In this document: positions 1 through 64,000 of the stretch, piece by piece
Layout of the letters: each line of letters opens with the position of its first letter
Position numbering within the stretch: the first letter of the stretch is position 1
Assembly (NCBI GenBank): GCA_023957155.1
Contig: JAMLHK010000005.1
Coordinates: 248,001-312,000 of the forward strand
Length of the DNA stretch: 64,000 bases
Direction: 5' to 3'
From: Chitinophagaceae bacterium
Lineage (GTDB): Bacteria > Bacteroidota > Bacteroidia > Chitinophagales > Chitinophagaceae
Program-made: the position numbers and the translations under genes
Notes under the pieces: generated by a model
Databases searched by the model: none
What the model was told of the DNA's origin: nothing
Seen by the model: the letters and a program-made list of their open reading frames with translations, nothing else

Positions 1-98
1 CATTGGAGAAGGCAAGCGGTGAAAACCGGGTCTTACGGGCTTTACGGGATGAAGGAATGAGTACCGTAGACGCATTTAACAAGTTTGGCATCATGTAG
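1..98 (+). CDS. RraA-like family protein, C-terminal end (partial)
   Basis: An open frame enters from the left edge (codons start at base 3) and stops at TAG 96-98. The 31 visible residues end in VDAFNKFGIM. This tail resembles the C-terminus of RraA/dimethylmenaquinone methyltransferase-like proteins, which often end in a short helix followed by F-G-hydrophobic. Only the tail is visible, so the family call is tentative. It lies 14 bases before a hexuronate-type transporter on the same strand, so it is probably the upstream gene of the same sugar-acid operon. RraA-like aldolases are found in such loci, which fits but does not prove the call. Confidence 0.4.
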   Translation, partial: LEKASGENRVLRALRDEGMSTVDAFNKFGIM

Positions 99-112
99 CA
101 TACAAGCGTATA

Positions 113-1384
113 ATGGAGCGTATTGAACATAACAGGATCGGCAATATCAGGTGGAGGATCCTTGCGCTCCTGTTTTTTGCAACGACCATTAATTACATTG
201 ACCGGCAGGTGATTGGTATTTTGAAGCCTTTCATAGCCGGAGACCTGGGATGGACGGAGGCTGACTATGGATTTATCGTTACCGCTTTTCAGGTGGCGTA
301 TGCCATAGGCTTATTAGTGACCGGAAGGCTCCTGGATAAATATGGTACCCGGGCAGGCTACTTACTGGCTGTGATTGTCTGGAGTGTTGCTGCGGCTGCC
401 CATGCGGCTGCACGGGGAGTAGGTAGTTTTATAGCAGTCCGTTTCTTTCTCGGGCTGGGTGAATCGGCTAACTTTCCTGCTGCCGTAAAAAGTGTTGCCG
501 AGTGGTTTCCTAAAAAAGAAAGGGCGCTGGCAACCGGTATATTTAATTCCGGCTCTACAGTAGGTGCGATCCTGGCGCCGGTTATGGTATCCGGTATTAC
601 GGTTTTATTAGGCTGGAGACTGGCCTTTGTGCTGACGGGACTGACAGGGTTTATATGGATCTTCTTTTGGTTGTTGTACTACCGGCACCCGCTACAGCAT
701 AAGAGCGTAAAAAAGCCCGAATTGGATCATATCTTCCAGGATAAAGATGATGTGCAACCGGGAAAGCGGGTTAGCTGGTGGCTGCTTTTAAAACATAAAG
801 AGACGATCGCTATATGTTTAACGCGGTTTATATCTGACTGGGTATGGTGGTTCTTCCTTTTTTGGATACCGGATTTTTTAGCAAAAACGGGAGGTGTTAA
901 TATTAAAGAGCTGGTATTGCCTCTTATTATTATTTATACGGTTTCAAGCCTCGGGGGAATAGCGGGAGGATGGTTTTCTTCTTACCTGATAAAATCAGGA
1001 AGAAGTATAGATTTTTCCAGGAAGCTGGCAATATTATTCAGCGCCTTTTTAGTATTACCCATTGTATTTGTACCCCTGTTAAATGAACTCTGGCTGATCG
1101 TTTTCTTCATCGCGCTGGCTACGGCAGGACATCAGAGCTGGGCGGCAAATATCTTTACTATTATTTCGGATGTTTATCCTAAAGGACTGGTTGGCTCCAT
1201 GGCGGGGTTAAGTGGTTTTATGGGCGCCATAGGAGGGGCATTATCGGCTTCGTTTGTAGGGCTGATATTGCAGATCTCCAATAGTTATACTGTAATTTTT
1301 ACTATTGCTTCTGTAGTGTATGTATTAAATTGGGTCATCATTAAAATATTTATTAAGAGAATTGAACCTTTGCACCTTTCATAA
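113..1384 (+). CDS. MFS transporter, hexuronate (ExuT-like, ACS) family
   Basis: A 423-residue polytopic membrane protein predicted to import hexuronates or related sugar acids with protons. The N-terminus has the anion:cation symporter hallmark TINYIDRQVIG (about residues 25-35), then a GRLLDKYGTRAG loop typical of MFS loop 2-3, and GLGESANFPAAVKSVAEWFP (about 113-132), which is characteristic of ExuT/GudP-like permeases. About 12 hydrophobic segments are visible, with a cytoplasmic loop near residues 190-220. Length is normal for the family. It is followed after 12 bases by an SDR dehydrogenase and then mannonate dehydratase, which supports glucuronate, galacturonate or mannonate as substrate. 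The exact substrate cannot be read from the sequence. Confidence 0.85.
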   Translation: MERIEHNRIGNIRWRILALLFFATTINYIDRQVIGILKPFIAGDLGWTEADYGFIVTAFQVAYAIGLLVTGRLLDKYGTRAGYLLAVIVWSVAAAAHAAARGVGSFIAVRFFLGLGESANFPAAVKSVAEWFPKKERALATGIFNSGSTVGAILAPVMVSGITVLLGWRLAFVLTGLTGFIWIFFWLLYYRHPLQHKSVKKPELDHIFQDKDDVQPGKRVSWWLLLKHKETIAICLTRFISDWVWWFFLFWIPDFLAKTGGVNIKELVLPLIIIYTVSSLGGIAGGWFSSYLIKSGRSIDFSRKLAILFSAFLVLPIVFVPLLNELWLIVFFIALATAGHQSWAANIFTIISDVYPKGLVGSMAGLSGFMGAIGGALSASFVGLILQISNSYTVIFTIASVVYVLNWVIIKIFIKRIEPLHLS

Positions 1385-1396
1385 GAACTATACATA

Positions 1397-2146
1397 ATGG
1401 TAGATTTAAAAGGCGATATAGCCCTGATTACCGGTGGCGGAAGTGGTATCGGTTTGGGAATTGCACAAGAGATGATACAGCTTGGCGCAAGAGTGGTCAT
1501 AACCGGGAGATCCGCTGATAAGTTAGAAAAAGCCCAAAAGGCTTTGGGAAAAAATTGTTTTTTCTATGTGCATGATGTAACGGATAAAGCGCATCATCAT
1601 GAGCTGGTAGAGGATATTGAAAATCATATTGGTCCTGTTTCGATCCTGGTAAACAATGCGGGAAGGCAAATTAAAAAACCTTCCGTAGATATCTCCGATG
1701 CAGAATTTGATGAAGTGATAGATACCAATTTGAGCGCTGTATTTGCTTTAACCCGTGAAGTTTTGAAGTATATGCTTCCGCGGCGCAAGGGGGCTGTTAT
1801 TTTTATCAGCTCTATGACGGCCTTTTATGGATTACCCCAGGTGGCTGCATATAGTGCATCCAAATCGGCTTTGTTCGGATTAGTAAGAACGCTTACCGTG
1901 GAATATGCGCATACCGGTATCCGGTTTAATGCTATCGCTCCCGGGTTTATAGAATCCAAAATGATGTTAGCGGCAATGGAAAAGGACCCGTTGCGTAAAG
2001 AAAAAGTATTAAGCCGTACCCCGGTGGGAAGATTCGGGATACCGTCTGATATTGGTAAAGCTGCCGCTTTTTTAGCTTCGGATGCCGCCGCATTTATTAC
2101 CGGGATTTGCTTGCCTGTTGACGGGGGGAACGCCATAGGGTTCTAA
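1397..2146 (+). CDS. SDR-family oxidoreductase, possibly a fructuronate/gluconate-type dehydrogenase
   Basis: A 249-residue classical short-chain dehydrogenase. It has the nucleotide-binding TGGGSGIG (residues 12-19), NNAG (86-89), catalytic Ser near 138-139, and YSASK with Tyr152 and Lys156. The C-terminus has the usual PVDGG strand end. The family reduces or oxidises small polyols and keto sugars with NAD(P)H. It lies between a hexuronate-type transporter and mannonate dehydratase, 12 and 30 bases away, so it is co-transcribed with them. In that position it could replace UxuB and interconvert fructuronate and mannonate. That role is inferred from context; by sequence alone gluconate 5-dehydrogenase or 3-ketoacyl reductase-like activity is also possible. 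Confidence 0.85.
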   Translation: MVDLKGDIALITGGGSGIGLGIAQEMIQLGARVVITGRSADKLEKAQKALGKNCFFYVHDVTDKAHHHELVEDIENHIGPVSILVNNAGRQIKKPSVDISDAEFDEVIDTNLSAVFALTREVLKYMLPRRKGAVIFISSMTAFYGLPQVAAYSASKSALFGLVRTLTVEYAHTGIRFNAIAPGFIESKMMLAAMEKDPLRKEKVLSRTPVGRFGIPSDIGKAAAFLASDAAAFITGICLPVDGGNAIGF

Positions 2147-2176
2147 ATTTAATTAAATACTATTAAGAGAAGCTGT

Positions 2177-3235
2177 ATGAAATTAGGATTTGGTTTATAT
2201 AGTCACATGCTAGATAAAGATCACTATCAGTTTGCCAGGCAATGTGGAGCTACCCACGTGGTTGTTCATTTAGTGGATTATTTTAATAACCGGCAAAATA
2301 CGGATACCGAAGGGCAGCCGGTAGGTAATGAAAGTATGGGTTGGGGAAATGCCGGCGATGGATCGTTGTGGTCATTGGAGCGATTGCTGCAGATAAAAAA
2401 AGAGATCAATGCTGCCGGGCTGGAATGGGAGGCAATAGAAAATTTTGATCCTTCTATGTGGTATGATGTATTACTCGATGGACCCGATAAAAAAAGACAG
2501 ATTGAATTATTGAAAGAGCAGGTGAGAATTATTGGCAGGGCAGGTATTCCTGTTGTCGGCTACAATTTTTCTCTTGCGGGAGTAGCCGGCAGAATAACGG
2601 GACCCTTTGCAAGAGGGGGAGCAATGAGCGTTGGTATGGCAGGAGTAGATAATGCGCCTGTGCCTAATGGTATGGTGTGGAATATGTATTATGACCGAAC
2701 GCCGGCACAGGAAGGATTTTTACCGCTTATTGAACATGAAGAGCTGTGGAAAAGAGTACAGTATTTCCTGGATGAATTGATCCCGGTTGCAGAAGAGGCA
2801 GGTGTTAAACTGGCTGCTCATCCCGATGATCCTCCCATGCCGTATATCAGGCAAACCCCGCGTTTGGTATATCAGCCGCGGCTTTACCAAAAGCTGCTGG
2901 ATATGAAGGTCAGCAAAAGTAATACGTTGGAATTTTGCCTTGGATCTATTGCGGAAATGCAGGAAGGAGATGTGTATGCGGCAACAGAGCAATATGCGCC
3001 GCATATTGCGTATGTACATTTTAGAAATGTAAAAGGAAAAGTACCTGACTACAGGGAGGTTTTCCTGGATGAAGGAGATATTGATATGATGAAGATCTTA
3101 AGGATACTGAAGGCGAATCATTTCAATGGAGTGCTTATTCCTGATCATACCCCTCAGATGAACTGCAATGCACCCTGGCATTCCGGTATGGCTTATGCTA
3201 TGGGGTATATGAAAGCATTGATGTCTCAGCTGTAA
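2177..3235 (+). CDS. uxuA: D-mannonate dehydratase
   Basis: A 352-residue TIM-barrel protein of the UxuA family, which dehydrates D-mannonate to 2-keto-3-deoxygluconate in the cytoplasm. Visible signatures are the N-terminal MKLGFGLYSHML, the HPDDPP loop (near residue 215) with metal-ligand histidine, an FCLGS segment, YVHFRNVKG (near 275), and the C-terminal IPDHTPQM with a final helix GMAYAMGYMKAL. These are the metal- and substrate-binding parts of the xylose-isomerase-like fold. It is slightly shorter than the enterobacterial protein (about 394 residues), as is common in Bacteroidota. It is the third gene of the operon with the transporter and SDR gene, which together outline the isomerase/UxuB/UxuA route. 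Confidence 0.92.
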   Translation: MKLGFGLYSHMLDKDHYQFARQCGATHVVVHLVDYFNNRQNTDTEGQPVGNESMGWGNAGDGSLWSLERLLQIKKEINAAGLEWEAIENFDPSMWYDVLLDGPDKKRQIELLKEQVRIIGRAGIPVVGYNFSLAGVAGRITGPFARGGAMSVGMAGVDNAPVPNGMVWNMYYDRTPAQEGFLPLIEHEELWKRVQYFLDELIPVAEEAGVKLAAHPDDPPMPYIRQTPRLVYQPRLYQKLLDMKVSKSNTLEFCLGSIAEMQEGDVYAATEQYAPHIAYVHFRNVKGKVPDYREVFLDEGDIDMMKILRILKANHFNGVLIPDHTPQMNCNAPWHSGMAYAMGYMKALMSQL

Positions 3236-3368
3236 TTTTATTTTAGCTCCGGTTGGGCCCGGCTCCCGGTACCGGGTAACTTTACTTTGCCGGCAAAAGA
3301 AAACCTTTGTAGCGATATAGGATAAAGATTAAACAGTATATATGGATGGAAAGTATCTCTGTGCTTAT

Positions 3369-5594
3369 ATGAAACAATCCTTCTTTTTCCTGGTCCTGCT
3401 ATGCTTACTGTATGGCTGCTCCTCTGTCAATAACGTTATAGTAAACGGGCGAAGCGATTATAAAATATATGTATCCGATAGCGCTTCACGTCCCGAGCAG
3501 GTTGCTGCCGTAGAATTACAGGAGTACCTGTTCCGGATTACCGGCTTCAGGCTGCCGGTAACGCATGAATGGAATGCACAGGATAAATATGTCTGTGTGG
3601 GATTCAGAGACGCTCCCCAATCTCTGCTCCCGGATATCAACCCGCAGGAATTTGGCAATGAAGAATATATCATTCGCTCCGATGGGCAGCATCTGCTTAT
3701 AGCAGGAGGACAGCCGCGGGGTACCTTATATGGAGTGATCGGCTACCTGTCCGATCACCTGGGTTGCCGCTGGTATACAAAAGATGTGGTAAAAATTCCC
3801 GAAAGAAAGATTATCCCGCTTCCCAACAGGGACGACCGCCAGCAGCCGGCATTTGAATACCGGGAAGCCTGGTATAATGAAGCATATCAGCCCGCCTGGG
3901 CAATGCACAACCGGCTCAATCCCAGTATTGTTCCTGTTCCTGATTCGCTGGGAGGAAGTTATATTTCTTACCCCTTTGTGCATACCTTTTATAATATGGT
4001 TCCCCCGGAAAAATATTTCAGGCAGCATCCTGAATATTTTTCGGAAGTAAATGGCAAACGGGTGGGACGGGATGCACAGCTCTGCCTGACCAACCCGGAA
4101 GTAGTTAACATTGCTACGCAAACCGTGTTAAGCTGGATCAGGGAGCATCCCGAGGCAAGTATTTTTGCAGTGGATCAGAATGATGGAATGGGCTATTGCG
4201 AATGTAAAGCCTGCAAAGCGTTGGATGATGCGGAAGGAAGCCACGCCGGTACATTATTGCATTTTGTGAACCAGGTAGCGGCTCATGTAGCCCGGGAATA
4301 TCCAAACGTGAAATTACAAACGCTGGCCTATGCCTATACCGAGGTTCCACCCAAAACGCTGCGTCCTGCCGATAATGTTACCATTCGTTTATGTCATTAC
4401 AATTATTGCTCGGCACATAAAATTGGAGGATGTAATGATCATAAGCCGTTTGTAGAACGGCTGGAGCAATGGCGTGCAATTGCCCGAAGGATCACGGTAT
4501 GGGATTATTTTACCGACTTTAACAGGTACCTGATGCCGTTTCCCAATTTTGAACCGGTGAAGCATGATGTAAAATTCTATGCTGATCATCAGGTGAAAGG
4601 ATTGTTTGCGCAGGGTAGTAATATGCCCTCGGAAGGAGGCAGTGAATTTTCCACGCTCCGGGCATGGGTTTTTGCCCAACTGATGTGGAATCCAGACCAG
4701 GATGCACAGGCATTAATTGACGAATTCGTGAATGAGGTATATGGCGCGGCAGCTCCCTATATACAGGAATACATCAGGCTGTTGCACGACCAGGTTAAGC
4801 CGGATTCGGTATATTTTAGTATCTGGTCTGAGCCCGGAGAAGTGAATTTCCTGGGTACTGAAACGATATCAAAAGCAGACAGCTTGTTTGTCCTTGCCCA
4901 ACAGGTTGCCAAAGCAGACGATCGTTTATCCAAACGTATAGAGTTAGCCTATCTGCCGGTGTTATATACGAAGCTTTATTTCCATGCCATGGGTGAATCT
5001 GCCTATTTAAGCAATGAGCAGGCTGCTGAAGCCGTGGCACGATTCAGGCGTATCGTTAACGAAAATAAGATTACGCGGATCGCAGAAGGGGAAGATTACG
5101 GCAATGTGGAAGCCTTTTTAGCCGGGGCAGAAATTAGCCAGCATTTTTATACCGACTGGTGGGTTATCGGGCCTTTTGATAATGAAAACGGTAAAGGATT
5201 AGTTACTGTTTTTCCGCCGGAGAAAAGTGCTGATTTATCAGCGGTCATCAAAGGTAAAAATGGTGCGGACCTGAAATGGAAACAATTGGATCGCCGGGAG
5301 TCAGGGTATATTGATTTTTTAAAAATATTTGACCCATCGGAAAATGTTGTAGCCTATGCACGAAAAACGGTTGTGGCAGACAGCGCAGGAATGGTTAAGT
5401 TCGGTGTCGGCAGTAATGATGGTGTACGGGTATGGGTGAACGGACGGTTAGTGCTGGATCGCCAGGTTGCCCGGCGGGCACGGGTAAATGAAGACCAGAT
5501 CTCGGTTCCTTTACGTAAAGGAGAAAATGATATCCTGGTAAAAGTGGACCAGTTAAAAAGAGGCTGGGGTTTCTATTTTTCAGAAATTCAATAA
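3369..5594 (+). CDS. DUF4838-domain lipoprotein, alpha-glucuronidase-like
   Basis: About 741 residues from the chosen start. An ATG at 3342 is also in frame, but starting at 3369 gives a clean lipoprotein signal MKQSFFFLVLLCLLYGC with the lipobox cysteine at residue 17. Next comes a glycosidase-like N-terminal domain of the type that precedes GH67/GH115-like barrels (VAAVELQEYLFRITG). A DUF4838 barrel follows, with HPEYFSEVNGKRV, ACKALDDAEG, LCHYNYCSAHKIGG and VWDYFTDF. The C-terminus (last ~130 residues) is a beta-sandwich of the WWVIGPFDNENGKG type with VWVNGRLV. DUF4838 proteins are thought to act on uronic-acid-bearing glycans, which matches the uxuA neighbour. It would sit on the cell surface or in the periplasm. 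Substrate unproven. Confidence 0.8.
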   Translation: MKQSFFFLVLLCLLYGCSSVNNVIVNGRSDYKIYVSDSASRPEQVAAVELQEYLFRITGFRLPVTHEWNAQDKYVCVGFRDAPQSLLPDINPQEFGNEEYIIRSDGQHLLIAGGQPRGTLYGVIGYLSDHLGCRWYTKDVVKIPERKIIPLPNRDDRQQPAFEYREAWYNEAYQPAWAMHNRLNPSIVPVPDSLGGSYISYPFVHTFYNMVPPEKYFRQHPEYFSEVNGKRVGRDAQLCLTNPEVVNIATQTVLSWIREHPEASIFAVDQNDGMGYCECKACKALDDAEGSHAGTLLHFVNQVAAHVAREYPNVKLQTLAYAYTEVPPKTLRPADNVTIRLCHYNYCSAHKIGGCNDHKPFVERLEQWRAIARRITVWDYFTDFNRYLMPFPNFEPVKHDVKFYADHQVKGLFAQGSNMPSEGGSEFSTLRAWVFAQLMWNPDQDAQALIDEFVNEVYGAAAPYIQEYIRLLHDQVKPDSVYFSIWSEPGEVNFLGTETISKADSLFVLAQQVAKADDRLSKRIELAYLPVLYTKLYFHAMGESAYLSNEQAAEAVARFRRIVNENKITRIAEGEDYGNVEAFLAGAEISQHFYTDWWVIGPFDNENGKGLVTVFPPEKSADLSAVIKGKNGADLKWKQLDRRESGYIDFLKIFDPSENVVAYARKTVVADSAGMVKFGVGSNDGVRVWVNGRLVLDRQVARRARVNEDQISVPLRKGENDILVKVDQLKRGWGFYFSEIQ

Positions 5595-5603
5595 GGGAAT
5601 GCG

Positions 5604-6914
5604 GTGCAAAACAAACGAAGAAAATTCATTAAGTTGGCAGCTCTCGCAGGAGCAGGTGCTGCAGGCGGGAACCTGTTAAAAGGATTTGCCGGGGTAAATC
5701 ATGTTGCAGACCCGTTTTTAAAACCAGGTAATATGACCGGAGAAAAGAATAAGGTATATGATGATATACAGCAGAGCCTGATCGGTGCATACGGGGCATG
5801 GGCTGCAGAATTAACGCAAAACAGGTTGCCTGATTTTTCCTTCCGGAGAAAAGAATGGAGGGATATTGATGTATGGAGGAATGCGGCACGGAAACGTTTG
5901 GCGGATCGGTTAGCCATTCCTGTTATTAAGGCCATCCCGGAGGTAACCATCAGGAAGCAATACGAATATGATGGTTTGTATATTGAGGAAATAAGCTGGC
6001 AGCTGCCGTATGGCAGGCCCACGGAAACAATTGTGTTAAAGCCGCTGAATCACAGGGGACGTTTGCCGGGTATCCTGGCATTTCATGATCATGGCGGAAA
6101 TAAATATTTTGGAACGCGTAAGATCACCAGGGTATCCGATAATCGTCATGAAATGATGGTTACCCACCAGGATAAATATTATGAAGGCGCCGCCTGGGCA
6201 AATGAGATAGCCAAAAGAGGTTATGTTGTCATGGTATCGGATGCCTTTCCTTTTGCCAGCCGCAGGGTGATGTTACAGGATGTGCCTAAGCATTTACGTA
6301 ACCGGCTGCATGATGATGACCCCGAACTTCCTGAAAATATAAACGCATACAACCGGTGGGCGGCAGGGCATGAGCATACTATGGCTAAATCCTTATTTAG
6401 CGCCGGCACCACGTGGCCGGGCGTGTTTTTTGCGGAAGACCGGGTAGCGCTGGATATATTATGTGCAAGAAAAGATGTGGATGCAAGCCGGGTTGGCTGC
6501 GGGGGATTATCAGGAGGAGGATTGCGTACCGTATTTATGGGCGGGTTAGATGAGCGGATCAAATGCACGGTGAGCATTGGCTTTATGACTACCTGGAAAG
6601 ATTTCCTGCTCAATAAATCTTATACACATACCTGGATGACCTATGTGCCCCTGTTGCCTAATGAATTGGACTTTCCCGAAATTTTGGGATTGAGGGCACC
6701 GCTGCCCACTTTGGTTTTAAACGATAGAGAAGACGGGTTATTTACACTGCCTGAAATGGAAAGAGCTGATGAGATACTGAAGGAAGTGTACGGGAAAGCA
6801 GGTGTATCGGATCACTATCGCTGTTCCTTTTATCCCGGTCCGCATAAATTTGACCGGCAAATGCAAAAAGAAGCTTTTGACTGGTTTGACCGTTGGTTGA
6901 AAGGGAAAGGTTAG
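5604..6914 (+). CDS. Tat-signal alpha/beta hydrolase (dienelactone hydrolase/acetyl-xylan esterase-like)
   Basis: A 436-residue exported hydrolase starting with GTG, nine bases after the DUF4838 stop. The N-terminus RRKFIKLAALAGAGAAG is a twin-arginine-like signal. The alpha/beta-hydrolase core shows an oxyanion-region FHDHGG, a nucleophile elbow GLSGGG (Ser near 298), a likely acid in NDREDG and a catalytic His in YPGPHKFD. Such enzymes remove acetyl or glucuronoyl esters from plant polysaccharides. Coupling to a glucuronidase-like protein suggests de-esterification of uronate-containing xylan or pectin fragments. Substrate is inferred from context. Known dienelactone-hydrolase relatives have a similar length only when they carry the extra N-terminal region seen here. 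Confidence 0.78.
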   Translation: MQNKRRKFIKLAALAGAGAAGGNLLKGFAGVNHVADPFLKPGNMTGEKNKVYDDIQQSLIGAYGAWAAELTQNRLPDFSFRRKEWRDIDVWRNAARKRLADRLAIPVIKAIPEVTIRKQYEYDGLYIEEISWQLPYGRPTETIVLKPLNHRGRLPGILAFHDHGGNKYFGTRKITRVSDNRHEMMVTHQDKYYEGAAWANEIAKRGYVVMVSDAFPFASRRVMLQDVPKHLRNRLHDDDPELPENINAYNRWAAGHEHTMAKSLFSAGTTWPGVFFAEDRVALDILCARKDVDASRVGCGGLSGGGLRTVFMGGLDERIKCTVSIGFMTTWKDFLLNKSYTHTWMTYVPLLPNELDFPEILGLRAPLPTLVLNDREDGLFTLPEMERADEILKEVYGKAGVSDHYRCSFYPGPHKFDRQMQKEAFDWFDRWLKGKG

Positions 6915-6921
6915 ATAAGCA

Positions 6922-6942
6922 GCGACAATTTGGAATATGCCC
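6922..6942 (+). repeat. Half copy of dispersed inverted-repeat element
   Basis: The 21-base stretch starts GCGACAATTTGGAATATGCC and has one further C. It matches the arms of the elements at 9145-9248 and 25444-25546 (shared core GCGAmAATTTGrAAT). No opposing arm is visible here. It lies just after the esterase stop, in the 106-base gap before the NagB-like gene. Confidence 0.6.
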
Positions 6943-7020
6943 GTTCCCTGCTCATTTCACTGAACTGCCGTATCTTCCGGTTTCATCGGAATACTTCTGA
7001 AATAAAAAATTATAGTTAGC

Positions 7021-7761
7021 ATGGATATTAGAAAATTCGATTCGCCCCGGCAGTTGGGAGAAGCTGCAGGTAAAGACGCTGCACTACACATCCGGGAAGC
7101 CATTGAAAAAAATGGAAGCGCCAATATCATCCTGGCTACGGGAGCCAGCCAGTTTGAAACGCTTAATCAATTAATAAAGGAGGAAAATATAGACTGGAGC
7201 AAAGTGGTAATGTTTCACCTTGATGAATATATCGGTTTGCCGGTAACACATAATGCCAGCTTCAGGAAATATCTGCAGGAACGTTTCTTAGCTAAAGTAC
7301 CGCCTTTAAAAGCGGCATACCTGGTGAATGGTGAAACAGACCCGGTTACCGAATGTGCCCGCCTGGGTCAGCTCATTGCAGCGCATCCTGTTGATGTGGC
7401 TCTTGTGGGTATAGGAGAAAACGGGCATTTGGCGTTTAATGATCCGCCTGCTGATTTTGAAACCGATGCGCCCTATATTATTGTTGAATTGGATGAGCAA
7501 TGTCGTAAGCAGCAGATGGGAGAAGGTTGGTTCCCTTCTATTGAGGATGTGCCTGAAAAAGCAATCAGCATGTCGGTAAAACAGATACTCCGGTCAAAGT
7601 ATATTATCTGTTCTGTTCCCGATGAGCGTAAGGCCGTGGCGGTAAAGAATACGGTAGAACAGCCGGTGAGCAATCTTTATCCGGCCAGCATATTACAAAC
7701 CCACCCGGCTTGCACCTGTTATTTAGATAAGATGTCGGCGGGACTGCTTTCCACACCCTAA
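7021..7761 (+). CDS. Glucosamine-6-phosphate deaminase/6-phosphogluconolactonase family protein (NagB-like)
   Basis: A 246-residue NagB-fold enzyme. The family isomerises and deaminates glucosamine-6-phosphate to fructose-6-phosphate. Visible motifs are the phosphate-binding ATGASQ (near residue 40), FHLDEYIGL (near 63-71) with the general-base Asp, and [13 protein letters not shown] (near 138-150). In canonical NagB the last motif reads GxGxDGHIAFNEP. Here the catalytic-triad Asp is Asn and the Glu is Asp, while the His is kept. That points to a diverged paralogue, possibly acting on another phosphosugar. It sits between an esterase and a sugar symporter on the same strand and so belongs to the carbohydrate locus. 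A plain NagB annotation would be too strong. Confidence 0.8.
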
Positions 7762-7801
7762 GATCATTAACCCTTATGTATTACTATAATTTACCCGTAT
7801 A

Positions 7802-9127
7802 ATGAGCACTGCCTTAACCAAAGCTGTAGACGTAAGTTCTTTAACCAGACGCGACACTATTATTTCTATTCTGATCATTGGACTGCTGTTCTTTATTTTC
7901 GGGTTTGTTTCGTGGATCAATGCTATTCTTATTCCGTATTTTAAGATTGCCTGCGAGCTTACGAATTTTGAATCTTACCTGGTCGCTTTTGCATTTTATA
8001 TTTCTTACCTGGTCATGTCTGTACCCTCTTCCTATTTATTAAAAAAGATAGGATTTAAAAAAGGCATTATGGCTGGCTTCTGGGTAATGGCAGCAGGAGC
8101 ATTTGTTTTTTTACCCGCCGCTTATTCCAGAACCTATGAAATATTTCTTATCGGATTATTTACAATAGGTACGGGGCTTTCCATCCTTCAAACGGCAGCC
8201 AACCCTTATATTACGGTGCTGGGACCTAAGGAAAGCGCAGCGCAACGCATCAGTATTATGGGTATTTGCAATAAAGGCGCCGGTATTCTTGCTCCTTTAT
8301 TATTTGCTGCGATCATCTTAAAGGCATCCGATACGGAATTGTTTAATGCTATAGGAAGTATGACGGACGCTGAAAAGAATGCCGCGTTGGATGAGTTGAT
8401 CCGGCGGGTTATTGTACCTTATGCCTGCGTAGGTACCGTTTTAGTGGGCTTAGGTTTAATGGTAAGATATTCCCCTCTTCCCGAAATTAATACGGAAAAG
8501 GAAAGTGTTGAACTGGCAACAGCCAATTCGGGTAAAACAAGTATTTTTCATTTCCCGCATCTTATCCTCGGCGCTGTGGCCATTTTTTTACACGTAGGAA
8601 CGCAGGTGATCGCCATTGATACCATCATTGGTTATGCCAATTCCATGCAGATCAGCCTGCTGGAAGCAAAAGTATTTCCATCATATACTTTGTTTGCTAC
8701 TATTTGCGGTTATATCCTGGGTATTATTTTTATTCCCCGGTTTATCAGCCAGGTCACGGTTTTAAAGTTATGTACCGTTTTGGGTGTATTGTTTACCCTG
8801 ATGATCGTTTGGGCTAACGGACAGGTAACGTTTTTGGGACATACGGCGGATATTTCTATCTGGTTTGTTGTTTTATTGGGACTGGCAAACTCTATGGTAT
8901 GGGCAGGTATTTGGCCACTGGCATTAGACGGGCTTGGCCGATATACCAAACTGGGAGCATCCGTGCTGATCATGGGGTTATGCGGCAATGCTATCCTGCC
9001 GCTTATTTATGGCTCTCTGGCTGATGCATTTAATGTTCGTTCGGCTTACTGGATTCTTTTTCCCTGTTACCTCTATCTGGTATTCTATGCTTTTTACGGG
9101 CACCGGATAAAGAGATGGACAATATAA
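7802..9127 (+). CDS. Sugar MFS transporter, FucP/GluP family
   Basis: A 441-residue membrane protein of the fucose/glucose:H+ symporter family. It has about 12 hydrophobic segments. The first helix motif FFIFGFVSWINAILIPYFK (near 31-49) and the TAANPYITVLGP segment (near 137-148) with ISIMGICNKG are family hallmarks. It is 40 bases after the NagB-like gene and probably co-transcribed. Bacteroidota often pair such permeases with sugar-catabolic genes. The substrate could be a hexose, amino sugar or fucose-like sugar; nothing in the sequence decides this. Confidence 0.88.
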   Translation: MSTALTKAVDVSSLTRRDTIISILIIGLLFFIFGFVSWINAILIPYFKIACELTNFESYLVAFAFYISYLVMSVPSSYLLKKIGFKKGIMAGFWVMAAGAFVFLPAAYSRTYEIFLIGLFTIGTGLSILQTAANPYITVLGPKESAAQRISIMGICNKGAGILAPLLFAAIILKASDTELFNAIGSMTDAEKNAALDELIRRVIVPYACVGTVLVGLGLMVRYSPLPEINTEKESVELATANSGKTSIFHFPHLILGAVAIFLHVGTQVIAIDTIIGYANSMQISLLEAKVFPSYTLFATICGYILGIIFIPRFISQVTVLKLCTVLGVLFTLMIVWANGQVTFLGHTADISIWFVVLLGLANSMVWAGIWPLALDGLGRYTKLGASVLIMGLCGNAILPLIYGSLADAFNVRSAYWILFPCYLYLVFYAFYGHRIKRWTI

Positions 9128-9144
9128 AGGAACCAGCCGGAGAA

Positions 9145-9248
9145 GGGCGCATTTCAAATTTTCGCAGCTTTTCCTCCCCTCTCTGCTGCGCGGAGAGGGG
9201 ATTGCAGGGGTGAGGGAAATATATGCAGCGAAAATTTGAAATGCGCCC
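9145..9248. repeat. Dispersed inverted-repeat element with nested hairpin
   Basis: Perfect 21-base arms at 9145-9165 and 9228-9248 (left arm begins GGGCGCATTTCAAATTTTCG). Inside is a second hairpin with an 8-base stem, CCCCTCTC/GAGAGGGG, and a TGCTGCGCG loop, followed by a GGGGTGAGGG run. It fills the gap between the FucP gene and the cytochrome lipoprotein gene. A relative with the same inner text in reverse orientation lies at 25444-25546, and a half copy at 6922. No open frame is inside, so it is a non-coding, MITE- or REP-like unit. It may also act as a terminator for the upstream operon. Confidence 0.8.
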
Positions 9249-9271
9249 CCGGAGAAACAGACCAGTCGTTA

Positions 9272-9279
9272 TAATTTTG
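9272..9279 (+). promoter_or_regulatory. Candidate -7 promoter element (TAnnTTTG)
   Basis: TAATTTTG at 9272-9279 matches the Bacteroidota -7 consensus and lies 64 bases before the ATG at 9343. No clear -33 TTTG is present at the usual distance, so this is a weak call. Confidence 0.35.
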
Positions 9280-9342
9280 CTTTTGGGCCTGACCCTGTTT
9301 TTCAAAGTGAGCACCCATTTGTTTAATTTTACTATACCTGTT

Positions 9343-11598
9343 ATGAAAAGAAATGTTTCCTTCCTGTTTTTTTTATTGGCTGTTACCGCGTTGAACTGTA
9401 AAAATGCGGACAATAATATACCTGAAAAGCCGGCTGTACGACCGCCCGTTTTACAAAATCCGTCACCTGTGGCGCTGACACCGGAAGAGAGTATGAAGAC
9501 CATGCATCTTCCGGAGGGTTACAGGCTGGAGCTGGTAGCCAGCGAGCCTTTGATTGAAGAGCCTGTTGCTATCGTATGGGATGGTAACGGAAGAATGTAT
9601 GTAGCCGAAATGCGTACCTATATGCAGGATATTAACGCTACCAATGAAAACGATCCGGTGAGCAGGGTTATCCGGCTGGAAGATACAGATGGGGACGGCA
9701 AAATGGATAAGCGGACCGTATTCATAGACAGCCTGGTTTTGCCCCGGATGATCCTGACCTTAGATGACCGGCTCATTGTTCAGGAAACCTATTCCTGTAA
9801 TTTATATGCTTACCGGGATTCGGATAATGACGGTATCGCAGATGAGAAGGTACAGGTTTACCATGATGATACGCCTGATACCCGCAACCTTGAACATCAG
9901 AAAAGCGGGATGGTCTGGAATCTTGATAACTGGATATATACCACCCGGCAAATCAGGTATAAATGGATGGGAGACCGGTTAAAGATTGACAGCCTGGTGG
10001 ATGTGCCTTCCGGTCAATGGGGGTTGGGTAATGATAATTACGGCCGCCTGTTTCTTTCTTCTGCCGGTGGTGAAGTGGCTGCGCTGGGCTTTCAGCAAAT
10101 GCCTGCTTACGGTGAGCTGGACTTTGAATATGATCAGTATGTAGGTGATTTTCATGAACCCTGGCCGATTATTGCCACTCCGGATATTGAAGGAGGTAAA
10201 AAAAGATTACGTGAAGACAGTACTTTAAATCATTTTACAGGCAGTTGCGGGCAAACCGTATACCGGGGAGACAGGCTTCCCGCCGGGATGAGCGGAGATC
10301 TTTTTATTTGTGAACCGGTAGGCCGGCTGATCCGGCGGGCTAAAGTGCTGAACAAAGATGGCGTGCGAATGGTAAAGAATGCTTATGACAAAGCCGAGTT
10401 TCTCGCTTCAACCGATATGAATTTCCGCCCGGTAAATATGACTACCGGTCCGGATGGTTGTTTGTACATTGTTGATATGTACCGGGGTATTATACAGGAG
10501 GGTACCTGGACGGGCCCCAGCTCTTATATCCGCCCGCAAATCCTGCGTTTCGGACTGGATAAAAATACAGGCAGGGGCAGGATCTACCGGGTTGTTCATG
10601 AAGCTATTCCTCCTGATGATCAAAAGCCGGAACTGCTGAACCTGCCGGCAGCACAGTTGGTCCGGTATCTTTCTCATCCCAATGGATGGTGGCGGGATAA
10701 TGCGCAGAAATTACTGATCGTTCGTAATGAACAATCCGTTGTTCCTATGTTGAAGCAGATGGTATTATATCATCCTTCTTTTTGGGATAACCTTATGTTT
10801 TGGAAGGAGAAGCCCACCCTTTTGGGGCGTATACATGCGTTATGGACACTGGAAGGGTTGCAGGCTGTTGATGAGCCGTTTATCTGGCAGGTAATGGAAG
10901 ATCAATCGCCGGAGCTGAGACGCATGGCGGTATGGATCAGTGAACATTTTATCCGGGAAAATAACGGGGAGGCGTATGCGCATCTGATAAAAATGACCCA
11001 TGACCCTGACACCGATGTCCGTACCCAGGTAGCGCAGTCGTTACGCTACAGTACGGCAGAGAAGGCAAAGCCCATGCTGGAGTCCATGATAAAGACGGAT
11101 AGCAATCGTAAGGGCATGGTATACCAGGCCGCTCAGATGACGATGGGTTATCTGACTACCAGCCTGCCGGTTGATGTACAGACCGAACATCTTAAGGAGG
11201 CGGATAAGGCCCTGGTATTACAAGGTGCGGAAAATTTTAAATCTCTTTGCTCTTCCTGTCATGGTACTGATGGAAAGGGGCTGCAGTTCGGAGGGTCAGG
11301 AATGGTAGCGCCTCCCTTATCGGGTTCCAAACGGGTGAATGGCGATCCCGGAAAGCTTATCCGTATTGTTTTAAGTGGGTTAACCGGCCCGGTAGACGGT
11401 AAGGAGTATCCCAGCATTATGCCGCCGATGTTGAACAGCGATGATGAATGGCTGGCTGCCGTGTTGAGCTATATTCGGACGAACCTCGGTAATTCGGCTT
11501 CAACCGTACAGGCGGCTGATATCAAAAAAGTTCGTGATGTGGTGGGCAGGAGATGGGACCCCTGGACATTGGAAGAGTTGGAAAAAGAAGGGAAATAA
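9343..11598 (+). CDS. PVC-type membrane-bound dehydrogenase: beta-propeller, HEAT repeats and cytochrome c lipoprotein
   Basis: About 751 residues. An in-frame start at 9223 falls inside a repeat element. The ATG at 9343 gives a lipoprotein signal MKRNVSFLFFLLAVTALNC and is preferred. The order is: a six/seven-bladed propeller like the PVC-type putative membrane-bound dehydrogenase domain, with a DTDGDGKMDK calcium-loop-like motif and YIVDMYRGIIQEGTW; alpha-helical HEAT-like repeats (about 480-620); and a cytochrome c domain with CSSCHGTDGKGL (haem-binding CxxCH) and distal PPM methionine. These proteins are thought to oxidise sugars or sugar alcohols at the membrane. The neighbouring GntR regulator and sugar operon agree with this. 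Electron acceptor and substrate are unknown. Confidence 0.82.
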   Translation: MKRNVSFLFFLLAVTALNCKNADNNIPEKPAVRPPVLQNPSPVALTPEESMKTMHLPEGYRLELVASEPLIEEPVAIVWDGNGRMYVAEMRTYMQDINATNENDPVSRVIRLEDTDGDGKMDKRTVFIDSLVLPRMILTLDDRLIVQETYSCNLYAYRDSDNDGIADEKVQVYHDDTPDTRNLEHQKSGMVWNLDNWIYTTRQIRYKWMGDRLKIDSLVDVPSGQWGLGNDNYGRLFLSSAGGEVAALGFQQMPAYGELDFEYDQYVGDFHEPWPIIATPDIEGGKKRLREDSTLNHFTGSCGQTVYRGDRLPAGMSGDLFICEPVGRLIRRAKVLNKDGVRMVKNAYDKAEFLASTDMNFRPVNMTTGPDGCLYIVDMYRGIIQEGTWTGPSSYIRPQILRFGLDKNTGRGRIYRVVHEAIPPDDQKPELLNLPAAQLVRYLSHPNGWWRDNAQKLLIVRNEQSVVPMLKQMVLYHPSFWDNLMFWKEKPTLLGRIHALWTLEGLQAVDEPFIWQVMEDQSPELRRMAVWISEHFIRENNGEAYAHLIKMTHDPDTDVRTQVAQSLRYSTAEKAKPMLESMIKTDSNRKGMVYQAAQMTMGYLTTSLPVDVQTEHLKEADKALVLQGAENFKSLCSSCHGTDGKGLQFGGSGMVAPPLSGSKRVNGDPGKLIRIVLSGLTGPVDGKEYPSIMPPMLNSDDEWLAAVLSYIRTNLGNSASTVQAADIKKVRDVVGRRWDPWTLEELEKEGK

Positions 11599-11616
11599 AA
11601 AGTAAAAAACCTCCGG

Positions 11617-12648
11617 ATGAAATTCAGTAATTTTTTTGAGCATGTGCATGTGGATGAGTTTTCGGCTACACCGAAGTATCTTCAGCTCACCCAGTCTATA
11701 TTGAATGCCATTGAAGCGGGGAAATTAAAGAAAGACGACCTGGTGCCTTCTATTAATGAGCTGAGTTTTGAGCTGGAAATATCGAGGGATACGGCTGAAA
11801 AAGGGTATAAGCATCTGAAAAAGAAAGGAGTGCTCGGCTCCGTACCGGGTAAGGGATACTATATTATTAATGATGATGTTAAGCAAACCCAGCATGTCAT
11901 GTTGCTGTTCAATAAGCTGAGTGCGCATAAAAAAATCATCTATGACGGGTTTGTGCAAACCCTGGGAGAGCATGTTGCCATTGATTTTTACATTTACAAT
12001 AACGATTTCGTATTGTTTAAAAAATTGCTGGGAAATGCCAGGGAAGGATATACGCATTATGTGATTATACCCCATTTCATAGAAGGAGGAGAGAATGCGT
12101 ATAAGATCATTAACAGCATTCCAAAACATAAGCTGATCTTATTGGATAAAAAGGTTCCGGGTGTTGACGGGGAATATGGAGCGGTATATGAAAATTTTGA
12201 AAATGATATTTATAACGTACTGGAACAGGCGTTAAAACAGTTGGCTAAATACCATACCATAAAGATCATTTTCCCTGAAAAGAGTTATTATCCCGAAGAA
12301 ATATTAAAGGGATTTAACCGCTTCTGCCAGGAATATGCTTTTACTCATAAAGTGGTACATGATATTTCGGCTGAACCGATTAAAAGCGGGGAAGTATATA
12401 TTAACGTAATGGAAGCCGACTTAGTGACCCTTATTGAAAGGCTCATATCCATGAAATATAAAATCGGAAAGCATATCGGAGTTATTTCCTATAACGAAAC
12501 GCCGCTCAAAAAGATCATATTGAACGGCATTACTACTATTTCAACCGACTTTCACCAGATGGGCATAAAAGCCGCCGAAATGATCCTTTCTTCTTCCAGG
12601 GGACATACAGAAGTACCTTTTAAACTTACACAGCGGGCTTCGTTGTGA
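11617..12648 (+). CDS. GntR-family transcriptional regulator with LacI-like sugar-binding domain
   Basis: A 343-residue DNA-binding regulator. Residues about 10-85 form a GntR winged helix (PKYLQLTQSILNAIEAGKL, SINELSFELEISRDTAEKGY, GVLGSVPGKGYYI). Residues about 90-340 resemble a periplasmic-binding-protein/LacI effector domain (VMLLFNKL, GVISYNETPL, GITTISTDFHQMG), as is usual for Bacteroidota sugar regulators. It starts 18 bases after the cytochrome lipoprotein stop, so it is the last gene of the sugar locus and probably controls it. The effector is likely a sugar or sugar acid. No operator site was recognised. Confidence 0.88.
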   Translation: MKFSNFFEHVHVDEFSATPKYLQLTQSILNAIEAGKLKKDDLVPSINELSFELEISRDTAEKGYKHLKKKGVLGSVPGKGYYIINDDVKQTQHVMLLFNKLSAHKKIIYDGFVQTLGEHVAIDFYIYNNDFVLFKKLLGNAREGYTHYVIIPHFIEGGENAYKIINSIPKHKLILLDKKVPGVDGEYGAVYENFENDIYNVLEQALKQLAKYHTIKIIFPEKSYYPEEILKGFNRFCQEYAFTHKVVHDISAEPIKSGEVYINVMEADLVTLIERLISMKYKIGKHIGVISYNETPLKKIILNGITTISTDFHQMGIKAAEMILSSSRGHTEVPFKLTQRASL

Positions 12649-12785
12649 TGCGCTGTGAGCTGATGTGTATATCATCATTATACAGTGAGGTGTCCGCTAA
12701 ATGGCGCACAATGAGGTCAGGCTTTCTGTTGCTATTCCCAACTTGTCCAACTCAGGTCAGTATATCATGAAAACGAAAAATGAAA

Positions 12786-12977
12786 TTATTTGGTTTCAGT
12801 AATATATACTTTGAGCATTTTAGGTTGTGATAAGTCAGGCGTAAAACTCTGGCCTAGCGGCTGATCTGTTCTGTACACCGGCAAAGCTGTACAACACAAT
12901 AAAGGTAACCGGCAGATAAGCTGCGGAGCAGCCATAATATTTGTAGAAAGAAACAGCGAGAGAGTAAAAAGGCGCAT
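12786..12977 (-). CDS. Small hypothetical protein with hydrophobic N-terminus
   Basis: A 63-residue frame that begins 12 bases after the lipoprotein gene on the same strand. The first 20 residues are hydrophobic and signal-like (FTLSLFLSTNIMAAP), followed by LICRLPLLCC. No family is recognised. Other reading frames over the same bases also contain hydrophobic runs, so it may be chance. The rest of the gap 12649-12989 shows no gene. Confidence 0.25.
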   Translation of the reverse strand: MRLFTLSLFLSTNIMAAPQLICRLPLLCCTALPVYRTDQPLGQSFTPDLSQPKMLKVYITETK

Positions 12978-12989
12978 AGCGCCGTAATA

Positions 12990-13529
12990 TTAAAATTCTC
13001 CATCCCAATTAATGTAAACCGGATTACCACTGTATGAAAAATCAATTTCCAACAGTTTTTCGTTTTGGAATAGCACGTTAATTTTAAGCGACTGTAGTAT
13101 TGAACCATTGTCGTACTTATTTAATGTAAGGTCCAATGTAATCTTACCATCATGGGTATTTGCTGAAAATCCGGTTAAAAAATATTCTCCGCTGATAAGT
13201 GTCTGGTCATCTGAGATAACCCGGATATTAGCGCGGTTTCTGCTATCCGATGAACTCAATATAAAAGAATGACCATAAAATTCCTGTATAGTACCATTGT
13301 TATTTATTGCGTAGGCAGGATAAGAACTTCTGATTGCGTTATGTAATGGGTAGTCAAGGTTTTCGAACCTGATACTACCCTTCTCCTGGGGTAGAACGCG
13401 CTCACTCTTTTTGCAGCCGGCCAGGAATAGTATACAGCAACAAAATAATGCAGAAAAAAGCAATGAAAAGTCAGGTTTGTTATACCCGGTGTTGTGTCTT
13501 TGTATCAGGTTGCGCCTCTTTGAAATCAT
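12990..13529 (-). CDS. Hypothetical lipoprotein
   Basis: A 179-residue protein with a signal peptide and lipobox LFLAGC (Cys near residue 39), then KKSE, so it should be lipid-anchored. The n-region before the hydrophobic core is long (about 22 residues), but no later Met exists. The mature part is polar and beta-rich, with no family recognised by eye. It stands alone between the GntR gene and the two-component locus, on the opposite strand to both. The gap 13530-13828 upstream holds the 133-base repeat at 13640 and no other gene. Confidence 0.6.
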   Translation of the reverse strand: MISKRRNLIQRHNTGYNKPDFSLLFSALFCCCILFLAGCKKSERVLPQEKGSIRFENLDYPLHNAIRSSYPAYAINNNGTIQEFYGHSFILSSSDSRNRANIRVISDDQTLISGEYFLTGFSANTHDGKITLDLTLNKYDNGSILQSLKINVLFQNEKLLEIDFSYSGNPVYINWDGEF

Positions 13530-13639
13530 TGATTTATAAAGGGTTTTAGCATAACAAATATAATGCTTTCCATTAGTTGTAGAAATTAAAAAGCATTTTA
13601 ATCTTTAGAAATAAAAGACGTATTTGTCCAGGATCTGAC

Positions 13640-13772
13640 AATGCACAGAAAAAGGACGGCTTTAGCCAGACCCAATCGCACAAGCTCAACGCTTTGTTGT
13701 GATGCGCTGCCTGTTACTTTGATAGTAGATATTTTTGATCTATTCGTATATGGATCTGCCTGTTTTGTCTAT
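13640..13772 (+). repeat. 133-base direct repeat, copy 1 (upstream of histidine kinase)
   Basis: Starts AATGCACAGAAAAAGGACGG and ends at GTCTAT. It recurs at 16256-16388 with roughly a dozen differences. The second copy begins exactly where a truncated DUF4907 copy ends, so this repeat marks the left edge of a tandem-duplication unit. It probably carries the upstream region of the kinase gene. Confidence 0.85.
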
Positions 13773-13828
13773 AAATACCTGTTAACCTGTGGCTTTTTTT
13801 ATTTTTGGTATCTTTTGAAAGAGGCATT

Positions 13829-14020
13829 ATGAATAAAGGTGCAGTTACCATTGTTATACACGTTATCTGCTGGGCATTGTATCTGCTGCTGCCGGTTGTT
13901 TTTGCTCCTGGTTTTGAAGGAATGCCCAAGGGGGCATCTCCTGCGTTTGGCTACCCCTTCCGTTTTTTTGCCATTAATCTTTTTTTGATCCGCTCTTTTA
14001 TCTCAATGCTTATTTTTTAG
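13829..14020 (+). pseudogene. Sensor histidine kinase, N-terminal membrane part (frameshifted from 14074-14904)
   Basis: The frame starts MNKGAVTIVIHVICWALYLL, a first membrane helix typical of LytS/YehU-type Bacteroidota kinases, and stops at TAG 14018-14020 just after a run of six T (14013-14018). One more T would give LIFLVPRFFFNKKPFLYIG and join the downstream kinase frame with no gap. The two frames are therefore one gene broken by a single-base deletion, either real, phase-variable, or a sequencing error. The joined protein would be about 358 residues with four membrane segments before the catalytic part. Confidence 0.75.
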
Positions 14021-14073
14021 TTCCGAGATTCTTCTTTAATAAAAAACCATTCCTTTATATCGGATGTACATTT

Positions 14074-14904
14074 TTGGCTCTTGTTTTATTTCTGCTCATC
14101 CCGGAGCCGGGAAGGATGATGCCGCATAATATGTCCACATCATCCCCCTTTTTAACTTCTGAACAACTTGAATTTATCCGTAACCGCCCACGTCCTGCTT
14201 TTACTATTGGTTTCAGGATGATGCCGCGCATATTTTCTTTTTCCCTGATGTGGCTGCTGGGCATCCTGTTGCAGGCTATTGACCGCTGGCGGCTGGCCGA
14301 ACGGCGCTCTAAAGAAGTTGAACTGGAAAAAACCCATGCAGAATTGTCGTACCTGAAGCTCCAGATCAATCCTCATTTTCTGTTCAATACGTTGAACAAT
14401 ATTTATTCACTGGCTTCCGCACAACATCCGCAAACGCCGGAAGCCGTGATGAAATTATCAGAGATCATGCACTATGTTACACAGGATGCGCTGGCAGACC
14501 TGGTGCCGCTTGAAAAAGAGGTCCGGTACATTACCAATTACATAGAGCTTCAAAAAATGAGAAGCAATGATAAGCTGGAACTTAATTTTACTACCTCCGG
14601 TAATTTTTCATCCAGCTATATTGCCCCGCTTCTGCTGATCTCTTTTGTTGAGAACGCATTTAAATTTGGCACCAGTAATCATGAAAAAAGCTTGATTGAT
14701 ATCCACATTCATGAAAGCAATAGTGTGCTTTTTATGCATGTTCGCAATTCAATATTCGAACGACCAGAAAACAGCAGTGCTTCTCATATAGGGATATCGA
14801 ATGCACGAAGAAGGCTGGCGTTATTATACCCGGGGAAATATTCGCTTAACGTCGGCAAAAAGGATAATATTTTTAATGTTGATCTCAAAATTGAATTGGT
14901 ATGA
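14074..14904 (+). CDS. LytS/YehU-family sensor histidine kinase (catalytic part of a frameshifted gene)
   Basis: Residue numbers are from a TTG at 14074; without the frameshift the gene would start at 13829. The part contains one or two membrane helices, a short coiled linker (RRSKEVELEKTHAELSYLK), the His_kinase motif LQINPHFLFNTLNNIYSLA with phospho-acceptor His101, and an ATPase N-box SFVENAFKFG near 190. The G-box region GISNARRRLALLYP follows. This is the LytS-type kinase family, not the classical HisKA type. Its stop overlaps the start of the LytTR regulator by four bases (ATGA), so the two are translationally coupled and form one two-component system. Signal unknown. Confidence 0.85.
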   Translation: MALVLFLLIPEPGRMMPHNMSTSSPFLTSEQLEFIRNRPRPAFTIGFRMMPRIFSFSLMWLLGILLQAIDRWRLAERRSKEVELEKTHAELSYLKLQINPHFLFNTLNNIYSLASAQHPQTPEAVMKLSEIMHYVTQDALADLVPLEKEVRYITNYIELQKMRSNDKLELNFTTSGNFSSSYIAPLLLISFVENAFKFGTSNHEKSLIDIHIHESNSVLFMHVRNSIFERPENSSASHIGISNARRRLALLYPGKYSLNVGKKDNIFNVDLKIELV

Positions 14905-15599
14905 TCAGGTGTGTGGTGGTAGATGATGAGCCACTGGCTATTTCCCTGCTTCATCAATATATCAGGCAATACGGGGGACTTGAAATGCTTGACGGATTTA
15001 CGGATGCTATTGAAAGCATCCAATATGTGAATAGCAACCAGGTAGATATATTGTTCCTGGATATATTGATGCCCGATATAACAGGTATTGAAGTGCTCAG
15101 GCGGCTTAACAAAAAACCTGCGGTGATCTTTACTTCCGCCCACCGTGATTTTGCATTAGACGGGTATGAAATGGGTGTGGTGGATTATTTGCTGAAACCC
15201 TTCAGCTTTGAGCGGTTTAAGAAAGGGGTAGAGAAAGCAGCAGATTTTATAAGAGCGAAGGAAGAAAATAATGATAATTTGTTACCCGGGGTATTTGTCA
15301 AATCGGAGTATAAGCTGGTAAAAATACATTTCCAGGACATTATTTATATAGAGAGTATGGATGATTATATCCGTATTCACTTAGAAGGCAGCAAACCGGT
15401 TATTACGCTGATGAGCCTGAAATCTTTTATGGAAAAGCTTCCGTCTGCCGATTTTTTGAGGGTACACAGGCGCTATATAGTAGCGATAAAGAAGATCAGT
15501 TTTGTGGAGCGTAAACGATTGTTGTTAAAAGATCAAATAGAAATACCCGTGGGCAATACGTATCAGCATGTTATCCGCGCCTTCAGGAGCCGGAATTAG
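14901..15599 (+). CDS. LytTR-family response regulator
   Basis: A 232-residue regulator. The receiver domain (1-120) has the acidic pair DDEP (8-11), phospho-acceptor Asp54 in LFLDILMPD, and Lys99 in LLKPF. The C-terminal LytTR DNA-binding domain (135-232) has VKSEYKLVKIHFQDIIYIESMDDYI and FLRVHRRYIV. The start overlaps the kinase stop. Partner of the LytS-type kinase just upstream. The last about 40 bases of this gene are part of the duplicated segment repeated at 16776. Confidence 0.93.
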   Translation: MIRCVVVDDEPLAISLLHQYIRQYGGLEMLDGFTDAIESIQYVNSNQVDILFLDILMPDITGIEVLRRLNKKPAVIFTSAHRDFALDGYEMGVVDYLLKPFSFERFKKGVEKAADFIRAKEENNDNLLPGVFVKSEYKLVKIHFQDIIYIESMDDYIRIHLEGSKPVITLMSLKSFMEKLPSADFLRVHRRYIVAIKKISFVERKRLLLKDQIEIPVGNTYQHVIRAFRSRN

Positions 15600-15730
15600 G
15601 AACGGACTGAAAGATTTCCAATTCAATGTTCTGTTCGCCTGTTCTTTTAGCTAGTTTACCGGTTTTAACAGGCGAAATTGGGCTTTCATATAGAAATTTA
15701 CCGCGTTTATCCATTTCTGATCCCTGAAAA

Positions 15731-16072
15731 ATGTTTTTTAATATGACCGGAAACAACCTGCTTATCAGCAAACGCAGCACTGCTTTAAGCACCCATGTGC
15801 AACATGATTTTGTTTTTGTGAAATCTGAATATAAAATCATTAAAATAAGGCTGGAAGACATTATGTTTTGTGCAGGCATGAAAGATTATACGCAGATCTA
15901 TGTTGCCGGCAAAAATCAACCGGTATTAACCTTGCAGAATTTAAAGAATTTCCAGGCGCGTTTGCCTGCAAAAGATTTTGTGCGGGTACACCGGTCATTT
16001 GTTGTGTCGTTATTTCATGTGGATTCTATCTCTAAAAATGAAATTACTATTGGAAAAAAACCATTCCTATAG
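15731..16072 (+). pseudogene. LytTR-domain protein, frameshifted duplicate
   Basis: A 113-residue frame nearly identical to the LytTR-only gene at 16947. It carries the DNA-binding LytTR fold (VKSEYKIIKIRLEDIMF, VLTLQNLKNFQARLP, FVRVHRSFVVSL) without a receiver domain. Where the intact copy has GGG before seven A, this copy has GG, so the frame ends early at KKPFL and loses the last 17 residues (after ITIGKK). Those residues form the final strand of the fold, so this copy is probably non-functional. Confidence 0.75.
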
Positions 16073-16129
16073 GTAATAGCTATAGGAACGATTTTTTCAG
16101 CATTGTAGAAAAATACTCCTGAACAGGCG

Positions 16130-16255
16130 TTAAGGGATCAAAGCTATAGAGTGTAAGCCGAGCGCTGTTACTTCTTTATACGATAGCGATGGTTGTTCCC
16201 CGGCAAGTAATTTTTTCATCACGGCGTTTCCCGTTTTTAAAGCATCCTGCTCCGA
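16130..16255 (-). pseudogene. DUF4907 gene fragment (3' end duplicate)
   Basis: On the - strand this encodes the last 41 residues of the DUF4907 protein (SEQDALKTGNAV...SLSYKE then a few changes to the stop at 16130). It matches the intact gene's end at 17347-17472 and then breaks off into the direct repeat at 16256. It is a by-product of the tandem duplication. Confidence 0.8.
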
Positions 16256-16388
16256 AATGCACAGAGAAAAGACGGCTTTAGCCAGACCCAATCGCACAAG
16301 CTCAACGCTTTGTTGTGATGTGCTGCCTGTTACTTTGATAGTAGATATTTTTGATCTATTCGTAGATGAATCTCCATTTTTTGTCTAT
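16256..16388 (+). repeat. 133-base direct repeat, copy 2
   Basis: Second copy of 13640-13772. It directly follows the truncated DUF4907 fragment (junction at 16255/16256), which is what a tandem duplication joint should look like. Downstream of GTCTAT the two copies diverge: copy 1 leads to the kinase, copy 2 to an outer-membrane-protein fragment. Confidence 0.85.
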
Positions 16389-16484
16389 TCTGTTAACTTT
16401 CGTGCAACGTTTTATAGAAACAGGTTGCCATAGAGAAAGTATAACAGTTCAAGCCTGTTCTCCATAATTAAAACGTTCTTGCTG

Positions 16485-16790
16485 GTGAGGGATAAAAGAA
16501 TATGCTTTTTGATTGCCTCAATGCTTGTGTTTCATTACACTTTCTCTCAAGTCGAGCGGGGATTCAGGGTAGATGGTATTTTCAATGTGCTATGGTGGGA
16601 AAAAGATATTAAAGCCCGGGCGTCTTATATAGAGATGCCCGTTGATCTTTTGTATAGTCCCAAAGCCGGCTCCGGAAATTTATTAATAGCTGTTGGTCCG
16701 TATGTAGGATATGGGACCGGGGGCAAATGGAAAACCGGAGTACAGGTCGTCACCGGAGATATTGTTACTTCCGAACTTATCAGCAAATGT
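16485..16790 (+). pseudogene. Outer-membrane beta-barrel protein fragment (PorT-like N-terminal piece)
   Basis: A GTG at 16485 opens a signal peptide (MRDKRICFLIASMLVFHYTFSQ), followed by SYIEMPVDLLYSPKAGSGNL and VGPYVGYGTGGKWK. These segments are typical of Bacteroidota outer-membrane beta-barrel proteins. After about 100 residues the frame runs into the duplicated response-regulator 3' end, and the rest of that open frame (to 16943) is unrelated. The barrel is therefore truncated. It replaces the kinase/regulator genes that a simple tandem copy would carry here. Confidence 0.65.
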
Positions 16791-17472
16791 TCCGCGCCTT
16801 CAGGAGCCGGAATTAGGAGCGGACTGAAAGATTCCAATTCAATGTTCTGTTCGCCTATTCTTTTAGGCAGTTTACCGATTTTAACAGGTGAGATTGCACT
16901 TTCATATAGAAATTTACCGCGTTTATCCATTTCTGATCCCTGAAAAATGTTTTTTAATATGACCGGAAACAACCTGCTTATCAGCAAAAGCAGCACTGCT
17001 TTAAGCGCCCATGTGCACCATGATTTTGTTTTTGTGAAATCTGAATATAAGATCATTAAAATAAGGCTGGAAGACATTATGTTTTGTGCAGGCATGAAAG
17101 ATTATACGCAGATCTACGTTGCCGGCAAAAATCAACCGGTATTAACCTTGCAGAATTTAAAGAATTTCCAGGCGCGTTTGCCTGCAAAAGATTTTGTGCG
17201 GGTGCACCGGTCATTTGTTGTGTCGTTATTTCATGTGGATTCTATCTCTAAAAATGAAATTACTATTGGGAAAAAAACCATTCCTATAGGCAATAGCTAT
17301 AGGAACGATTTTTTCAGCATTGTGGAAAAATACTCCTGAACAGGCGTTAAGGGATCAAAGCTGTAGAGCGTAAGCCGAGCGCCATTACTTCTTTATACGA
17401 TAGCGATGGTTGTTCCCCGGCAAGTAATTTTTTCATCACGGCATTTCCCGTTTTTAAAGCATCCTGCTCCGA
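16776..17472. repeat. ~700-base direct duplication, copy 2
   Basis: Matches 15558-16255. This copy contains the intact LytTR-only gene and continues into the complete DUF4907 gene. It is therefore probably the original right end, with copy 1 carrying the truncated tail. Confidence 0.88.
16947..17339 (+). CDS. LytTR DNA-binding-domain-only protein
   Basis: A 130-residue protein consisting of a short N-terminal stretch (about 28 residues) and one LytTR domain (VFVKSEYKIIKIRLEDIMF, YTQIYV, VLTLQNLKNFQARLP, FVRVHRSFVVS, TIPIGNSYRNDFF). It lacks a receiver domain. Its closest visible relative is the DNA-binding half of the regulator at 14901. It may be a stand-alone regulator or the remains of a second response regulator that lost its receiver. 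The nearly identical upstream copy at 15731 is frameshifted. Confidence 0.65.
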   Translation: MFFNMTGNNLLISKSSTALSAHVHHDFVFVKSEYKIIKIRLEDIMFCAGMKDYTQIYVAGKNQPVLTLQNLKNFQARLPAKDFVRVHRSFVVSLFHVDSISKNEITIGKKTIPIGNSYRNDFFSIVEKYS

Positions 17473-17700
17473 CAGGAACTTCCGGTTGCCGGCGATAGCG
17501 GGTATGGTTTCCTGGTGAATGAATGTTTCGTTATCTACCTTTATCTCATAGCCCCATCCTTCCGTTGTTTTAAAAGACACGACTTCTACCTTCAGTAAAT
17601 CGTTCCCGGCGTTGCGCAACAGGGTATACATTCCGGTTGCTATTGCCAGCGCTATGGAAACAACAAATGCAATACGGTATTTACTGATCCTCATATTCAT
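17347..17700 (-). CDS. DUF4907 domain-containing protein
   Basis: About 117 residues from the MNMRISKYR start at 17700 (MRIS at 17694 is an alternative). A longer upstream frame exists but runs through the kelch gene and is rejected. An N-terminal hydrophobic anchor or signal (YRIAFVVSIALAIATGMYTL) precedes a small DUF4907 domain (FKTTEGWGYEIKVDNETFIH, AGNRKFLSEQDALKTG). Function unknown; the family is restricted to Bacteroidota. Its start overlaps the end of the kelch gene by 20 bases, so the two are coupled. Kelch plus DUF4907 pairs are common in this group. Confidence 0.78.
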   Translation of the reverse strand: MNMRISKYRIAFVVSIALAIATGMYTLLRNAGNDLLKVEVVSFKTTEGWGYEIKVDNETFIHQETIPAIAGNRKFLSEQDALKTGNAVMKKLLAGEQPSLSYKEVMALGLRSTALIP

Positions 17701-18718
17701 TGTATTCCTGGTCGGGGAAAAACTCCCGGACGTCTTCGTATTGGCCCGTGCTGCTTTTGCCCAGCAATACAAACCCCCGGTTGTTGATGCTGAATGCAGA
17801 GGCTCCTGATCTTGGCGATCCTTCAAAAGGGGTTTTGCTTTGCCACAGGTCGGTGGCAAAATCATATTCCCAGGTGTCTTTATACACACCGCCATTTTCG
17901 CCACAGCAGATGTAGGCTTTATTGTTCATCACAAAAGCCACCGCCTTGCTGCGAACGATATTGTAATCATCATCATAACTCTCATCGCTTGCATTGCTGA
18001 TCTTCCGCAGCATGCTCCAGGCCTGCCCCTCGGGCTTTGAAGGATCAAATACATTAAGATCATTAACCGCTCCCGTACCCCCGCTATAAGTGCCTGTGCA
18101 TATATAAGCCTTATCGTTATATACAAACGCTACGGCGCTCATTCTTTTTTCACCGCTCATGCTTACCCTTTGCGTCCATTTTCCCTCTGCACCATCATTA
18201 GGATCAAATTCCCATATATCTTTCAGGTAGTTGCCGTCAAAACCGGTGGAAATGTATCCCTTACCTGTAATACTAAAAGCCACAGCGTTATATCTTCCCG
18301 ATCCGCCAAAATCAGCTTTTTGTGTCCATTCGTCTGTAGCAGCGTTATATTCCCAGAAATCTTTCAGCTTATTATATCCGTCAAAACCGGTTCCTATATA
18401 GCCTTTATCGTTAATGGAAAAGCCCGTGGCGTTATTTCTTGCTGTTCCGGGGAACTCTGCTTTCTGCTGCCAGAAATTAAATTCAGGGTCATACTGCCAC
18501 AGGTCCTTCAACCGCCTTGTTCCATCATATCCGGTAACGATATATCCTTTATTACCGATAGTAAATGCCACGGCTTCGCTTCGGGCCACACCCTCAAAAG
18601 AAGACCGCCTGATCCAGTTGCCTTTGGTGGTGCTGTCTGTATCTGAGCTTTTGGTGCAGGAATGAAGAAGAGAGCTAAGGGCTGTAACGGAGATCAATAA
18701 TATTTTCGCTTTCATCAT
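17681..18718 (-). CDS. Kelch-repeat lipoprotein
   Basis: About 345 residues. The open frame extends to 19255, but the MMKAKILLISVTALSSLLHSC start at 18718 gives a lipoprotein signal with the lipobox at LLHSC. The mature protein has about six kelch/galactose-oxidase-type blades, each with a SEAVAFTIGNKGYIVTGYDG-like core followed by DLWQYDP or DFWEYN, forming a beta-propeller. It is probably a surface or periplasmic binding protein. It overlaps the downstream DUF4907 gene by a few codons. Family members often occur with DUF4270 genes, as here on the opposite strand. Confidence 0.85.
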   Translation of the reverse strand: MMKAKILLISVTALSSLLHSCTKSSDTDSTTKGNWIRRSSFEGVARSEAVAFTIGNKGYIVTGYDGTRRLKDLWQYDPEFNFWQQKAEFPGTARNNATGFSINDKGYIGTGFDGYNKLKDFWEYNAATDEWTQKADFGGSGRYNAVAFSITGKGYISTGFDGNYLKDIWEFDPNDGAEGKWTQRVSMSGEKRMSAVAFVYNDKAYICTGTYSGGTGAVNDLNVFDPSKPEGQAWSMLRKISNASDESYDDDYNIVRSKAVAFVMNNKAYICCGENGGVYKDTWEYDFATDLWQSKTPFEGSPRSGASAFSINNRGFVLLGKSSTGQYEDVREFFPDQEYNEYEDQ

Positions 18719-19058
18719 CAAAAAATTTGCTGCTAAACTATCCGAAAGCATAACGGCAAAATCGTTAAAATGTAACAGCAAATTGTATTTATAGATGAAT
18801 AATGCTTTTTTCCATACCAACAGGTTATTCACGCCATAAAAGCGGTGGGTGACTGTTTTTCTTACCGGTATGGTATTCCATACGCACTTACTTTTTAAAG
18901 GCCGCATTACGTGTACGTATATCCGGCGTTCATCTATAAAAAGCCAATTCCCGTATATGTATCTGCACCTTTGGTACACACTAACAAAATAGTAACAGTC
19001 AATGCTGATAATATTGCAATCGTAAGTTACCAATGTACCGTTGTCTGTAATAAAAAGT
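18719..19058. other. Divergent intergenic region (kelch and DUF4270 promoters)
   Basis: 340 bases between the - strand kelch gene and the + strand DUF4270 gene. It must hold both promoters. No exact TTTG-N19-TAnnTTTG match was found. Open frames that cross it are upstream extensions of the neighbours and look non-coding. Confidence 0.5.
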
Positions 19059-20384
19059 ATGAGAAAATTAATATGCGCTGCAGGCGCTTTATTTTGTGTG
19101 TATGCGATGGGATGCAAAAAGGCCGATATACAATTTGGGGAGCAGTTCGTTGATGCCGGCATAACCAATATCGTAATGGTAGATACGATCACTCCGGCGC
19201 TTTTCAGTGTTTTTCGTGACTCAGTACCCACCTCGCAATCCGGCACTATTATCACAGGGAGCTATAATGATCCCGTCTTTGGTAAAATAGCGGCGTCCTC
19301 CTTTTTTGTACTTGCATCTCCGGGTATCCCGGATATGCATATTTCCGCGGCTTACGATTCCTTAGTGCTCCAAATGAGGAGCGACAGTTCTTTTTATGGC
19401 GATACTTCTGTTGCGCAGCGTTTCAATATACACGAGCTGTCTTCATTAATTGAGTTTGGTGAAGACAAAACATATTTATACAACAGTAGCAGTTTCCCGG
19501 TATATGCCACCCCGCTCGGTTCTGCTATTGTAACTGTCCGCCCTTCTTTAAAAGATAGTGTGAGTATCCGTTTAAGTGATACAAAAGGGCAGGAGTTGTT
19601 TGAACTGATCCAGTCTAAATCGCAGGAGGTGCTCACCAGCGCTGATTTTGAGCAATATTTTAAAGGACTCAGGATCAGCGCCGATGATAATACCGCCAAT
19701 GCTGCTGTGTACGGCTTTTCAGACAGCGTTACGATGCGTCTTTACTATCATGAATCCGATCCATACCTTTCTCAGAAATATATTGATTTTGTTTTAACAT
19801 CAAGGAATAAGCAATTCAACCGCCTGCAGTATGACAGGAGCGGTACAGCGCTGGATGTGGCAATTCCCGAAGCTAAGGAAATCTCACCTGCATTTACCGG
19901 CGGTTCGGTATATGTACAACCCCTTACGGGTGTATTGCTGAAAATGCGTTTCCCTACTTTGCGTTCGTTGCTGGCACGAAGCGATTACGTTAAGATCATG
20001 AAAGCGGAATTGATGATTGCGCCATCAAAAGGTTCCTACAGCCACGATTATATGCTGCCTCCCCAACTGATAGCCTCTTCCACCAATATCAATAATCAGC
20101 TGGGCGGTTATCTTGCAGAGAGGGGTAATGCCGGATCGCAAAGTATTCAGTATGGCGGCTTAACGATTGACTGGCTGTATGGTGAAGATACCCGTTATAC
20201 CTACGATGTAACGGCATATCTGCAATCTGAAATCAGAAATGATGCGGAAAATACCAATGGATTGATATTTGCTCCTCCCTCGCCCGGGTACAATACAAAA
20301 TTAAACAGACTTGTTGTGGATGATAATGCGTCTGGCAAGGGTGGTGTGAAGTTAAAAGTATATTATATATCTGTGCAACAATAA
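19059..20384 (+). CDS. DUF4270 family lipoprotein
   Basis: About 441 residues from ATG 19059; an earlier TTG at 19041 is rejected because the second start gives a standard signal MRKLICAAGALFCVYAMGCKK with the lipobox cysteine at residue 19. The family motif TGSYNDPVFGKIAASSFF follows near residue 75, then a long beta-rich body and a C-terminal LVVDDNASGKGGVKLKVYYI. DUF4270 proteins are Bacteroidota envelope proteins of unknown function. The next gene, six bases on, encodes an outer-membrane barrel, a frequent partner. Confidence 0.87.
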   Translation: MRKLICAAGALFCVYAMGCKKADIQFGEQFVDAGITNIVMVDTITPALFSVFRDSVPTSQSGTIITGSYNDPVFGKIAASSFFVLASPGIPDMHISAAYDSLVLQMRSDSSFYGDTSVAQRFNIHELSSLIEFGEDKTYLYNSSSFPVYATPLGSAIVTVRPSLKDSVSIRLSDTKGQELFELIQSKSQEVLTSADFEQYFKGLRISADDNTANAAVYGFSDSVTMRLYYHESDPYLSQKYIDFVLTSRNKQFNRLQYDRSGTALDVAIPEAKEISPAFTGGSVYVQPLTGVLLKMRFPTLRSLLARSDYVKIMKAELMIAPSKGSYSHDYMLPPQLIASSTNINNQLGGYLAERGNAGSQSIQYGGLTIDWLYGEDTRYTYDVTAYLQSEIRNDAENTNGLIFAPPSPGYNTKLNRLVVDDNASGKGGVKLKVYYISVQQ

Positions 20385-20390
20385 TGCGGA

Positions 20391-21653
20391 ATGAACATGA
20401 AAGCATGGGGAAAATCCTTTTTTACAAGTGCGACCATCCTGGCTGCTATGCATACGGGGCTTGCGCAAAATAACAGCTCACCGTATTCTATACTTGGCAT
20501 AGGCGATATAGAGGAAAGCTATTTTAACCGTACTTCGGGGATGGCTAATACCGGTATTGCCTATCGCAACAAGAACTACCTCACCCATAATAATCCTGCT
20601 TCTGTTTCGGAAATACAGGAACAGTTCTTCTCGGTGGAAGCGGCTGCGAGAGGTAAATTTGTTACTTATTATACTAACAACTCAAATAGTACGGTTAACC
20701 AGACGAGAGATTTCAGCGTAAGCCGTTTTAGCCTGGGTATTAAGGTTAAAAAATGGTGGGGGAGCAGTATAGGACTGATGCCTTTCAGCACGGCCAACTA
20801 TAGTTTTTCGGGTAAAAAAAGCATACAGGGCACGAATGCGTTTACTTATGCGAAGTATGAAGGCAAGGGTGGCGTGAACCAGCTGTACTGGGATAACGGG
20901 TTTAGTCTCGGAAAACATTTTTCAGTGGGGATCACTACTGCCTATTTAATGGGATCGCTTACCCAGACAGAAACATTTTCCGGTGCAGAGGTTACCGACG
21001 AGCTGACCACCACGAAGAATATTTTTCTTCGCAACCTGTACCTGAATTATGGGGTGCAATATTATACGAAACTGAATAAAAAGTGGGATATCGCACTGGG
21101 TGCTGTCTATGCGGCTAAAACAAACCTTGCTGCAGAATATACTACGGATATTGCTTCCAACGAAACTGTTGTTCATAATGAGGTTACTAAAAATGATTAT
21201 TTCAGGTTGCCGGGTGCATTGGGATTGGGAATAGCGCTTACCAAAAGCAGGCAGCTCACTGTAGCGGCTGATTACCGCTATCAAAATTGGTCGGCACTGG
21301 GATACAGGGGTGCGGGATATGCATTGCAAAACAGCCAGCGGGGCTCAATAGGTTTTGAATACTCGAAATCGCAACAGGTATGGCCTTTAACCATTGAAAA
21401 AATATTTTACCAGGGAGGGTTATTTTATTCCGATTCTTACCTGCAGGTGTATGGGAGGCAGTTGAAAGACATGGGGATGTCGGCAGGTATCGGGTTTAAT
21501 TCAAAAAGAAGCACCATGAGCTACCTGGTAGCTTTCGAATATGGCATAAGGGGAACGAGAGAAAAGAATTTAATAGAGGAGCGATATGGCAAAATTACGC
21601 TCACACTTTCTTATAAAGACTTCTGGTATACCAAAGGGATTAAATATTATTAG
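20391..21653 (+). CDS. Outer-membrane beta-barrel protein (FadL-like), DUF4270 partner
   Basis: A 420-residue protein with signal peptide MNMKAWGKSFFTSATILAAMHTGLAQ. It then has SSPYSILGIGDIEESYFNRTSGMANTGIAYR, with Asn-Pro-Ala-Ser further on, as in Bacteroidota FadL-type or PorP-like outer-membrane barrels. Alternating aromatic beta strands fill the rest (WWGSSIGLMPF, NQLYWDNGFSLGKHFSVGITTAYL). Co-transcribed with the DUF4270 lipoprotein (six-base gap). Transport role is inferred; the substrate is unknown. A hairpin terminator follows at 21712. Confidence 0.75.
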   Translation: MNMKAWGKSFFTSATILAAMHTGLAQNNSSPYSILGIGDIEESYFNRTSGMANTGIAYRNKNYLTHNNPASVSEIQEQFFSVEAAARGKFVTYYTNNSNSTVNQTRDFSVSRFSLGIKVKKWWGSSIGLMPFSTANYSFSGKKSIQGTNAFTYAKYEGKGGVNQLYWDNGFSLGKHFSVGITTAYLMGSLTQTETFSGAEVTDELTTTKNIFLRNLYLNYGVQYYTKLNKKWDIALGAVYAAKTNLAAEYTTDIASNETVVHNEVTKNDYFRLPGALGLGIALTKSRQLTVAADYRYQNWSALGYRGAGYALQNSQRGSIGFEYSKSQQVWPLTIEKIFYQGGLFYSDSYLQVYGRQLKDMGMSAGIGFNSKRSTMSYLVAFEYGIRGTREKNLIEERYGKITLTLSYKDFWYTKGIKYY

Positions 21654-21711
21654 CGCTGCAAAAAATGCGAAGTTTTTATTTGTTTTTATAGATTATAGAG
21701 GGCCTATAAGC

Positions 21712-21733
21712 GGGGGAATAGTCTTATTCCCCC
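21712..21733 (+). terminator. Hairpin terminator after DUF4270 operon
   Basis: GGGGGAATA (21712-21720) and TATTCCCCC (21725-21733) pair perfectly around a GTCT loop, followed by TGTTTATTT. It lies about 60 bases after the barrel gene stop. Confidence 0.65.
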
Positions 21734-21884
21734 TGTTTATTTAGGGGCTCTGAATAACTGGAGATGTCTCATAGATTTTGGTAAAACGAGTATATTGCCA
21801 CTAATTCCATTCGTCCACAAGCGGACTGATTTACGAATACAACAGAGAACAGTCACAAACTACAAACACGCTATTTTCTTCTTT

Positions 21885-21922
21885 GTTACTTTTTTGCGGA
21901 AAAAAGTAACACAAAAAGCCGC
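21885..21922 (+). repeat. Stem-loop element with loop-complementary tail (pseudoknot-like), copy 1
   Basis: GTTACTTTTTT (21885-21895) pairs with AAAAAAGTAAC (21900-21910). The loop GCGG is complementary to CCGC at 21919-21922. The element at 38406 has the same design with a different loop and matching tail. A second hairpin follows directly (CCGGGAAATG 21922-21931 with CATTTCCCGG 21940-21949). No gene is recognised in 21654-22397 apart from the short remnant at 22083. Confidence 0.6.
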
Positions 21923-22082
21923 CGGGAAATGATTACCGCCATTTCCCGGAGTGCCTTGATTTAGCTTCGGTACTACTGTAACTTCAGCGATAGCTCTTTG
22001 ATATATTATGCAAATGAAACCACCAGCCGACTCATAGTCGTTGATGATAAGTGAACTAAAGCAGCGTTCACAGTAATACAGA

Positions 22083-22196
22083 AGAATAAAAAATCATCAA
22101 ATCAAAAACCTAAAACGACAAGTAACAAAGTTGAAGCTAACTCAAAAGGATATTGCTGATATTTTTTCAACAGTGTCATTATCTGTTCCTTACTAG
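22083..22196 (+). pseudogene. Helix-turn-helix-like remnant
   Basis: A short open stretch (no start codon needed) encodes KLKLTQKDIADIFSTVSLSV then PY and stop. The LTQKDIADIF-S-TVS spacing resembles the recognition helix region of an XRE or transposase HTH. It is too short to be a gene. It is probably the debris of a lost gene, or chance. Confidence 0.25.
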
Positions 22197-22397
22197 GAAG
22201 TTGTACAGAATGTACGAATGTTTAGCGTGAATTTGATACACGGATACGTCGCAGGCGCATTTGTGCATTCGTGGCATAGAAAAAGATACGCATCCGTTAA
22301 ACAGTAAGCCCTATTTAATACATATCGTGATGTGGTGTGTACAAGAACAGTACTGCTAATGCTTTTAATAGGTTAGCAACATGTGTGCTTATTTAAC

Positions 22398-24836
22398 TTA
22401 AAATAATAGCGGCACATTGATCTTTATACTAAAGTTCCTCCCCATATTAAAAACCCCCTCTTTTCCGGTAACCTCATTTACATCGGTATATTTTAACCGG
22501 CTTAGATGGCTCTGGTAGGCAATATCAGTAAGGTTGTTGCCGGCAACATATACCGAGAACAACGTTTTTTTGTGATGTATAACATCTGCTCCTATAAAAA
22601 CATTCAGCAGGGTATAGCCTTTGGTGGGTGTTTCTGTATTATAGGCAGTAAACGCCTTGCTTTGCCTGAATGTATTGTCTAACTCGGCAGTAATGGAAAG
22701 ATTGCCGATCCTTTTTCCTTTTTTCAGAAACTCCCCTTTCAGTTGTGTAATGAGCCGGGCGGCAGGTATGAAGGGAATATTCCTTATCCCCTCTACCGGT
22801 TGGTTAAATCGTCCCCTTACATAAGAGAAGGTATTCTCAAAATGCAGCCAGTCTAACGGGTGAGGATGAATATCCATATATAATTCCGCACCATACAGCA
22901 GGGCTCCCGCCTGGCTGAAGGTAAAGGCGGTGATCTCATCGCCGTCTACGTGTACCAGGGAATCGCCGCCATTTACACCGGAAAGCTTCCGGTAAAAAAT
23001 AAAATGGTCAATGGCATTTACAAAACCGGTGGCATGCAGTGAAAGATGTTCGGTATTGATCTCAGCTCCGATATCGGTTTGCAGGCTGGTTTCCGATCGC
23101 AGATCCCGGTCGCCGTATTCGTACCGGTTAGTGCCTTCATGTGTGCCGTTGGATGCCAGCTCGGCTATGCCCGGCGCACGGAATCCCCGTGCAATGTTGA
23201 GCTTAAGCGTAGTGGTTTTGCCGGCTTCATAGCTGATGCCTGCACTGCCCGATACATTGCTGAACGACCGGGTAAAAGCCTCAAACTTGGTTTCATCCTC
23301 TTCCTCTAATTTTTTTGAGTTAATGCTCCGGTTGTCAAACCGTATACCTCCGCTGATCGTAAAGCGGTCGTAGTTGCGCTGTGTATAAACAAAAGCCCCT
23401 GCATCGAACAGGTGGTAGGCCGGGATCAGCACTTCTTCGGCCTTGTTGGTATTGCTTTGCTGCATACCGGTAAGCCCTGTGGCTGTTTTCCATTTGCTGT
23501 TGTCTGGTAAATGGTATTGTATATTATAGGTAAATGTATTAAGGTCGAAATACAATTCGGGAGTATCCGGCTCCATCACATCTGCGAACTCTTTTCTTTT
23601 ATTATTCTGGAAGCCGAGATTAACAGAGAGCTTTCCGTTACCTACATTGAACCGGTTATCGGCGGCAACCTTAAAGTGCCGGATGCGTTGCCGGGGAAGA
23701 TCGGGATGAATGCCCCTGAAATCACTGCCTTCTGCTATTCTTGTTGCGGCATTGCCGTTGTTGTTTATTTCCCGGATAAACTTGCCGGTAAGCTCATCGC
23801 GGTCGCCTTCTATCAGTCCCGGTTCCTGGTCAAAGCTGCTTACGATGATGTGGCTGTATCCCCAACTGCCGTTATAGCCTATATAACCGCCGATATTTTT
23901 TTCATTGAATTTGGAATTGAATACGTAGCCGTCATATTTGTTTTTATAATCCTCGGCTCCTTTAAAAGACCCGTATACATTCCAGTTGATCCCGTTCTTG
24001 TTACCCGCCAGGTTGGCGCCGAAGCCCCGGAGCCGGTTATTGGTCTGGTAGTTGGCCGTTACATTTCCTTTTATCGTTCCCTCTGCTGCAGGTACATTCG
24101 TCAAAATGTTGATCACACCCGCCATCGCATCGCTTCCGTAAATAAGGGAGGCGGGGCCTTTTAATATCTCCACTTTCTGTACGCTGTATTCGTCTATTTC
24201 AATGCCGTGCTCATCGCCCCATTGCTGACCTTCCTGCCGGATGCCATCGTTCAGCACCACTACACGATTATAGCCTAATCCCCGGATAACAGGCTTTGAA
24301 ATGGATGGACCGGTGGCGATTTGTGATATGCCCGGGCTTTTGCTTAATGCATCAACCAGGTTATCTGCCACCGCCATCGTAAGCTCTTTTTTACTTACAA
24401 TAGTGACCGGCGTAGGGGTTCTTTTAATTTTTGTGGCTGTGGAAACACCCGTTACCGTGATGCCTTCGTTTTCAAGAACGGAAGGCTGCATGGAAAAGTC
24501 CCGTTGGATATCCCCTCCCAGCACAATATGTTCGGAAATACTGGTGTAGCCAACAGAAGAAACTTCAATAAGATAATTACCGGCTGCAATATTCCGGATC
24601 ATATATTCTCCTTTTCCATTGGTGACGGCTCCTGTTTTGGCATCGGCAAAATAGATGGATGCACCCTGCAGGGGCTCGCCCGTTAAGGCATCGGTTACTC
24701 TGCCCGAGAGAGAAATAATGCCCGCCCGGTTATTTTTTGTGGACTCACCGGACCAGTGTTGTGCCTTTAGAAAACCGGGACTAAGAAAAAATACGGCTGA
24801 TGAAATAAGGAACAGCCTGATATAATAGTTCAACAT
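22398..24836 (-). CDS. TonB-dependent receptor with carboxypeptidase-regulatory-like N-terminal domain
   Basis: An 812-residue outer-membrane receptor. Signal peptide (1-25), then a CarboxypepD_reg-like domain (SLSGRVTDALTGEPLQGASI, about 42-125), then a plug with TPTPVTIVSKKEL, KPVIRGLGYNRVVVLNDGIR and VEILKGPASLIYGSDAMAGVINI, and a 22-strand barrel from about 250. The GLGYNRV and QGQQWGDEHGIEID-type region (HG near 210) resembles ZnuD/metal-type receptors. The barrel ends with a C-terminal aromatic (PLLF). A His/Cys-rich small protein is encoded just upstream on the same strand, which supports a transition metal such as zinc or copper as substrate. This is an inference. Confidence 0.9.
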   Translation of the reverse strand: MLNYYIRLFLISSAVFFLSPGFLKAQHWSGESTKNNRAGIISLSGRVTDALTGEPLQGASIYFADAKTGAVTNGKGEYMIRNIAAGNYLIEVSSVGYTSISEHIVLGGDIQRDFSMQPSVLENEGITVTGVSTATKIKRTPTPVTIVSKKELTMAVADNLVDALSKSPGISQIATGPSISKPVIRGLGYNRVVVLNDGIRQEGQQWGDEHGIEIDEYSVQKVEILKGPASLIYGSDAMAGVINILTNVPAAEGTIKGNVTANYQTNNRLRGFGANLAGNKNGINWNVYGSFKGAEDYKNKYDGYVFNSKFNEKNIGGYIGYNGSWGYSHIIVSSFDQEPGLIEGDRDELTGKFIREINNNGNAATRIAEGSDFRGIHPDLPRQRIRHFKVAADNRFNVGNGKLSVNLGFQNNKRKEFADVMEPDTPELYFDLNTFTYNIQYHLPDNSKWKTATGLTGMQQSNTNKAEEVLIPAYHLFDAGAFVYTQRNYDRFTISGGIRFDNRSINSKKLEEEDETKFEAFTRSFSNVSGSAGISYEAGKTTTLKLNIARGFRAPGIAELASNGTHEGTNRYEYGDRDLRSETSLQTDIGAEINTEHLSLHATGFVNAIDHFIFYRKLSGVNGGDSLVHVDGDEITAFTFSQAGALLYGAELYMDIHPHPLDWLHFENTFSYVRGRFNQPVEGIRNIPFIPAARLITQLKGEFLKKGKRIGNLSITAELDNTFRQSKAFTAYNTETPTKGYTLLNVFIGADVIHHKKTLFSVYVAGNNLTDIAYQSHLSRLKYTDVNEVTGKEGVFNMGRNFSIKINVPLLF

Positions 24837-24946
24837 GATAGACTTGTGATAGTGAAAAATGCTTCAGCTAACACCCGGTGCATCAGGCGGCTGCCTGCCA
24901 AAACTGAATGCTGTGGTGTTGTTACGCGAAGGAAATAATAACAATG

Positions 24947-25306
24947 TTAGTTTGCGTATACCGTGTAATCCGGGGGACCTCGTAAGGTAGTATGTTCGGG
25001 GGTACCGGGCCGTATCCCGGCCAGGGTAAAATGAGGTGGTATAGAACTGTTGCCCCCATTATTTTCTACTAAAGAATGAATGAACAGGTATATTTTTTCT
25101 ACATGAATGCTGCATGCCAGGCAATGATCTTTTTTGGTGGCAAGGTGCGATTTGTGCTTGCACACATCTGTTCCCGGGCTGTAATCGTGGCAGACGACAA
25201 CGTCGCTATGATTATGAAAAAGCTCAAAAGGGAACTGGGTTGCTGAAAAGCAGACCAGCAGCAGCAGCGCAATAGAGAAACGATATAACTGAATAAACCT
25301 GAGCAA
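24947..25306 (-). CDS. His/Cys-rich small exported protein upstream of TonB receptor
   Basis: The open frame runs 25456-24947, but its first part overlaps the repeat region. I chose a TTG at 25306 (about 119 residues), which gives a hydrophobic leader (RFSIALLLLVCFSATQFPF). The mature part has FHNHSD, CHD, CKHKSH, and DHCLACSIH, a pattern of clustered His and Cys seen in short Bacteroidota proteins next to metal-type TonB receptors (HxHxD..C..C.xC). It is likely periplasmic and metal-binding. It precedes the receptor gene by about 110 bases. The start codon is uncertain. Confidence 0.55.
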   Translation of the reverse strand: MLRFIQLYRFSIALLLLVCFSATQFPFELFHNHSDVVVCHDYSPGTDVCKHKSHLATKKDHCLACSIHVEKIYLFIHSLVENNGGNSSIPPHFTLAGIRPGTPEHTTLRGPPDYTVYAN

Positions 25307-25399
25307 AAGGTATGGTATGAGCCCGCGAAGATAAATATAAAAATGAAACAATGATGCAATTTTTGCGTTAATTGTTAAGATTAGATCTGAAGAGAATAT

Positions 25400-25440
25400 C
25401 CTGCCCCTGCAACCTGTACACCCTGAAACCTGCAAGCTGC
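25400..25440 (+). repeat. Degenerate CCTGnAAC tract
   Basis: Consists of CCTGCCCCTGCAACCTGTAC, then CCCTGAAACCTGCAAG and GCTGCC, a rough 8-base periodicity of CCTGnAAC. A second tract (CCCCTGTAACTTGTGCCCTG) is at 25553-25586, beyond the inverted repeat. A third, reverse-complement tract (GCTCAGGTTTCAGGTTGCC) is at 46500-46518. Non-coding. Confidence 0.5.
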
Positions 25441-25443
25441 CCC

Positions 25444-25546
25444 GGGCGTATCCCAAATTGTCGCTGCTTAATTAATTGCCCTCACCCTTTTATTCCCTCT
25501 CCGCGCAGCAAAGAGGGGAAAATGGTGCGACAATTTGGAATGTCCC
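25444..25546. repeat. Dispersed inverted-repeat element, second copy
   Basis: Arms GGGCGTATCCCAAATTGTCGC (25444-25464, 21 bases; first 20 are GGGCGTATCCCAAATTGTCG) and GCGACAATTTGGAATGTCCC (25527-25546) pair with 12 perfect inner bases and some outer matches. The inner CCCTCTCCGCGCAGCAAAGAGG text is the reverse complement of the centre of the 9145-9248 element. This region, 25307-25691, holds only repeats and the promoter below. Confidence 0.7.
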
Positions 25547-25634
25547 AGCCTTCTTGCCCCCTGTAACTTGTGCCCTGTACCCTGCCTCTGCCGGTTTAAA
25601 ATGTGGAAAGGATAGCCAAATTCACTACGATGGT

Positions 25635-25665
25635 TTTGTAGCTTATCAAAATTCGTGTAGGTTTG
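25635..25665 (+). promoter_or_regulatory. Bacteroidota promoter, TTTG-N19-TAnnTTTG
   Basis: TTTG at 25635-25638 and TAGGTTTG at 25658-25665 are separated by exactly 19 bases. Both elements match the Bacteroidota -33/-7 consensus. The predicted transcription start is near 25672 and the first usable ATG after it is 25692, which decides the start of the DUF2723 gene. Confidence 0.7.
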
Positions 25666-25691
25666 CCAATCTTATAAAAGACAGCACTAAT

Positions 25692-28600
25692 ATGAATTTC
25701 AATAAGGTTAACAACATTACCGGATGGATCGTTTTCATCATTTCTTCTGTTGTATATATTTTAACTGCCGAAGCAGGAGGAAGCTTATGGGATTGCGGTG
25801 AATTTGTGAGCAGTTGCTTTAAGCTCCAGATCCCTCACCCGCCCGGGGCGCCTTTATTTGTAGTCATCGGCCGGATCTTCATCGTATTGTTTGGTGATAA
25901 TCCATTAACTGCAGCAAAGGCAGTTAATATTATGAATGCTTTAGCCAGCAGCTTTACTATACTGTTCCTTTTCTGGACCATTACGCATTTTGCCCGGAAA
26001 ATATACCAGAAGCGGCATCAGGTATTGAATGGAGAAAAAGTATTTTCCATCATGGCTGCCGGCGTGGTAGGTGCGTTGGCCTTTACCTTCAGCGATTCGT
26101 TTTGGTACAGTGCGGTAGAGGGCGAAGTGTACGCATTTTCTTCTTTTTTAACGGCCCTGGTTTTCTGGATGATGTTAAAGTGGGAGCATATTGCCGATGA
26201 GCCGGGCGCCGACCGGTGGATCGTATTGCTGTTCTTTGTGATCGGTTTATCCATTGGTATTCACCTGCTTAACCTGCTTACTATTCCTGCCATTGTAATG
26301 GTATATTATTTCCGCCGGTATAAGATCACTCCCTGGGGTATTTTCTGGGCTTTTATTGTGGGGTGTGTGATCACGGGCTTTGTACAAAAATTCGTTATCC
26401 AGTACACCATCACCGGCTCCGGTATATTTGATCGTTGGTTTGTAAATGGACTGGGATTGCCTTTCTTCACCGGCTTTGCCACTTATTTTATACTGCTGGC
26501 TGTTGTAATTGCAATTGGTATCCGCCGGGCAGATAAGCTGATCAATAATTTCACCGGTTTTGCCATCTGGCTGTCGGTTTTTATTTTCCTGTTTTCTTTC
26601 CCTTTTATTACCTCTTTCTTCACCTTTCTCCTGTTTGTGGCCGGTACTGCCCTGGCAGTATACGGGGCTTACCACAGCAGGGTTAAAATACTGGGCTTTC
26701 TTAAGCTCGGACTATGGTGCTTTGCGTTTATACTTATTGGTTACTCTACCTACCTGACTACCATGATCCGCTCTGCAGCTAATCCTTCTGTAGATATGTA
26801 TAATGTAGATAACCCGATGAGCCTGGTGGGGTATGTGGGTCGTGAGCAGTATGGTGATTTCCCGCTGATCTACGGGCAGACTTTTGCTGCGGATGTAAAA
26901 AGAAATCCTGATGGTACCCCGATGGTTAAAGAAAAAGGCTACCGCTGGCAAAAGGGTGATAAGCAGTATATCAATATCGGAAAGAATTTTGAATATGTGT
27001 ATGAGGATGCTGATATGATGTTCCTTCCCCGTATATGGGATGCCAGTAATGACCAGGGACACGCTAATTTTTACCGGAGCTGGCTCGGATTGGGTAAAGA
27101 TGAAAGACCTACCTATATAGATAATATCCGCTGGGCGATAGGATACCAGATCGGGTGGATGTACCTGCGTTATTTTGGATGGAATTTTATCGGTAAACAA
27201 AACGACCTGCAGGGAACCGGCAATGTAAGAGACGGTAACACCATAACCGGCATTTCATTTATTGATAACCTGTTCCTGGGCGATCAGTCTAAATTGCCTG
27301 ACAGCATCAGTCATAATAAAGCGAACAATAAGCTGTTTGCTTTGCCTTTGATCCTGGGTCTTATCGGTTTGTTTTTCCACTACCGCCATCACCGCGAAGA
27401 TTTTATAGTCAGCTTTTTATTGTTTTTCTTCACCGGTTTTGCCATTGTGTTTTACCTGAATGCAGCCGGTCCCCAGCCGCGTGAACGGGATTATGCGTTT
27501 GCCGGCTCTTATTATGCGTTTGCTATATGGATCGGTATTGGTGTAATGATGGTGAAGCAATGGCTCGAAAAAGTAATGAATACTAAGCTGGCAGGCTATG
27601 CCGCCGCGGTGATCTGCACCTTAGCCGTACCTGTTATTATGGGCTTCCAGGAATGGGATGACCACGACAGGAGCAAAAAGGAGCTGGCGCGTGATCTCGC
27701 AAAAAATTATCTCGAAAGCTGTGCGCCCAATGCCATCCTGTTTACGTTTGGCGATAACGATACGTACCCCTTATGGTATGCCCAGGAAGTGGAAGGTATC
27801 CGGCCGGATATCCGGGTAGTCAATTACAGCCTGCTGGGTATTGACTGGTACATTAACCAGCTCCGTTACAAGTTAAATGACAGCGATCCCATAGACCTGT
27901 TATGGGGACCTGAAAAAACGGAAGGGGATAAGCGTAATGTAGTGTATTTTGAGGCTAAGCCTAATATTCCGCAGAACCAGTATGTATATCTCGGGGATGT
28001 ATTGACCAAGATCATTGGTAGCGATGACCCCACCTATACGATAACTTATGGTACGGATAATGTGTTCAATACTTTCCCGGTAAGGAAATTCAGTGTTCCT
28101 GTTGATAGTGCACGGGTACGTGAAAACGGAACGGTAAATGCAGATGATACCCTGGTAGATGAGCTGAGGTTTGACTTACCCGAAGGGAAAAACGCGCTCA
28201 TGAAAAATGACCTTGCTGTTATGAATGTAATAGCAGCCAATCAATGGAAGCGTCCTGTTTATTTTACGGCTCCGTTCAGTGAGCTGGGTTTTGCGCAATA
28301 CCTGAGGTCGGATGGGCTGAGTTACCGCTTAGTGCCTGTTCAGCCTAAGGGGAATAATTCCATGAATGTGAACAATGCCGTGGCGTATGAAAATATGATG
28401 AACAAATTTGCTTTTGGTAATGCCAATGTTCCGGGTGTATATTTTGATGAGGAGAATCGCCGTCATTTACTGACCATACGCCAGGCCTATGCCAACGTAG
28501 CCGAGAGTCTTGCCAAAGAAGGTAAAAAAGAAGAAGCCAGGAAATTACTGGAGAAGAGCGATAAAGGTATTCATGTGGAGAACATGCCTTATGCGATGGT

Positions 28601-28964
28601 CAGCAGGAACAACCAGCAGAATATAGTAGCTATATCCGTAATGGAGGCAGCTTATGAGGCGGAGGATAAAGAGCTGGGCGACCGGGTATTGAAGGATATT
28701 AAAAAGGATATTGACCAGCAACTGAGGTATTATGCGGCATTGGGTGGTATGTCGGTGCAGGAAATGATGCAGCATATACAGGATCCCGATGGGCTGAGCG
28801 CCAAACAACGTACTTTATATGGTGAGATTGATCAGACCTTTAGGGTACAGAACTACCTTAGCTTTATTGAAAGCAAATACAATATCCCGGCTGTAAGCCC
28901 GGAAGCACCGGCTGAAATAAAAACGGATAGTCCGGCTGCTGATCCGGATTCCATAGAAAAATAA
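25692..28964 (+). CDS. DUF2723 multi-pass membrane protein (glycosyltransferase-like)
   Basis: About 1090 residues. A longer frame exists back to 25476, but it covers the repeat, and the promoter at 25635-25665 sits inside it, so ATG 25692 (MNFNKVNNITGW) is preferred. DUF2723 is related to TMEM260-type O-mannosyl-transferases. Characteristic N-terminal text is TAEAGGSLWDCGEFVSS with PHPPGAPLFVVIGRIF. About 10-12 membrane helices occupy the first 650 residues, with a GPQPRERDYAFAGSYYAF loop. The soluble C-terminus has NYSLLGIDWYINQLRY and GDNDTYPLWYAQEVE, then a TPR-like helical tail. Probably attaches sugar to envelope proteins from the inner membrane. Downstream ABC-F gene follows in 16 bases. 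Confidence 0.86.
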   Translation: MNFNKVNNITGWIVFIISSVVYILTAEAGGSLWDCGEFVSSCFKLQIPHPPGAPLFVVIGRIFIVLFGDNPLTAAKAVNIMNALASSFTILFLFWTITHFARKIYQKRHQVLNGEKVFSIMAAGVVGALAFTFSDSFWYSAVEGEVYAFSSFLTALVFWMMLKWEHIADEPGADRWIVLLFFVIGLSIGIHLLNLLTIPAIVMVYYFRRYKITPWGIFWAFIVGCVITGFVQKFVIQYTITGSGIFDRWFVNGLGLPFFTGFATYFILLAVVIAIGIRRADKLINNFTGFAIWLSVFIFLFSFPFITSFFTFLLFVAGTALAVYGAYHSRVKILGFLKLGLWCFAFILIGYSTYLTTMIRSAANPSVDMYNVDNPMSLVGYVGREQYGDFPLIYGQTFAADVKRNPDGTPMVKEKGYRWQKGDKQYINIGKNFEYVYEDADMMFLPRIWDASNDQGHANFYRSWLGLGKDERPTYIDNIRWAIGYQIGWMYLRYFGWNFIGKQNDLQGTGNVRDGNTITGISFIDNLFLGDQSKLPDSISHNKANNKLFALPLILGLIGLFFHYRHHREDFIVSFLLFFFTGFAIVFYLNAAGPQPRERDYAFAGSYYAFAIWIGIGVMMVKQWLEKVMNTKLAGYAAAVICTLAVPVIMGFQEWDDHDRSKKELARDLAKNYLESCAPNAILFTFGDNDTYPLWYAQEVEGIRPDIRVVNYSLLGIDWYINQLRYKLNDSDPIDLLWGPEKTEGDKRNVVYFEAKPNIPQNQYVYLGDVLTKIIGSDDPTYTITYGTDNVFNTFPVRKFSVPVDSARVRENGTVNADDTLVDELRFDLPEGKNALMKNDLAVMNVIAANQWKRPVYFTAPFSELGFAQYLRSDGLSYRLVPVQPKGNNSMNVNNAVAYENMMNKFAFGNANVPGVYFDEENRRHLLTIRQAYANVAESLAKEGKKEEARKLLEKSDKGIHVENMPYAMVSRNNQQNIVAISVMEAAYEAEDKELGDRVLKDIKKDIDQQLRYYAALGGMSVQEMMQHIQDPDGLSAKQRTLYGEIDQTFRVQNYLSFIESKYNIPAVSPEAPAEIKTDSPAADPDSIEK

Positions 28965-28980
28965 AGATATCATTTGGGTT

Positions 28981-30954
28981 ATGCTGGCAGGATTGCAGGA
29001 TGTGACTTTTGAATTTGGTGCGAGGACTATTGTAAGGGATGCCACCTGGCATATTCAGCCCGGAGAACGCATCGGACTGATCGGTTATAACGGCACAGGA
29101 AAATCAACCTTATTAAAAGTACTGGTAGGAGAATACCTTCCTTCCGCCGGAACAGTGGAAAGAGGGAAGGGGGTTACTATTGGCTATCTTCACCAGGACC
29201 TGCTGAGCTTTGATACGGAAGAGTCTATTCTGCAGGTTGCGCTGGGTGCTTTTGAAAAGATATTATTACTGGAGGAAGAGATTGAAACGTTAGGTAAGCG
29301 GCTGGAAAAGGAGCATGAGAACGAAGCGCTCCTGCATGCTTATTCGGATAAGCTGCATGAGCTGGAAATGTCGGGCGGCTATGATATTCATCACCGGACA
29401 GAAGAAGTACTACAGGGGCTGGGATTTGCCAATAATGACCTGCAGCGGCCTTATAAAGAGTTTAGCGGGGGATGGCGTATGCGGGTGCTGCTGGCGAAAA
29501 TGATCCTGCAACAGCCCGACCTGCTGCTGCTGGACGAGCCTACCAACCATCTTGATCTTCCTTCTATTGAGTGGCTCGAAAAATACCTGTTACATTATAA
29601 AGGATCGGTGGTTATCGTAAGTCACGATAAGTATTTTCTTAACCGGATGGTTACCCGGATTGTGGAATTGTACCAGTTGCAATTACATTTCTATAATGGG
29701 AATTTCGATTTTTATGAAACGGAAAAAGCCATGCGGCTGGATCTGCAGCAACGGGCTTTTGAAAATCAGCAGGAATATATCCGCCAGCAGGAAAGGTTTA
29801 TAGAACGTTTCCGTGCTAAGGCCACCAAGGCGGCCGCTGCACAAAGTGCCATTAAGCGGTTAGATAAATTAGAGCGGATAGAAGACGTTACCGTTGACCG
29901 TCCTGAAATTAAGATCAACTTCCAGGTGGATAAGATTCCGGGTAAAATAATCTGTACGTTAAAACACGTCAGCAAAAGTTTTGGTAGTATTAAGATTGTT
30001 GAAAACGCCGCTGCAGAAATTAACCGGGGGGATAAAGTTGCGCTGATCGGTGCAAACGGTAAAGGAAAATCAACATTACTCCGGATCATTGCCGGTACGG
30101 AGCTGTTTTCCGGAGACAGGATATGGGGGCACAACGTGGAAGAGAGTTTTTATGCCCAGCACCAGCTGGAAGCATTGAACCTGCAACAGACCATCCTGGA
30201 AGAGATGAAGAATTGCGGGAGCCAGAAAACAGAGCAGGAATTAAGAACCCTCCTGGGCTGTTTCCTGTTTAGCGGTGATGATACGGATAAAAAAATCAAA
30301 GTGTTAAGCGGAGGAGAAAAGGCCAGGGTAGCCCTGGCAAAAACGATAGTGAGCAAAGCCAATTTCCTGATCCTGGATGAGCCTACCAACCATTTGGATA
30401 TGCTTTCTATTGATTTGTTGATAGAGGCGCTGAACCGTTACCAGGGCAGCGTTATCATGGTAAGCCATGATCGCCATTTTATATCAAAAGCGGCCAATCG
30501 TATATGGGAAATAGAAGATCACGAAATAAAAGACTTTGCCGGCGGATATGAAGAATGGTTGGAATGGAAGGAGAGAAAGAAGCCTGAAGCGGCTAAGAAC
30601 GGCGTTGAAGCGGTAAAGCAGCCGGAAAAGAAAGCTGCACCGGAGGAAAAGAAAGCCGTTGAAAGGCAGGAGCCCGCTGCTGTGGCAAAGGCGCCTGTTG
30701 ATAAAGAGCTGAAAAAAGAAATGCAGAAGCAGCAGAAAAACCTGCAGCAGCTTGAAGAGAAAATCACTACGCTCACCCGGCAAAAAAGCTTACTCGAATC
30801 GCAGCTGGCATCCCCGGATATTTATGCCGATAAAAACAGGTTCCTGGGTGTTGAATCAGATTACCAGAAAAACGGCGAAGCGCTGGCAGCGGCCAACAGG
30901 GAATACGAACGAACTTTTGAAAAGTTGCTGGAACTGGAGGAAAAGAATAAATAG
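28981..30954 (+). CDS. ABC-F family ATP-binding protein (Uup/EttA-like)
   Basis: A 657-residue cytosolic protein with two ABC domains and no membrane segment. Walker A motifs are GYNGTGKST (35-43) and GANGKGKST. Signature motifs are FSGGWRMR and LSGGEKAR, and both Walker B/D-loop stretches read DEPTNHLD. An inter-domain linker (about 250-320) and a charged C-terminal coiled coil (from about 545, KKPEAA...QKQQKNLQQLEEKITTL) are typical of the Uup-like subgroup. ABC-F proteins bind the ribosome or nucleic acid. It is probably co-transcribed with the DUF2723 gene 16 bases upstream. Confidence 0.93.
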   Translation: MLAGLQDVTFEFGARTIVRDATWHIQPGERIGLIGYNGTGKSTLLKVLVGEYLPSAGTVERGKGVTIGYLHQDLLSFDTEESILQVALGAFEKILLLEEEIETLGKRLEKEHENEALLHAYSDKLHELEMSGGYDIHHRTEEVLQGLGFANNDLQRPYKEFSGGWRMRVLLAKMILQQPDLLLLDEPTNHLDLPSIEWLEKYLLHYKGSVVIVSHDKYFLNRMVTRIVELYQLQLHFYNGNFDFYETEKAMRLDLQQRAFENQQEYIRQQERFIERFRAKATKAAAAQSAIKRLDKLERIEDVTVDRPEIKINFQVDKIPGKIICTLKHVSKSFGSIKIVENAAAEINRGDKVALIGANGKGKSTLLRIIAGTELFSGDRIWGHNVEESFYAQHQLEALNLQQTILEEMKNCGSQKTEQELRTLLGCFLFSGDDTDKKIKVLSGGEKARVALAKTIVSKANFLILDEPTNHLDMLSIDLLIEALNRYQGSVIMVSHDRHFISKAANRIWEIEDHEIKDFAGGYEEWLEWKERKKPEAAKNGVEAVKQPEKKAAPEEKKAVERQEPAAVAKAPVDKELKKEMQKQQKNLQQLEEKITTLTRQKSLLESQLASPDIYADKNRFLGVESDYQKNGEALAAANREYERTFEKLLELEEKNK

Positions 30955-30965
30955 CGGCAGCTAAC

Positions 30966-30994
30966 GCGGTCGGTACCCGGAAGGGTCAGACCGC
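30966..30994 (+). terminator. Hairpin between convergent genes
   Basis: GCGGTC (30966-30971) pairs with GACCGC (30989-30994), with inner ACCC/GGGT around GGAA. It lies between the ABC-F stop and the first TlpA gene's stop, so it could act in both directions. A T run is short. Confidence 0.5.
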
Positions 30995-31002
30995 ATGTAA
31001 TG

Positions 31003-32208
31003 TTATTTACTCTTATTAATACAGGAAGCTATAATTTTTCTCAATTCGGAAAAATTGCCGGCTCCGGCGCTACGTTCAACAATTTTACCATCAGGGTCTA
31101 TCAAAATAGAAGTGGGATAGACCGATATATTATACTGTTCGCATACATTATTCGTCTGAGTTTGATCAGCAAATAAGTGAGTCCAGCGCATCTGCTTATC
31201 TTTTATTAGCTGGTTCAGCCTGCTTATATTTTCTTTTCTATCGTAAGCGATACTAACCACTTTCAATTTACCTGAATATTGCCTGTTCAGCTTCACAAGA
31301 TCGGGGATAAGTTTTATACAGGGGCCGCACCACGATCCCCAAAAATCGAGTAATACAAAATTGCCTCTTAGGGATGACAGTGAAAAAGGTTGACCATTCA
31401 TTGTAAAACCATTGATGTTTTTTGCGAATAGCCCGGTTTGTATGCCGGAGGAAATATCGGTCAGCCCCTTTGAGATCACCCAGGCTGTATCAAAATAGGG
31501 GCTGATCTTGTAGACTTCGAATTCTTCACCGTCTATATAAAAAGGCTCATTTAATCTTTGAGGTGGTGTCGCATAGATATCCCTGGCTAATGTTGTATCG
31601 CCTTTATCAATATAAAACTGTGGTAAACGATTATATACATTCGAGACAATGGTTAAATGTTTTTTTGAGACATCAAAATGTCCTTTTCTAAAATAGGATA
31701 AATCTAAATTGAGATGCCATGTAGAGTCATCTGCTGTTTTATAATTATACCCACAAACATAAATGGACGGTTTAAAGAAAAAGGATGAAAGTCCCGGGTA
31801 TTTTATTTTAACCGGGGCGATAGAATCGCGTACTTTTTTATAAACTTCTTCCTGGCAGGAATTATCTGAGCCAAAAACATAGATGGTTTCACCTGTTAAA
31901 TCATTATCAAAGTTTGAATCAAAAATGACGATACGTTTCCGGTCTGCCCGCCTACCGTAAAGGATATGCAGATTGGGTAAACTAATGTCAATTGTACGTG
32001 TCCTTATTCTATAGTCTACAATATCGGAAGGGATATTTTTTAAGCGAATGCTTTGGTCGGAGGCGGAGGTGCCCATAGTTCTCCTGCCAAATATGCTTGA
32101 ATCAGCAATGACAGTAAATAAAGGTACCGCAACAGTATCTTGTTGCTGCGTAAAAGCCTTTTCTCCTGTTATCAGTGAAAAAACGAAGAAAAAATGTTTA
32201 AAATTCAT
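31003..32208 (-). CDS. TlpA-family thiol:disulfide oxidoreductase paralogue 1
   Basis: A 401-residue exported protein with an N-terminal signal (FFFVFSLITGEKAFTQ), about 230 residues of a beta-rich domain (KRIVIFDSNFDNDLTGE), and a C-terminal thioredoxin domain with FWGSWCGPCIKLIPDLVKLN (CGPC redox site near 285) and cis-Pro YPTSILIDPDGKIV. It is the last gene of a - strand island that also has paralogues at 33723 and 35014 with the same architecture. It probably handles disulfides of exported peptides, by analogy with ResA/TlpA. No substrate can be proved from sequence. Confidence 0.82.
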   Translation of the reverse strand: MNFKHFFFVFSLITGEKAFTQQQDTVAVPLFTVIADSSIFGRRTMGTSASDQSIRLKNIPSDIVDYRIRTRTIDISLPNLHILYGRRADRKRIVIFDSNFDNDLTGETIYVFGSDNSCQEEVYKKVRDSIAPVKIKYPGLSSFFFKPSIYVCGYNYKTADDSTWHLNLDLSYFRKGHFDVSKKHLTIVSNVYNRLPQFYIDKGDTTLARDIYATPPQRLNEPFYIDGEEFEVYKISPYFDTAWVISKGLTDISSGIQTGLFAKNINGFTMNGQPFSLSSLRGNFVLLDFWGSWCGPCIKLIPDLVKLNRQYSGKLKVVSIAYDRKENISRLNQLIKDKQMRWTHLFADQTQTNNVCEQYNISVYPTSILIDPDGKIVERSAGAGNFSELRKIIASCINKSK

Positions 32209-32237
32209 GTGTCATTTTTAAGGCAGCTTTGTATCAA

Positions 32238-33443
32238 TTAATTCAGGAGCCAGTCAATTACGTTCAGTTTTTGGATACCGTCTATGTTTGTATTGTCAAA
32301 ATCCAGACTTAAAAGATACTTCGGATAATTGTCTTTGATGTTTTTAAATGCCGAAATTTCCCTTTTATAGGTTTTTTCGTCATTAATGGTAAAGGCAACC
32401 TGATAATATTCCCTTTCGTTATTGGGCTTTTGTACTACAAAATCAATTTCTCTGTCGTTGTTTTTTCCTGCATAAACTTTTCCGCCACGTCTTAAAAGTT
32501 CAAAATACACTACATTTTCGAGTTTGTGTCCTAAATCGGCATCGTATTTATTAGTTACTGTTATGTTTCTTAATCCCAAATCTACCAGATAATATTTTTC
32601 GTTGGTAGTAAGCAGTTCTTTGCCTTTAATGTCAAAACGCGGAGCAGGATACAGAATGTAGGATTTGGTCAAAAAGTCTAAATACTTGATAATGGTGTTG
32701 TGAGATATTTTTTTCTGCGAGTTTTTGTTGAGTTCCGTTGCAATATTAGTAGGTGAGATATATGAACCGATACTATCAAACACAAAGCTGATAACACGGT
32801 GCAGATTATGTATATTCCGAAGTTTATAGCGTTGTGCAATATCCTTTATAACAACTGTATCGTAAATGGATTGCAGCAGATAATCGTTTGCCAAACTTTC
32901 GTTGCTTTGGGCAAGTGTAACTGCTTCGGGAAAACTGCTTGCATTGATATATTTTCGAAAAAGGCGGTCAATATTTTTTTCTTCTTTGTATGCCAAAGTA
33001 TATTCTTTGAAAGAATACGGCTGTAGGTTTATGGCAATGTATCTGCCTGTGAGAAGTGTTGCCAGTTCGCTACTTAACAGATAAGCGTTTGAGCCTGTGA
33101 TATATAGATCAATATGTTTCTTCGTAAACAGTCCATTGATGAGTTTTTCAAAATCGTTGACCAATTGTACTTCGTCCAAAAAAACATAGTGTTTCTTGTT
33201 GTTTTTTACCCTTTTTATGATTTCGTCATAAAGTACAGTCCAATCGGTTAAGTGCAAATTTTCTCTTTCTTCAAAATTTAGAAAAATGATATTGCGGGGT
33301 AAAGTTCCGCTTGCTATCAGCTCATTTTTAAAGGCTTCCAAAAGCGTTGATTTGCCACTACGCCTTATGCCTGTAATAACCTTGATGATGTTTTGGTCTT
33401 TGATCTGCCGCAGTTTTTGAAGATATATTTCCCGTGGTATCAT
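32238..33443 (-). CDS. AAA-type ATPase with DUF4143 domain
   Basis: A 401-residue cytosolic protein. The N-terminal ATPase has Walker A TGIRRSGKSTLL (residues 25-36) and Walker B VFLDEVQLVNDFE, followed by ITGSNAYLLSSELATLLTGR. The C-terminal part (about 230-400) is DUF4143-like, with nuclease-type GKVYAGKNNDREIDFVVQ. Such ATPases are widespread in bacterial and archaeal accessory regions and their role is unclear. Here it interrupts a row of TlpA genes on the same strand, 29 bases before paralogue 1. Its own origin is probably independent of the TlpA cluster (inference). Confidence 0.85.
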   Translation of the reverse strand: MIPREIYLQKLRQIKDQNIIKVITGIRRSGKSTLLEAFKNELIASGTLPRNIIFLNFEERENLHLTDWTVLYDEIIKRVKNNKKHYVFLDEVQLVNDFEKLINGLFTKKHIDLYITGSNAYLLSSELATLLTGRYIAINLQPYSFKEYTLAYKEEKNIDRLFRKYINASSFPEAVTLAQSNESLANDYLLQSIYDTVVIKDIAQRYKLRNIHNLHRVISFVFDSIGSYISPTNIATELNKNSQKKISHNTIIKYLDFLTKSYILYPAPRFDIKGKELLTTNEKYYLVDLGLRNITVTNKYDADLGHKLENVVYFELLRRGGKVYAGKNNDREIDFVVQKPNNEREYYQVAFTINDEKTYKREISAFKNIKDNYPKYLLSLDFDNTNIDGIQKLNVIDWLLN

Positions 33444-33528
33444 TGTCCTTTATTTCTTGTAAAGGTAATAATATTGACGAAAAATGTACTTTATTTGATT
33501 TTTAGTCAATAATAAAAATGCGGCTTTA

Positions 33529-33702
33529 TTATTTCCACTTTCTGAAATACAATATCGTGTATATTGCTGTTACTAAAAATAGCAAGGTGGAAATCATAAT
33601 TTTGTTGGGTTTCTTTGGAACAACGTAATCAAAAGTGGAATTTACCGCTAAAAGCAGAATGAATGTAAAAGGGCGGACTGCGGATATAGCGGGAATCAGC
33701 AA
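33529..33702 (-). CDS. Small hypothetical membrane protein
   Basis: A 57-residue frame beginning at TTG 33702, 20 bases after the stop of the TlpA paralogue at 33723, so co-transcribed. It has two hydrophobic stretches (FTFILLLAV and MISTLLFLVTAIYTILYF) around DYVVPKKPNK and ends FRKWK. No family recognised. A larger ancestor truncated by the DUF4143 ATPase insertion is possible. Confidence 0.4.
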   Translation of the reverse strand: MLIPAISAVRPFTFILLLAVNSTFDYVVPKKPNKIMISTLLFLVTAIYTILYFRKWK

Positions 33703-33722
33703 TATTTACTCATAAATACATT

Positions 33723-34934
33723 TTAGTCGGGCAGTAGTGATTTTATCTTTTCTTTTAATTTGCCCAGGTCTTTAAGTCCATAACCCCTGTACACTATTTT
33801 GCCATTTGGGGCAATAAGAATGGTGGTAGGGTAATTTTTAACATGGTATTGAATAGATATATTATCAGTAAGCTCGCTGTCCGTAAAAAGATTGATCCAG
33901 TTCATTTTTCGGGATTGAATTATTTTTTTCAGTTTACCAATATTTCTTTTTTCATCGTATGCTACACTCACGATTTTTAATTTGTCCCGGTATTTTTCGT
34001 TAATTTTTACCATTTCAGGAATCTGTTCAAGGCAGGGGGCACACCAGCTTCCCCAAAAATCAATCATAACAAAATTACCCCGTAGTGAGGTTAAATCGAA
34101 GAGCTTATTATCAAGAGTCATTCCCTGCATGTTAAGTGCATACAGACCAGCCCGGGAACCGAATGCTGAATCAAATGGCCCGCTGCAAATTATGGTGATT
34201 GAATCAAATTCAGGAGATATATGAGATACAATGAACCTATTCTTATTAAGATAAGCGGGTTCGTTTAATTCGTAGGGCAAATCTGGCTGCTGATGTATTG
34301 AATAGGGAATATTCCTATCCTCAAAATAAAATAAGGGGGGATCTGTTAAGCCATTGGATAAAATCACATAGTCTCTTCCGTTAAAGTTAAATGCTCCTTT
34401 TCTATATTGAAATTTGTCTAAAGAAAGGTGCCAGACGGAGTCTTCAGGTCTTGTATATTTCAGATCTGAGTTAAATATTGAAGGCTTTAATGCAAGTGTT
34501 CTACCGTTGGACAGTTTGATTTCCACTGGATTAAGACCATCCATTATTTTTTTAGAAGAGTCTTTATTGGTTTTGACAGATTCCGGCAGTGTATATACCA
34601 TTTCATTTTTTAAATCGCCATCAAAATCAGAATCTAGTATAATGATATAATTTTTGAGAGAATCTATTCCGTAGAATATTTTTAAAGTAGGGGATATAGA
34701 GTCAAATATTCGCTCTTTTATTTTGAAATTAATGATATTACCGGGAGTATTTTTTAAAATGATTTTTTCTGAGGTTAAATAGGTTAACATGCTCTCAATA
34801 GGAAAGAAAGAGTAGTTGGGTTGGGATTTGCCTATATTAACTCCTATGGTATCCCTATTCTGTTGACAATAAGATATAGCGCTAAGCGAGAGGAAAAATA
34901 GCAGAAAAATACTGGAAATTGTAGAGGATTGCAT
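33723..34934 (-). CDS. TlpA-family thiol:disulfide oxidoreductase paralogue 2
   Basis: A 403-residue protein with signal SIFLLFFLSLSAISYCQ, an N-terminal domain related to paralogue 1 (IIILDSDFDGDLKNE against IVIFDSNFDNDLTGE), and a thioredoxin domain with DFWGSWCAPCLEQIPEMVK (CAPC near 280) and YPTTILIAPNGKI. Secreted or periplasmic. Its stop is followed by the 57-residue membrane ORF. The gene after it in transcription and the one before it (35014) are both on the - strand. Confidence 0.83.
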   Translation of the reverse strand: MQSSTISSIFLLFFLSLSAISYCQQNRDTIGVNIGKSQPNYSFFPIESMLTYLTSEKIILKNTPGNIINFKIKERIFDSISPTLKIFYGIDSLKNYIIILDSDFDGDLKNEMVYTLPESVKTNKDSSKKIMDGLNPVEIKLSNGRTLALKPSIFNSDLKYTRPEDSVWHLSLDKFQYRKGAFNFNGRDYVILSNGLTDPPLFYFEDRNIPYSIHQQPDLPYELNEPAYLNKNRFIVSHISPEFDSITIICSGPFDSAFGSRAGLYALNMQGMTLDNKLFDLTSLRGNFVMIDFWGSWCAPCLEQIPEMVKINEKYRDKLKIVSVAYDEKRNIGKLKKIIQSRKMNWINLFTDSELTDNISIQYHVKNYPTTILIAPNGKIVYRGYGLKDLGKLKEKIKSLLPD

Positions 34935-35013
34935 TTGGGATTTATTACATATTATTAAAGGCGAACTAAAATGGGATTTATGAATCGTTTTGTATTAAGT
35001 ATTTGACGACATT

Positions 35014-36189
35014 TTATTTGACATTCACTAAGACCGAATCTATTCTATTCAGGCTTTCTTTAGAATTTCCACGAACGACTATTTTACCTTTATCGTTTAT
35101 TAAAATAAAAGTTGGGAAAGTGTCTACTCTAAAAAACTCAACGGCTGAAGATGAATTACTGTTCTTCATATTCTCAAATATTTGCGGCCAAAATATTTTA
35201 TTCTTTTCTAAATATTTAATTACCTTTTCTTTGTTATCATCGTATGCAATGCCTAATATATTTAGATGTTCACTATGTTGGACATAGATTTTCTTTACGT
35301 CAGGAACTAACTTATGACAGGGGTTACACCACGTCCCCCAAAAATCTAAAAGAATATATCTATTCGCTGATGGTATACTTATTTTTTCCTTATCAATGGA
35401 TTCTATAATTATTGGGTCGGGTGTCAGTCCTTCTGAGATTCCGGACTGAATTTTTGCTGAATCCACTTTCGTCATAGTTAGGGTATCTCCTTCAAGGCTG
35501 ATGCTATTGAAAATATATCGTTCTTTATCTATGGTAAAGTTATCTCCAAGTTCATAGAAACTGATTTTTGAATTATTATCCTGTAATAGGGCAATACTTA
35601 TATCTCTTTGATTTTCTACAACGGAAGAAAGCCTATTATTTATAACAGCGATCGGGATATTACTCCAGGGTAGAAATCCATTTGAATATTCAAATGATTT
35701 TATCATTAAATAAAATTTATTTTCTATCTGTGAGTAGTATTTGAATGAAGTATGATAAGGATAAGCTTGAAATGTGAATTTTTTATCACTTCCCGGAATA
35801 ATAATTGTTGTATAAGGCAGGTCCTGGAGACTTTTCTTTTCAATTGGATAAGTCATCAGCACATCATCTGAAAAATCTAGATTAAAATTACTGTCTGCAA
35901 TTACAACAATACTATCAGATTTAAGTCCTATGAAAAAGAAAACCCGGAGTTTTTCCAGATTATTTACGGAATCTTTTTTCTTGTAATTAATGTCTACATA
36001 TTTTATGATATAATCCTGAATTTTTTGTGGTAGATTCTTGAATTTTTTTGCCGTGTCTATATTTGTTGGAGTTACAGAACCACTAAAAGGACCTATTCCC
36101 GGCTGCATCTGAAGAGGAAGATCAATAGTTTGAGATAAACTAAAGCAGAAGAGAAGCAAAAGGAAATTTAATATGGTCAGGAATTTCAT
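35014..36189 (-). CDS. TlpA-family thiol:disulfide oxidoreductase paralogue 3
   Basis: A 391-residue protein with signal LTILNFLLLLFCFSLSQ, N-terminal domain (IVVIADSNFNLDFSDDVLM), and a thioredoxin domain with LDFWGTWCNPCHKLVPDVKK. Here the active site reads CNPC. A cis-Pro loop (DTFPTFILINDKGKI) follows. It is directly downstream of the GG-leader peptide gene (132-base gap), so it is the nearest candidate for oxidising or isomerising that peptide. This is inference; the family also serves cytochrome and other exported substrates. Confidence 0.82.
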   Translation of the reverse strand: MKFLTILNFLLLLFCFSLSQTIDLPLQMQPGIGPFSGSVTPTNIDTAKKFKNLPQKIQDYIIKYVDINYKKKDSVNNLEKLRVFFFIGLKSDSIVVIADSNFNLDFSDDVLMTYPIEKKSLQDLPYTTIIIPGSDKKFTFQAYPYHTSFKYYSQIENKFYLMIKSFEYSNGFLPWSNIPIAVINNRLSSVVENQRDISIALLQDNNSKISFYELGDNFTIDKERYIFNSISLEGDTLTMTKVDSAKIQSGISEGLTPDPIIIESIDKEKISIPSANRYILLDFWGTWCNPCHKLVPDVKKIYVQHSEHLNILGIAYDDNKEKVIKYLEKNKIFWPQIFENMKNSNSSSAVEFFRVDTFPTFILINDKGKIVVRGNSKESLNRIDSVLVNVK

Positions 36190-36321
36190 ATTCGCTATAT
36201 TTCCTTAAAGGGTTGACTATGTAAGCGAACTAGATATTTAAAAGAATTAAATGTACCAAATTTGTTCTAATATTAGAATTCGCATTTAGTCAGCCCTCTC
36301 ATTTTTAAAGCTAAAGAATTA

Positions 36322-36543
36322 TTAATAACAGTAGTTCTTGGGATCACCATCACATTGGACCCAATTACTCCCTTTGTTACAAACTCCCAAAGTACTTGAG
36401 CATTCGACGTATCCAGTGGAACAATTTGTGTGTGCTGTACACGTGCCATCACTGCCATCGCCTCCTGTAATTTTCTTTAATTGCTCTCTTGATAATAATT
36501 CAGTGCTTTCAAGATTTGAAAGACTTAATTTTAACTTTTTCAT
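36322..36543 (-). CDS. GG-leader cysteine-rich secreted peptide precursor
   Basis: A 73-residue precursor. Residues 1-28 form a double-glycine leader of the Bacteroidota type (MKKLKLSLSNLESTELLSRE, QLKKITGG), with cleavage expected after Gly28. The 45-residue core begins DGSDG and has six cysteines spaced C-x5-C-x6-C-x6-C-x8-C-x7-C and ends in Tyr. Families with such leaders are exported by C39-peptidase ABC transporters and often occur beside TlpA-type oxidoreductases, as here. No exporter is in the window. Function unknown. A core with a matching cysteine pattern is encoded at 38721-38861. Confidence 0.72.
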   Translation of the reverse strand: MKKLKLSLSNLESTELLSREQLKKITGGDGSDGTCTAHTNCSTGYVECSSTLGVCNKGSNWVQCDGDPKNYCY

Positions 36544-36644
36544 ACAACCAAATTTTGTTGTTTAAAAATGAATTTACAGTATAAAGTTCAAACAGCTCAG
36601 CGCACTATAAGTGTATCGAGAAAAAAATATGGATTTTCACAAAT

Positions 36645-36947
36645 TTAAAAAATAGCCACTTTTGAAAAGCAGAGCTTTTCTACCTGCTTGCTAATGATGG
36701 CGGTTTCTTCTCTTGACAGCACTTCCCCCCTGCTTTATAAACAAACATTTTACTATTTCTCCTTCTTCCTCATCGGGGCTGGTATACAAACTTTACGTAA
36801 TAAGTGTTATCGAATTTGGCAATAACCTGAAAGTTAGAAATGTCGTGTAAATCTTCTTTATAAAAAGTGTTGAGATACAGTTATACTCAGCACTTTATTA
36901 TAGAACATATCAATATGAACATCTTGGGTATATAAAGTTTCCATCAT
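36645..36947 (-). pseudogene. Decayed open frame between TlpA paralogue 4 and GG peptide
   Basis: Minus-strand pieces in three frames read METLYTQDVHIDMFYNKVLS, then DLHDISNFQVIAKFDNTYYV-KFVYQP, then DEEEGEIVKCLFIKQGG, then LSREETAIISKQVEKLCFSK to a stop at 36645. The shifts fall near 36860-36790 and at the G6 run at about 36724. Taken together they look like one ~95-residue protein with two or three frameshifts. It is otherwise gene-free in 36544-36973. Family not recognised. Confidence 0.4.
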
Positions 36948-36973
36948 CTTTTTTATATTTTCAACATCTGCTA

Positions 36974-38341
36974 TCAGTTTTGGCGTTTTGCCGAAAAAAG
37001 TAATTGGTCCAGAAGTGATTTTGTTTTTGCTGAAGAAGGTAACGGCGCAATTAATTCTCTTACTTTAAATTCGTCATCAATAAGTATTGATCTTGGAATT
37101 TCCTCAACGCGATAAGCTCCTAACTTTTGCCTGTCTACGATCAATTGTATTCCTTCAGGATTTGTTTTGGACAAATATTGCCGCCATCTTTCAATGTCTG
37201 TATCAATGGAAAGAGATATGAATGCAATCCGGTCATTATTTTTATAGATTTCTTTTAAACTGTTATAAGCGGGAAATTCTTCCAGGCATGGGCCGCACCA
37301 TGTTGCCCACAACTTTAAATAAATGATCTTTCCTTTATAGAAGGAGAGATATACAGCGTTGTTCCTGTCGTTAAATGACATGAAATCTACCGCAGGGTCA
37401 CCGTTTTTTAATTGATTTGCTTCCCGCATTGTATATAATAAGGTGTTCCTGTATTCGGGATCCTGTATCCGGCTAATTTCAGTTGTTAAGAAAATAGTGT
37501 CCACCTTATTGGTTGAGCTTTTGATTTTGTGTGAAACTGTAGTTGCATTTTCCCAGTCTTCCAGCGTTTTTAATTCCTCCCCGGTTGGATTCCCCTCTTT
37601 TTTGAGGTCGGATAGTATAGTCCGATAGACCGCGATTTTCAGGTATCTTTTGTTTACTATTCCTTTTGCGAACTGCCTGATATGCGGAACGCTTTCTTTT
37701 TCAAGCTCTGATTGGAATTGAGCTACGGAGTCACTGTTTAACTTATGCACATAAGTATAATAAAAAAGGATGCTTTTGAGACTATTAATCACATCAGCCT
37801 TAATTCTGACTTTTTCCATTTTTTTAAACCCGGCGTCATGTATACCGAAAGAATCTAAGAATTCTTCTTTGGATCTGGCAGCATTCAGTATGTACTCAAT
37901 TGTTTCGCTAATTGTTTTTCTGATATTATCACCAGCTTCCAGGAATGAACCTCCTTTAGGATACAGAGTAAATTTCAGGTATTCATTCTTCTTTGCATTT
38001 TTGCCGGTAAAAACAGCTTTTTCGGGATACCGGTAGTCAAGCGTCATCGTTAAACTATCGCCTGGCGAGAGGTATAAGATGTTTCTTCCGATCCTGAAAT
38101 AATTCGCATCCCTGATATAAAATGAAACTGCGAAGTTCCCGCTTGTGTCCGGCGTAAATGAGGTGACATCAGCTTTTTCCTTCAACTGTCCGAATTCAGA
38201 TATATCTTCAACCGATACCTCTCCTTCAAAATAAGAGACCGTTCCGTTCAAAAAAACATTGTGCTTCTGCTGCGCTCTTGTTGCTACAATTATTAGCGTA
38301 AACAACATTAACAGCCATGCACTTATATTGTACTTAAACAT
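36974..38341 (-). CDS. TlpA-family thiol:disulfide oxidoreductase paralogue 4, DUF4369-like
   Basis: About 455 residues from ATG 38341 (the frame opens earlier at 38425, but MFKYNISAWLLMLFTLIIVATRAQQ is a proper signal). The N-terminal part resembles DUF4369-like beta sandwiches (FLNGTVSYFEGEVS, LSPGDSLTMTLDY), then a helical region, then a thioredoxin domain with WATWCGPCLEEFPAYNSLK (CGPC near 360) and ISLSIDTDIERWRQYLS. It resembles Bacteroidota periplasmic thioredoxins more than paralogues 1-3 do. On the same strand as the peptide genes. Confidence 0.82.
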   Translation of the reverse strand: MFKYNISAWLLMLFTLIIVATRAQQKHNVFLNGTVSYFEGEVSVEDISEFGQLKEKADVTSFTPDTSGNFAVSFYIRDANYFRIGRNILYLSPGDSLTMTLDYRYPEKAVFTGKNAKKNEYLKFTLYPKGGSFLEAGDNIRKTISETIEYILNAARSKEEFLDSFGIHDAGFKKMEKVRIKADVINSLKSILFYYTYVHKLNSDSVAQFQSELEKESVPHIRQFAKGIVNKRYLKIAVYRTILSDLKKEGNPTGEELKTLEDWENATTVSHKIKSSTNKVDTIFLTTEISRIQDPEYRNTLLYTMREANQLKNGDPAVDFMSFNDRNNAVYLSFYKGKIIYLKLWATWCGPCLEEFPAYNSLKEIYKNNDRIAFISLSIDTDIERWRQYLSKTNPEGIQLIVDRQKLGAYRVEEIPRSILIDDEFKVRELIAPLPSSAKTKSLLDQLLFSAKRQN

Positions 38342-38720
38342 ATTACAAAGAAAAATAGAATAATAAATTTTAACCACATTGGTATTACCAAGAGAATCTT
38401 TCTTCTTACTTTTTTGTCTTGACACAAAAAAGTAACAAAAAAAGTCAAGGCTGCAGAAAAATAGCTAAAATTTACTGCATTCCACTACCGAAAACAAGTC
38501 TAAGGCCGGACTGTTGGTACTCTATTAAGCGAATCTATCCTTCAACTATGGTAAAAAACTGACCAGCGTTTTCAGTTTAGCGCTCCATTTCGTAAATTTC
38601 TTAACGCCATTTTTCTGAGGCCGGCCCTCTGAAACCATTTATGTGACTAATCTTTAGTATTCTAAAGAAAAAATATAAATATATTGGATGGCTATTGGTG
38701 CTTAGTCACCCAATATTACA
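38342..38720. other. AT-rich intergenic region with palindromic element
   Basis: 379 bases upstream of the paralogue 4 gene. It contains the pseudoknot-like element at 38406-38449 and a TGCAG...CTGCA hairpin just after it. No convincing gene. A 15-base string (CTAAAATTTACTGCA) occurs here near 38469 and again in the second peptide gene near 38831. Confidence 0.5.
38406..38449 (+). repeat. Stem-loop element with loop-complementary tail (pseudoknot-like), copy 2
   Basis: TTACTTTTTTGT (38406-38417) pairs with ACAAAAAAGTAA (38424-38435). The loop CTTGAC (38418-38423) is complementary to GTCAAG (38444-38449). Same design as 21885-21922, but the loop and its tail differ together. The orientation is opposite to the adjacent TlpA gene. 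Confidence 0.65.
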
Positions 38721-38861
38721 TTATCTACGAACATATGCAGTCCCATATATTTCGGGATTATTCCCACACGGGATTCCGTAGGTGCTACTGCAATAGTGTG
38801 TATATGAACAATTGCTATCGCGTTGGCACCTAAAATTTACTGCACTTCCAGACCCTCCCAT
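38721..38861 (-). CDS. Leaderless GG-type cysteine-rich peptide, overlapping upstream gene
   Basis: A 46-residue frame beginning MGGSGSAVNFRC and carrying four cysteines in C-x5-C-x5-C-x7-C. The third cysteine is followed by SST-x-G, as in the 36322 peptide, where the matching spacing is C-x5-C-x6-C-x6-C. The ATG overlaps the stop of the 116-residue gene by one base (TAATG), a normal translational-coupling arrangement. Upstream in frame, KKI precedes MGG, resembling the LKKITGG leader end, but a stop codon lies seven codons further up, so no complete leader exists. It is either a decayed precursor or a peptide translated without a leader. Not previously noted to my knowledge. Confidence 0.5.
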   Translation of the reverse strand: MGGSGSAVNFRCQRDSNCSYTHYCSSTYGIPCGNNPEIYGTAYVRR

Positions 38862-39211
38862 TATTTTCTTATATAATCTATGAAGTCTTTATCAACCTTA
38901 ATAAAATAGATGGCGGAATAGAGCGTATCATATCCTAAAGCTTTCATTTCTTTTTTTGAAGATGTTACGGTAATGCGTTTGCTTTTGTGTATCAAACTAT
39001 CCTGATGAAATTTTGGAAAAGGTATAGCGGTAGTTGGATCAAAATCATAAAGCAAAGAATCATTAATTACAAGCAGGTTATTGGTCCTGTACAAAGAGCC
39101 CGAACTTTTTTGGGTTTGGGGAATCCCGGGAAAATCATATTGTGCATAAATATGATTGCTTATGAAAAGCATCCCTACCATTATCCCAAAATTCCGAATT
39201 AAACTTTGCAT
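38861..39211 (-). CDS. Secreted hypothetical protein
   Basis: A 116-residue protein with signal peptide (MQSLIRNFGIMVGMLFISNH, then IYAQ) and a polar mature part ending DFIDYIRK. No known family. Its stop overlaps the start of the Cys-rich peptide by one base. It is the most upstream gene of the island on the - strand. Confidence 0.5.
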   Translation of the reverse strand: MQSLIRNFGIMVGMLFISNHIYAQYDFPGIPQTQKSSGSLYRTNNLLVINDSLLYDFDPTTAIPFPKFHQDSLIHKSKRITVTSSKKEMKALGYDTLYSAIYFIKVDKDFIDYIRK

Positions 39212-39348
39212 GGATCAAAGAAGTTTAGAATTTATGAAATGGAGAAATTTCTTCTTTATAGAATGCTTCCAGAGGATAAGATATACTACCGGTATCCAAC
39301 TTATATTAAAAGACCTTAATACGAATGTAAGAAATATCTGAATGCTAC

Positions 39349-39594
39349 CTAAAATAAATGATCAACTTCGGCGGCTGGCCGGGACGGAATGCTGTTAACT
39401 GCACTTTGCCAACCTGTACCATAGGAGAAAACCCTGATGGAATAAGCCCGGTTAGCACCGAGACGGGTAGCCGATAACACTGATCCCTTATTGCGGCGGT
39501 TGCTCTTCATCCTGTAAAACACAATACCACGGCATATTTTGTCGTTAATAGTGTGATCCCGTTTTGAAAACTGATATCCTATTACTCCGTACAC
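39349..39594 (-). pseudogene. Remnant of a T9SS-type cargo C-terminus (possible)
   Basis: An 81-residue frame with FYRMKSNRRNKGSVLSATRL and SIRVFSYGTGW. This resembles the YYRLKQVDxDGxxxYS...VxVFPNP region that precedes type IX secretion sorting signals, but the PNP and terminal sorting domain are missing. No start or upstream domain was seen. The gap 39212-39664 holds only this remnant. Confidence 0.35.
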
Positions 39595-39664
39595 CTCCCT
39601 GGGAACTTCCGTTTAAATCAATTTGATCCGACCCTGTCATTTTAAAACCTTAAAAACAGTGTCC

Positions 39665-39769
39665 ATGAAAAAGCTACTTTCTACCCAGCATGCAGAAGAA
39701 ACACAGGCCTATATTATTGCCTGGGCTTTCTTTTCGACTATTACGGTATTTGCCCTGCTGCTTGTTTAA
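39665..39769 (+). CDS. Small single-pass membrane peptide (34 residues)
   Basis: ATG 39665 opens MKKLLSTQHAEETQAYIIAW and continues FFSTITVFALLLV to a stop. One membrane helix. A hairpin follows. It is below the size usually annotated. Real or chance cannot be decided from sequence alone, but the signal-like charge pattern and terminator favour a gene. Confidence 0.4.
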   Translation: MKKLLSTQHAEETQAYIIAWAFFSTITVFALLLV

Positions 39770-39792
39770 AACAGGCAGGCATTAAAATGATT

Positions 39793-39819
39793 AAGGCGAA
39801 GTAGTTCTACTCCGCCTTT
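39793..39819. terminator. Bidirectional hairpin terminator
   Basis: AAGGCG...CGCCTT with inner AGTAG/CTACT pairs, followed by T-rich sequence on the + side and A-rich sequence before it. It lies between the 34-residue ORF and the MutS-like gene's 3' end. Confidence 0.6.
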
Positions 39820-39843
39820 AATTGTTTCATGGAACGGACCGGA

Positions 39844-41628
39844 TCAGGACCGATCAACAATTCCCATCTTTTTCATTAAAAAAGAAGCATTTTTATTCCT
39901 GGCAACTCCGGGCTGCAGTTTATAGTCGAAGTGGAGCGTGTCATGCTCAATAATACTTTCAAAGCAATAGTTGCTTATCCCGCTATGGGTATTTTCGAGG
40001 GAAGACAATGTGAGATCATGGGTGGCAAACAGCGTAATACAGTTGTAGCGCAGCAATTGCAGGATAAATTGTTCCGACCCGTAGGTCTTGTCTTCTGAAT
40101 TGGTGCCGCGTAATATTTCATCAATCAATACCAATGCGGGCTGGTTACTTTGGAGGCGCTGTATGATTTTTTGCAGGCGCTTCAGTTCGGCCATAAAATA
40201 AGAGGTATGCTCCTGCAGAGAATCATTTACGCGGATGGAAGTTAATAGCTCCATAGGCGAAAAAATAAATTGCCCGGCGCAAACGGGTGCCCCGGTTTGT
40301 GCCAGGATAAGATTAACCCCCAGCGTTCGTAAAAATGTGGTTTTGCCCGACATATTGGAGCCGGTAACTAATACCAGCTTACTGCTTTTCCCTGTTTCAA
40401 AATCGTTTGCCACCCGTTTCGCGGCAGGAATAAGCGGGTGCGCCATTTGCACGGTACGGATGAAAAGCCCCTCTCCCGGATGAACCGATGGATAGGAGAA
40501 ACCGGGATGGTTGAAAGCAAAACCCGCCAGCGTATTTAAACATTCGATATCCCCAACCGTATGAAGCCACTGCGAAAAATTGGCTTTATGCTGCGCTTTC
40601 CACTGTTCCAAGGCCACAATGCACTGCATATCATACAGGATAAGACTGTTCAGAAAAATGTTCACCAGCAGGTTCAGACGCTGATCAAAAAAAGAAGAAA
40701 GCTTTGCCAGTCCGCCAATTGCATGATGAGCGCCCGAGGCGGTTTGCTTTAATTGCTGTAATACCGGGGATGCACCGGTTTCCACTCCTGTAAAAGCTTT
40801 TAAAATACCGGCATACTGATCAAGGATAGATTGCTTTTTGCTGATGAGCTGGTGCTGGCTGTGAATATATTTTGCATAACGTGCCGTTACGATCCATGCA
40901 GCAGCAACCCCGATGGCGATATATAACATTTCGCCGGTGGCGATATAGTACAAAAAGCAGGGAATATTGTATAGCGGCAACGCCCATCGGAGTACCCGGA
41001 GCCACTTTTTTTTATGCAGGTCAGTTGCCGGCTGCAGCCAGGTTTCAATGCTGTGCAGGGAGCCTTCTGCTTCGGTATTCAATAGCCCCCGGGCGGTGAT
41101 GAGCTGTCTCCGGTCAGGCTGCCCCGAAAGTACCTGAACGGCTTCCTGCCGTTGTATGATAGCAGCGGAGTCTGATAAGGGCTGCTCTAATAAGGCGGCT
41201 AAATAGGATTTACCGTGCGAGGTAGCACAGCGGTTCAGCAAATGAAAAAGGGAGCCGGGGCCGAAAATGTCCAGGTCTTCCGCATAGCCGTTGCTGTTGG
41301 TAAAGGAGCTGCCGTTATCCATCTGGTTGGGTTCGTCACGCAGGATACCCAACTCATTGTTATTGATGAATAGTAGTTTTTCGGTAAGGGCTTTCTGCTC
41401 TTTTAACCGTTGGGTGTATATCACCAATAGTAAAAAAAGTATAAAAGAAGCTACAGAGAGCAGGAATAAGCCGGTTGAACGGTGGGTAAAGAAATAATAG
41501 ACAGAGAAGCCGAAAGCTGTGAAAGCCAGGAGCCGTAATACGGCTGATACCGCTATCTTTCTTTTAAAAGACAACACGGTTTCCGTATAAAGCCGGGACT
41601 TACTTTCGTAAAATGCCTGCGCAGTCAT
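39844..41628 (-). CDS. Membrane-anchored MutS-family ATPase
   Basis: A 594-residue protein. Two membrane helices near the N-terminus (about 25-75) and two more near 205-245 flank a helical region. The C-terminal MutS-like ATPase (about 380-590) has Walker A TGSNMSGKTTFLRTLG, the Walker B region LVLIDEILRGTNSEDK, and the H-loop ATHDL. It lacks the mismatch-recognition domain of MutS and the Smr domain of MutS2, as in Bacteroidota 'DNA mismatch repair protein MutS' homologues with membrane anchors. The function is unclear, and repair is not implied. A small membrane gene follows upstream in transcription. Confidence 0.85.
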   Translation of the reverse strand: MTAQAFYESKSRLYTETVLSFKRKIAVSAVLRLLAFTAFGFSVYYFFTHRSTGLFLLSVASFILFLLLVIYTQRLKEQKALTEKLLFINNNELGILRDEPNQMDNGSSFTNSNGYAEDLDIFGPGSLFHLLNRCATSHGKSYLAALLEQPLSDSAAIIQRQEAVQVLSGQPDRRQLITARGLLNTEAEGSLHSIETWLQPATDLHKKKWLRVLRWALPLYNIPCFLYYIATGEMLYIAIGVAAAWIVTARYAKYIHSQHQLISKKQSILDQYAGILKAFTGVETGASPVLQQLKQTASGAHHAIGGLAKLSSFFDQRLNLLVNIFLNSLILYDMQCIVALEQWKAQHKANFSQWLHTVGDIECLNTLAGFAFNHPGFSYPSVHPGEGLFIRTVQMAHPLIPAAKRVANDFETGKSSKLVLVTGSNMSGKTTFLRTLGVNLILAQTGAPVCAGQFIFSPMELLTSIRVNDSLQEHTSYFMAELKRLQKIIQRLQSNQPALVLIDEILRGTNSEDKTYGSEQFILQLLRYNCITLFATHDLTLSSLENTHSGISNYCFESIIEHDTLHFDYKLQPGVARNKNASFLMKKMGIVDRS

Positions 41629-41643
41629 TGAACAGGCTGCCGG

Positions 41644-41802
41644 TTATATGATATCAAGCGCCTTGACAAAAGTGTAAAACACAAAGGGAAGGGTCACCGT
41701 AATAAAATTTCCGGCAAAAGTGTACACCAGGAAAAAAAGAACGATGGAAAGCAGGAAAAGCAGCCAGTATAACCCGCGGGATTTTTTATTGACAGTATCC
41801 AT
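41644..41802 (-). CDS. Small two-helix membrane protein (52 residues)
   Basis: A 52-residue frame MDTVNKKSRGLYWLLFLLSI continuing through VLFFLVYTFAGNFITVTLPF and ending KALDII. Two hydrophobic segments. It ends 16 bases before the MutS-like gene start on the same strand, so it is translated just upstream of it and may be its partner. The next gene upstream is on the opposite strand. Confidence 0.55.
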   Translation of the reverse strand: MDTVNKKSRGLYWLLFLLSIVLFFLVYTFAGNFITVTLPFVFYTFVKALDII

Positions 41803-41955
41803 GTCTGATGATTAATTTATGGCAAATATAATGAGGATTTGCCTTCTGAAGGGTAAGAAAGTTAAAATTTATATCCGCACTCAGCTTTTGTCTCTTTACA
41901 TTTACAATATCAGGATAAGAAAGAAATATTGCCATTCAGGTTAATATATGCTGGT

Positions 41956-44673
41956 ATGATAAAAATTCATTTTTATATACGTTATAACACCCGGTTTGGA
42001 GAGTCCCTGCAGCTTTCGGGGAACATTCCGCAATTGGGTAATTTTGATCCCGGTTCGGCTGTTACCATGAACTACCTGAATGAAGAGTTCTGGACTTACC
42101 TGCTGGAATTTAACGGATCGCCTGCGGATTTGTCGGATGGTATTCAATATAAATATCTTTTTAAGGATACTAAAGGGAGGATAACAGAAGAATGGGATGA
42201 CGGTAAAACCATAGATATTAAAAAGATCACGGCGGAACAGATCCACCTGGTTGATACCTGGAATTTCGCCGGGCAATATGAAAATGCTTTTTTTACTTCC
42301 CCTTTTTGTGATGTTTTGCTACCGGTTACCGCATCCCCGGTAAAGCCGGCCCCTTATCATGGCAATACCCATATCTTTAAAGTAAAAGCGCCGCTGCTAA
42401 AGAAGGATGAGGTCATGGCTATGTTGGGAGGTACTAAGGCATTGGGGCAATGGAATACAGCCCGCCCGGTATGGATGAGCAGGGAAGGGAACTGGTGGAC
42501 AACAAAGGTTAATTTGTCCGGAGTGGTGATGCCTGTTGCTTATAAGTATGCGGTATATCATGCCAAAACCAGGAAGTTTATCCGGTATGAAGATGGAGAT
42601 AACCGGCTACTGCATAATTATGCTGATAAAAAGAGACTGACTGTTTTACATGACGGCTTTGTGCATCTTGTACACAATGACTGGCGTGGAGCCGGGGTAA
42701 ACATACCCGTATTCAGCCTGCGAAGCAATAAGAGTCTCGGAACGGGGGAGTTTACCGATATCAGGTTGCTGGTTGACTGGGCAAAAAAAACCGGGATGCG
42801 TATGATACAGTTGCTACCGGTAAACGATACTACGGCTACCGGTACCTGGAAAGATTCTTATCCCTATAATGCGGTTTCCGCTTTTGCCCTGCATCCCCTG
42901 TATCTTAATGTGGAAGCAGTAGCCCGCAGGGAAGATGCGCCTTTGCTGAAATCCCTGGAAAAGAAAAGGAAGCAACTGAACCGGCTGGCGGAAGTAGACT
43001 ATGAAGAAGTGATGCGATATAAATGGGGGATCATAAAACAACTATACCGGGTACAGAAGAAAGCATTTTTTGAAAGTGAAGAGTACCGGCAGTTCATGAA
43101 AGATAACCGGCACTGGTTAGTTCCCTATGCGGCGTATAGTTATCTGCGCGATAAGCACCATGCTTTGAACTTTCCGGAATGGGGAGCCTATAGCAGTTAT
43201 GATGAGAATGCGGTTACAGCATTATCAGATCCCGGACAGAAGCATTTTGACGGGATAGGTATTTATTATTTTACACAGTACCATCTTCACCGGCAGTTGA
43301 CCGATGCTACGGCTTATGCACATGCAAATGGCATAATTGTAAAGGGGGATATTCCCATTGGCGTTAACCGCGATAGTTGCGATGTTTGGATGGAGCCGGA
43401 ATTGTTTCATACGGATATGCAGGCCGGCGCTCCCCCTGATGACTTTGCGGTTAAGGGTCAAAACTGGGGTTTCCCCACCTATAACTGGGAGCAGATGCAA
43501 AAGAACGGGTATGAGTGGTGGCAAAGGCGGTTTAAGCAGATGAGCCGTTATTTTGATGCTTTCCGGATTGATCATCTGCTGGGCTTTTTTAGAATATGGA
43601 GTATACCGGATCATGCGGTTGAAGGCGTAATGGGGCATTTTGTTCCCGCCATTCCCATGGCGTTGGAAACATTTGCTGAGCGGGGTATCGTGTTTGATTA
43701 CCATCGTTTTTGCGAGCCTTTTATTACGGATGCGGTGTTAGATGAATTATGGGGGGAAGATCAGGACGGGATCAGGGATTTTCTTGAATTGCGCCAGGAT
43801 GGCTCATATAGACTTAAACCATCGTTTTCAACCCAGCGAAAGGTAGCGTCCCATTTTTCATCCCGGGAATCGAATGAAGAGAACACCCGGATCCGGTTGG
43901 TCTTATACGATTTGATATCTAATGTTATTCTTTTTGAAGAAGAGGGATCTCAGCAGCGGCAGTTCCATTTCAGGATAGATATGGAAAATACCGTTTCTTT
44001 CCGTCATTTGGATGGCTATATGCAGCGGCTGCTGAAAGATATGTACATTGATTACTTCTTTCATAAGCAGGAGGATACCTGGGCAACAGCGGCTATGCAG
44101 AAGCTGCCCTCACTGAAAAAATCAACCCGTATGCTCATTTGCGGGGAAGATTTGGGTATGGTGCCGCGTTGTGTACCCGAAATTATGCGTCAGTTAGGGA
44201 TGCTAAGCCTCGAGATCCAGCGAATGCCGAAACAGGAGGGTGTGGAATTCTTCAATCCCGTACATGCACCCCGCCTGTCTGTTGTTACGCCCTCCACGCA
44301 TGATATGAGTACCATAAGGGCATGGTGGGAAGAAGACCGGGAAGCCACCCAGCGTTTTTTCAACAATGAAATGCAGCACCCCGGCATTGCACCCTATTAT
44401 TGCGAACCCTGGATCAATAAGGCAATCATTATCCGGCATTTATACTCGCCCGCTATGTGGAGCGTATTTTTATTGCAGGATCTGATGGGGATTGATGGTA
44501 AATTAAGAAGGCAATATCCCGCAGAAGAACGTATTAATGTGCCGGCTGTTCCCCGTTATTACTGGCGTTATCGTATGCATATTACGTTAGAACAGCTTTT
44601 GCAGGAAGATGATTTTAATAATGAACTGATGAGTTATATACATTCGAGCGGAAGAGGGAACGGGTGGGTATAA
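41956..44673 (+). CDS. malQ: 4-alpha-glucanotransferase, DPE2-type with two CBM20 domains
   Basis: About 905 residues from ATG 41956; an earlier TTG at 41929 is rejected because the CBM20 domain starts at MIKIHFYIRYNTRFGESLQL. There are two starch-binding CBM20 domains (about 1-105 and 125-225), then a GH77 catalytic domain with SYPYNAVSAFALHPLYLN, catalytic region AFRIDHLLGFFRIWSIP, and GEDLGMVP with late acid. An insertion of about 140 residues lies between the two catalytic parts (HFVPAIP... to MLICGED). This two-CBM20 plus insertion layout matches plant DPE2 and Bacteroidota relatives, which act on maltose and glycogen or heteroglycan. Cytosolic. Confidence 0.9.
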   Translation: MIKIHFYIRYNTRFGESLQLSGNIPQLGNFDPGSAVTMNYLNEEFWTYLLEFNGSPADLSDGIQYKYLFKDTKGRITEEWDDGKTIDIKKITAEQIHLVDTWNFAGQYENAFFTSPFCDVLLPVTASPVKPAPYHGNTHIFKVKAPLLKKDEVMAMLGGTKALGQWNTARPVWMSREGNWWTTKVNLSGVVMPVAYKYAVYHAKTRKFIRYEDGDNRLLHNYADKKRLTVLHDGFVHLVHNDWRGAGVNIPVFSLRSNKSLGTGEFTDIRLLVDWAKKTGMRMIQLLPVNDTTATGTWKDSYPYNAVSAFALHPLYLNVEAVARREDAPLLKSLEKKRKQLNRLAEVDYEEVMRYKWGIIKQLYRVQKKAFFESEEYRQFMKDNRHWLVPYAAYSYLRDKHHALNFPEWGAYSSYDENAVTALSDPGQKHFDGIGIYYFTQYHLHRQLTDATAYAHANGIIVKGDIPIGVNRDSCDVWMEPELFHTDMQAGAPPDDFAVKGQNWGFPTYNWEQMQKNGYEWWQRRFKQMSRYFDAFRIDHLLGFFRIWSIPDHAVEGVMGHFVPAIPMALETFAERGIVFDYHRFCEPFITDAVLDELWGEDQDGIRDFLELRQDGSYRLKPSFSTQRKVASHFSSRESNEENTRIRLVLYDLISNVILFEEEGSQQRQFHFRIDMENTVSFRHLDGYMQRLLKDMYIDYFFHKQEDTWATAAMQKLPSLKKSTRMLICGEDLGMVPRCVPEIMRQLGMLSLEIQRMPKQEGVEFFNPVHAPRLSVVTPSTHDMSTIRAWWEEDREATQRFFNNEMQHPGIAPYYCEPWINKAIIIRHLYSPAMWSVFLLQDLMGIDGKLRRQYPAEERINVPAVPRYYWRYRMHITLEQLLQEDDFNNELMSYIHSSGRGNGWV

Positions 44674-44784
44674 ATATGGGGTGCGATTGATAAAAGTATA
44701 TTAAAGAACGGTATATCCGCAGGCTGTTTGAATGTATCTGATACGCAAAAGCCGCAGCTATGAACAGGCAAACTTTTCTATTTT

Positions 44785-45813
44785 ATGGGATTCAATATTC
44801 AATACTGGCATAATCATTTAAAATTCAGGCATCCGTTTACTATTTCCAAAGGAACGAAAACACATCAGCCGTCATTACTGGTAACGCTGAACTTTGCAGG
44901 GATACCGGGATACGGGGAAGCGCCGGCCATTAGTTACTACGATATCACGGTTGAGCAGATGATAGCGGATATACAGCGAAAAAAAAACTTCCTCGAAAAA
45001 TTTTCATTTACCCATCCGGATCGTTACTGGCATTACCTGCACCACCTGTTACCCGGTAATCCTTTTTTAGTGGCCGCACTGGATATTGCTGCCTGGGATA
45101 TATATGGAAAATTAAAGAGCAGGCCGCTGTTTCAGCTATGGGATACCACGATGGCTACCGCCCCGTTAACCGATTATACCATCGGCATAGATAGCGTTGA
45201 AAAAATGCTTGCGAAAATGGAAGAGCGGCCATGGCCGGTCTATAAGATAAAATTGGGAACTAAAGAAGATATGGTGGTTATGGAGCAGTTGCGTAAACAT
45301 TCCAATGCCGTGTTCCGGGTTGATGCCAATGCGGGGTGGACATTAGCGGAAGCGCTGGATATATTACCGCAGCTGCAGCAACTGGGAGTGGAGCTGGTAG
45401 AACAGCCCCTGGCAAAAGATAACTGGGAGGGGATGAAAATATTATATGAGCGATCGCCGCTGCCGCTAATTGCCGATGAAAGTTGTGTGGGAGAAGAAGA
45501 TGTCAAAAAATGCCTCAACCATTTTCACGGTATTAATATCAAACTTACCAAATGCAGCGGCATTACGCCGGCGTTGCGCATGATTACCGAGGCCCGGCAA
45601 CTGGGACTGAAAGTGATGCTGGGCTGTATGAATGAAAGTACGGTAGGAACAGCAGCCATTGTTCACCTGGCACCACAGGCTGATTATTTAGATGCTGACG
45701 GTCCCCTGTTACTGGAGGAAGATATAGCCGAAGGGTTACGGTATGATTTTGGAAAAGTAACAACTACGGAAGCTCCGGGACTGGGGATAAATGTGGTGAA
45801 TAGTGAATGGTGA
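44785..45813 (+). CDS. Dipeptide epimerase (enolase superfamily)
   Basis: A 342-residue enolase-superfamily protein of the L-Ala-D/L-Glu epimerase group. N-terminal capping domain (1-125), then the TIM barrel. YKIKLGT (about 153-159) gives the catalytic Lys pair, DANAGW (175-180) and EQPLAKDNWEGM give metal ligands, IADESC the third ligand, and INIKLTKCSGI the second catalytic Lys. The family epimerises dipeptides in murein recycling. The gene stands alone between malQ and the DUF1080 gene. Confidence 0.88.
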   Translation: MGFNIQYWHNHLKFRHPFTISKGTKTHQPSLLVTLNFAGIPGYGEAPAISYYDITVEQMIADIQRKKNFLEKFSFTHPDRYWHYLHHLLPGNPFLVAALDIAAWDIYGKLKSRPLFQLWDTTMATAPLTDYTIGIDSVEKMLAKMEERPWPVYKIKLGTKEDMVVMEQLRKHSNAVFRVDANAGWTLAEALDILPQLQQLGVELVEQPLAKDNWEGMKILYERSPLPLIADESCVGEEDVKKCLNHFHGINIKLTKCSGITPALRMITEARQLGLKVMLGCMNESTVGTAAIVHLAPQADYLDADGPLLLEEDIAEGLRYDFGKVTTTEAPGLGINVVNSEW

Positions 45814-45858
45814 AAAACACAGTGAACAATCGCATTCACTATTGACCAATCACCATTC
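45796..45858. repeat. GTGAATRGTGAA-type inverted sequence at convergent gene ends
   Basis: GTGAATAGTGAATGGTGA at 45796-45813 (the last codons of the epimerase) and CATTCACTATTGACCAATCA then CCATTC at 45833-45858 are partial reverse complements. It could fold as a terminator for both genes. Tandem heptamer character (GTGAATA-GTGAATG). Confidence 0.45.
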
Positions 45859-45859
45859 C

Positions 45860-46459
45860 TTACAGCTCCTTAATTTTAATCTTCTTCCATCTTACTTTTA
45901 TACCGCCGCCATCATGTATCTGCAGGGCAATAAAGCCTTCTCCTTTACCAATCTTTTCGTCTTTTAGATGTATCATTTCATGACCGTTCAGCCAGGTGGT
46001 GACTTCATCACCTACTACTCTTAAACGGTAAGTATTCCAGTCGCCGTATTTTAGATATTTATCTTTCTCTGCATCCGGCTTGATCAGCCATCCACGGCCG
46101 TAAGATTCGTAAATTCCGCCTGTATTGTGCCCGGGAGGCGCAACTTCTGCCTGCCAGCCGCTGATTTTTACCCCTTCAATGGAGGACCGGAAAAAAACAC
46201 CGCTATTGCCATCGGCTTCCTGCTTGAATTGCAGGGTAAGGTCAAAATCCTTATAGCTTTTATTGGTTGATAAATAACCGTATGCTTTGTCGGGACCACT
46301 TTCACACACTAAGATCCCTTTTTTTTCTACGTACCATTTTTCCGTGCCATTGATTGTCCATCCCGTAAGGTCTTTACCATTAAAGATAGAAACGGCTTTT
46401 TGTGCAAACAGGTTTGCGCTGAAAAGCGCCGCAACCAGTAGAAAAACAACTTTTTTCAA
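45860..46459 (-). CDS. DUF1080 (3-keto-disaccharide hydrolase family) secreted protein
   Basis: A 199-residue protein with signal MKKVVFLLVAALFSANLFAQ and one DUF1080/laminin-G-like jelly roll: SIFNGKDLTGWTINGT, YLSTNKSYKDFDLTLQFKQE, GNSGVFFRSS, WLNGHEMIHLKDE, and FIALQIHDGGGIKVRWKKIKIKE. The family binds or cleaves 3-keto sugars. It is a single-domain member. It is separated from the E2 gene by about 75 bases. Upstream, the CCTG-type repeat lies near 46500. Confidence 0.9.
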   Translation of the reverse strand: MKKVVFLLVAALFSANLFAQKAVSIFNGKDLTGWTINGTEKWYVEKKGILVCESGPDKAYGYLSTNKSYKDFDLTLQFKQEADGNSGVFFRSSIEGVKISGWQAEVAPPGHNTGGIYESYGRGWLIKPDAEKDKYLKYGDWNTYRLRVVGDEVTTWLNGHEMIHLKDEKIGKGEGFIALQIHDGGGIKVRWKKIKIKEL

Positions 46460-46534
46460 TTGATTATATTTTATAGGATTATTAATTAAGAATAAATAGC
46501 TCAGGTTTCAGGTTGCCTCCCGGCAAATCAGGAA

Positions 46535-48166
46535 CTATACCAGCATGGTAACCGGGTTTTCGAGGTATTTTTTAAAAGTTTGCAGAAATGCAGCTCCTAC
46601 AGCCCCGTCTACACTTCTGTGATCGCAGCTTAGTGTTATTTTCATAATATTACTTACCCCGAATCCGTCTGCTTTCTTTACAACGGTTTCTTTGATACGC
46701 CCAACAGCCATAATAGCGCTGTCCGGCGGATTAATGATCGCCGTAAATTCATCAATGTCCATCATGCCTAAGTTGGAGATGGTAAACGTGTTGCCGCTGA
46801 ATTCATTAGGCTGTAATTTTTTATTCCGGGCTTTGCCGCTTAGCTCCTTGCTTTCTGCTGCAATCTGGCTCAATGATTTCTGATCGGCAAAGCGTACTAC
46901 CGGCACAATCAGCCCGTCTTCAATCGCCACGGCAATCCCGATATGAACATGATGCCACTGGCGAATGGTTTCGTTCATCCAACTGCTGTTTACTGCCGGG
47001 TGCTTACGCAAAGCCATAGCGGCGGCTTTTACCACCATGTCGTTAAAGCTGATTTTAACAGGACTCACCTCATTCATCTGGGCACGGGCGGTAATGGCAT
47101 TGTCCATTACGATTTCCATGGTCAGGTAGAAATGTGGTGCATTGAATTTGCTTTCGCTCAGGCGGCGTGCAATTACTTTACGCATCTGGTTAAGGCTTAT
47201 ATCCGTATATCCTTCCGTTCCGGCAACAGCCGTAAAGGCAGGGGGTACGGATGAAGCAACAGGAGTAGCCGTTGCAGCAGCAGGTGTATAATTGTCAATA
47301 TCTTTTTTAATGATTCTTCCTCCATCTCCGCTGCCCTGCACCAGTTTTAAGTCAATTCCTTTATCCCTTGCAATTTTTTTGGCTAACGGGGATGCTTTAA
47401 TTCTGCCGTCTTCACCGGCTTCAGCAGAAGCAGCAGCTTCCTGTTGTGTGGCAGAAGAACTTTGCCCCTGTTCTTTCGGGGTAGCAGCGCCAGGCTGTGA
47501 CGTTGGCTGCGGATTGTTTAAAGAAGCCATCAGCGCGCTCAGGTCGGTTCCCTCTTTACCTATAATGGCAATAACGTCATTTACTTTTGCGGATTCTCCT
47601 TCGGGTGTTCCGATGTATAGTAATGTGCCTTCCGTATAGCCCACCACTTCCATGGTTGCCTTGTCGGTTTCTACGTCAGCAAGGTTATCGTCGCTTTTTA
47701 CTTTATCCCCCACTTTTTTATTCCACTGTATGATTTTGCCTTCTGTCATGGTGTCGCTCAGCAAAGGCATACGTATAACGGTAACGCCTAATTGTTCCGG
47801 GGTTACTGCCGGAACGTTCTTCCCGGGATCACCGGAAGGAGGTGCCGCGTTTGCCGGTACGGCTTTTTCAGCTGCCGGCTGAGCGGCAGGGGCGCCGGCA
47901 TTACTTAAAGCAGACTGGTAATCTTCTCCTTCTTTTCCTATCACAGCGATGACTTCTTCCACTTTAACACTTTTCCCTTTCTCAATGCCTATATATAATA
48001 AGGTTCCTTCGTTATAACTTTCTAACTCCATTGTAGCTTTGTCTGTCTCCACATCGGCCAACAGGTCACCGGGTTTAACTTTATCGCCTACTTTTTTATG
48101 CCATTCCACAATTACTCCTTCCGTCATGGTATCACTCATGCGTGGCATTTTAATTACTTCAGCCAT
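46535..48166 (-). CDS. Pyruvate dehydrogenase complex dihydrolipoyl acetyltransferase (E2)
   Basis: A 543-residue protein with two lipoyl domains (near 1-78 and 127-205), each with the lipoyl-lysine motif ETDKATME, separated by Ala/Pro linkers. A peripheral-subunit-binding domain (RIKASPLAKKIARDKGI, about 255-290) and a catalytic domain (from about 320) with MRKVIARRLSESKFNAPHFY and the His-Arg-x-x-Asp-Gly active site in SCDHRSVDG (near 517) follow. It transfers acetyl groups from E1 to CoA. E1 and E3 genes are not in the window. Confidence 0.92.
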   Translation of the reverse strand: MAEVIKMPRMSDTMTEGVIVEWHKKVGDKVKPGDLLADVETDKATMELESYNEGTLLYIGIEKGKSVKVEEVIAVIGKEGEDYQSALSNAGAPAAQPAAEKAVPANAAPPSGDPGKNVPAVTPEQLGVTVIRMPLLSDTMTEGKIIQWNKKVGDKVKSDDNLADVETDKATMEVVGYTEGTLLYIGTPEGESAKVNDVIAIIGKEGTDLSALMASLNNPQPTSQPGAATPKEQGQSSSATQQEAAASAEAGEDGRIKASPLAKKIARDKGIDLKLVQGSGDGGRIIKKDIDNYTPAAATATPVASSVPPAFTAVAGTEGYTDISLNQMRKVIARRLSESKFNAPHFYLTMEIVMDNAITARAQMNEVSPVKISFNDMVVKAAAMALRKHPAVNSSWMNETIRQWHHVHIGIAVAIEDGLIVPVVRFADQKSLSQIAAESKELSGKARNKKLQPNEFSGNTFTISNLGMMDIDEFTAIINPPDSAIMAVGRIKETVVKKADGFGVSNIMKITLSCDHRSVDGAVGAAFLQTFKKYLENPVTMLV

Positions 48167-48324
48167 ACTATATATAATGTTTAAGTTTAAGATGTGTTTG
48201 GAAGGTCGAAATTAAGGCAAAAAGCGCAAACGGAATGAGCCGTACCCATTTTTATCGTTAACCGCACCCGGTGAATGCGCAGGATATCGTTACCGGTTTT
48301 CGGCTATCGGCAAACCGGAACGTA

Positions 48325-50178
48325 TTAGTAGTCCAATGCTAATTTCAGGCGCTCCTTTAGCTCCTTTACCATAGGGTACCGTTCCGCCATTTTCTGGTAT
48401 TGCTCGCGGCTGCTCAGCGGGCGCTCCTTCGGCGTATTGCTGTCTTGCGGTTCTTCTATTTGAATGGTATAGGAAAGAGAATGGTTGTTGAAAAAAGATT
48501 GAAGATGCTCAACTAAGGCTGCCCGCTCCTGTTCTATAAATTTTTGCTGGATATTACTTTCTACTACAATTTCAAAGCTGCTGCTATCGGTTATCCTGAG
48601 CTGTGCCAGCTTAAAGTTGGTAACGGCGGAATGATTTTTCTGATCGGCTAACAGCTCAATGTACCGGTTCCAGGCTTCCCCGAGGCTTTCCGGCGTTAGT
48701 AAAAGGGAGGTGTTGTTGGTAGTATTTGTCTGGTTCCGTATTTGCCTGCGTATTTTAGACAACGCCCCAAGTGTTGTTCCCGGTGTTGCCGGAGGGGGAG
48801 TGGCTGTTGGTGCGGTTGATGTGGCCGTATCGGGCTTTACCGCTGAAGCGGCAGGACCTTCCGGCTTCCGGTGGTAGGGTGTTGCAGCCTCTTTTTGCAC
48901 GGGAATGCTACTTTCAATCATAAGCCTGGCATCCTGTGTTTGCTGTGCTTTTTTTGAAGTAGCGGTTTTGCTACCGGGAGTATTTTGCCCGGCTATTATA
49001 GGCCTGATGTTTTTAAACGCTACCGGTTTAGCCGTATCAGCTTGTTTTTTTTTAAGGGTACCGGGATCATTTACCAGCTCTACAGCCTGCCCCAGATAGG
49101 TAAGCTTGATAAGGGTAAGCTCTATATGCAGTTTTTTGTTTCTTGCTCCTTTATAATTGATTTCTGCTTCATTCAAAATATTCAGTGCGCTGATGAGCCA
49201 TGCCGGGGATACTTTTTGAGCCGTTGCCTTATACCTGTCTTTAAAGCTCTCTACAACTTCCAGGAGCCCGGTTATTTTTTCATCTCTGCATACCAGCAGG
49301 TTTCTTATAAATTCGGCAAAGCCGTTCAGTACCAGGTCGCCTTCAAAACCTTTTCTGTTGATGTCATCGTAGAGCAGCAGGGCGGTGGCCAAGTCCTCTT
49401 CCAGCATGGCATCAATCAGTTTGAAGTAATAGTCGGCATCCAGGATATTCAGGTGCTCTAAGGTGTTTTTATAGCTGAGCTCACTGTTGGTAAAGCTGAC
49501 TATTTTATCTAAAATGCTGAGGGCATCGCGCATGCAGCCTTCGCTCTTTTGGGCAATGACCTGAAGCGCCGCTTTATCGGATGCAATCTTCTCCTTATCA
49601 CAGATTTCCTGCAGGTGCTCAACGGTATCATTAGGTGTGATCCGTTTAAAATCGAATATCTGGCAACGGGATAAGATGGTAGGAAGTATTTTATGTTTTT
49701 CCGTGGTGGCTAAAATAAAGATAGCGTATGGCGGAGGCTCTTCCAGTGTTTTCAGGAAAGCATTAAAAGCAGCGGTACTCAGCATGTGTACCTCATCTAT
49801 GATATATACTTTGTATTTCCCTGCCTGGGGGGCAAAGCGGACCTGCTCGGTGAGGGTTCGGATATCATCTACCGAGTTATTACTCGCTGCATCTAATTCG
49901 TGAATATTAAGGGATCCCCCATCATTAAAGGAGGTACAGGAATCGCATTGATTACAGGCTTCACCGTCTTCCTGTAATTTTTCGCAGTTGATGGTTTTGG
50001 CTAAGATACGGGCACAGGTGGTTTTACCCACTCCCCTTGGCCCGCAAAACAGGAAGGCGTGAGCTAACTGCTTGTTTTTAATGGCATTCTTTAATGTAGT
50101 GGTTATATGTGCCTGACCCACTACGGTATTAAAAGTCTGCGGCCGGTATTTACGTGCTGATACTATAAAATTATCCAT
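48325..50178 (-). CDS. dnaX: DNA polymerase III subunit gamma/tau
   Basis: A 617-residue clamp-loader ATPase. Domain I has Walker A CGPRGVGKTT (near 46-55), a four-Cys zinc site (CEKLQEDGEACNQCDSC), DEVHMLS, and SRCQIFDFKRI with sensor Arg. Domain III ends near residue 370. A variable linker follows, then a C-terminal tau-specific part. At codons 376-378 (49053-49045) there is a run of nine A (AAA AAA AAA). Slippage by one base in either direction stops within 3-9 codons, which would give a gamma-like product of about 380 residues. A -7 element lies at 50198-50205 and the gene starts close to it. Confidence 0.93.
   Translation of the reverse strand: MDNFIVSARKYRPQTFNTVVGQAHITTTLKNAIKNKQLAHAFLFCGPRGVGKTTCARILAKTINCEKLQEDGEACNQCDSCTSFNDGGSLNIHELDAASNNSVDDIRTLTEQVRFAPQAGKYKVYIIDEVHMLSTAAFNAFLKTLEEPPPYAIFILATTEKHKILPTILSRCQIFDFKRITPNDTVEHLQEICDKEKIASDKAALQVIAQKSEGCMRDALSILDKIVSFTNSELSYKNTLEHLNILDADYYFKLIDAMLEEDLATALLLYDDINRKGFEGDLVLNGFAEFIRNLLVCRDEKITGLLEVVESFKDRYKATAQKVSPAWLISALNILNEAEINYKGARNKKLHIELTLIKLTYLGQAVELVNDPGTLKKKQADTAKPVAFKNIRPIIAGQNTPGSKTATSKKAQQTQDARLMIESSIPVQKEAATPYHRKPEGPAASAVKPDTATSTAPTATPPPATPGTTLGALSKIRRQIRNQTNTTNNTSLLLTPESLGEAWNRYIELLADQKNHSAVTNFKLAQLRITDSSSFEIVVESNIQQKFIEQERAALVEHLQSFFNNHSLSYTIQIEEPQDSNTPKERPLSSREQYQKMAERYPMVKELKERLKLALDY
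49045..49053 (-). promoter_or_regulatory. A9 slippage/frameshift site in dnaX
   Basis: On the coding strand CTT AAA AAA AAA CAA. In the -1 frame the text runs AAA ACA AGC TGA and stops at once. The +1 frame stops after AAC AAG CTG ATA CGG CTA AAC CGG TAG. The position, just after domain III, equals that of the programmed -1 frameshift site in E. coli and the A9 transcriptional slippage site in Thermus dnaX. Confidence 0.5.
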
Positions 50179-50197
50179 ACCCCTGATTCCGTTTATG

Positions 50198-50205
50198 CAA
50201 ATGTA
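50198..50205 (-). promoter_or_regulatory. Candidate -7 promoter element for dnaX
   Basis: TACATTTG on the - strand lies 20 bases before the dnaX ATG at 50178. It fits TAnnTTTG. No exact -33 TTTG at the usual spacing. Confidence 0.4.
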
Positions 50206-50379
50206 AGGGAATGTGCAATTTTAACTCCGAATCGTTAAATCCGTTGATGAGCCATGAAATCCCGGTCAGAAAAACAGGTCAGGCTGAAATAATAAAACAG
50301 AAACATCAGCTTCCCGGATATTTCTGTTTTTGTGCTCTTTCATTCTTACATTTTATTTCCCATATTCCTTTCATTCGTC

Positions 50380-50387
50380 TATTTTTG
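50380..50387 (+). promoter_or_regulatory. Candidate -7 promoter element for purA
   Basis: TATTTTTG followed by CG at 50380-50387 fits TAnnTTTG and predicts transcription from about 50393. The first ATG after it is 50412, which supports that purA start and rules out the longer frame from 50211. Confidence 0.45.
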
Positions 50388-50411
50388 CGACTTTCCAAAT
50401 TATCATTTCAA

Positions 50412-51677
50412 ATGGTTGATGTATTATTAGGCCTTCAGTGGGGCGATGAAGGAAAGGGTAAAATTGTAGATTATTTTGCGGCTAAGTATGATGTAATTGC
50501 CCGCTTTCAGGGCGGACCTAATGCCGGGCATACTTTATATGTAGAAAACAAAAAAGTTGTTCTGCACCAGATCCCTTCAGGGATATTTCATGACAATATC
50601 ATTAATTTGATCGGTAATGGTGTGGTATTAGACCCGGTTACACTGAAAAAAGAGTGCGAAACCGTTGCTTCTTTTGGAGTGGACTATACCAAAAATCTCT
50701 ATATATCAGAAAGAACAAACCTCATTTTACCCACTCACAGGGCGTTGGATAAGGCTTCCGAATCTTTAAAGGGGAATGATAAAATTGGTTCTACCCTGAA
50801 AGGAATAGGACCGGCCTATATGGATAAGACCGGACGGAACGCTTTGCGGGTGGGAGATATCCTCGATAAGAATTTTACCTCTCAATATATTAAGCTGCGG
50901 CTTAAGCATCAGAAGCTGCTTGACAGCATGCACTTTAATGAAGATATTTCCGCCTGGGAAGATGAATTTTTTGAAGGGATTGAATTTATGCGCCGGTTTA
51001 AAATTATCAACGGTGAATATTTTATCAATGAAAAGATTGCTGAAGGCAGGAAGGTTTTGGCAGAAGGCGCCCAGGGCAGCATGCTGGATGTGGATTTCGG
51101 AACGTTTCCCTTTGTAACCTCATCCAATACCATATCTGCGGGAGTATGCACGGGACTCGGCGTGGCTCCGCAAAAAATAAAAGAAGTAATAGGGGTAACC
51201 AAAGCGTATTGTACGCGGGTGGGCAGCGGACCTTTTCCCACCGAGCTGCACGATGCCGTAGGAGACGAGTTACGTAAAATCGGTAATGAATTTGGAGCAA
51301 CGACCGGGCGTCCGCGCCGTTGCGGATGGATAGACCTGGTAGCGCTTAAGTTTGCCTGTATGATAAACGGCGTTACACAGCTGGTAATGACCAAAGCCGA
51401 TGTATTAGATGCATTTACGGAACTGAAAGTATGTGAAAGTTACCGCGTTAACGGAGCGCTGTATCAGCAGGTGCCCTATCAGATGGTGAAGATGGCAATA
51501 GACCCGGTATATACTTCGTTTAAGGGGTGGAATACAAACATTGCCGGATTAACGTCTTATCCTGCTGTTCCCGGAGCAATGAAAGATTATATCAGCCATA
51601 TAAACAGCTACCTGGGGGTAGAGGTAAAATATATTTCCAACGGGCCGGGAAGAGACCAGATCATTCCGGTAGCTTAA
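50412..51677 (+). CDS. purA: Adenylosuccinate synthetase
   Basis: A 421-residue enzyme of purine synthesis that condenses IMP, aspartate and GTP to adenylosuccinate. The open frame begins at 50211, but MVDVLLGLQWGDEGKGKIVD at 50412 is the conserved start. Visible motifs are QWGDEGKGK (near 9-17), GGPNAGHT (near 37-44), a KGIGPAY loop (near 133), EGAQGSMLDVDFGTFPFVTSS (near 217) and TGRPRRCGWIDL (near 300). Length is normal. Followed in 95 bases by an acidic protein gene. Confidence 0.95.
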   Translation: MVDVLLGLQWGDEGKGKIVDYFAAKYDVIARFQGGPNAGHTLYVENKKVVLHQIPSGIFHDNIINLIGNGVVLDPVTLKKECETVASFGVDYTKNLYISERTNLILPTHRALDKASESLKGNDKIGSTLKGIGPAYMDKTGRNALRVGDILDKNFTSQYIKLRLKHQKLLDSMHFNEDISAWEDEFFEGIEFMRRFKIINGEYFINEKIAEGRKVLAEGAQGSMLDVDFGTFPFVTSSNTISAGVCTGLGVAPQKIKEVIGVTKAYCTRVGSGPFPTELHDAVGDELRKIGNEFGATTGRPRRCGWIDLVALKFACMINGVTQLVMTKADVLDAFTELKVCESYRVNGALYQQVPYQMVKMAIDPVYTSFKGWNTNIAGLTSYPAVPGAMKDYISHINSYLGVEVKYISNGPGRDQIIPVA

Positions 51678-51772
51678 TTGTTGTTTTGTATTATAATAAA
51701 AATTATTTTTAAAATTATTTGGCTATCTCAAAATCTCGTAGAAATTTTACGTAGTTATAATTTAGTCATGCT

Positions 51773-52207
51773 ATGGCAAAATCTGAAAGACCTAAAAAGA
51801 CTGCAGGAAGTAAAGGTAAAGCTTCCGAAAACAGCGGAAAGAGTAAATCGCTAAAGTCATCATCCGGCCCGAAGAAGGAAGAGGAAGACGAAGATGATGA
51901 TATAGAGATGGATGAAAAACCTGTTGCAAAAGGAAAGAAACCTGTATCCAAATCTTCAAAAGAGGAAGACGAGGATGAGGATGAATTGGATGACCTGCAG
52001 GATGACTGGGAAAAAGTGGATGAAGAGGATGACTGGGATCCGGACTTCGATGAGTTTGATATTCCCAAGTCAAAGGCAAGGAAATCATCAGGTGGGAAAA
52101 AAGGAAAAGACGATGATGATGATTTAGGCATTGATGATGAGTTTAAGGATATGGGCTTGTTTGATGACGGGGGTAGCCGGTACGATGATGATGACGATGA
52201 TTTTTAA
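51773..52207 (+). CDS. Low-complexity Lys/Asp/Glu-rich protein
   Basis: A 144-residue protein. The N-terminal third is Lys/Ser-rich (PKKTAGSKGKASENSGKSKS), followed by blocks of Asp/Glu (DEDDDIEMDE, EEDEDEDELDD, DDDDDLGIDDEFKD) and an all-Asp tail DDDDDDF. The composition is polyampholytic and probably disordered. On the opposite strand a long open frame (51766-52131) exists only because of this bias. It is 10 bases before the pabB-like gene, with which it may be co-transcribed. Function unknown; similar acidic proteins near purA are common in this group. Confidence 0.72.
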   Translation: MAKSERPKKTAGSKGKASENSGKSKSLKSSSGPKKEEEDEDDDIEMDEKPVAKGKKPVSKSSKEEDEDEDELDDLQDDWEKVDEEDDWDPDFDEFDIPKSKARKSSGGKKGKDDDDDLGIDDEFKDMGLFDDGGSRYDDDDDDF

Positions 52208-52216
52208 CAGCATAAA

Positions 52217-53506
52217 GTGAAAAGAACATTTTGTTCCTTTCTTGTTCATGATATTGTAAAAGTAAAAGAGCAGATGCTGGATTGGGCTGACCAGTTCAGC
52301 ATCTGTTGTTTTTTAGACAACCAGCAATATCAGGTACGGGAGCATAGTTATGAATGTTTGCTTGCAGTAAATGCGGTTAATGTTCTTAGGGCCCCAGCCG
52401 GTAAAGCCTTTGAACAGTTGCAGCAGTTTATTGATAAAAATAAGGACTGGTGCTTCGGGCACTTAGGCTACGATCTTAAAAATGAAATTGAAGCGCTGCA
52501 ATCAGGTAATGCAGATGCGCTGCAATTTGATGATCTTTTCTTTTTTGTTCCCGAAATCGTTTTAATACTTAATACCCATGAATTATTAATAGGTATTAAA
52601 AGCGGGGAACATGCTTCTGTTGCCCGTTCGGTGTTTAATCACTCACCGGCGCCTTCTGCTCCGTTACTATCACCAATTGAAATAAAAAGCCGGTTTACCA
52701 GGGATACTTATATTGATACGGTTCGTCAGCTGCAGCGGCACATCCTGCAGGGTGATTGTTATGAAATTAATTTCTGCCAGGAATTTTATAATGATAATGC
52801 CCGCATTGATCCCTTGCAGGTATACAGGGGGTTGAGCCGGGAGTCGCCTAATCCTTTTTCCTGCTACTACAGGCTGAAAGAAAGATATCTGTTATGCGCA
52901 AGTCCCGAGCGTTATCTCTGCAAAAAAGGGAGCCGGCTGATATCCCAGCCTATAAAAGGAACGATGGCAAGAAATAATAAAGATGCCGGGGCTGACCGGC
53001 AGAACAGGGAGATGCTGACGGAAAGTGCAAAAGAACGTTCGGAAAATATAATGGTAGTAGACCTGGTGAGGAATGACCTGGCAAAAATATGTAAAGAAGG
53101 AAGTGTGCAGGTGGATGAGCTGATGGGTATATATGCTTTTCCCCAGGTGTACCAGATGATCTCTACGATAAGCGGGGAAGTAGCCGGTTCGGTTCCGTTG
53201 ACAGAGATGATAAAAGCCACTTTTCCTATGGGAAGCATGACCGGAGCGCCCAAAAAAAGAGTAATGGAACTAATAGAACAATTCGAGCTTACCCGGCGTG
53301 GGCTGTTTTCGGGAGCAGTGGGCTACATTACCCCGGAGCAGGATATGGATTTTAACGTGGTGATCAGGAGTATATTATATAATTCTTCTAACCGGTACCT
53401 GTCTTATCAAACCGGTTCCGCAATTACATATTATAGCAGGGCGGAAGACGAATATGAAGAGTGTTTATTGAAGGCAACCTCAATAAAAAAAGTGCTGAAT
53501 GGTTAA
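52217..53506 (+). CDS. pabB: Aminodeoxychorismate synthase component I / anthranilate synthase component I-like
   Basis: A 429-residue chorismate-binding enzyme. Start is GTG 52217. The chorismate-binding domain has PIKGTMARN with the catalytic-type Lys, ENIMVVDLVRNDL, MGSMTGAPKKRVMELIEQFE and GLFSGAVGYI, and the C-terminal YYSRAEDEYEECLLKA. The PIKGT motif favours PabB (Lys nucleophile) over TrpE (which has Ala or Asn there). It would supply 4-aminobenzoate for folate. The N-terminal 130 residues are diverged, as is usual in Bacteroidota members. Confidence 0.82.
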   Translation: MKRTFCSFLVHDIVKVKEQMLDWADQFSICCFLDNQQYQVREHSYECLLAVNAVNVLRAPAGKAFEQLQQFIDKNKDWCFGHLGYDLKNEIEALQSGNADALQFDDLFFFVPEIVLILNTHELLIGIKSGEHASVARSVFNHSPAPSAPLLSPIEIKSRFTRDTYIDTVRQLQRHILQGDCYEINFCQEFYNDNARIDPLQVYRGLSRESPNPFSCYYRLKERYLLCASPERYLCKKGSRLISQPIKGTMARNNKDAGADRQNREMLTESAKERSENIMVVDLVRNDLAKICKEGSVQVDELMGIYAFPQVYQMISTISGEVAGSVPLTEMIKATFPMGSMTGAPKKRVMELIEQFELTRRGLFSGAVGYITPEQDMDFNVVIRSILYNSSNRYLSYQTGSAITYYSRAEDEYEECLLKATSIKKVLNG

Positions 53507-53522
53507 TCCGGCACTTCTTTTA
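53484..53522. terminator. Bidirectional hairpin between convergent genes
   Basis: AAGTGC (53490-53495) pairs with GCACTT (53511-53516), flanked by an A run on one side and CTTTT on the other. It overlaps the stop of the pabB-like gene and lies just before the 3' end of the transglycosylase gene. Confidence 0.55.
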
Positions 53523-53553
53523 TATATAAGACAGGTAAGTATGCTCCTCTTTT

Positions 53554-54729
53554 TTACTTCTTTTTTATCGGTTTTTGCTCGGCAGCTGTTGACATAATTC
53601 CTTTGGTGCCGGGCAATTCAATTGCTTCAGGATAATTGCTTTTGTCGCTGCTCAATACGATCGTGTTGGCATGCAGCAGCACTTCGATTGATTCATTTAG
53701 TATATCCTGGCGCTTTTCCTTAAACAGCTTCATCTTGTCTTCCGGGAGCTTCATGTCATATCCCTTTGTCACTACTTCTTCCTCAAAGCCCGGATTGTAC
53801 TGTTTAAAGGTTTCCGTTTCCATATCTAACGCTTTGGCGATCACGTTGAGATTATACTTGCCGGAGATATGCAGCACACTTAAGTCGCCCGGGCTTCCGG
53901 CAAAGAGCTTATCCATATTTATCAAAGGAACGTTTTCTTCCTGTTTTTCCAGGATATAGCAGGCCGCTATATATTTTTTAACGTGTGCTCTTGATTCGGC
54001 AGGTAAATAATATTGCAGCTTCCAGAAATCCCGGCTTTGACTTTTCCTGATGGCTGCTTCAACCCTGGAGGAACCGCCGTTATATGCTGCAATAACCAGC
54101 AACCAGTCATTAAACTGGTTATGTAGCAGTTTAAGATATTTTGCCGCCGCATGGGTACTTTTGGTAAGATCCCGCCGGTCATCCCTGTTATGATTAATGG
54201 TTAAACCCATTAATCTGCCGGTAGAGGCCATGAACTGCCAGGGCCCTACGGCTCCTTTACGGGAAATAGCCCCGTTGAACATCTCCGACTCAATGAGCGC
54301 AAGATATTTCAATTCGGTCGGGAGGTCATGGCGTATCATTATCTGATCTATGATCGCCATCTGACGCGCATATTTGGAAGTGATCTTTTCCAGGCGTACT
54401 TCGTGTTTTTTTTCATAATCCCTGACAAAGGAAATAGCCAGGGGATGTAAGGTGCTGTATTTATTTTGGCTGGTTGCCAGTGTTTTAGGTGAAGCGGCTT
54501 CTACGGGTGTCGTCATTTCTGCTTCTGCTGATGAGGTGGTTTCCTCAGCAGCGGAGGTACTTTCTGCCGGGGCAACAACGATTTCCGTCATCGCAATGCT
54601 CGTATCTGTTTCCTGCTGTCCGTAATCTCCCAAATGATTGTCTGTTGCTCCGGCTTTCGATGAAAGCGATATGCAAAAAACAACAATAAAGGAAACAAAA
54701 CCTTTGAATAACATGTTCATAAAACTCAA
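53554..54729 (-). CDS. Lytic murein transglycosylase with LysM-like C-terminus (MltD-type)
   Basis: A 391-residue exported protein with signal FKGFVSFIVVFCISLSSKAG. A Ser/Thr/Glu-rich linker is followed by the SLT-type catalytic domain: LPTELKYLALIESEMFNGAIS (Glu in IESEM is catalytic), GAVGPWQFMASTGRLMGL, RDDRRDLTKSTHAAAKYLK and VIAAYNGGSSRVEAAI. The C-terminal third has LysM-like text (KYNLNVIAKALDMETETFKQ). Cleaves peptidoglycan in the periplasm. Starts at 54729, 54720 and 54714 are possible. Confidence 0.88.
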   Translation of the reverse strand: MSFMNMLFKGFVSFIVVFCISLSSKAGATDNHLGDYGQQETDTSIAMTEIVVAPAESTSAAEETTSSAEAEMTTPVEAASPKTLATSQNKYSTLHPLAISFVRDYEKKHEVRLEKITSKYARQMAIIDQIMIRHDLPTELKYLALIESEMFNGAISRKGAVGPWQFMASTGRLMGLTINHNRDDRRDLTKSTHAAAKYLKLLHNQFNDWLLVIAAYNGGSSRVEAAIRKSQSRDFWKLQYYLPAESRAHVKKYIAACYILEKQEENVPLINMDKLFAGSPGDLSVLHISGKYNLNVIAKALDMETETFKQYNPGFEEEVVTKGYDMKLPEDKMKLFKEKRQDILNESIEVLLHANTIVLSSDKSNYPEAIELPGTKGIMSTAAEQKPIKKK

Positions 54730-55174
54730 TTTTTTGGTTTTCTCCTGTTTTAGAATAGCAATTCCAAAAAGGAGGGTACAAAATAATTGGTTGATTCACA
54801 GTGGATTATAAGTATTCAACATGGGTGAAGCTCGTCAGAGATATTGGAGGGATGAAGTACAAAGGTACTCCTTCAAAATGGATCGGCATAGCTGAAACCA
54901 AAACTATGCCATGATTTATGGTAAAAAGAAATAAATGAAGTATAAAATAGCGTCATTTTGTCTTGTCTCGGTAATTTAGGCATGTTTTGTACCTCATTCA
55001 GACTACTGCAATTAAATGATGAAAGGAATTAGTAGAAAAATTATGCTATCCCGTGTTTTTTTTTACCTTTGCCCACCGCTAAACAAACCGATAATATATT
55101 GGCTGTTTGACGGATAGCGGAAGCGGTAAGTTCTTATAAATTCATATAAATGATATTTCTTCCTTGAGGAGAAA
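54730..55174. other. Intergenic region upstream of tRNA, with hairpin and -7 element
   Basis: 445 bases between the transglycosylase and the tRNA. GGCATAG (54885-54891) pairs with CTATGCC (54904-54910). TACCTTTGCC at 55064-55073 is a good Bacteroidota -7 element. No gene is supported. Confidence 0.4.
55064..55071 (+). promoter_or_regulatory. Candidate -7 promoter element for tRNA
   Basis: TACCTTTG followed by CC fits TAnnTTTG and lies about 100 bases before the tRNA. No -33 TTTG at the right spacing was found. Confidence 0.4.
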
Positions 55175-55248
55175 GGACCCTTAGCTCAGCCGGTTAGAGC
55201 ACCTGACTCATAATCAGGGGGTCGCTGGTTCGAGCCCAGCAGGGTCCA
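55175..55248 (+). tRNA. tRNA-Met (anticodon CAT)
   Basis: A complete cloverleaf: acceptor GGACCCT/AGGGTCC, D-arm GCTC/GAGC, anticodon arm CCTGA/TCAGG with loop CTCATAA (anticodon CAT), T-arm GCTGG/CCAGC with TTCGAGC. The discriminator is A and CCA is not encoded. CAT could also belong to the isoleucine tRNA modified to lysidine. The acceptor starts G-C, so it is not the initiator. Confidence 0.9.
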
Positions 55249-55345
55249 CTACTTCATTTTCCCGGTTGCTTTTATATTTTTCCACGCTCAGAAGAATGTC
55301 TTTATATATTTATTCTCTTTAACCTTTTATTAACCTGTTGCAGGA

Positions 55346-55353
55346 TACATTTG
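55346..55353 (+). promoter_or_regulatory. Candidate -7 promoter element for beta-barrel gene
   Basis: TACATTTG at 55346-55353 lies 17 bases before the ATG at 55370, with a TTTT at 55325-55328 about 17 bases upstream as a weak -33 element. Confidence 0.4.
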
Positions 55354-55369
55354 TCACTTAATTTAAATT

Positions 55370-56092
55370 ATGAAGCGTTTCTTACTGGTTATTTCATTGT
55401 TAGTATGGGGTAGTTTCTTATGGGCGCAAACGGAAACAGATACGCTTTCCCGAAAAAAAAGCCGCAACAGCAGCCAGCTTTCCGGTCGTGCTGCAGACCA
55501 TTTTATGATACAGTTAGGTTATAACGGGTGGGCGGGCTCTCCCGATTCCTTCAGAACGGGGGGATTGAGCAGGACTTTTAACATGTACTTTATGTTTGAT
55601 TTTCCTTTTAAATCAAATCCCCGCTTCAGTGCAGCCGTAGGTGCCGGGTTGGGAACCGATAATATGTTCTTTAAGCAAACTTCGGTTGATCTCCGGAAGT
55701 TTCCGCTGAATTTTGCACATGACACATTAAATACGTATAAAAAATATAAAATCGCTACAGGGTTCCTGGAAGTGCCTGTAGAATTGCGGTATGCTACCAG
55801 GCCGGAAAATTTTAATAAGAGCTTTAAGGTTGCCCTGGGTATAAAAGTAGGTACGATGATAGATGCGCATACGAAGGCAAAAATTACACGTGATGTGGAA
55901 GGATATGGCGGTTATACCCGGAAACTGAAAGACAGGAGAAACTTTAATTCAACCCGGCTGGCAGGTACGCTCCGGGTAGGCTATGGGGTATTTTCGGTTT
56001 TTGGAACCTACCAGTTTAATGAATTTATAAGAGAAGGAGCGGGGCCTAATGTGAAGCCTTACAGTATAGGACTAACCATAAGCGGCTTGTAG
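55370..56092 (+). CDS. Outer-membrane beta-barrel protein (PorT-like family)
   Basis: A 240-residue protein with signal MKRFLLVISLLVWGSFLWAQ. The rest alternates hydrophobic strands of a small barrel: FMIQLGYNGWAGSP, SAAVGAGLGTDNMF, IATGFLEVPVELRYATR, KVALGIKVGTMIDAHTKAKI, LAGTLRVGYGVFSVFGTYQF and YSIGLTISGL. The EVPVELRY strand is typical of the outer_membrane_beta-barrel/PorT-like family. Terminated by a hairpin at 56241. Function unknown. Confidence 0.75.
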   Translation: MKRFLLVISLLVWGSFLWAQTETDTLSRKKSRNSSQLSGRAADHFMIQLGYNGWAGSPDSFRTGGLSRTFNMYFMFDFPFKSNPRFSAAVGAGLGTDNMFFKQTSVDLRKFPLNFAHDTLNTYKKYKIATGFLEVPVELRYATRPENFNKSFKVALGIKVGTMIDAHTKAKITRDVEGYGGYTRKLKDRRNFNSTRLAGTLRVGYGVFSVFGTYQFNEFIREGAGPNVKPYSIGLTISGL

Positions 56093-56240
56093 GTTACGGT
56101 TGTGGTATCCGCTTTATGGGCCTGACTGTTTCCCGGATATAGAAAACATTACCGGCCGCGATGATCAGTGTCATCGGTGGAAAATCAGGATACTACACTT
56201 TACCGTTACTATGCACTGACCGGTTGTAATACATTTAAAC

Positions 56241-56263
56241 GGATGCCCAGGCATCCTTTTTTT
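56241..56263 (+). terminator. Rho-independent terminator
   Basis: GGATGCC (56241-56247) and GGCATCC (56250-56256) form a 7-base stem with a CA loop, directly followed by seven T. About 150 bases after the beta-barrel gene stop. Confidence 0.85.
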
Positions 56264-56303
56264 ATAATGCTTCGTTTACCTTTACTATTCTAAATTTTCA
56301 GTA

Positions 56304-57491
56304 TTGATAGATAAAAAAAATAATTTTTTGAAGGAGGAGAAAGCGGTGCTGATTGGTTTGGTGCATAAAGCCCAGACGGAACATCAGCTGAAGGAGTACC
56401 TTGAAGAACTCGCTTTTCTTACGGAAACCGCCGGTGCAAAAGCAGTGAAAACGTTTTACCAGAAACTACCGCATCCCGACAGTAAAACATTTATAGGCAG
56501 CGGTAAGCTGGAAGAGATCAGGCAATATATTGAGCGGCACGGTGATATCCTGGTAGCAATTTTTGATGATGAGCTTACCGGATCACAGATATCCAATATT
56601 GAAAAAATATTAGGTATAAAAACGATAGACCGCAGCGATCTGATCCTCGATATTTTTGCGCGGCGGGCAAAAACAGCACAAGCGAAAGCACAGGTTGAGC
56701 TGGCACAATACCAGTATCTGCTACCGAGACTACGGGGTATGTGGAAGCACCTGGAAAGGCTGGGGGGCGGCATCGGAACGAGAGGTCCGGGAGAAACGGA
56801 AATCGAGACGGACCGCCGTATCGTACGCGGTAAAATTTCGCTGTTAAGAAAAAAGCTGGAAGAGATAGATAAGCAGGCCTTCACACAACGGAAAGAACGG
56901 GGCGAATTTATCCGTGTGGCCCTGGTAGGGTATACCAATGTGGGGAAATCTACCATCATGAATGTGTTGAGCAAAAGTGATGTATTTGCAGAAAATAAGC
57001 TGTTTGCCACGCTTGACACGACTACCCGTAAAGTAGTTTTTGAAAATACCCCTTTTTTGCTGAGCGATACGGTAGGGTTTATCCGTAAACTTCCTCATCA
57101 CCTGGTAGAAAGTTTTAAAAGTACCCTGGATGAAGTGAAAGAGAGTGATATATTATTGCATGTGGTTGATATTTCCCACCCGCAATATGAAGATCAGATG
57201 AAAGTGGTTGAAAAAACCCTGCAGGACCTGGGATGTTATGACAAACCGGTTATTACCATCTTTAACAAAATGGACCTGTATGTCAGTCATACTTTTGACC
57301 CCTGGCTGGATGATAGCACAAAGGAGCAATTGCTGGAAGAGCTGAAACAAAGATGGATGAATGAAACACAGGGTAATTGCATTTTTATTGCTGCCGTAAA
57401 AAAACAAAATATAGAAGAATTGCGCAAGACGCTCATTGATAAGGTTCGTGAATTGTACCGTATACGGTATCCGTACAAAACCATATTCTGA
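56304..57491 (+). CDS. hflX: GTPase HflX
   Basis: A 395-residue ribosome-associated GTPase. Start TTG 56304. The N-terminal HflX domain (about 1-185) has KTFIGSGKLEEIRQY, ARRAKTAQAKAQVELAQYQY and LERLGGGIGTRGPGETEIET. The G domain (from about 205) has G1 GYTNVGKST, G3 DTVGFI, and NKMD (G4), with a downstream SALxxxx-equivalent AAVKKQN. It rescues or splits stalled ribosomes. Length is normal for HflX. Confidence 0.93.
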   Translation: MIDKKNNFLKEEKAVLIGLVHKAQTEHQLKEYLEELAFLTETAGAKAVKTFYQKLPHPDSKTFIGSGKLEEIRQYIERHGDILVAIFDDELTGSQISNIEKILGIKTIDRSDLILDIFARRAKTAQAKAQVELAQYQYLLPRLRGMWKHLERLGGGIGTRGPGETEIETDRRIVRGKISLLRKKLEEIDKQAFTQRKERGEFIRVALVGYTNVGKSTIMNVLSKSDVFAENKLFATLDTTTRKVVFENTPFLLSDTVGFIRKLPHHLVESFKSTLDEVKESDILLHVVDISHPQYEDQMKVVEKTLQDLGCYDKPVITIFNKMDLYVSHTFDPWLDDSTKEQLLEELKQRWMNETQGNCIFIAAVKKQNIEELRKTLIDKVRELYRIRYPYKTIF

Positions 57492-57557
57492 TATCGCCGG
57501 GCTTTAACAGTGTTTCGTATATATGTTTGAAATACTCATTTTATCTTTTGTATAGCT

Positions 57558-57893
57558 ATGGATGGCAAAGAGAACCGATGGATCCGTATTGCCGGGGATA
57601 TCAGTGAAATACACTTCGGGGATAATAACATGGCTGTAGTAATAGCCGGCGGTAAAGAAATTTGTGTTGGAAAAATGCAGGATGCGCTTTTTGCTTTTGC
57701 TTCCAGGTGCCCACATGCCGGGGGACTTTTACATGAAGGCTGCATAACCGGGTCGGGGGAGGTGATATGTCCCGTACATGGCTATAAATTCAATATACGA
57801 AACGGGTATAATGTAAGTGGCGAGGGCTATTATTTAAGACATTGGGCTGTGGCGGTAAAGCCAGAAGGCATTTTTGTTTGTATAGAGGAGTGA
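57558..57893 (+). CDS. Rieske 2Fe-2S ferredoxin-like protein
   Basis: A 111-residue protein with the two Rieske ligand boxes CPHAGG (near 50, C-x-H) and CPVHGYKF (near 70, C-x-x-H), which bind a [2Fe-2S] cluster. No membrane segment. Such small Rieske proteins act as soluble electron carriers, similar to the NirD/biphenyl ferredoxin group. It is 66 bases after hflX and could share its transcript. Confidence 0.87.
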   Translation: MDGKENRWIRIAGDISEIHFGDNNMAVVIAGGKEICVGKMQDALFAFASRCPHAGGLLHEGCITGSGEVICPVHGYKFNIRNGYNVSGEGYYLRHWAVAVKPEGIFVCIEE

Positions 57894-57914
57894 TCCCGTT
57901 CTGCCATATACCGG

Positions 57915-58709
57915 TTAGTGATTGATCCTGTTACCGGGATTGATATAATCTTTATAACATTCCAGGATATATAATCCTAACTCGGCGTCATTCAGTATAA
58001 CAACAAATCCGTATTCCGGGCGATAATATTTCATAAAGCTTTCTATTTCCGGACTTTCCAGTCCGGTAAGCTTCTTTACAAACAGTTTATTGAACCGGTG
58101 GTCTATATATTTATCCTGTTCTTCCTTGATCAGCCATCCCTGCAAAAATTTCATATTCCTGTTGCGGCGAAAGCGAAACGCGTTGACCAGTTCACCAAGG
58201 TCAACCCCCACGCCTGCACCCAGGCTACCGGGCGATAAAGAAGAAGTGCTTAGTCCCGGCCGGCGATAATTGAAAATCTTTTCATATTCTCTGCGGTTTT
58301 GTAGAGAATCAAAACGGTAGCCGGGTTTTTTTACGGTTACACCGGGCAATTCAATAGCGGATATTTGTATCGCTATATCAAAAGCTGCAGGGTTTTGTAT
58401 AGTGCTTACCGGGTATTTCGGGGTCGCTTTCTCTAAGTAGGAAAACCAGACGGAATCTCCCGGTACTACCCGGATATGGTAAACCCCCGAGGAGTCTGTT
58501 TGTGTGCCGTTACCTGACGTAGTAAGTACGCTTACTCCCGGAAGCGGTATCTTTTGTGTAATATCATATACCGTTCCCTGTATTTCCTGGGCATGAATGA
58601 GTTTGGGAATTGCTGATAGTATACATGATGTGATAATCCATACATATACCCGGTAGCTTTGCTGCCTGTTAAGATATCGTTTTCTCCAATATGCCCTTCC
58701 ACCTTTCAT
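57915..58709 (-). CDS. Carboxypeptidase-regulatory-like domain protein, exported
   Basis: About 264 residues from MKGGRAYWRKRYLN at 58709; the frame opens at 58820 but that part is only the antisense of xylB. The signal (YVWIITSCILSAIPKLIHAQ) leads to a CarboxypepD_reg-like beta-sandwich (IQGTVYDITQKIPLPGVSVL, with DSSGVYHIRV), then a region with GVTVKKPGYRFDSLQNRREY and FIRRNRNM-like helices. The C-terminus ends LEYCKDYINPGNRI-like. The start overlaps the xylB 3' end by about 40 bases. Function unknown. Confidence 0.75.
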   Translation of the reverse strand: MKGGRAYWRKRYLNRQQSYRVYVWIITSCILSAIPKLIHAQEIQGTVYDITQKIPLPGVSVLTTSGNGTQTDSSGVYHIRVVPGDSVWFSYLEKATPKYPVSTIQNPAAFDIAIQISAIELPGVTVKKPGYRFDSLQNRREYEKIFNYRRPGLSTSSLSPGSLGAGVGVDLGELVNAFRFRRNRNMKFLQGWLIKEEQDKYIDHRFNKLFVKKLTGLESPEIESFMKYYRPEYGFVVILNDAELGLYILECYKDYINPGNRINH

Positions 58710-60150
58710 ATAATGCGGTATATGCTTTTTGATTGTTATTCGGTTCTGCAAGGGCAACAGGCTTGTAGTTCTGGAATGCTTCCTGCAGGCTGGTGTAAAT
58801 TCCTGCTCCGATGCCCGCACCTATTGCTGCGCCCACTGCACCGTCATTTTCATATAGTTCTACCGGGATGCCGGTAAGGTTTACAAAAAGATCAGTGAAC
58901 AACGGGCTTAAAAACATATTGGCTTTTCCTGCCCGGATCACCGAAGGATGGATGCCATTCTCTTTCAGGATATCTAATCCATATCGGAACGAGCAGGCTA
59001 TTCCTTCCTGTACGGCACGGAATATATGTGCAGGCTGGTGTGTGGTCAGCTGGAGGTTGTTGATCTGCGCCCCGGTCAGTTTATTGCCCAGCATACGTTC
59101 TGCCCCGTTACCAAAGGGGAATATGATCAGCCCGTCACTTCCCAGGGGAATAGCGGCAGCCTGCTCATTCATTTGTGTATAGGAAAAATGACTGCCGGTA
59201 ATATCTTTTACCCACCTGTTCATAATACCTGTACCGTTAATACATAGCAGAACACCAATACTTTTTTGTGTCTTGTTGTGGTTGACGTGCGCGAAGCTGT
59301 TCACCCTGGATTGAGGATCTCCCGTCAACTGGTCGCTAACGGCATATATTACGCCCGAGGTACCGGCGGTAGCGGCAATTTCACCCGGGTGCATCACATT
59401 AAGCGACAGGGCATTGTTTGGCTGATCACCGGCTTTGTAAGATACGGGTATCCCCGGTTGCAGCCCTAATATAGCAGCGGCATCTGCTGTTACCCGGCCG
59501 TGTATGGAAAATACCGGCTGTACCGGGGGAATTATATTATCCGGAAAGCCCAAATGTTCCATAACGGGCCGGGCAATGCTATCGGATTGAAAATCCCATA
59601 AAATTCCTTCCGACAAGGCAGAAGGCGAAGTGGTTATTTCCTGCGTAAGCCGCATCGAAATATAATCTCCGGGCAGCATGAGCTTGTCCGTTTTCTCAAA
59701 GATTTCCGGTTCCTGCTCTTTCACCCATGCCAGCTTGGATGCAGTGAAATTTCCGGGTGAATTTAAAAGATGTGAACGGCAAAAGTCGGGGCCAATCGCC
59801 TCATACGCCTGGTTCCCTGTGGCAACGGCACGGCTGTCGCACCATATTATTGAGGGACGCAATACCTGCCTGTTCTTATCTACGATCACCAGCCCGTGCA
59901 TTTGATAAGCAATCCCTATGGCTCCTATATCCCCGGGATTAAAACTACCGGAGGCATTCAGCTTTTGTATAGCCCGGCAGGTGTATTGCCACCAGCTATC
60001 CGGTTCCTGCTCTGCCCACCCGGTATGATGTGATATGATGCCGGCTTCAGTTTCAGGAAATTGCGCTGAAGCGATCAGCCGGGTGTCGGCAGCATTTATT
60101 ACAGATACTTTGATGGACGAAGTGCCTACGTCTATGCCGAGAAGTAACAT
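58669..60150 (-). CDS. xylB: Xylulokinase (FGGY family)
   Basis: A 493-residue carbohydrate kinase. The N-terminal FGGY domain has LLGIDVGTSSIKVSV (phosphate loop 1) and a GIAYQMHGLVIVD stretch (near 85). The C-terminal domain has TAGTSGVIYAV, NGTGIMNRWVKDI, and RAGKANMFLSPLFTDLFVNL with NDGAVGAAIGAG near the end. These match D-xylulose kinases. It would phosphorylate xylulose in the pentose pathway. No xylose isomerase or transporter is adjacent; the next gene in transcription overlaps its end. Confidence 0.87.
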   Translation of the reverse strand: MLLLGIDVGTSSIKVSVINAADTRLIASAQFPETEAGIISHHTGWAEQEPDSWWQYTCRAIQKLNASGSFNPGDIGAIGIAYQMHGLVIVDKNRQVLRPSIIWCDSRAVATGNQAYEAIGPDFCRSHLLNSPGNFTASKLAWVKEQEPEIFEKTDKLMLPGDYISMRLTQEITTSPSALSEGILWDFQSDSIARPVMEHLGFPDNIIPPVQPVFSIHGRVTADAAAILGLQPGIPVSYKAGDQPNNALSLNVMHPGEIAATAGTSGVIYAVSDQLTGDPQSRVNSFAHVNHNKTQKSIGVLLCINGTGIMNRWVKDITGSHFSYTQMNEQAAAIPLGSDGLIIFPFGNGAERMLGNKLTGAQINNLQLTTHQPAHIFRAVQEGIACSFRYGLDILKENGIHPSVIRAGKANMFLSPLFTDLFVNLTGIPVELYENDGAVGAAIGAGIGAGIYTSLQEAFQNYKPVALAEPNNNQKAYTALYERWKGILEKTIS

Positions 60151-60359
60151 ACAACTGGTAAAAGGATTTGTTTAAATAAAGGAACAAGATACTAAAAACA
60201 TCGTTTGCTCTCCGTGGTAAGGAGAATTGAATTATGTTTGATTTTCTTTATTTGCCGGCTGCTTGCCATATAACGAAAAAGAGAGCCGGAAGAAGAGCCG
60301 GATACCGGGTTTTAACGCAACTTTACCGCGTTTTCAGCGGTCTGCTTAACCTGAATATA

Positions 60360-60367
60360 TACATTTG
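60360..60367 (+). promoter_or_regulatory. Candidate -7 promoter element for BatD gene
   Basis: TACATTTG at 60360-60367 lies 49 bases before the ATG at 60416. A second match, TATGTTTG, is at 60233-60240. Neither has a -33 at the standard spacing. Confidence 0.4.
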
Positions 60368-60415
60368 TTGTGAGGGTGTGATGGGATGTTAGGTACCCGG
60401 GGAGGAAAATAAAAA

Positions 60416-62302
60416 ATGTACCGTATAAAAAAATATTTACTTCACTTTGTACTGCTGCCGGTTATTTTTTATCTGCCTGTTCAGCGAAGCTCAGGACAGG
60501 TAAGCGTGTCTGCTTTTGCCAGTCAGAATATGATATTGCAGGATGAGCTTATTAAGCTGCAGTTTATCATTGAGAATGCGTATGAGGTGCAACAGTTTAT
60601 TCCGCCTTCTTTTACCGGTTGTAAGGTGGTGGAAGGTCCTATGCATACCAGCGGTACTTCTGTTGTTAATGGCCTGGTAAATAACTATGTAGCTTTCGTA
60701 TATGTTATACAGCCCGAAGCACCGGGTGAATATGCGCTATCGGGAGGGGCTGTTATCGTAAATGACCGGCGCTTTAATTTTAATAGCATCCGTTTTAAGG
60801 TTATAGAATACCAACACAATAACAACCGGTATAGTTTTCAAAACCAGTCGTATGATGCTGCTGTGGAGCAGCATTTATACCATGATTATGTCATCCGTAA
60901 AGACGAGGACATACACAATAAGATCAGGCAAAATCTTTTTATCCGGGTAGATATAAATAAAAACCATTGTTACGAAGGAGAGCCGGTGGTTGCTACCTAT
61001 AAGTTATATTCCCGTTTGCATGCAGAAACAAAAGTGTCGAAATGGCCCTCATTTAACGGTTTCAGCGTATGTGATATGGTTGAACCCTCGTCTGTTCCTG
61101 TTACCGTGGAAACATACAATGGCAAAGAATTTAATGTGTACCTTATTCGCAAGGCACAACTTTTCCCGCTTCAGTCCGGAACGCTTGAGCTTGACCCGGC
61201 AGAGGTAGAAAATGATGTTTCTTTCTTAAAGGCGGAAGCAATAGGAAAAAACAGGGAAGCTTATTTCCCTGAGTTGCTGAGGTCGTTTGAGTCTGGTAAT
61301 ATTGCCCGGGAAGCTATTGTAACAGATCATGTAAGTATTAAAAGTGATCCGCTGCCGGTAACCGTAAAATCACTCCCGGTTTCTTCACGTCCGTCATCGT
61401 TTGATGGAGCAGTGGGAAGCTTTAGTATTGAAGCCACTATAGATAAAAATGAAATTGCCCTGGATGATATGGCAACCGTCAGGGTAATTATAAAAGGAGA
61501 GGGTAATTTCGGGGTGATCAATGCACCGCCGGTACAGTGGCCAACGGAGCTGGATGCCTATGAGCCGGAAATCAGGGAAAACATCTTAAAGCATGTAGCT
61601 CCCATGCGGGGGTATAAAACCTTTGTTTATACGGTAATGCCTAAACGAACCGGTGTGATGGTCATTCCCCCGGTTGAGTTCTCCTATTTTGATCCGAAGT
61701 CCGATCAGTATACCACTGCAAAAACAGATGCTATTATTATTCATGCCGTATCTGAGGTTCCTGCTAAAAGTGGTGGTGATGCTGATATGATGATAACAAC
61801 GGCTTCTGAAGTGCCCAAGACCCCGGGGAACGGGTGGTTATGGATATCGGCTGCTTTTGTAGTCCTGGGCTTGTCCGGGTTCTTCTTGTTCAGGTATTTT
61901 CGCTTTCAAAGAGCTGCACCTGGTATACGGGGCACAGAGCAAGAATATAAAATCCAGGCTCACCGGGAAGATGTACAGACTGATGTTTTGTCCAACCCGT
62001 TATTCAGGGCAAAGCTTATGCTCATACAGCAAAACGGGCAGGGATTTTATGCCGAGCTGGGTAAGGCTTTATCGAATTATATGAATGAGAAGCTGCAGCT
62101 TACCGGTACGTATTCCGATAAAAAGGATATCATAGACCGGATGAAGGCACGGGGGGTTGATGATATTATGATCACGCAGTTTCAGTTACTTATTCAACAG
62201 TGTGAGATGGCTTTATATACGCCGGTTGTAAACGAAACGGAAATGCAGTCTGTATATGATCTTGCTGAGGACCTGCTGGATAATATGTCAAAAACCGGTT
62301 AA
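60416..62302 (+). CDS. BatD family protein (oxygen tolerance)
   Basis: A 628-residue exported, membrane-anchored protein. Signal peptide (YLLHFVLLPVIFYLPVQRSSG), then repeated BatD-type Ig-like domains with VSVSAFASQNMILQDELIKL, EAPGEYALSGGAVIVND, and a later copy ATIDKNEIALDDMATVRVII. A C-terminal helix WISAAFVVLGLSGFFLFRYF (near 475) is followed by a cytosolic tail. BatD is part of Bat aerotolerance operons with VWA proteins, but no BatA, BatB, BatC or BatE gene is adjacent here. An isolated BatD paralogue is likely. Confidence 0.83.
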   Translation: MYRIKKYLLHFVLLPVIFYLPVQRSSGQVSVSAFASQNMILQDELIKLQFIIENAYEVQQFIPPSFTGCKVVEGPMHTSGTSVVNGLVNNYVAFVYVIQPEAPGEYALSGGAVIVNDRRFNFNSIRFKVIEYQHNNNRYSFQNQSYDAAVEQHLYHDYVIRKDEDIHNKIRQNLFIRVDINKNHCYEGEPVVATYKLYSRLHAETKVSKWPSFNGFSVCDMVEPSSVPVTVETYNGKEFNVYLIRKAQLFPLQSGTLELDPAEVENDVSFLKAEAIGKNREAYFPELLRSFESGNIAREAIVTDHVSIKSDPLPVTVKSLPVSSRPSSFDGAVGSFSIEATIDKNEIALDDMATVRVIIKGEGNFGVINAPPVQWPTELDAYEPEIRENILKHVAPMRGYKTFVYTVMPKRTGVMVIPPVEFSYFDPKSDQYTTAKTDAIIIHAVSEVPAKSGGDADMMITTASEVPKTPGNGWLWISAAFVVLGLSGFFLFRYFRFQRAAPGIRGTEQEYKIQAHREDVQTDVLSNPLFRAKLMLIQQNGQGFYAELGKALSNYMNEKLQLTGTYSDKKDIIDRMKARGVDDIMITQFQLLIQQCEMALYTPVVNETEMQSVYDLAEDLLDNMSKTG

Positions 62303-62462
62303 ATGTTCCGGGATAGCGTTGTGATATCCGGGAAAATCTGCGTAGTTCAAGTAATGCGGAAAATAGATTCAAAAAAGAAGGCCAGCCCTAGAAAGAGCCA
62401 GCCGTTGCTAACCTATGAAAAACACCAAGTTAAAATTAGGTAATTATTCTGTATTTAAAAAA

Positions 62463-62888
62463 TCATTTCGGTTTATCTTGGGGCGCCATTCTGTTCTGCC
62501 TCATTTTCATCCGTTGCTGCATCTCCTTACGCACCATTGTTTTAAACCGGTCTTCTGCCTCAAATACCTGTGCCCCCCTTTGTTCGTCTAAAATACCACT
62601 AAAATCCTTCCGGTATTTTTTCCTGATATCCAGAGCCTTCTGTTGCCTGTCGAGCTCATCGCTGATGCTTCCGTTCCTTACCACACCTCTTAATTCCTGG
62701 CGGTATTTATTAAACAACGGCCAAAACTTTTCGGCTTCGCTACCAGAGAGATGTAGTTCCCTGGTCAGATACCCAATTTCGAGCATTTTTATTTTCTCTC
62801 TGCCATTCCCGGAATCAACGCCTCTCTGTGCCTGGGCTAACAGGGTTGCGAATGTAGTAAATCCCAAAACTAAAAAAAACTTTTTCAC
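62463..62888 (-). CDS. Periplasmic Spy/CpxP-like helical protein
   Basis: A 141-residue protein with signal MKKFFLVLGFTTFATLLAQA and a helical, charged mature part (LTRELHLSGSEAEKFWPLFN, then YRQELRG). Such proteins lie downstream of ECF sigma/anti-sigma genes in Bacteroidota, as here (15-base gap from the anti-sigma-like gene). The function in stress sensing is inferred. Confidence 0.75.
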   Translation of the reverse strand: MKKFFLVLGFTTFATLLAQAQRGVDSGNGREKIKMLEIGYLTRELHLSGSEAEKFWPLFNKYRQELRGVVRNGSISDELDRQQKALDIRKKYRKDFSGILDEQRGAQVFEAEDRFKTMVRKEMQQRMKMRQNRMAPQDKPK

Positions 62889-62902
62889 GTAATTTTTGTT
62901 TA

Positions 62903-63571
62903 TTATAAAGAAATTGCTCCCGAAAAATCCTGTTCATAGCGACTAAGCGCTTCGTCAGGGATATCGTTGAACAGATCACTAAAGTTGGCATCATCTATCT
63001 TCAAAAAGGCAATATTTTCAAGTTCCATATCCGGATTGTCAAAAGTCCATTCCGGGGTTTCCGGAACGGAAGAAAGATAGTTGGCTAAATCTGTATCAGA
63101 TACACCGGGCAACTGAACCGATAATACCCGGGTATCACCATTTTGGGCGATCAAAGGCGATTCATGCTTATTTTTAGTGTGTAACAGAAAGGATATACCT
63201 ATTCCCATTATCCCGATTATGGATGCGGCAACCGCATAGTTTTTCCATTTGCGGTTGCGGTTAATGTTAATCACAGGCACCGGGACAGCTTTTTCTACAG
63301 GGTCAATGGTTTGTGAAAAGGTATTAAAATAGCCCGGGGGGACGCTCAGCGTGGGTTTATTTTTCAGTGATGCGATCAGCGGCGATAGTTGCTTAATTTC
63401 TTCATCTGCCGGTAAGTCAGCCGGCTTTTCTCTTTTTACGTGTGCAAGTAGCTTGCCGGGAAGGTATTCGAAATACCCGGGCGGAACATGGAAAATTATA
63501 TTTTTCTCCATTTCAGCAACTAATGGGCTGATTTCCCGTAGTTCTTTCTCTATGTCTGAATGCTGTTGCAT
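62903..63571 (-). CDS. Anti-sigma-like single-pass membrane protein
   Basis: A 222-residue protein. One membrane helix lies near 112-130 (AVAASIIGIMGIGISFLL). The N-terminal cytosolic part has two imperfect copies of a motif ending in VPPGYF: ISPLVAEMEKNIIFHVPPGY and LSPLIASLKNKPTLSVPPGY, about 65 residues apart. The C-terminal part is acidic. It lies between a sigma-70 ECF gene (53 bases upstream) and a Spy-like gene (15 bases downstream), which suggests an anti-sigma role, although it lacks a zinc motif. Confidence 0.7.
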   Translation of the reverse strand: MQQHSDIEKELREISPLVAEMEKNIIFHVPPGYFEYLPGKLLAHVKREKPADLPADEEIKQLSPLIASLKNKPTLSVPPGYFNTFSQTIDPVEKAVPVPVININRNRKWKNYAVAASIIGIMGIGISFLLHTKNKHESPLIAQNGDTRVLSVQLPGVSDTDLANYLSSVPETPEWTFDNPDMELENIAFLKIDDANFSDLFNDIPDEALSRYEQDFSGAISL

Positions 63572-63623
63572 AGCAGGAAATTACATTTCAATAAATGTTA
63601 AGACTACGTTATAAGTTGAAAGT

Positions 63624-64000
63624 TTAATGGTTGAGGATAAAGTCTTCAATTTTTTTTACTGCATGATGATAGCTTGCTTTTAATGCGCCTTCCGAGGTAT
63701 CTAAGATCCGGCTCATTTCTTCGTAGGGCATCTCATCATAATACCGGAGGTTAAATACAACCCGTTGTTTTTCAGGAAGTTGTTGAATTGCCATTTGAAG
63801 TTTCCATTCAATTTTCCCGGGGTCAAAGTCCTTTTCTGCTTTTAGCAGGTTAATGGTACCGTCTTCATGGTCTATGGAAACGGAAGATTTTCTTTTTTGC
63901 TGGTCAAGGTAGGAAAGAGATTCATTGGTGGCGATCCTGTACAACCAGGTGTAAAGCTGGGCATCTTCTCTGAAGTTGTCGAGTCCGTTCCATACTTTAA
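63624..64000 (-). CDS. RNA polymerase sigma-70 factor, ECF family (partial)
   Basis: The frame is open to the window edge (start not visible). About 125 C-terminal residues are seen. The end of region 2 (QLYTWLYRIATNESLSYLDQ) and region 4 (LPEKQRVVFNLRYYDEMPYE, EMSRILDTSEGALKASYHHA) are clear. Together with the anti-sigma-like gene downstream it forms an ECF regulatory group. Confidence 0.9.
   Translation of the reverse strand, partial: KVWNGLDNFREDAQLYTWLYRIATNESLSYLDQQKRKSSVSIDHEDGTINLLKAEKDFDPGKIEWKLQMAIQQLPEKQRVVFNLRYYDEMPYEEMSRILDTSEGALKASYHHAVKKIEDFILNH

What the first reader, a model, noticed from the sequence alone, without database searches (positions are those of the whole stretch)
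36322..38861. Two cysteine-rich peptides with a shared C-x5-C-x5/6-C-SST-x-G pattern
The 36322 precursor has a canonical GG leader and a six-cysteine core. The 38721 peptide, hidden in the gap and below normal annotation size, has the same first three cysteines and the same SST-x-G block before the fourth (spacings C-x5-C-x6-C-x6-C against C-x5-C-x5-C-x7-C). Both follow a Gly-Gly and short Gly/Ser spacer. The shared spacing in different sequence contexts argues for one peptide family with conserved disulfides.
Basis: partly seen in the sequence, partly recalled or inferred. Interest (0 to 1): 0.85.

Follow-up and report, generated by a model that had tools for sequence, protein, structure and literature searches.

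The report
Disulfide peptide with TlpA partner genes
The stretch encodes one intact exported six-cysteine mini-protein and probably the remains of a second, each beside a gene for a disulfide-handling enzyme, a pairing that recurs, often in tandem arrays, in related bacteria.

Summary
In detail: pep1 (36322-36543, -) is a 73-aa precursor with a Gly-Gly leader and six core cysteines; pep2 (38721-38861, -) is a 46-aa frame with the stated spacing. The "one family" reading is half right. pep1's core recurs, cysteines included, in four further peptides of three genomes; pep2 does not fit that core significantly, has four cysteines, and keeps only a leader tail after two stops: most likely a truncated remnant.

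The stronger finding is the setting. pep1 is followed after 132 bp by a TlpA-like oxidoreductase gene; pep2 lies beside another. Of 80 unique leader peptides (pep1 included), 60 have a same-strand TlpA gene within 600 bp, often in tandem arrays, with a C39-like/VKOR/thioredoxin fusion, C39 exporter and HlyD often nearby. Cores vary greatly, yet 93 of 101 hold an even, non-zero number of cysteines, and core similarity tracks partner-TlpA similarity. The plan resembles bacteroidetocin clusters, with longer leader, more cysteines and arrays. The own genome (88% complete) shows no C39 domain or VKOR. Antagonism or signalling is inferred, not shown.

The parts
36322..36543 (-). pep1: GG-leader precursor, 73 aa, six core cysteines
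   Evidence: ORF; leader HMM hit E 6.9e-15, its own leader being one of the seeds; weak TIGR04149 and NF047798 matches below curated cut-offs; core homologues
36460..36543 (-). pep1 leader (residues 1-28, ends ITGG)
   Evidence: leader conserved in relatives
36322..36459 (-). pep1 core, six cysteines, GTCT..C..G..ECSSTxGxC...CDG...C
   Evidence: four homologous cores in three other genomes
35014..36189 (-). TlpA-like thioredoxin protein (391 aa, WCNPC), 132 bp downstream of pep1: its cassette partner
33723..34934 (-). second TlpA-like protein (403 aa), 79 bp behind the first, no peptide directly before it
   Evidence: Pfam Thioredoxin_8; spacing
31003..32208 (-). third TlpA-like protein (401 aa); 45.6% identical to the TlpA beside the pep1-type peptide of a congener (L259)
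   Evidence: Pfam; blastp
36974..38341 (-). fourth, different TlpA-like protein, downstream of pep2 (first in-frame ATG at 38341; the 483-aa ORF runs to 38425 from a GTG)
   Evidence: Pfam; ATG position; relatives with E 3e-85, 8.8e-77 (L123) and 4.9e-103 (L124)
38721..38861 (-). pep2: 46-aa, four-cysteine frame, probable truncated cassette peptide
   Evidence: ORF; similarity to pep1
38862..38888 (-). in-frame remnant of a leader tail (RLHRLYKKI before MGG), preceded by TGA TAA
   Evidence: three-frame translation
38861..39211 (-). 116-aa ORF with an N-terminal hydrophobic, signal-like stretch (by eye), overlapping the pep2 start (TAATG); no supported homologue

Best explanation
pep1 is the precursor of a small exported protein with three disulfides. 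Its 28-residue leader should be cut after Gly-Gly by a C39 exporter and the core oxidised in the cell envelope; the TlpA-like protein encoded right behind it is its dedicated disulfide partner (oxidase, isomerase or reductase). pep1 and its TlpA form one cassette of a system found, often as tandem arrays, in Chitinophagaceae and, in fewer examined loci, in other Bacteroidota, where a C39-like/VKOR/thioredoxin fusion (probable source of disulfides), a C39 ABC exporter and HlyD complete the set. pep2 is most likely the truncated remnant of a second cassette whose TlpA (36974-38341) survives. The mature peptides probably act outside the cell, most likely against competing bacteria. Shown by computation: the genes, the cassette architecture, the cysteine parity, the core-TlpA correlation. 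Inferred: cleavage, disulfides, partner role of TlpA, antagonism, decay of pep2.
For: 60 of 80 unique leader peptides in peptide-selected loci (own locus included) have a same-strand TlpA gene within 600 bp downstream, 0 of 80 an opposite-strand one within 600 bp; 20 control regions that I placed at arbitrary offsets in the same contigs (369 kb) hold 0 leader peptides and 1 TlpA. Cores: 93 even, 7 odd, 1 without cysteine; 66 of 101 have exactly six. In 1500 sampled pairs leaders are 43% identical, cores 20%. Core similarity follows partner-TlpA similarity between genomes: r = 0.40 over 2829 pairs of 77 cassettes, 0.30 over 2138 pairs of 67 cassettes with close pairs removed, reached by 0 of 2000 free and 0 of 2000 within-genome permutations. 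VKOR fusion in 22 of 39 peptide loci versus 0 of 20 controls; C39 exporter 18 of 39 versus 1 of 20 (one of the 18, L084, is a weak fragment that also matches the fusion). A complete annotated operon lies on plasmid pEMTOL01 of Emticicia oligotrophica.
Against: The window's own genome shows no C39 domain, no VKOR and only this one leader peptide; it is 88% complete, so the exporter may be missing from the assembly or the cassette may be an orphan. 20 of 80 peptides lack a close TlpA (one of them at a contig end), and 68 of 80 named loci found through TlpA hold no leader peptide, so most such TlpA genes are not in cassettes. Co-inheritance of adjacent genes alone could give the core-TlpA correlation, and its rank form is weaker (0.23 and 0.17; not tested by permutation). 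No disulfide, cleavage or activity has been measured; the pep1 model is uninformative (pLDDT 44.5).
Confidence: 0.68

Rival explanations
1. One reading: pep1 and pep2 are two working members of one peptide family with shared disulfides, pep2 being made from its own ATG, perhaps coupled to the overlapping 116-aa frame.
For: pep2's frame is the second-best of 1346 against pep1; core p 0.004 by free shuffle; TAATG overlap with the 116-aa ORF.
Against: pep2 fits the five-member pep1 core profile not significantly better than shuffles; no full leader, two stops just upstream; four cysteines where 66 of 101 have six; no convincing homologue.
Confidence: 0.13
2. The TlpA protein is not a folding helper but the producer's protection or receptor: it reduces or binds its own exported peptide.
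For: One TlpA per peptide in most cassettes, with correlated divergence; the N-terminal part tracks the core at least as well as the thioredoxin part (r 0.28 against 0.21).
Against: In bacteroidetocin clusters deleting the thiol oxidoreductase attenuated toxin activity and expressing it did not protect (PMC6671954, passages).
Confidence: 0.22
3. The peptides are signals rather than weapons.
For: A histidine kinase and LytTR regulator precede the Emticicia pEMTOL01 operon; small ORFs resembling helix-turn-helix regulators (by eye; no Pfam match) in 7 of 39 loci.
Against: Eight cassettes with unlike cores on one contig (L076 and L123) suit an arsenal better than one signal; no two-component system was looked for beside the window's cassette.
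Confidence: 0.15
4. pep2 is a chance open frame.
For: Short, unique, no convincing homologue.
Against: KKI-GG-x-GS followed by spaced cysteines, 380 bp upstream of a TlpA gene; alignment score 65 against 40 for the next frame.
Confidence: 0.1
5. pep1 is a radical-SAM-modified RiPP of the TIGR04149 kind.
For: Leader resembles TIGR04149 (18.5 bits).
Against: Below that model's curated cut-off of 25; of the 12 recurrent neighbour families listed none was recognised as radical SAM, but only some were profiled and no radical SAM profile was run.
Confidence: 0.04

Closest known systems
Bacteroidetocins (class IIf bacteriocins of Bacteroidetes; PMC6671954, passages seen)
   Same: GG-leader small cysteine peptides; cluster with a thiol oxidoreductase, a multi-spanning membrane protein and a C39-type ABC exporter; Bacteroidetes.
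   Different: Leader 28 residues in pep1, not 15-16; mostly six cysteines, where bacteroidetocins A and B have four; hypervariable cores; repeated peptide-TlpA cassettes in arrays; membrane partner in relatives is a C39-like/VKOR/thioredoxin fusion (whether the five-span bacteroidetocin protein is the same was not tested).
NCBIfam leader families TIGR04149, NF047798 (bacteriocin-like protein) and NF047792 (CCPGW putative bacteriocin)
   Same: At E <= 0.01, 35, 31 and 8 of 97 peptides scanned match: the leader type is catalogued.
   Different: pep1 is below the curated cut-offs; the models say nothing of the TlpA/VKOR context.
TlpA/ResA-like thiol-disulfide oxidoreductases
   Different: An N-terminal mostly beta part of about 250 residues; pairing with a peptide gene.
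VKOR disulfide generators
   Same: Relatives' fusion protein has VKOR and Thioredoxin_4 domains.
   Different: Carries an N-terminal C39-like domain; 0 of 27 full-length copies show the exporter's catalytic cysteine motif.

Membership tests
pep1-type core family (defined here) | six cysteines with C-[ST]-S-x-x-G-x-C | tested here: met
   pep1 and four others in three other genomes, 58.8-73.4 bits; all five were used to build the profile, so the scores are by construction; the next of 8504 small ORFs scores 11.2 bits
pep1-type core family, for pep2 | fit to core profile above shuffles | tested here: not met
   3.6 bits; 416 of 5000 free and 858 of 5000 cysteine-fixed shuffles reach it
GG-leader peptide-TlpA cassette | leader peptide followed by a same-strand TlpA gene within 600 bp | tested here: met
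   pep1: 132 bp. pep2: 380 bp, but no full leader
Bacteroidetocins | leader of 15-16 residues ending in GG | tested here: not met
   pep1 leader is 28 residues; the family's value is from PMC6671954
Bacteroidetocins | C39-type ABC exporter in the cluster | tested here: not met
   no C39 match in the own genome, window included, 88% complete; met in 17-18 of 39 related peptide loci
Bacteroidetocins | five-span membrane protein in the cluster | not tested
   that protein's sequence was not compared; VKOR was not found in the own genome
Bacteroidetocins | thiol oxidoreductase in the cluster | tested here: met
   TlpA at 35014-36189; in most, not all, bacteroidetocin regions
Bacteroidetocins | sequence similarity to bacteroidetocin A or B; killing of Bacteroidales | not tested
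   no bacteroidetocin sequence was compared; killing needs experiment
TIGR04149 rSAM-modified RiPP | score over curated cut-off 25 | tested here: not met
   18.5 bits
NF047798 bacteriocin-like protein | score over curated cut-off 23.5 | tested here: not met
   19.3 bits
TlpA/ResA-like oxidoreductase (35014-36189) | thioredoxin fold with WCxxC | tested here: met
   Pfam Thioredoxin_8 52.2 bits; WCNPC; structure matches
Inhibitor-cystine-knot-like frameworks | C-C-CC-C-C spacing | tested here: not met
   pep1 has no CC; the spacing is met by 6 of 66 six-cysteine cores

The most novel reading that the evidence does not exclude
Bacteroidota carry a dedicated factory for diversified disulfide mini-proteins: arrays of unlike six-cysteine cores behind one conserved leader, each paired with its own specifically matched TlpA partner, oxidised by a VKOR fusion whose inactive C39-like domain reads the Gly-Gly leader. 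Some cores independently reached the cystine-knot spacing known from animal toxins. The window holds a shrinking copy of such an array.
Probability: 0.35. Interest if true: 0.83.

Novelty: new variant of a known kind. Interest (0 to 1): 0.62.

Why it matters
Bacteroides are said to lack the general disulfide machinery (PMC6671954, passage), so how Bacteroidota make disulfide-rich exported peptides is open. This system offers named, testable parts: a TlpA beside each peptide, a VKOR fusion with a candidate leader-reading domain, and an exporter. If the cores fold as the cysteine parity suggests, it would also be a natural library of three-disulfide mini-proteins; on the Emticicia plasmids they are annotated only as hypothetical proteins.

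Tried and rejected
Nucleotide alignment of the two peptide genes gave only a short hit outside the leader region. A full leader for pep2 was sought in all three frames upstream and not found. pep2 homologues: 294 genomes, 154 with a hit at E 1 or better, as expected by chance; best other E 0.006. The 116-aa ORF: 195 genomes, three weak hits besides itself (E 0.007-0.009); the one I read lies in a 552-aa frame and covers 44 residues of the query. pep1 structure model unusable. pep1 core against solved structures: no match at E 10. Two relatives' cores gave weak matches to cystine-knot toxins and tachystatin (best E 0.012 and 0.018), not evidence of kinship. The N-terminal part of TlpA was not modelled alone, so nothing is said about its fold. 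A palindrome pattern first typed with a wrong length found nothing and was repeated correctly. Literature: ten searches in the PMC open library; no listed title or abstract start described peptide-TlpA arrays or a VKOR fusion with such peptides. Most subscription papers are not in that library. Of papers, passages of PMC6671954 and PMC10352776 were seen; the others only as search listings.
Full report
Observation. pep1 is a 73-aa frame with a 28-residue leader ending in ITGG and six core cysteines. pep2 is a 46-aa frame, MGGSGSAVNF followed by C-x5-C-x5-C-x7-C. Among 1346 stop-to-stop frames of the window only these two carry the cysteine pattern, two frames (these) carry the CSST-x-G block, and the pep2 frame is the second best match to pep1 (65 against 40 for the next). 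The alignment runs into the in-frame residues KKI just before pep2's ATG, which match the end of pep1's leader; nine codons before that ATG stand TGA and TAA. So pep2 has at most the tail of a leader.

pep1 has relatives. A search of 294 genomes of the same family with pep1 found matches at E 0.1 or better in 33, the own genome included; the convincing ones share the leader and mostly differ in the core, and several weak ones look like chance matches, being in long frames or holding stops. Four peptides share the core too: two on one contig of G040 (L072), one of G290 (L076) and one of Chitinophagaceae bacterium isolate SJ21 (L179), which belongs to the window's own genus (a stretch of its contig is identical to L259 of G395). 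They share G-[TS]-C-[TS]...C..G..x-C-[ST]-S-x-x-G-x-C...C-D...C. Three of the four have a TlpA gene directly behind; the first of the two G040 peptides is followed by a VKOR fusion instead. A profile search of 394 genomes with three of these peptides found strong core matches only in the three genomes it was built from, a second G040 copy included; the other hits (39 genomes in all at E 0.05) score far lower.

pep2 does not join this core. Its score against the five-member profile is reached by 416 of 5000 free shuffles; it does better against a second core type, C-x5-C-x5-C-x(5-9)-C (15 of 5000 free), though much of that lies in the cysteines (264 of 5000 with cysteines fixed). One hint after the fact: of 101 unique leader peptides one has pep2's exact spacing x5-x5-x7, and it lies beside a TlpA closely related to the one beside pep2; the sequence similarity of these two cores is low (0.11; pep1 is pep2's nearest at 0.22 when truncated peptides are set aside). 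With four cysteines, no full leader and no convincing homologue, pep2 is best read as the remnant of a cassette peptide. Broken peptides are seen elsewhere: in L261 leader and core lie in different frames, as do two parts of one core in L123; sequencing error cannot be excluded.

The cassette. pep1 is followed by a TlpA-like gene after 132 bp, then a second TlpA, an ATPase gene and a third TlpA; pep2 is followed by a fourth. I fetched 46 loci picked because they hold a pep1- or profile match, the own locus among them, and 20 control regions placed at arbitrary offsets in the same contigs. A leader profile (seeded with leaders of these peptides) gave 84 hits in the test loci (80 unique) and 0 in controls; TlpA: 88 in 692 kb (two loci overlap) against 1 in 369 kb. 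Of the 80 unique peptides, 60 have a same-strand TlpA within 600 bp downstream, one more is at a contig end, and none has an opposite-strand TlpA within 600 bp; 28 of 39 loci hold at least one cassette. Median gap among 77 cassettes, named loci and pep2 included, is 77 bp. Arrays recur; on one contig of G290, L123 shows seven cassettes and the overlapping L076 one more.

Cores are built for disulfides. Of 101 unique peptides, core cysteine numbers are even and non-zero in 93, odd in 7, zero in one; 66 have exactly six. In 1500 sampled pairs leaders are 43% identical on average, cores 20%. Six of 66 six-cysteine cores have a cystine-knot-like C-C-CC-C-C spacing against 0.4 expected by shuffling; I wrote that pattern after seeing some examples.

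Pairing. Between genomes, core similarity correlates with partner-TlpA similarity (r = 0.40; 0.30 with close pairs removed). None of 2000 permutations reached it, also when peptides were shuffled only among cassettes of one genome. The rank correlation is weaker (0.23 and 0.17). The N-terminal part of TlpA (0.28) and the thioredoxin part (0.21) both show it. Adjacent genes are inherited together, so this shows that cassettes travel as units; it fits specific partners without proving them.

The rest of the machine. Near the peptides of relatives lies a protein of about 545 aa with a C39-like domain, VKOR and a thioredoxin domain (Pfam): in 22 of 39 peptide loci against 0 of 20 controls; a C39 ABC exporter in 18 of 39 against 1 of 20 (one of the 18 is doubtful); HlyD in 14 of 39 against at most 1 of 20. 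None of 27 full-length fusions has the exporter's catalytic cysteine motif, against 21 of 23 full-length exporters. In 80 named loci found through TlpA, 12 hold a leader-profile hit (two of them poor: L180 is weak and not beside TlpA, L203 has no cysteine); of these 12, 6 have the fusion and 8 the exporter, against 1 and 0 of the other 68. They include Mucilaginibacter, Flavobacterium, Dyadobacter and Dysgonomonas. So most TlpA loci of that search are not cassettes. Among plasmids, 8 records match the fusion. Emticicia oligotrophica pEMTOL01 (typed conjugative) has kinase, LytTR regulator, VKOR fusion, two GG peptides, TlpA, C39 exporter, HlyD and TolC in a row; pEMTOL02 and plasmids of Hymenobacter monticola, Spirosoma oryzicola and Parabacteroides distasonis have parts of the set. 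I opened six of the eight.

The window's own genome. It shows one leader peptide, no C39 domain and no VKOR. In its genus, 5 of 12 genomes have a clear leader peptide (E below 1e-10); of the four besides the own, all four have C39 and three have VKOR; one genome without leader peptide has C39 too. The own assembly is 88% complete. The array sits between an ABC-F-type gene and a MutS-like gene (Pfam; the name ABC-F is mine). In the closest relative by that MutS-like protein (G310) the slot holds other genes, while in G359 a TlpA and a broken peptide lie beside the same ABC-F-type gene. I read the window's array as a shrinking or orphan copy, unless the exporter is in the missing 12%.

What it works like. 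Bacteroidetocins have the closest plan: GG leader, cysteine peptide, thiol oxidoreductase, membrane protein, C39-type exporter; deleting the oxidoreductase or the membrane protein attenuated activity and neither protected (PMC6671954, passages). Leader length and own-genome exporter fail as membership tests; sequence kinship was not tested. The leader type itself is catalogued (TIGR04149, NF047798, NF047792). Hence new variant of a known kind.

Noticed in passing
window 38406-38435: Near-perfect palindrome TTACTTTTTTGTCTTGACACAAAAAAGTAA between pep2 and its TlpA; the only copy found in the own genome at up to 2 mismatches.
   Followed up: partly
window 32238-33443: AAA_14/DUF4143 ATPase gene among the TlpA genes.
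   Followed up: no
L261 7779-8036; L123 8973-9197: Relatives' peptides with leader and core, or two parts of the core, in different frames: decay or sequencing error.
   Followed up: partly
L069 8631-8855, L083 11904-12131, L124 7648-7848, L132 9124-9309 and 9300-9512, L139 8905-9084: Cores with cystine-knot-like spacing; among 97 peptides scanned, single weak Pfam hits to animal toxin and tachystatin families.
   Followed up: partly
L067, L069, L070, L071, L075, L080, L085, L127: Two recurrent protein clusters beside peptide loci; one member of each matches a glycosyltransferase family in Pfam (one match below its cut-off). Possible glycosylation of peptides.
   Followed up: no
L288 13457-13645: Annotated start of an Emticicia peptide (EMTOL_RS20880) clips its leader to MKKIKGG; the in-frame leader begins 51 bases upstream.
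   Followed up: yes
L275 11661-15957: In the closest relative the array's slot between the ABC-F-type and MutS-like genes holds unrelated genes.
   Followed up: yes
L078 663-995 and similar: ORFs of about 110 aa, resembling small helix-turn-helix regulators by eye, in 7 of 39 peptide loci; no Pfam match for the one scanned.
   Followed up: no
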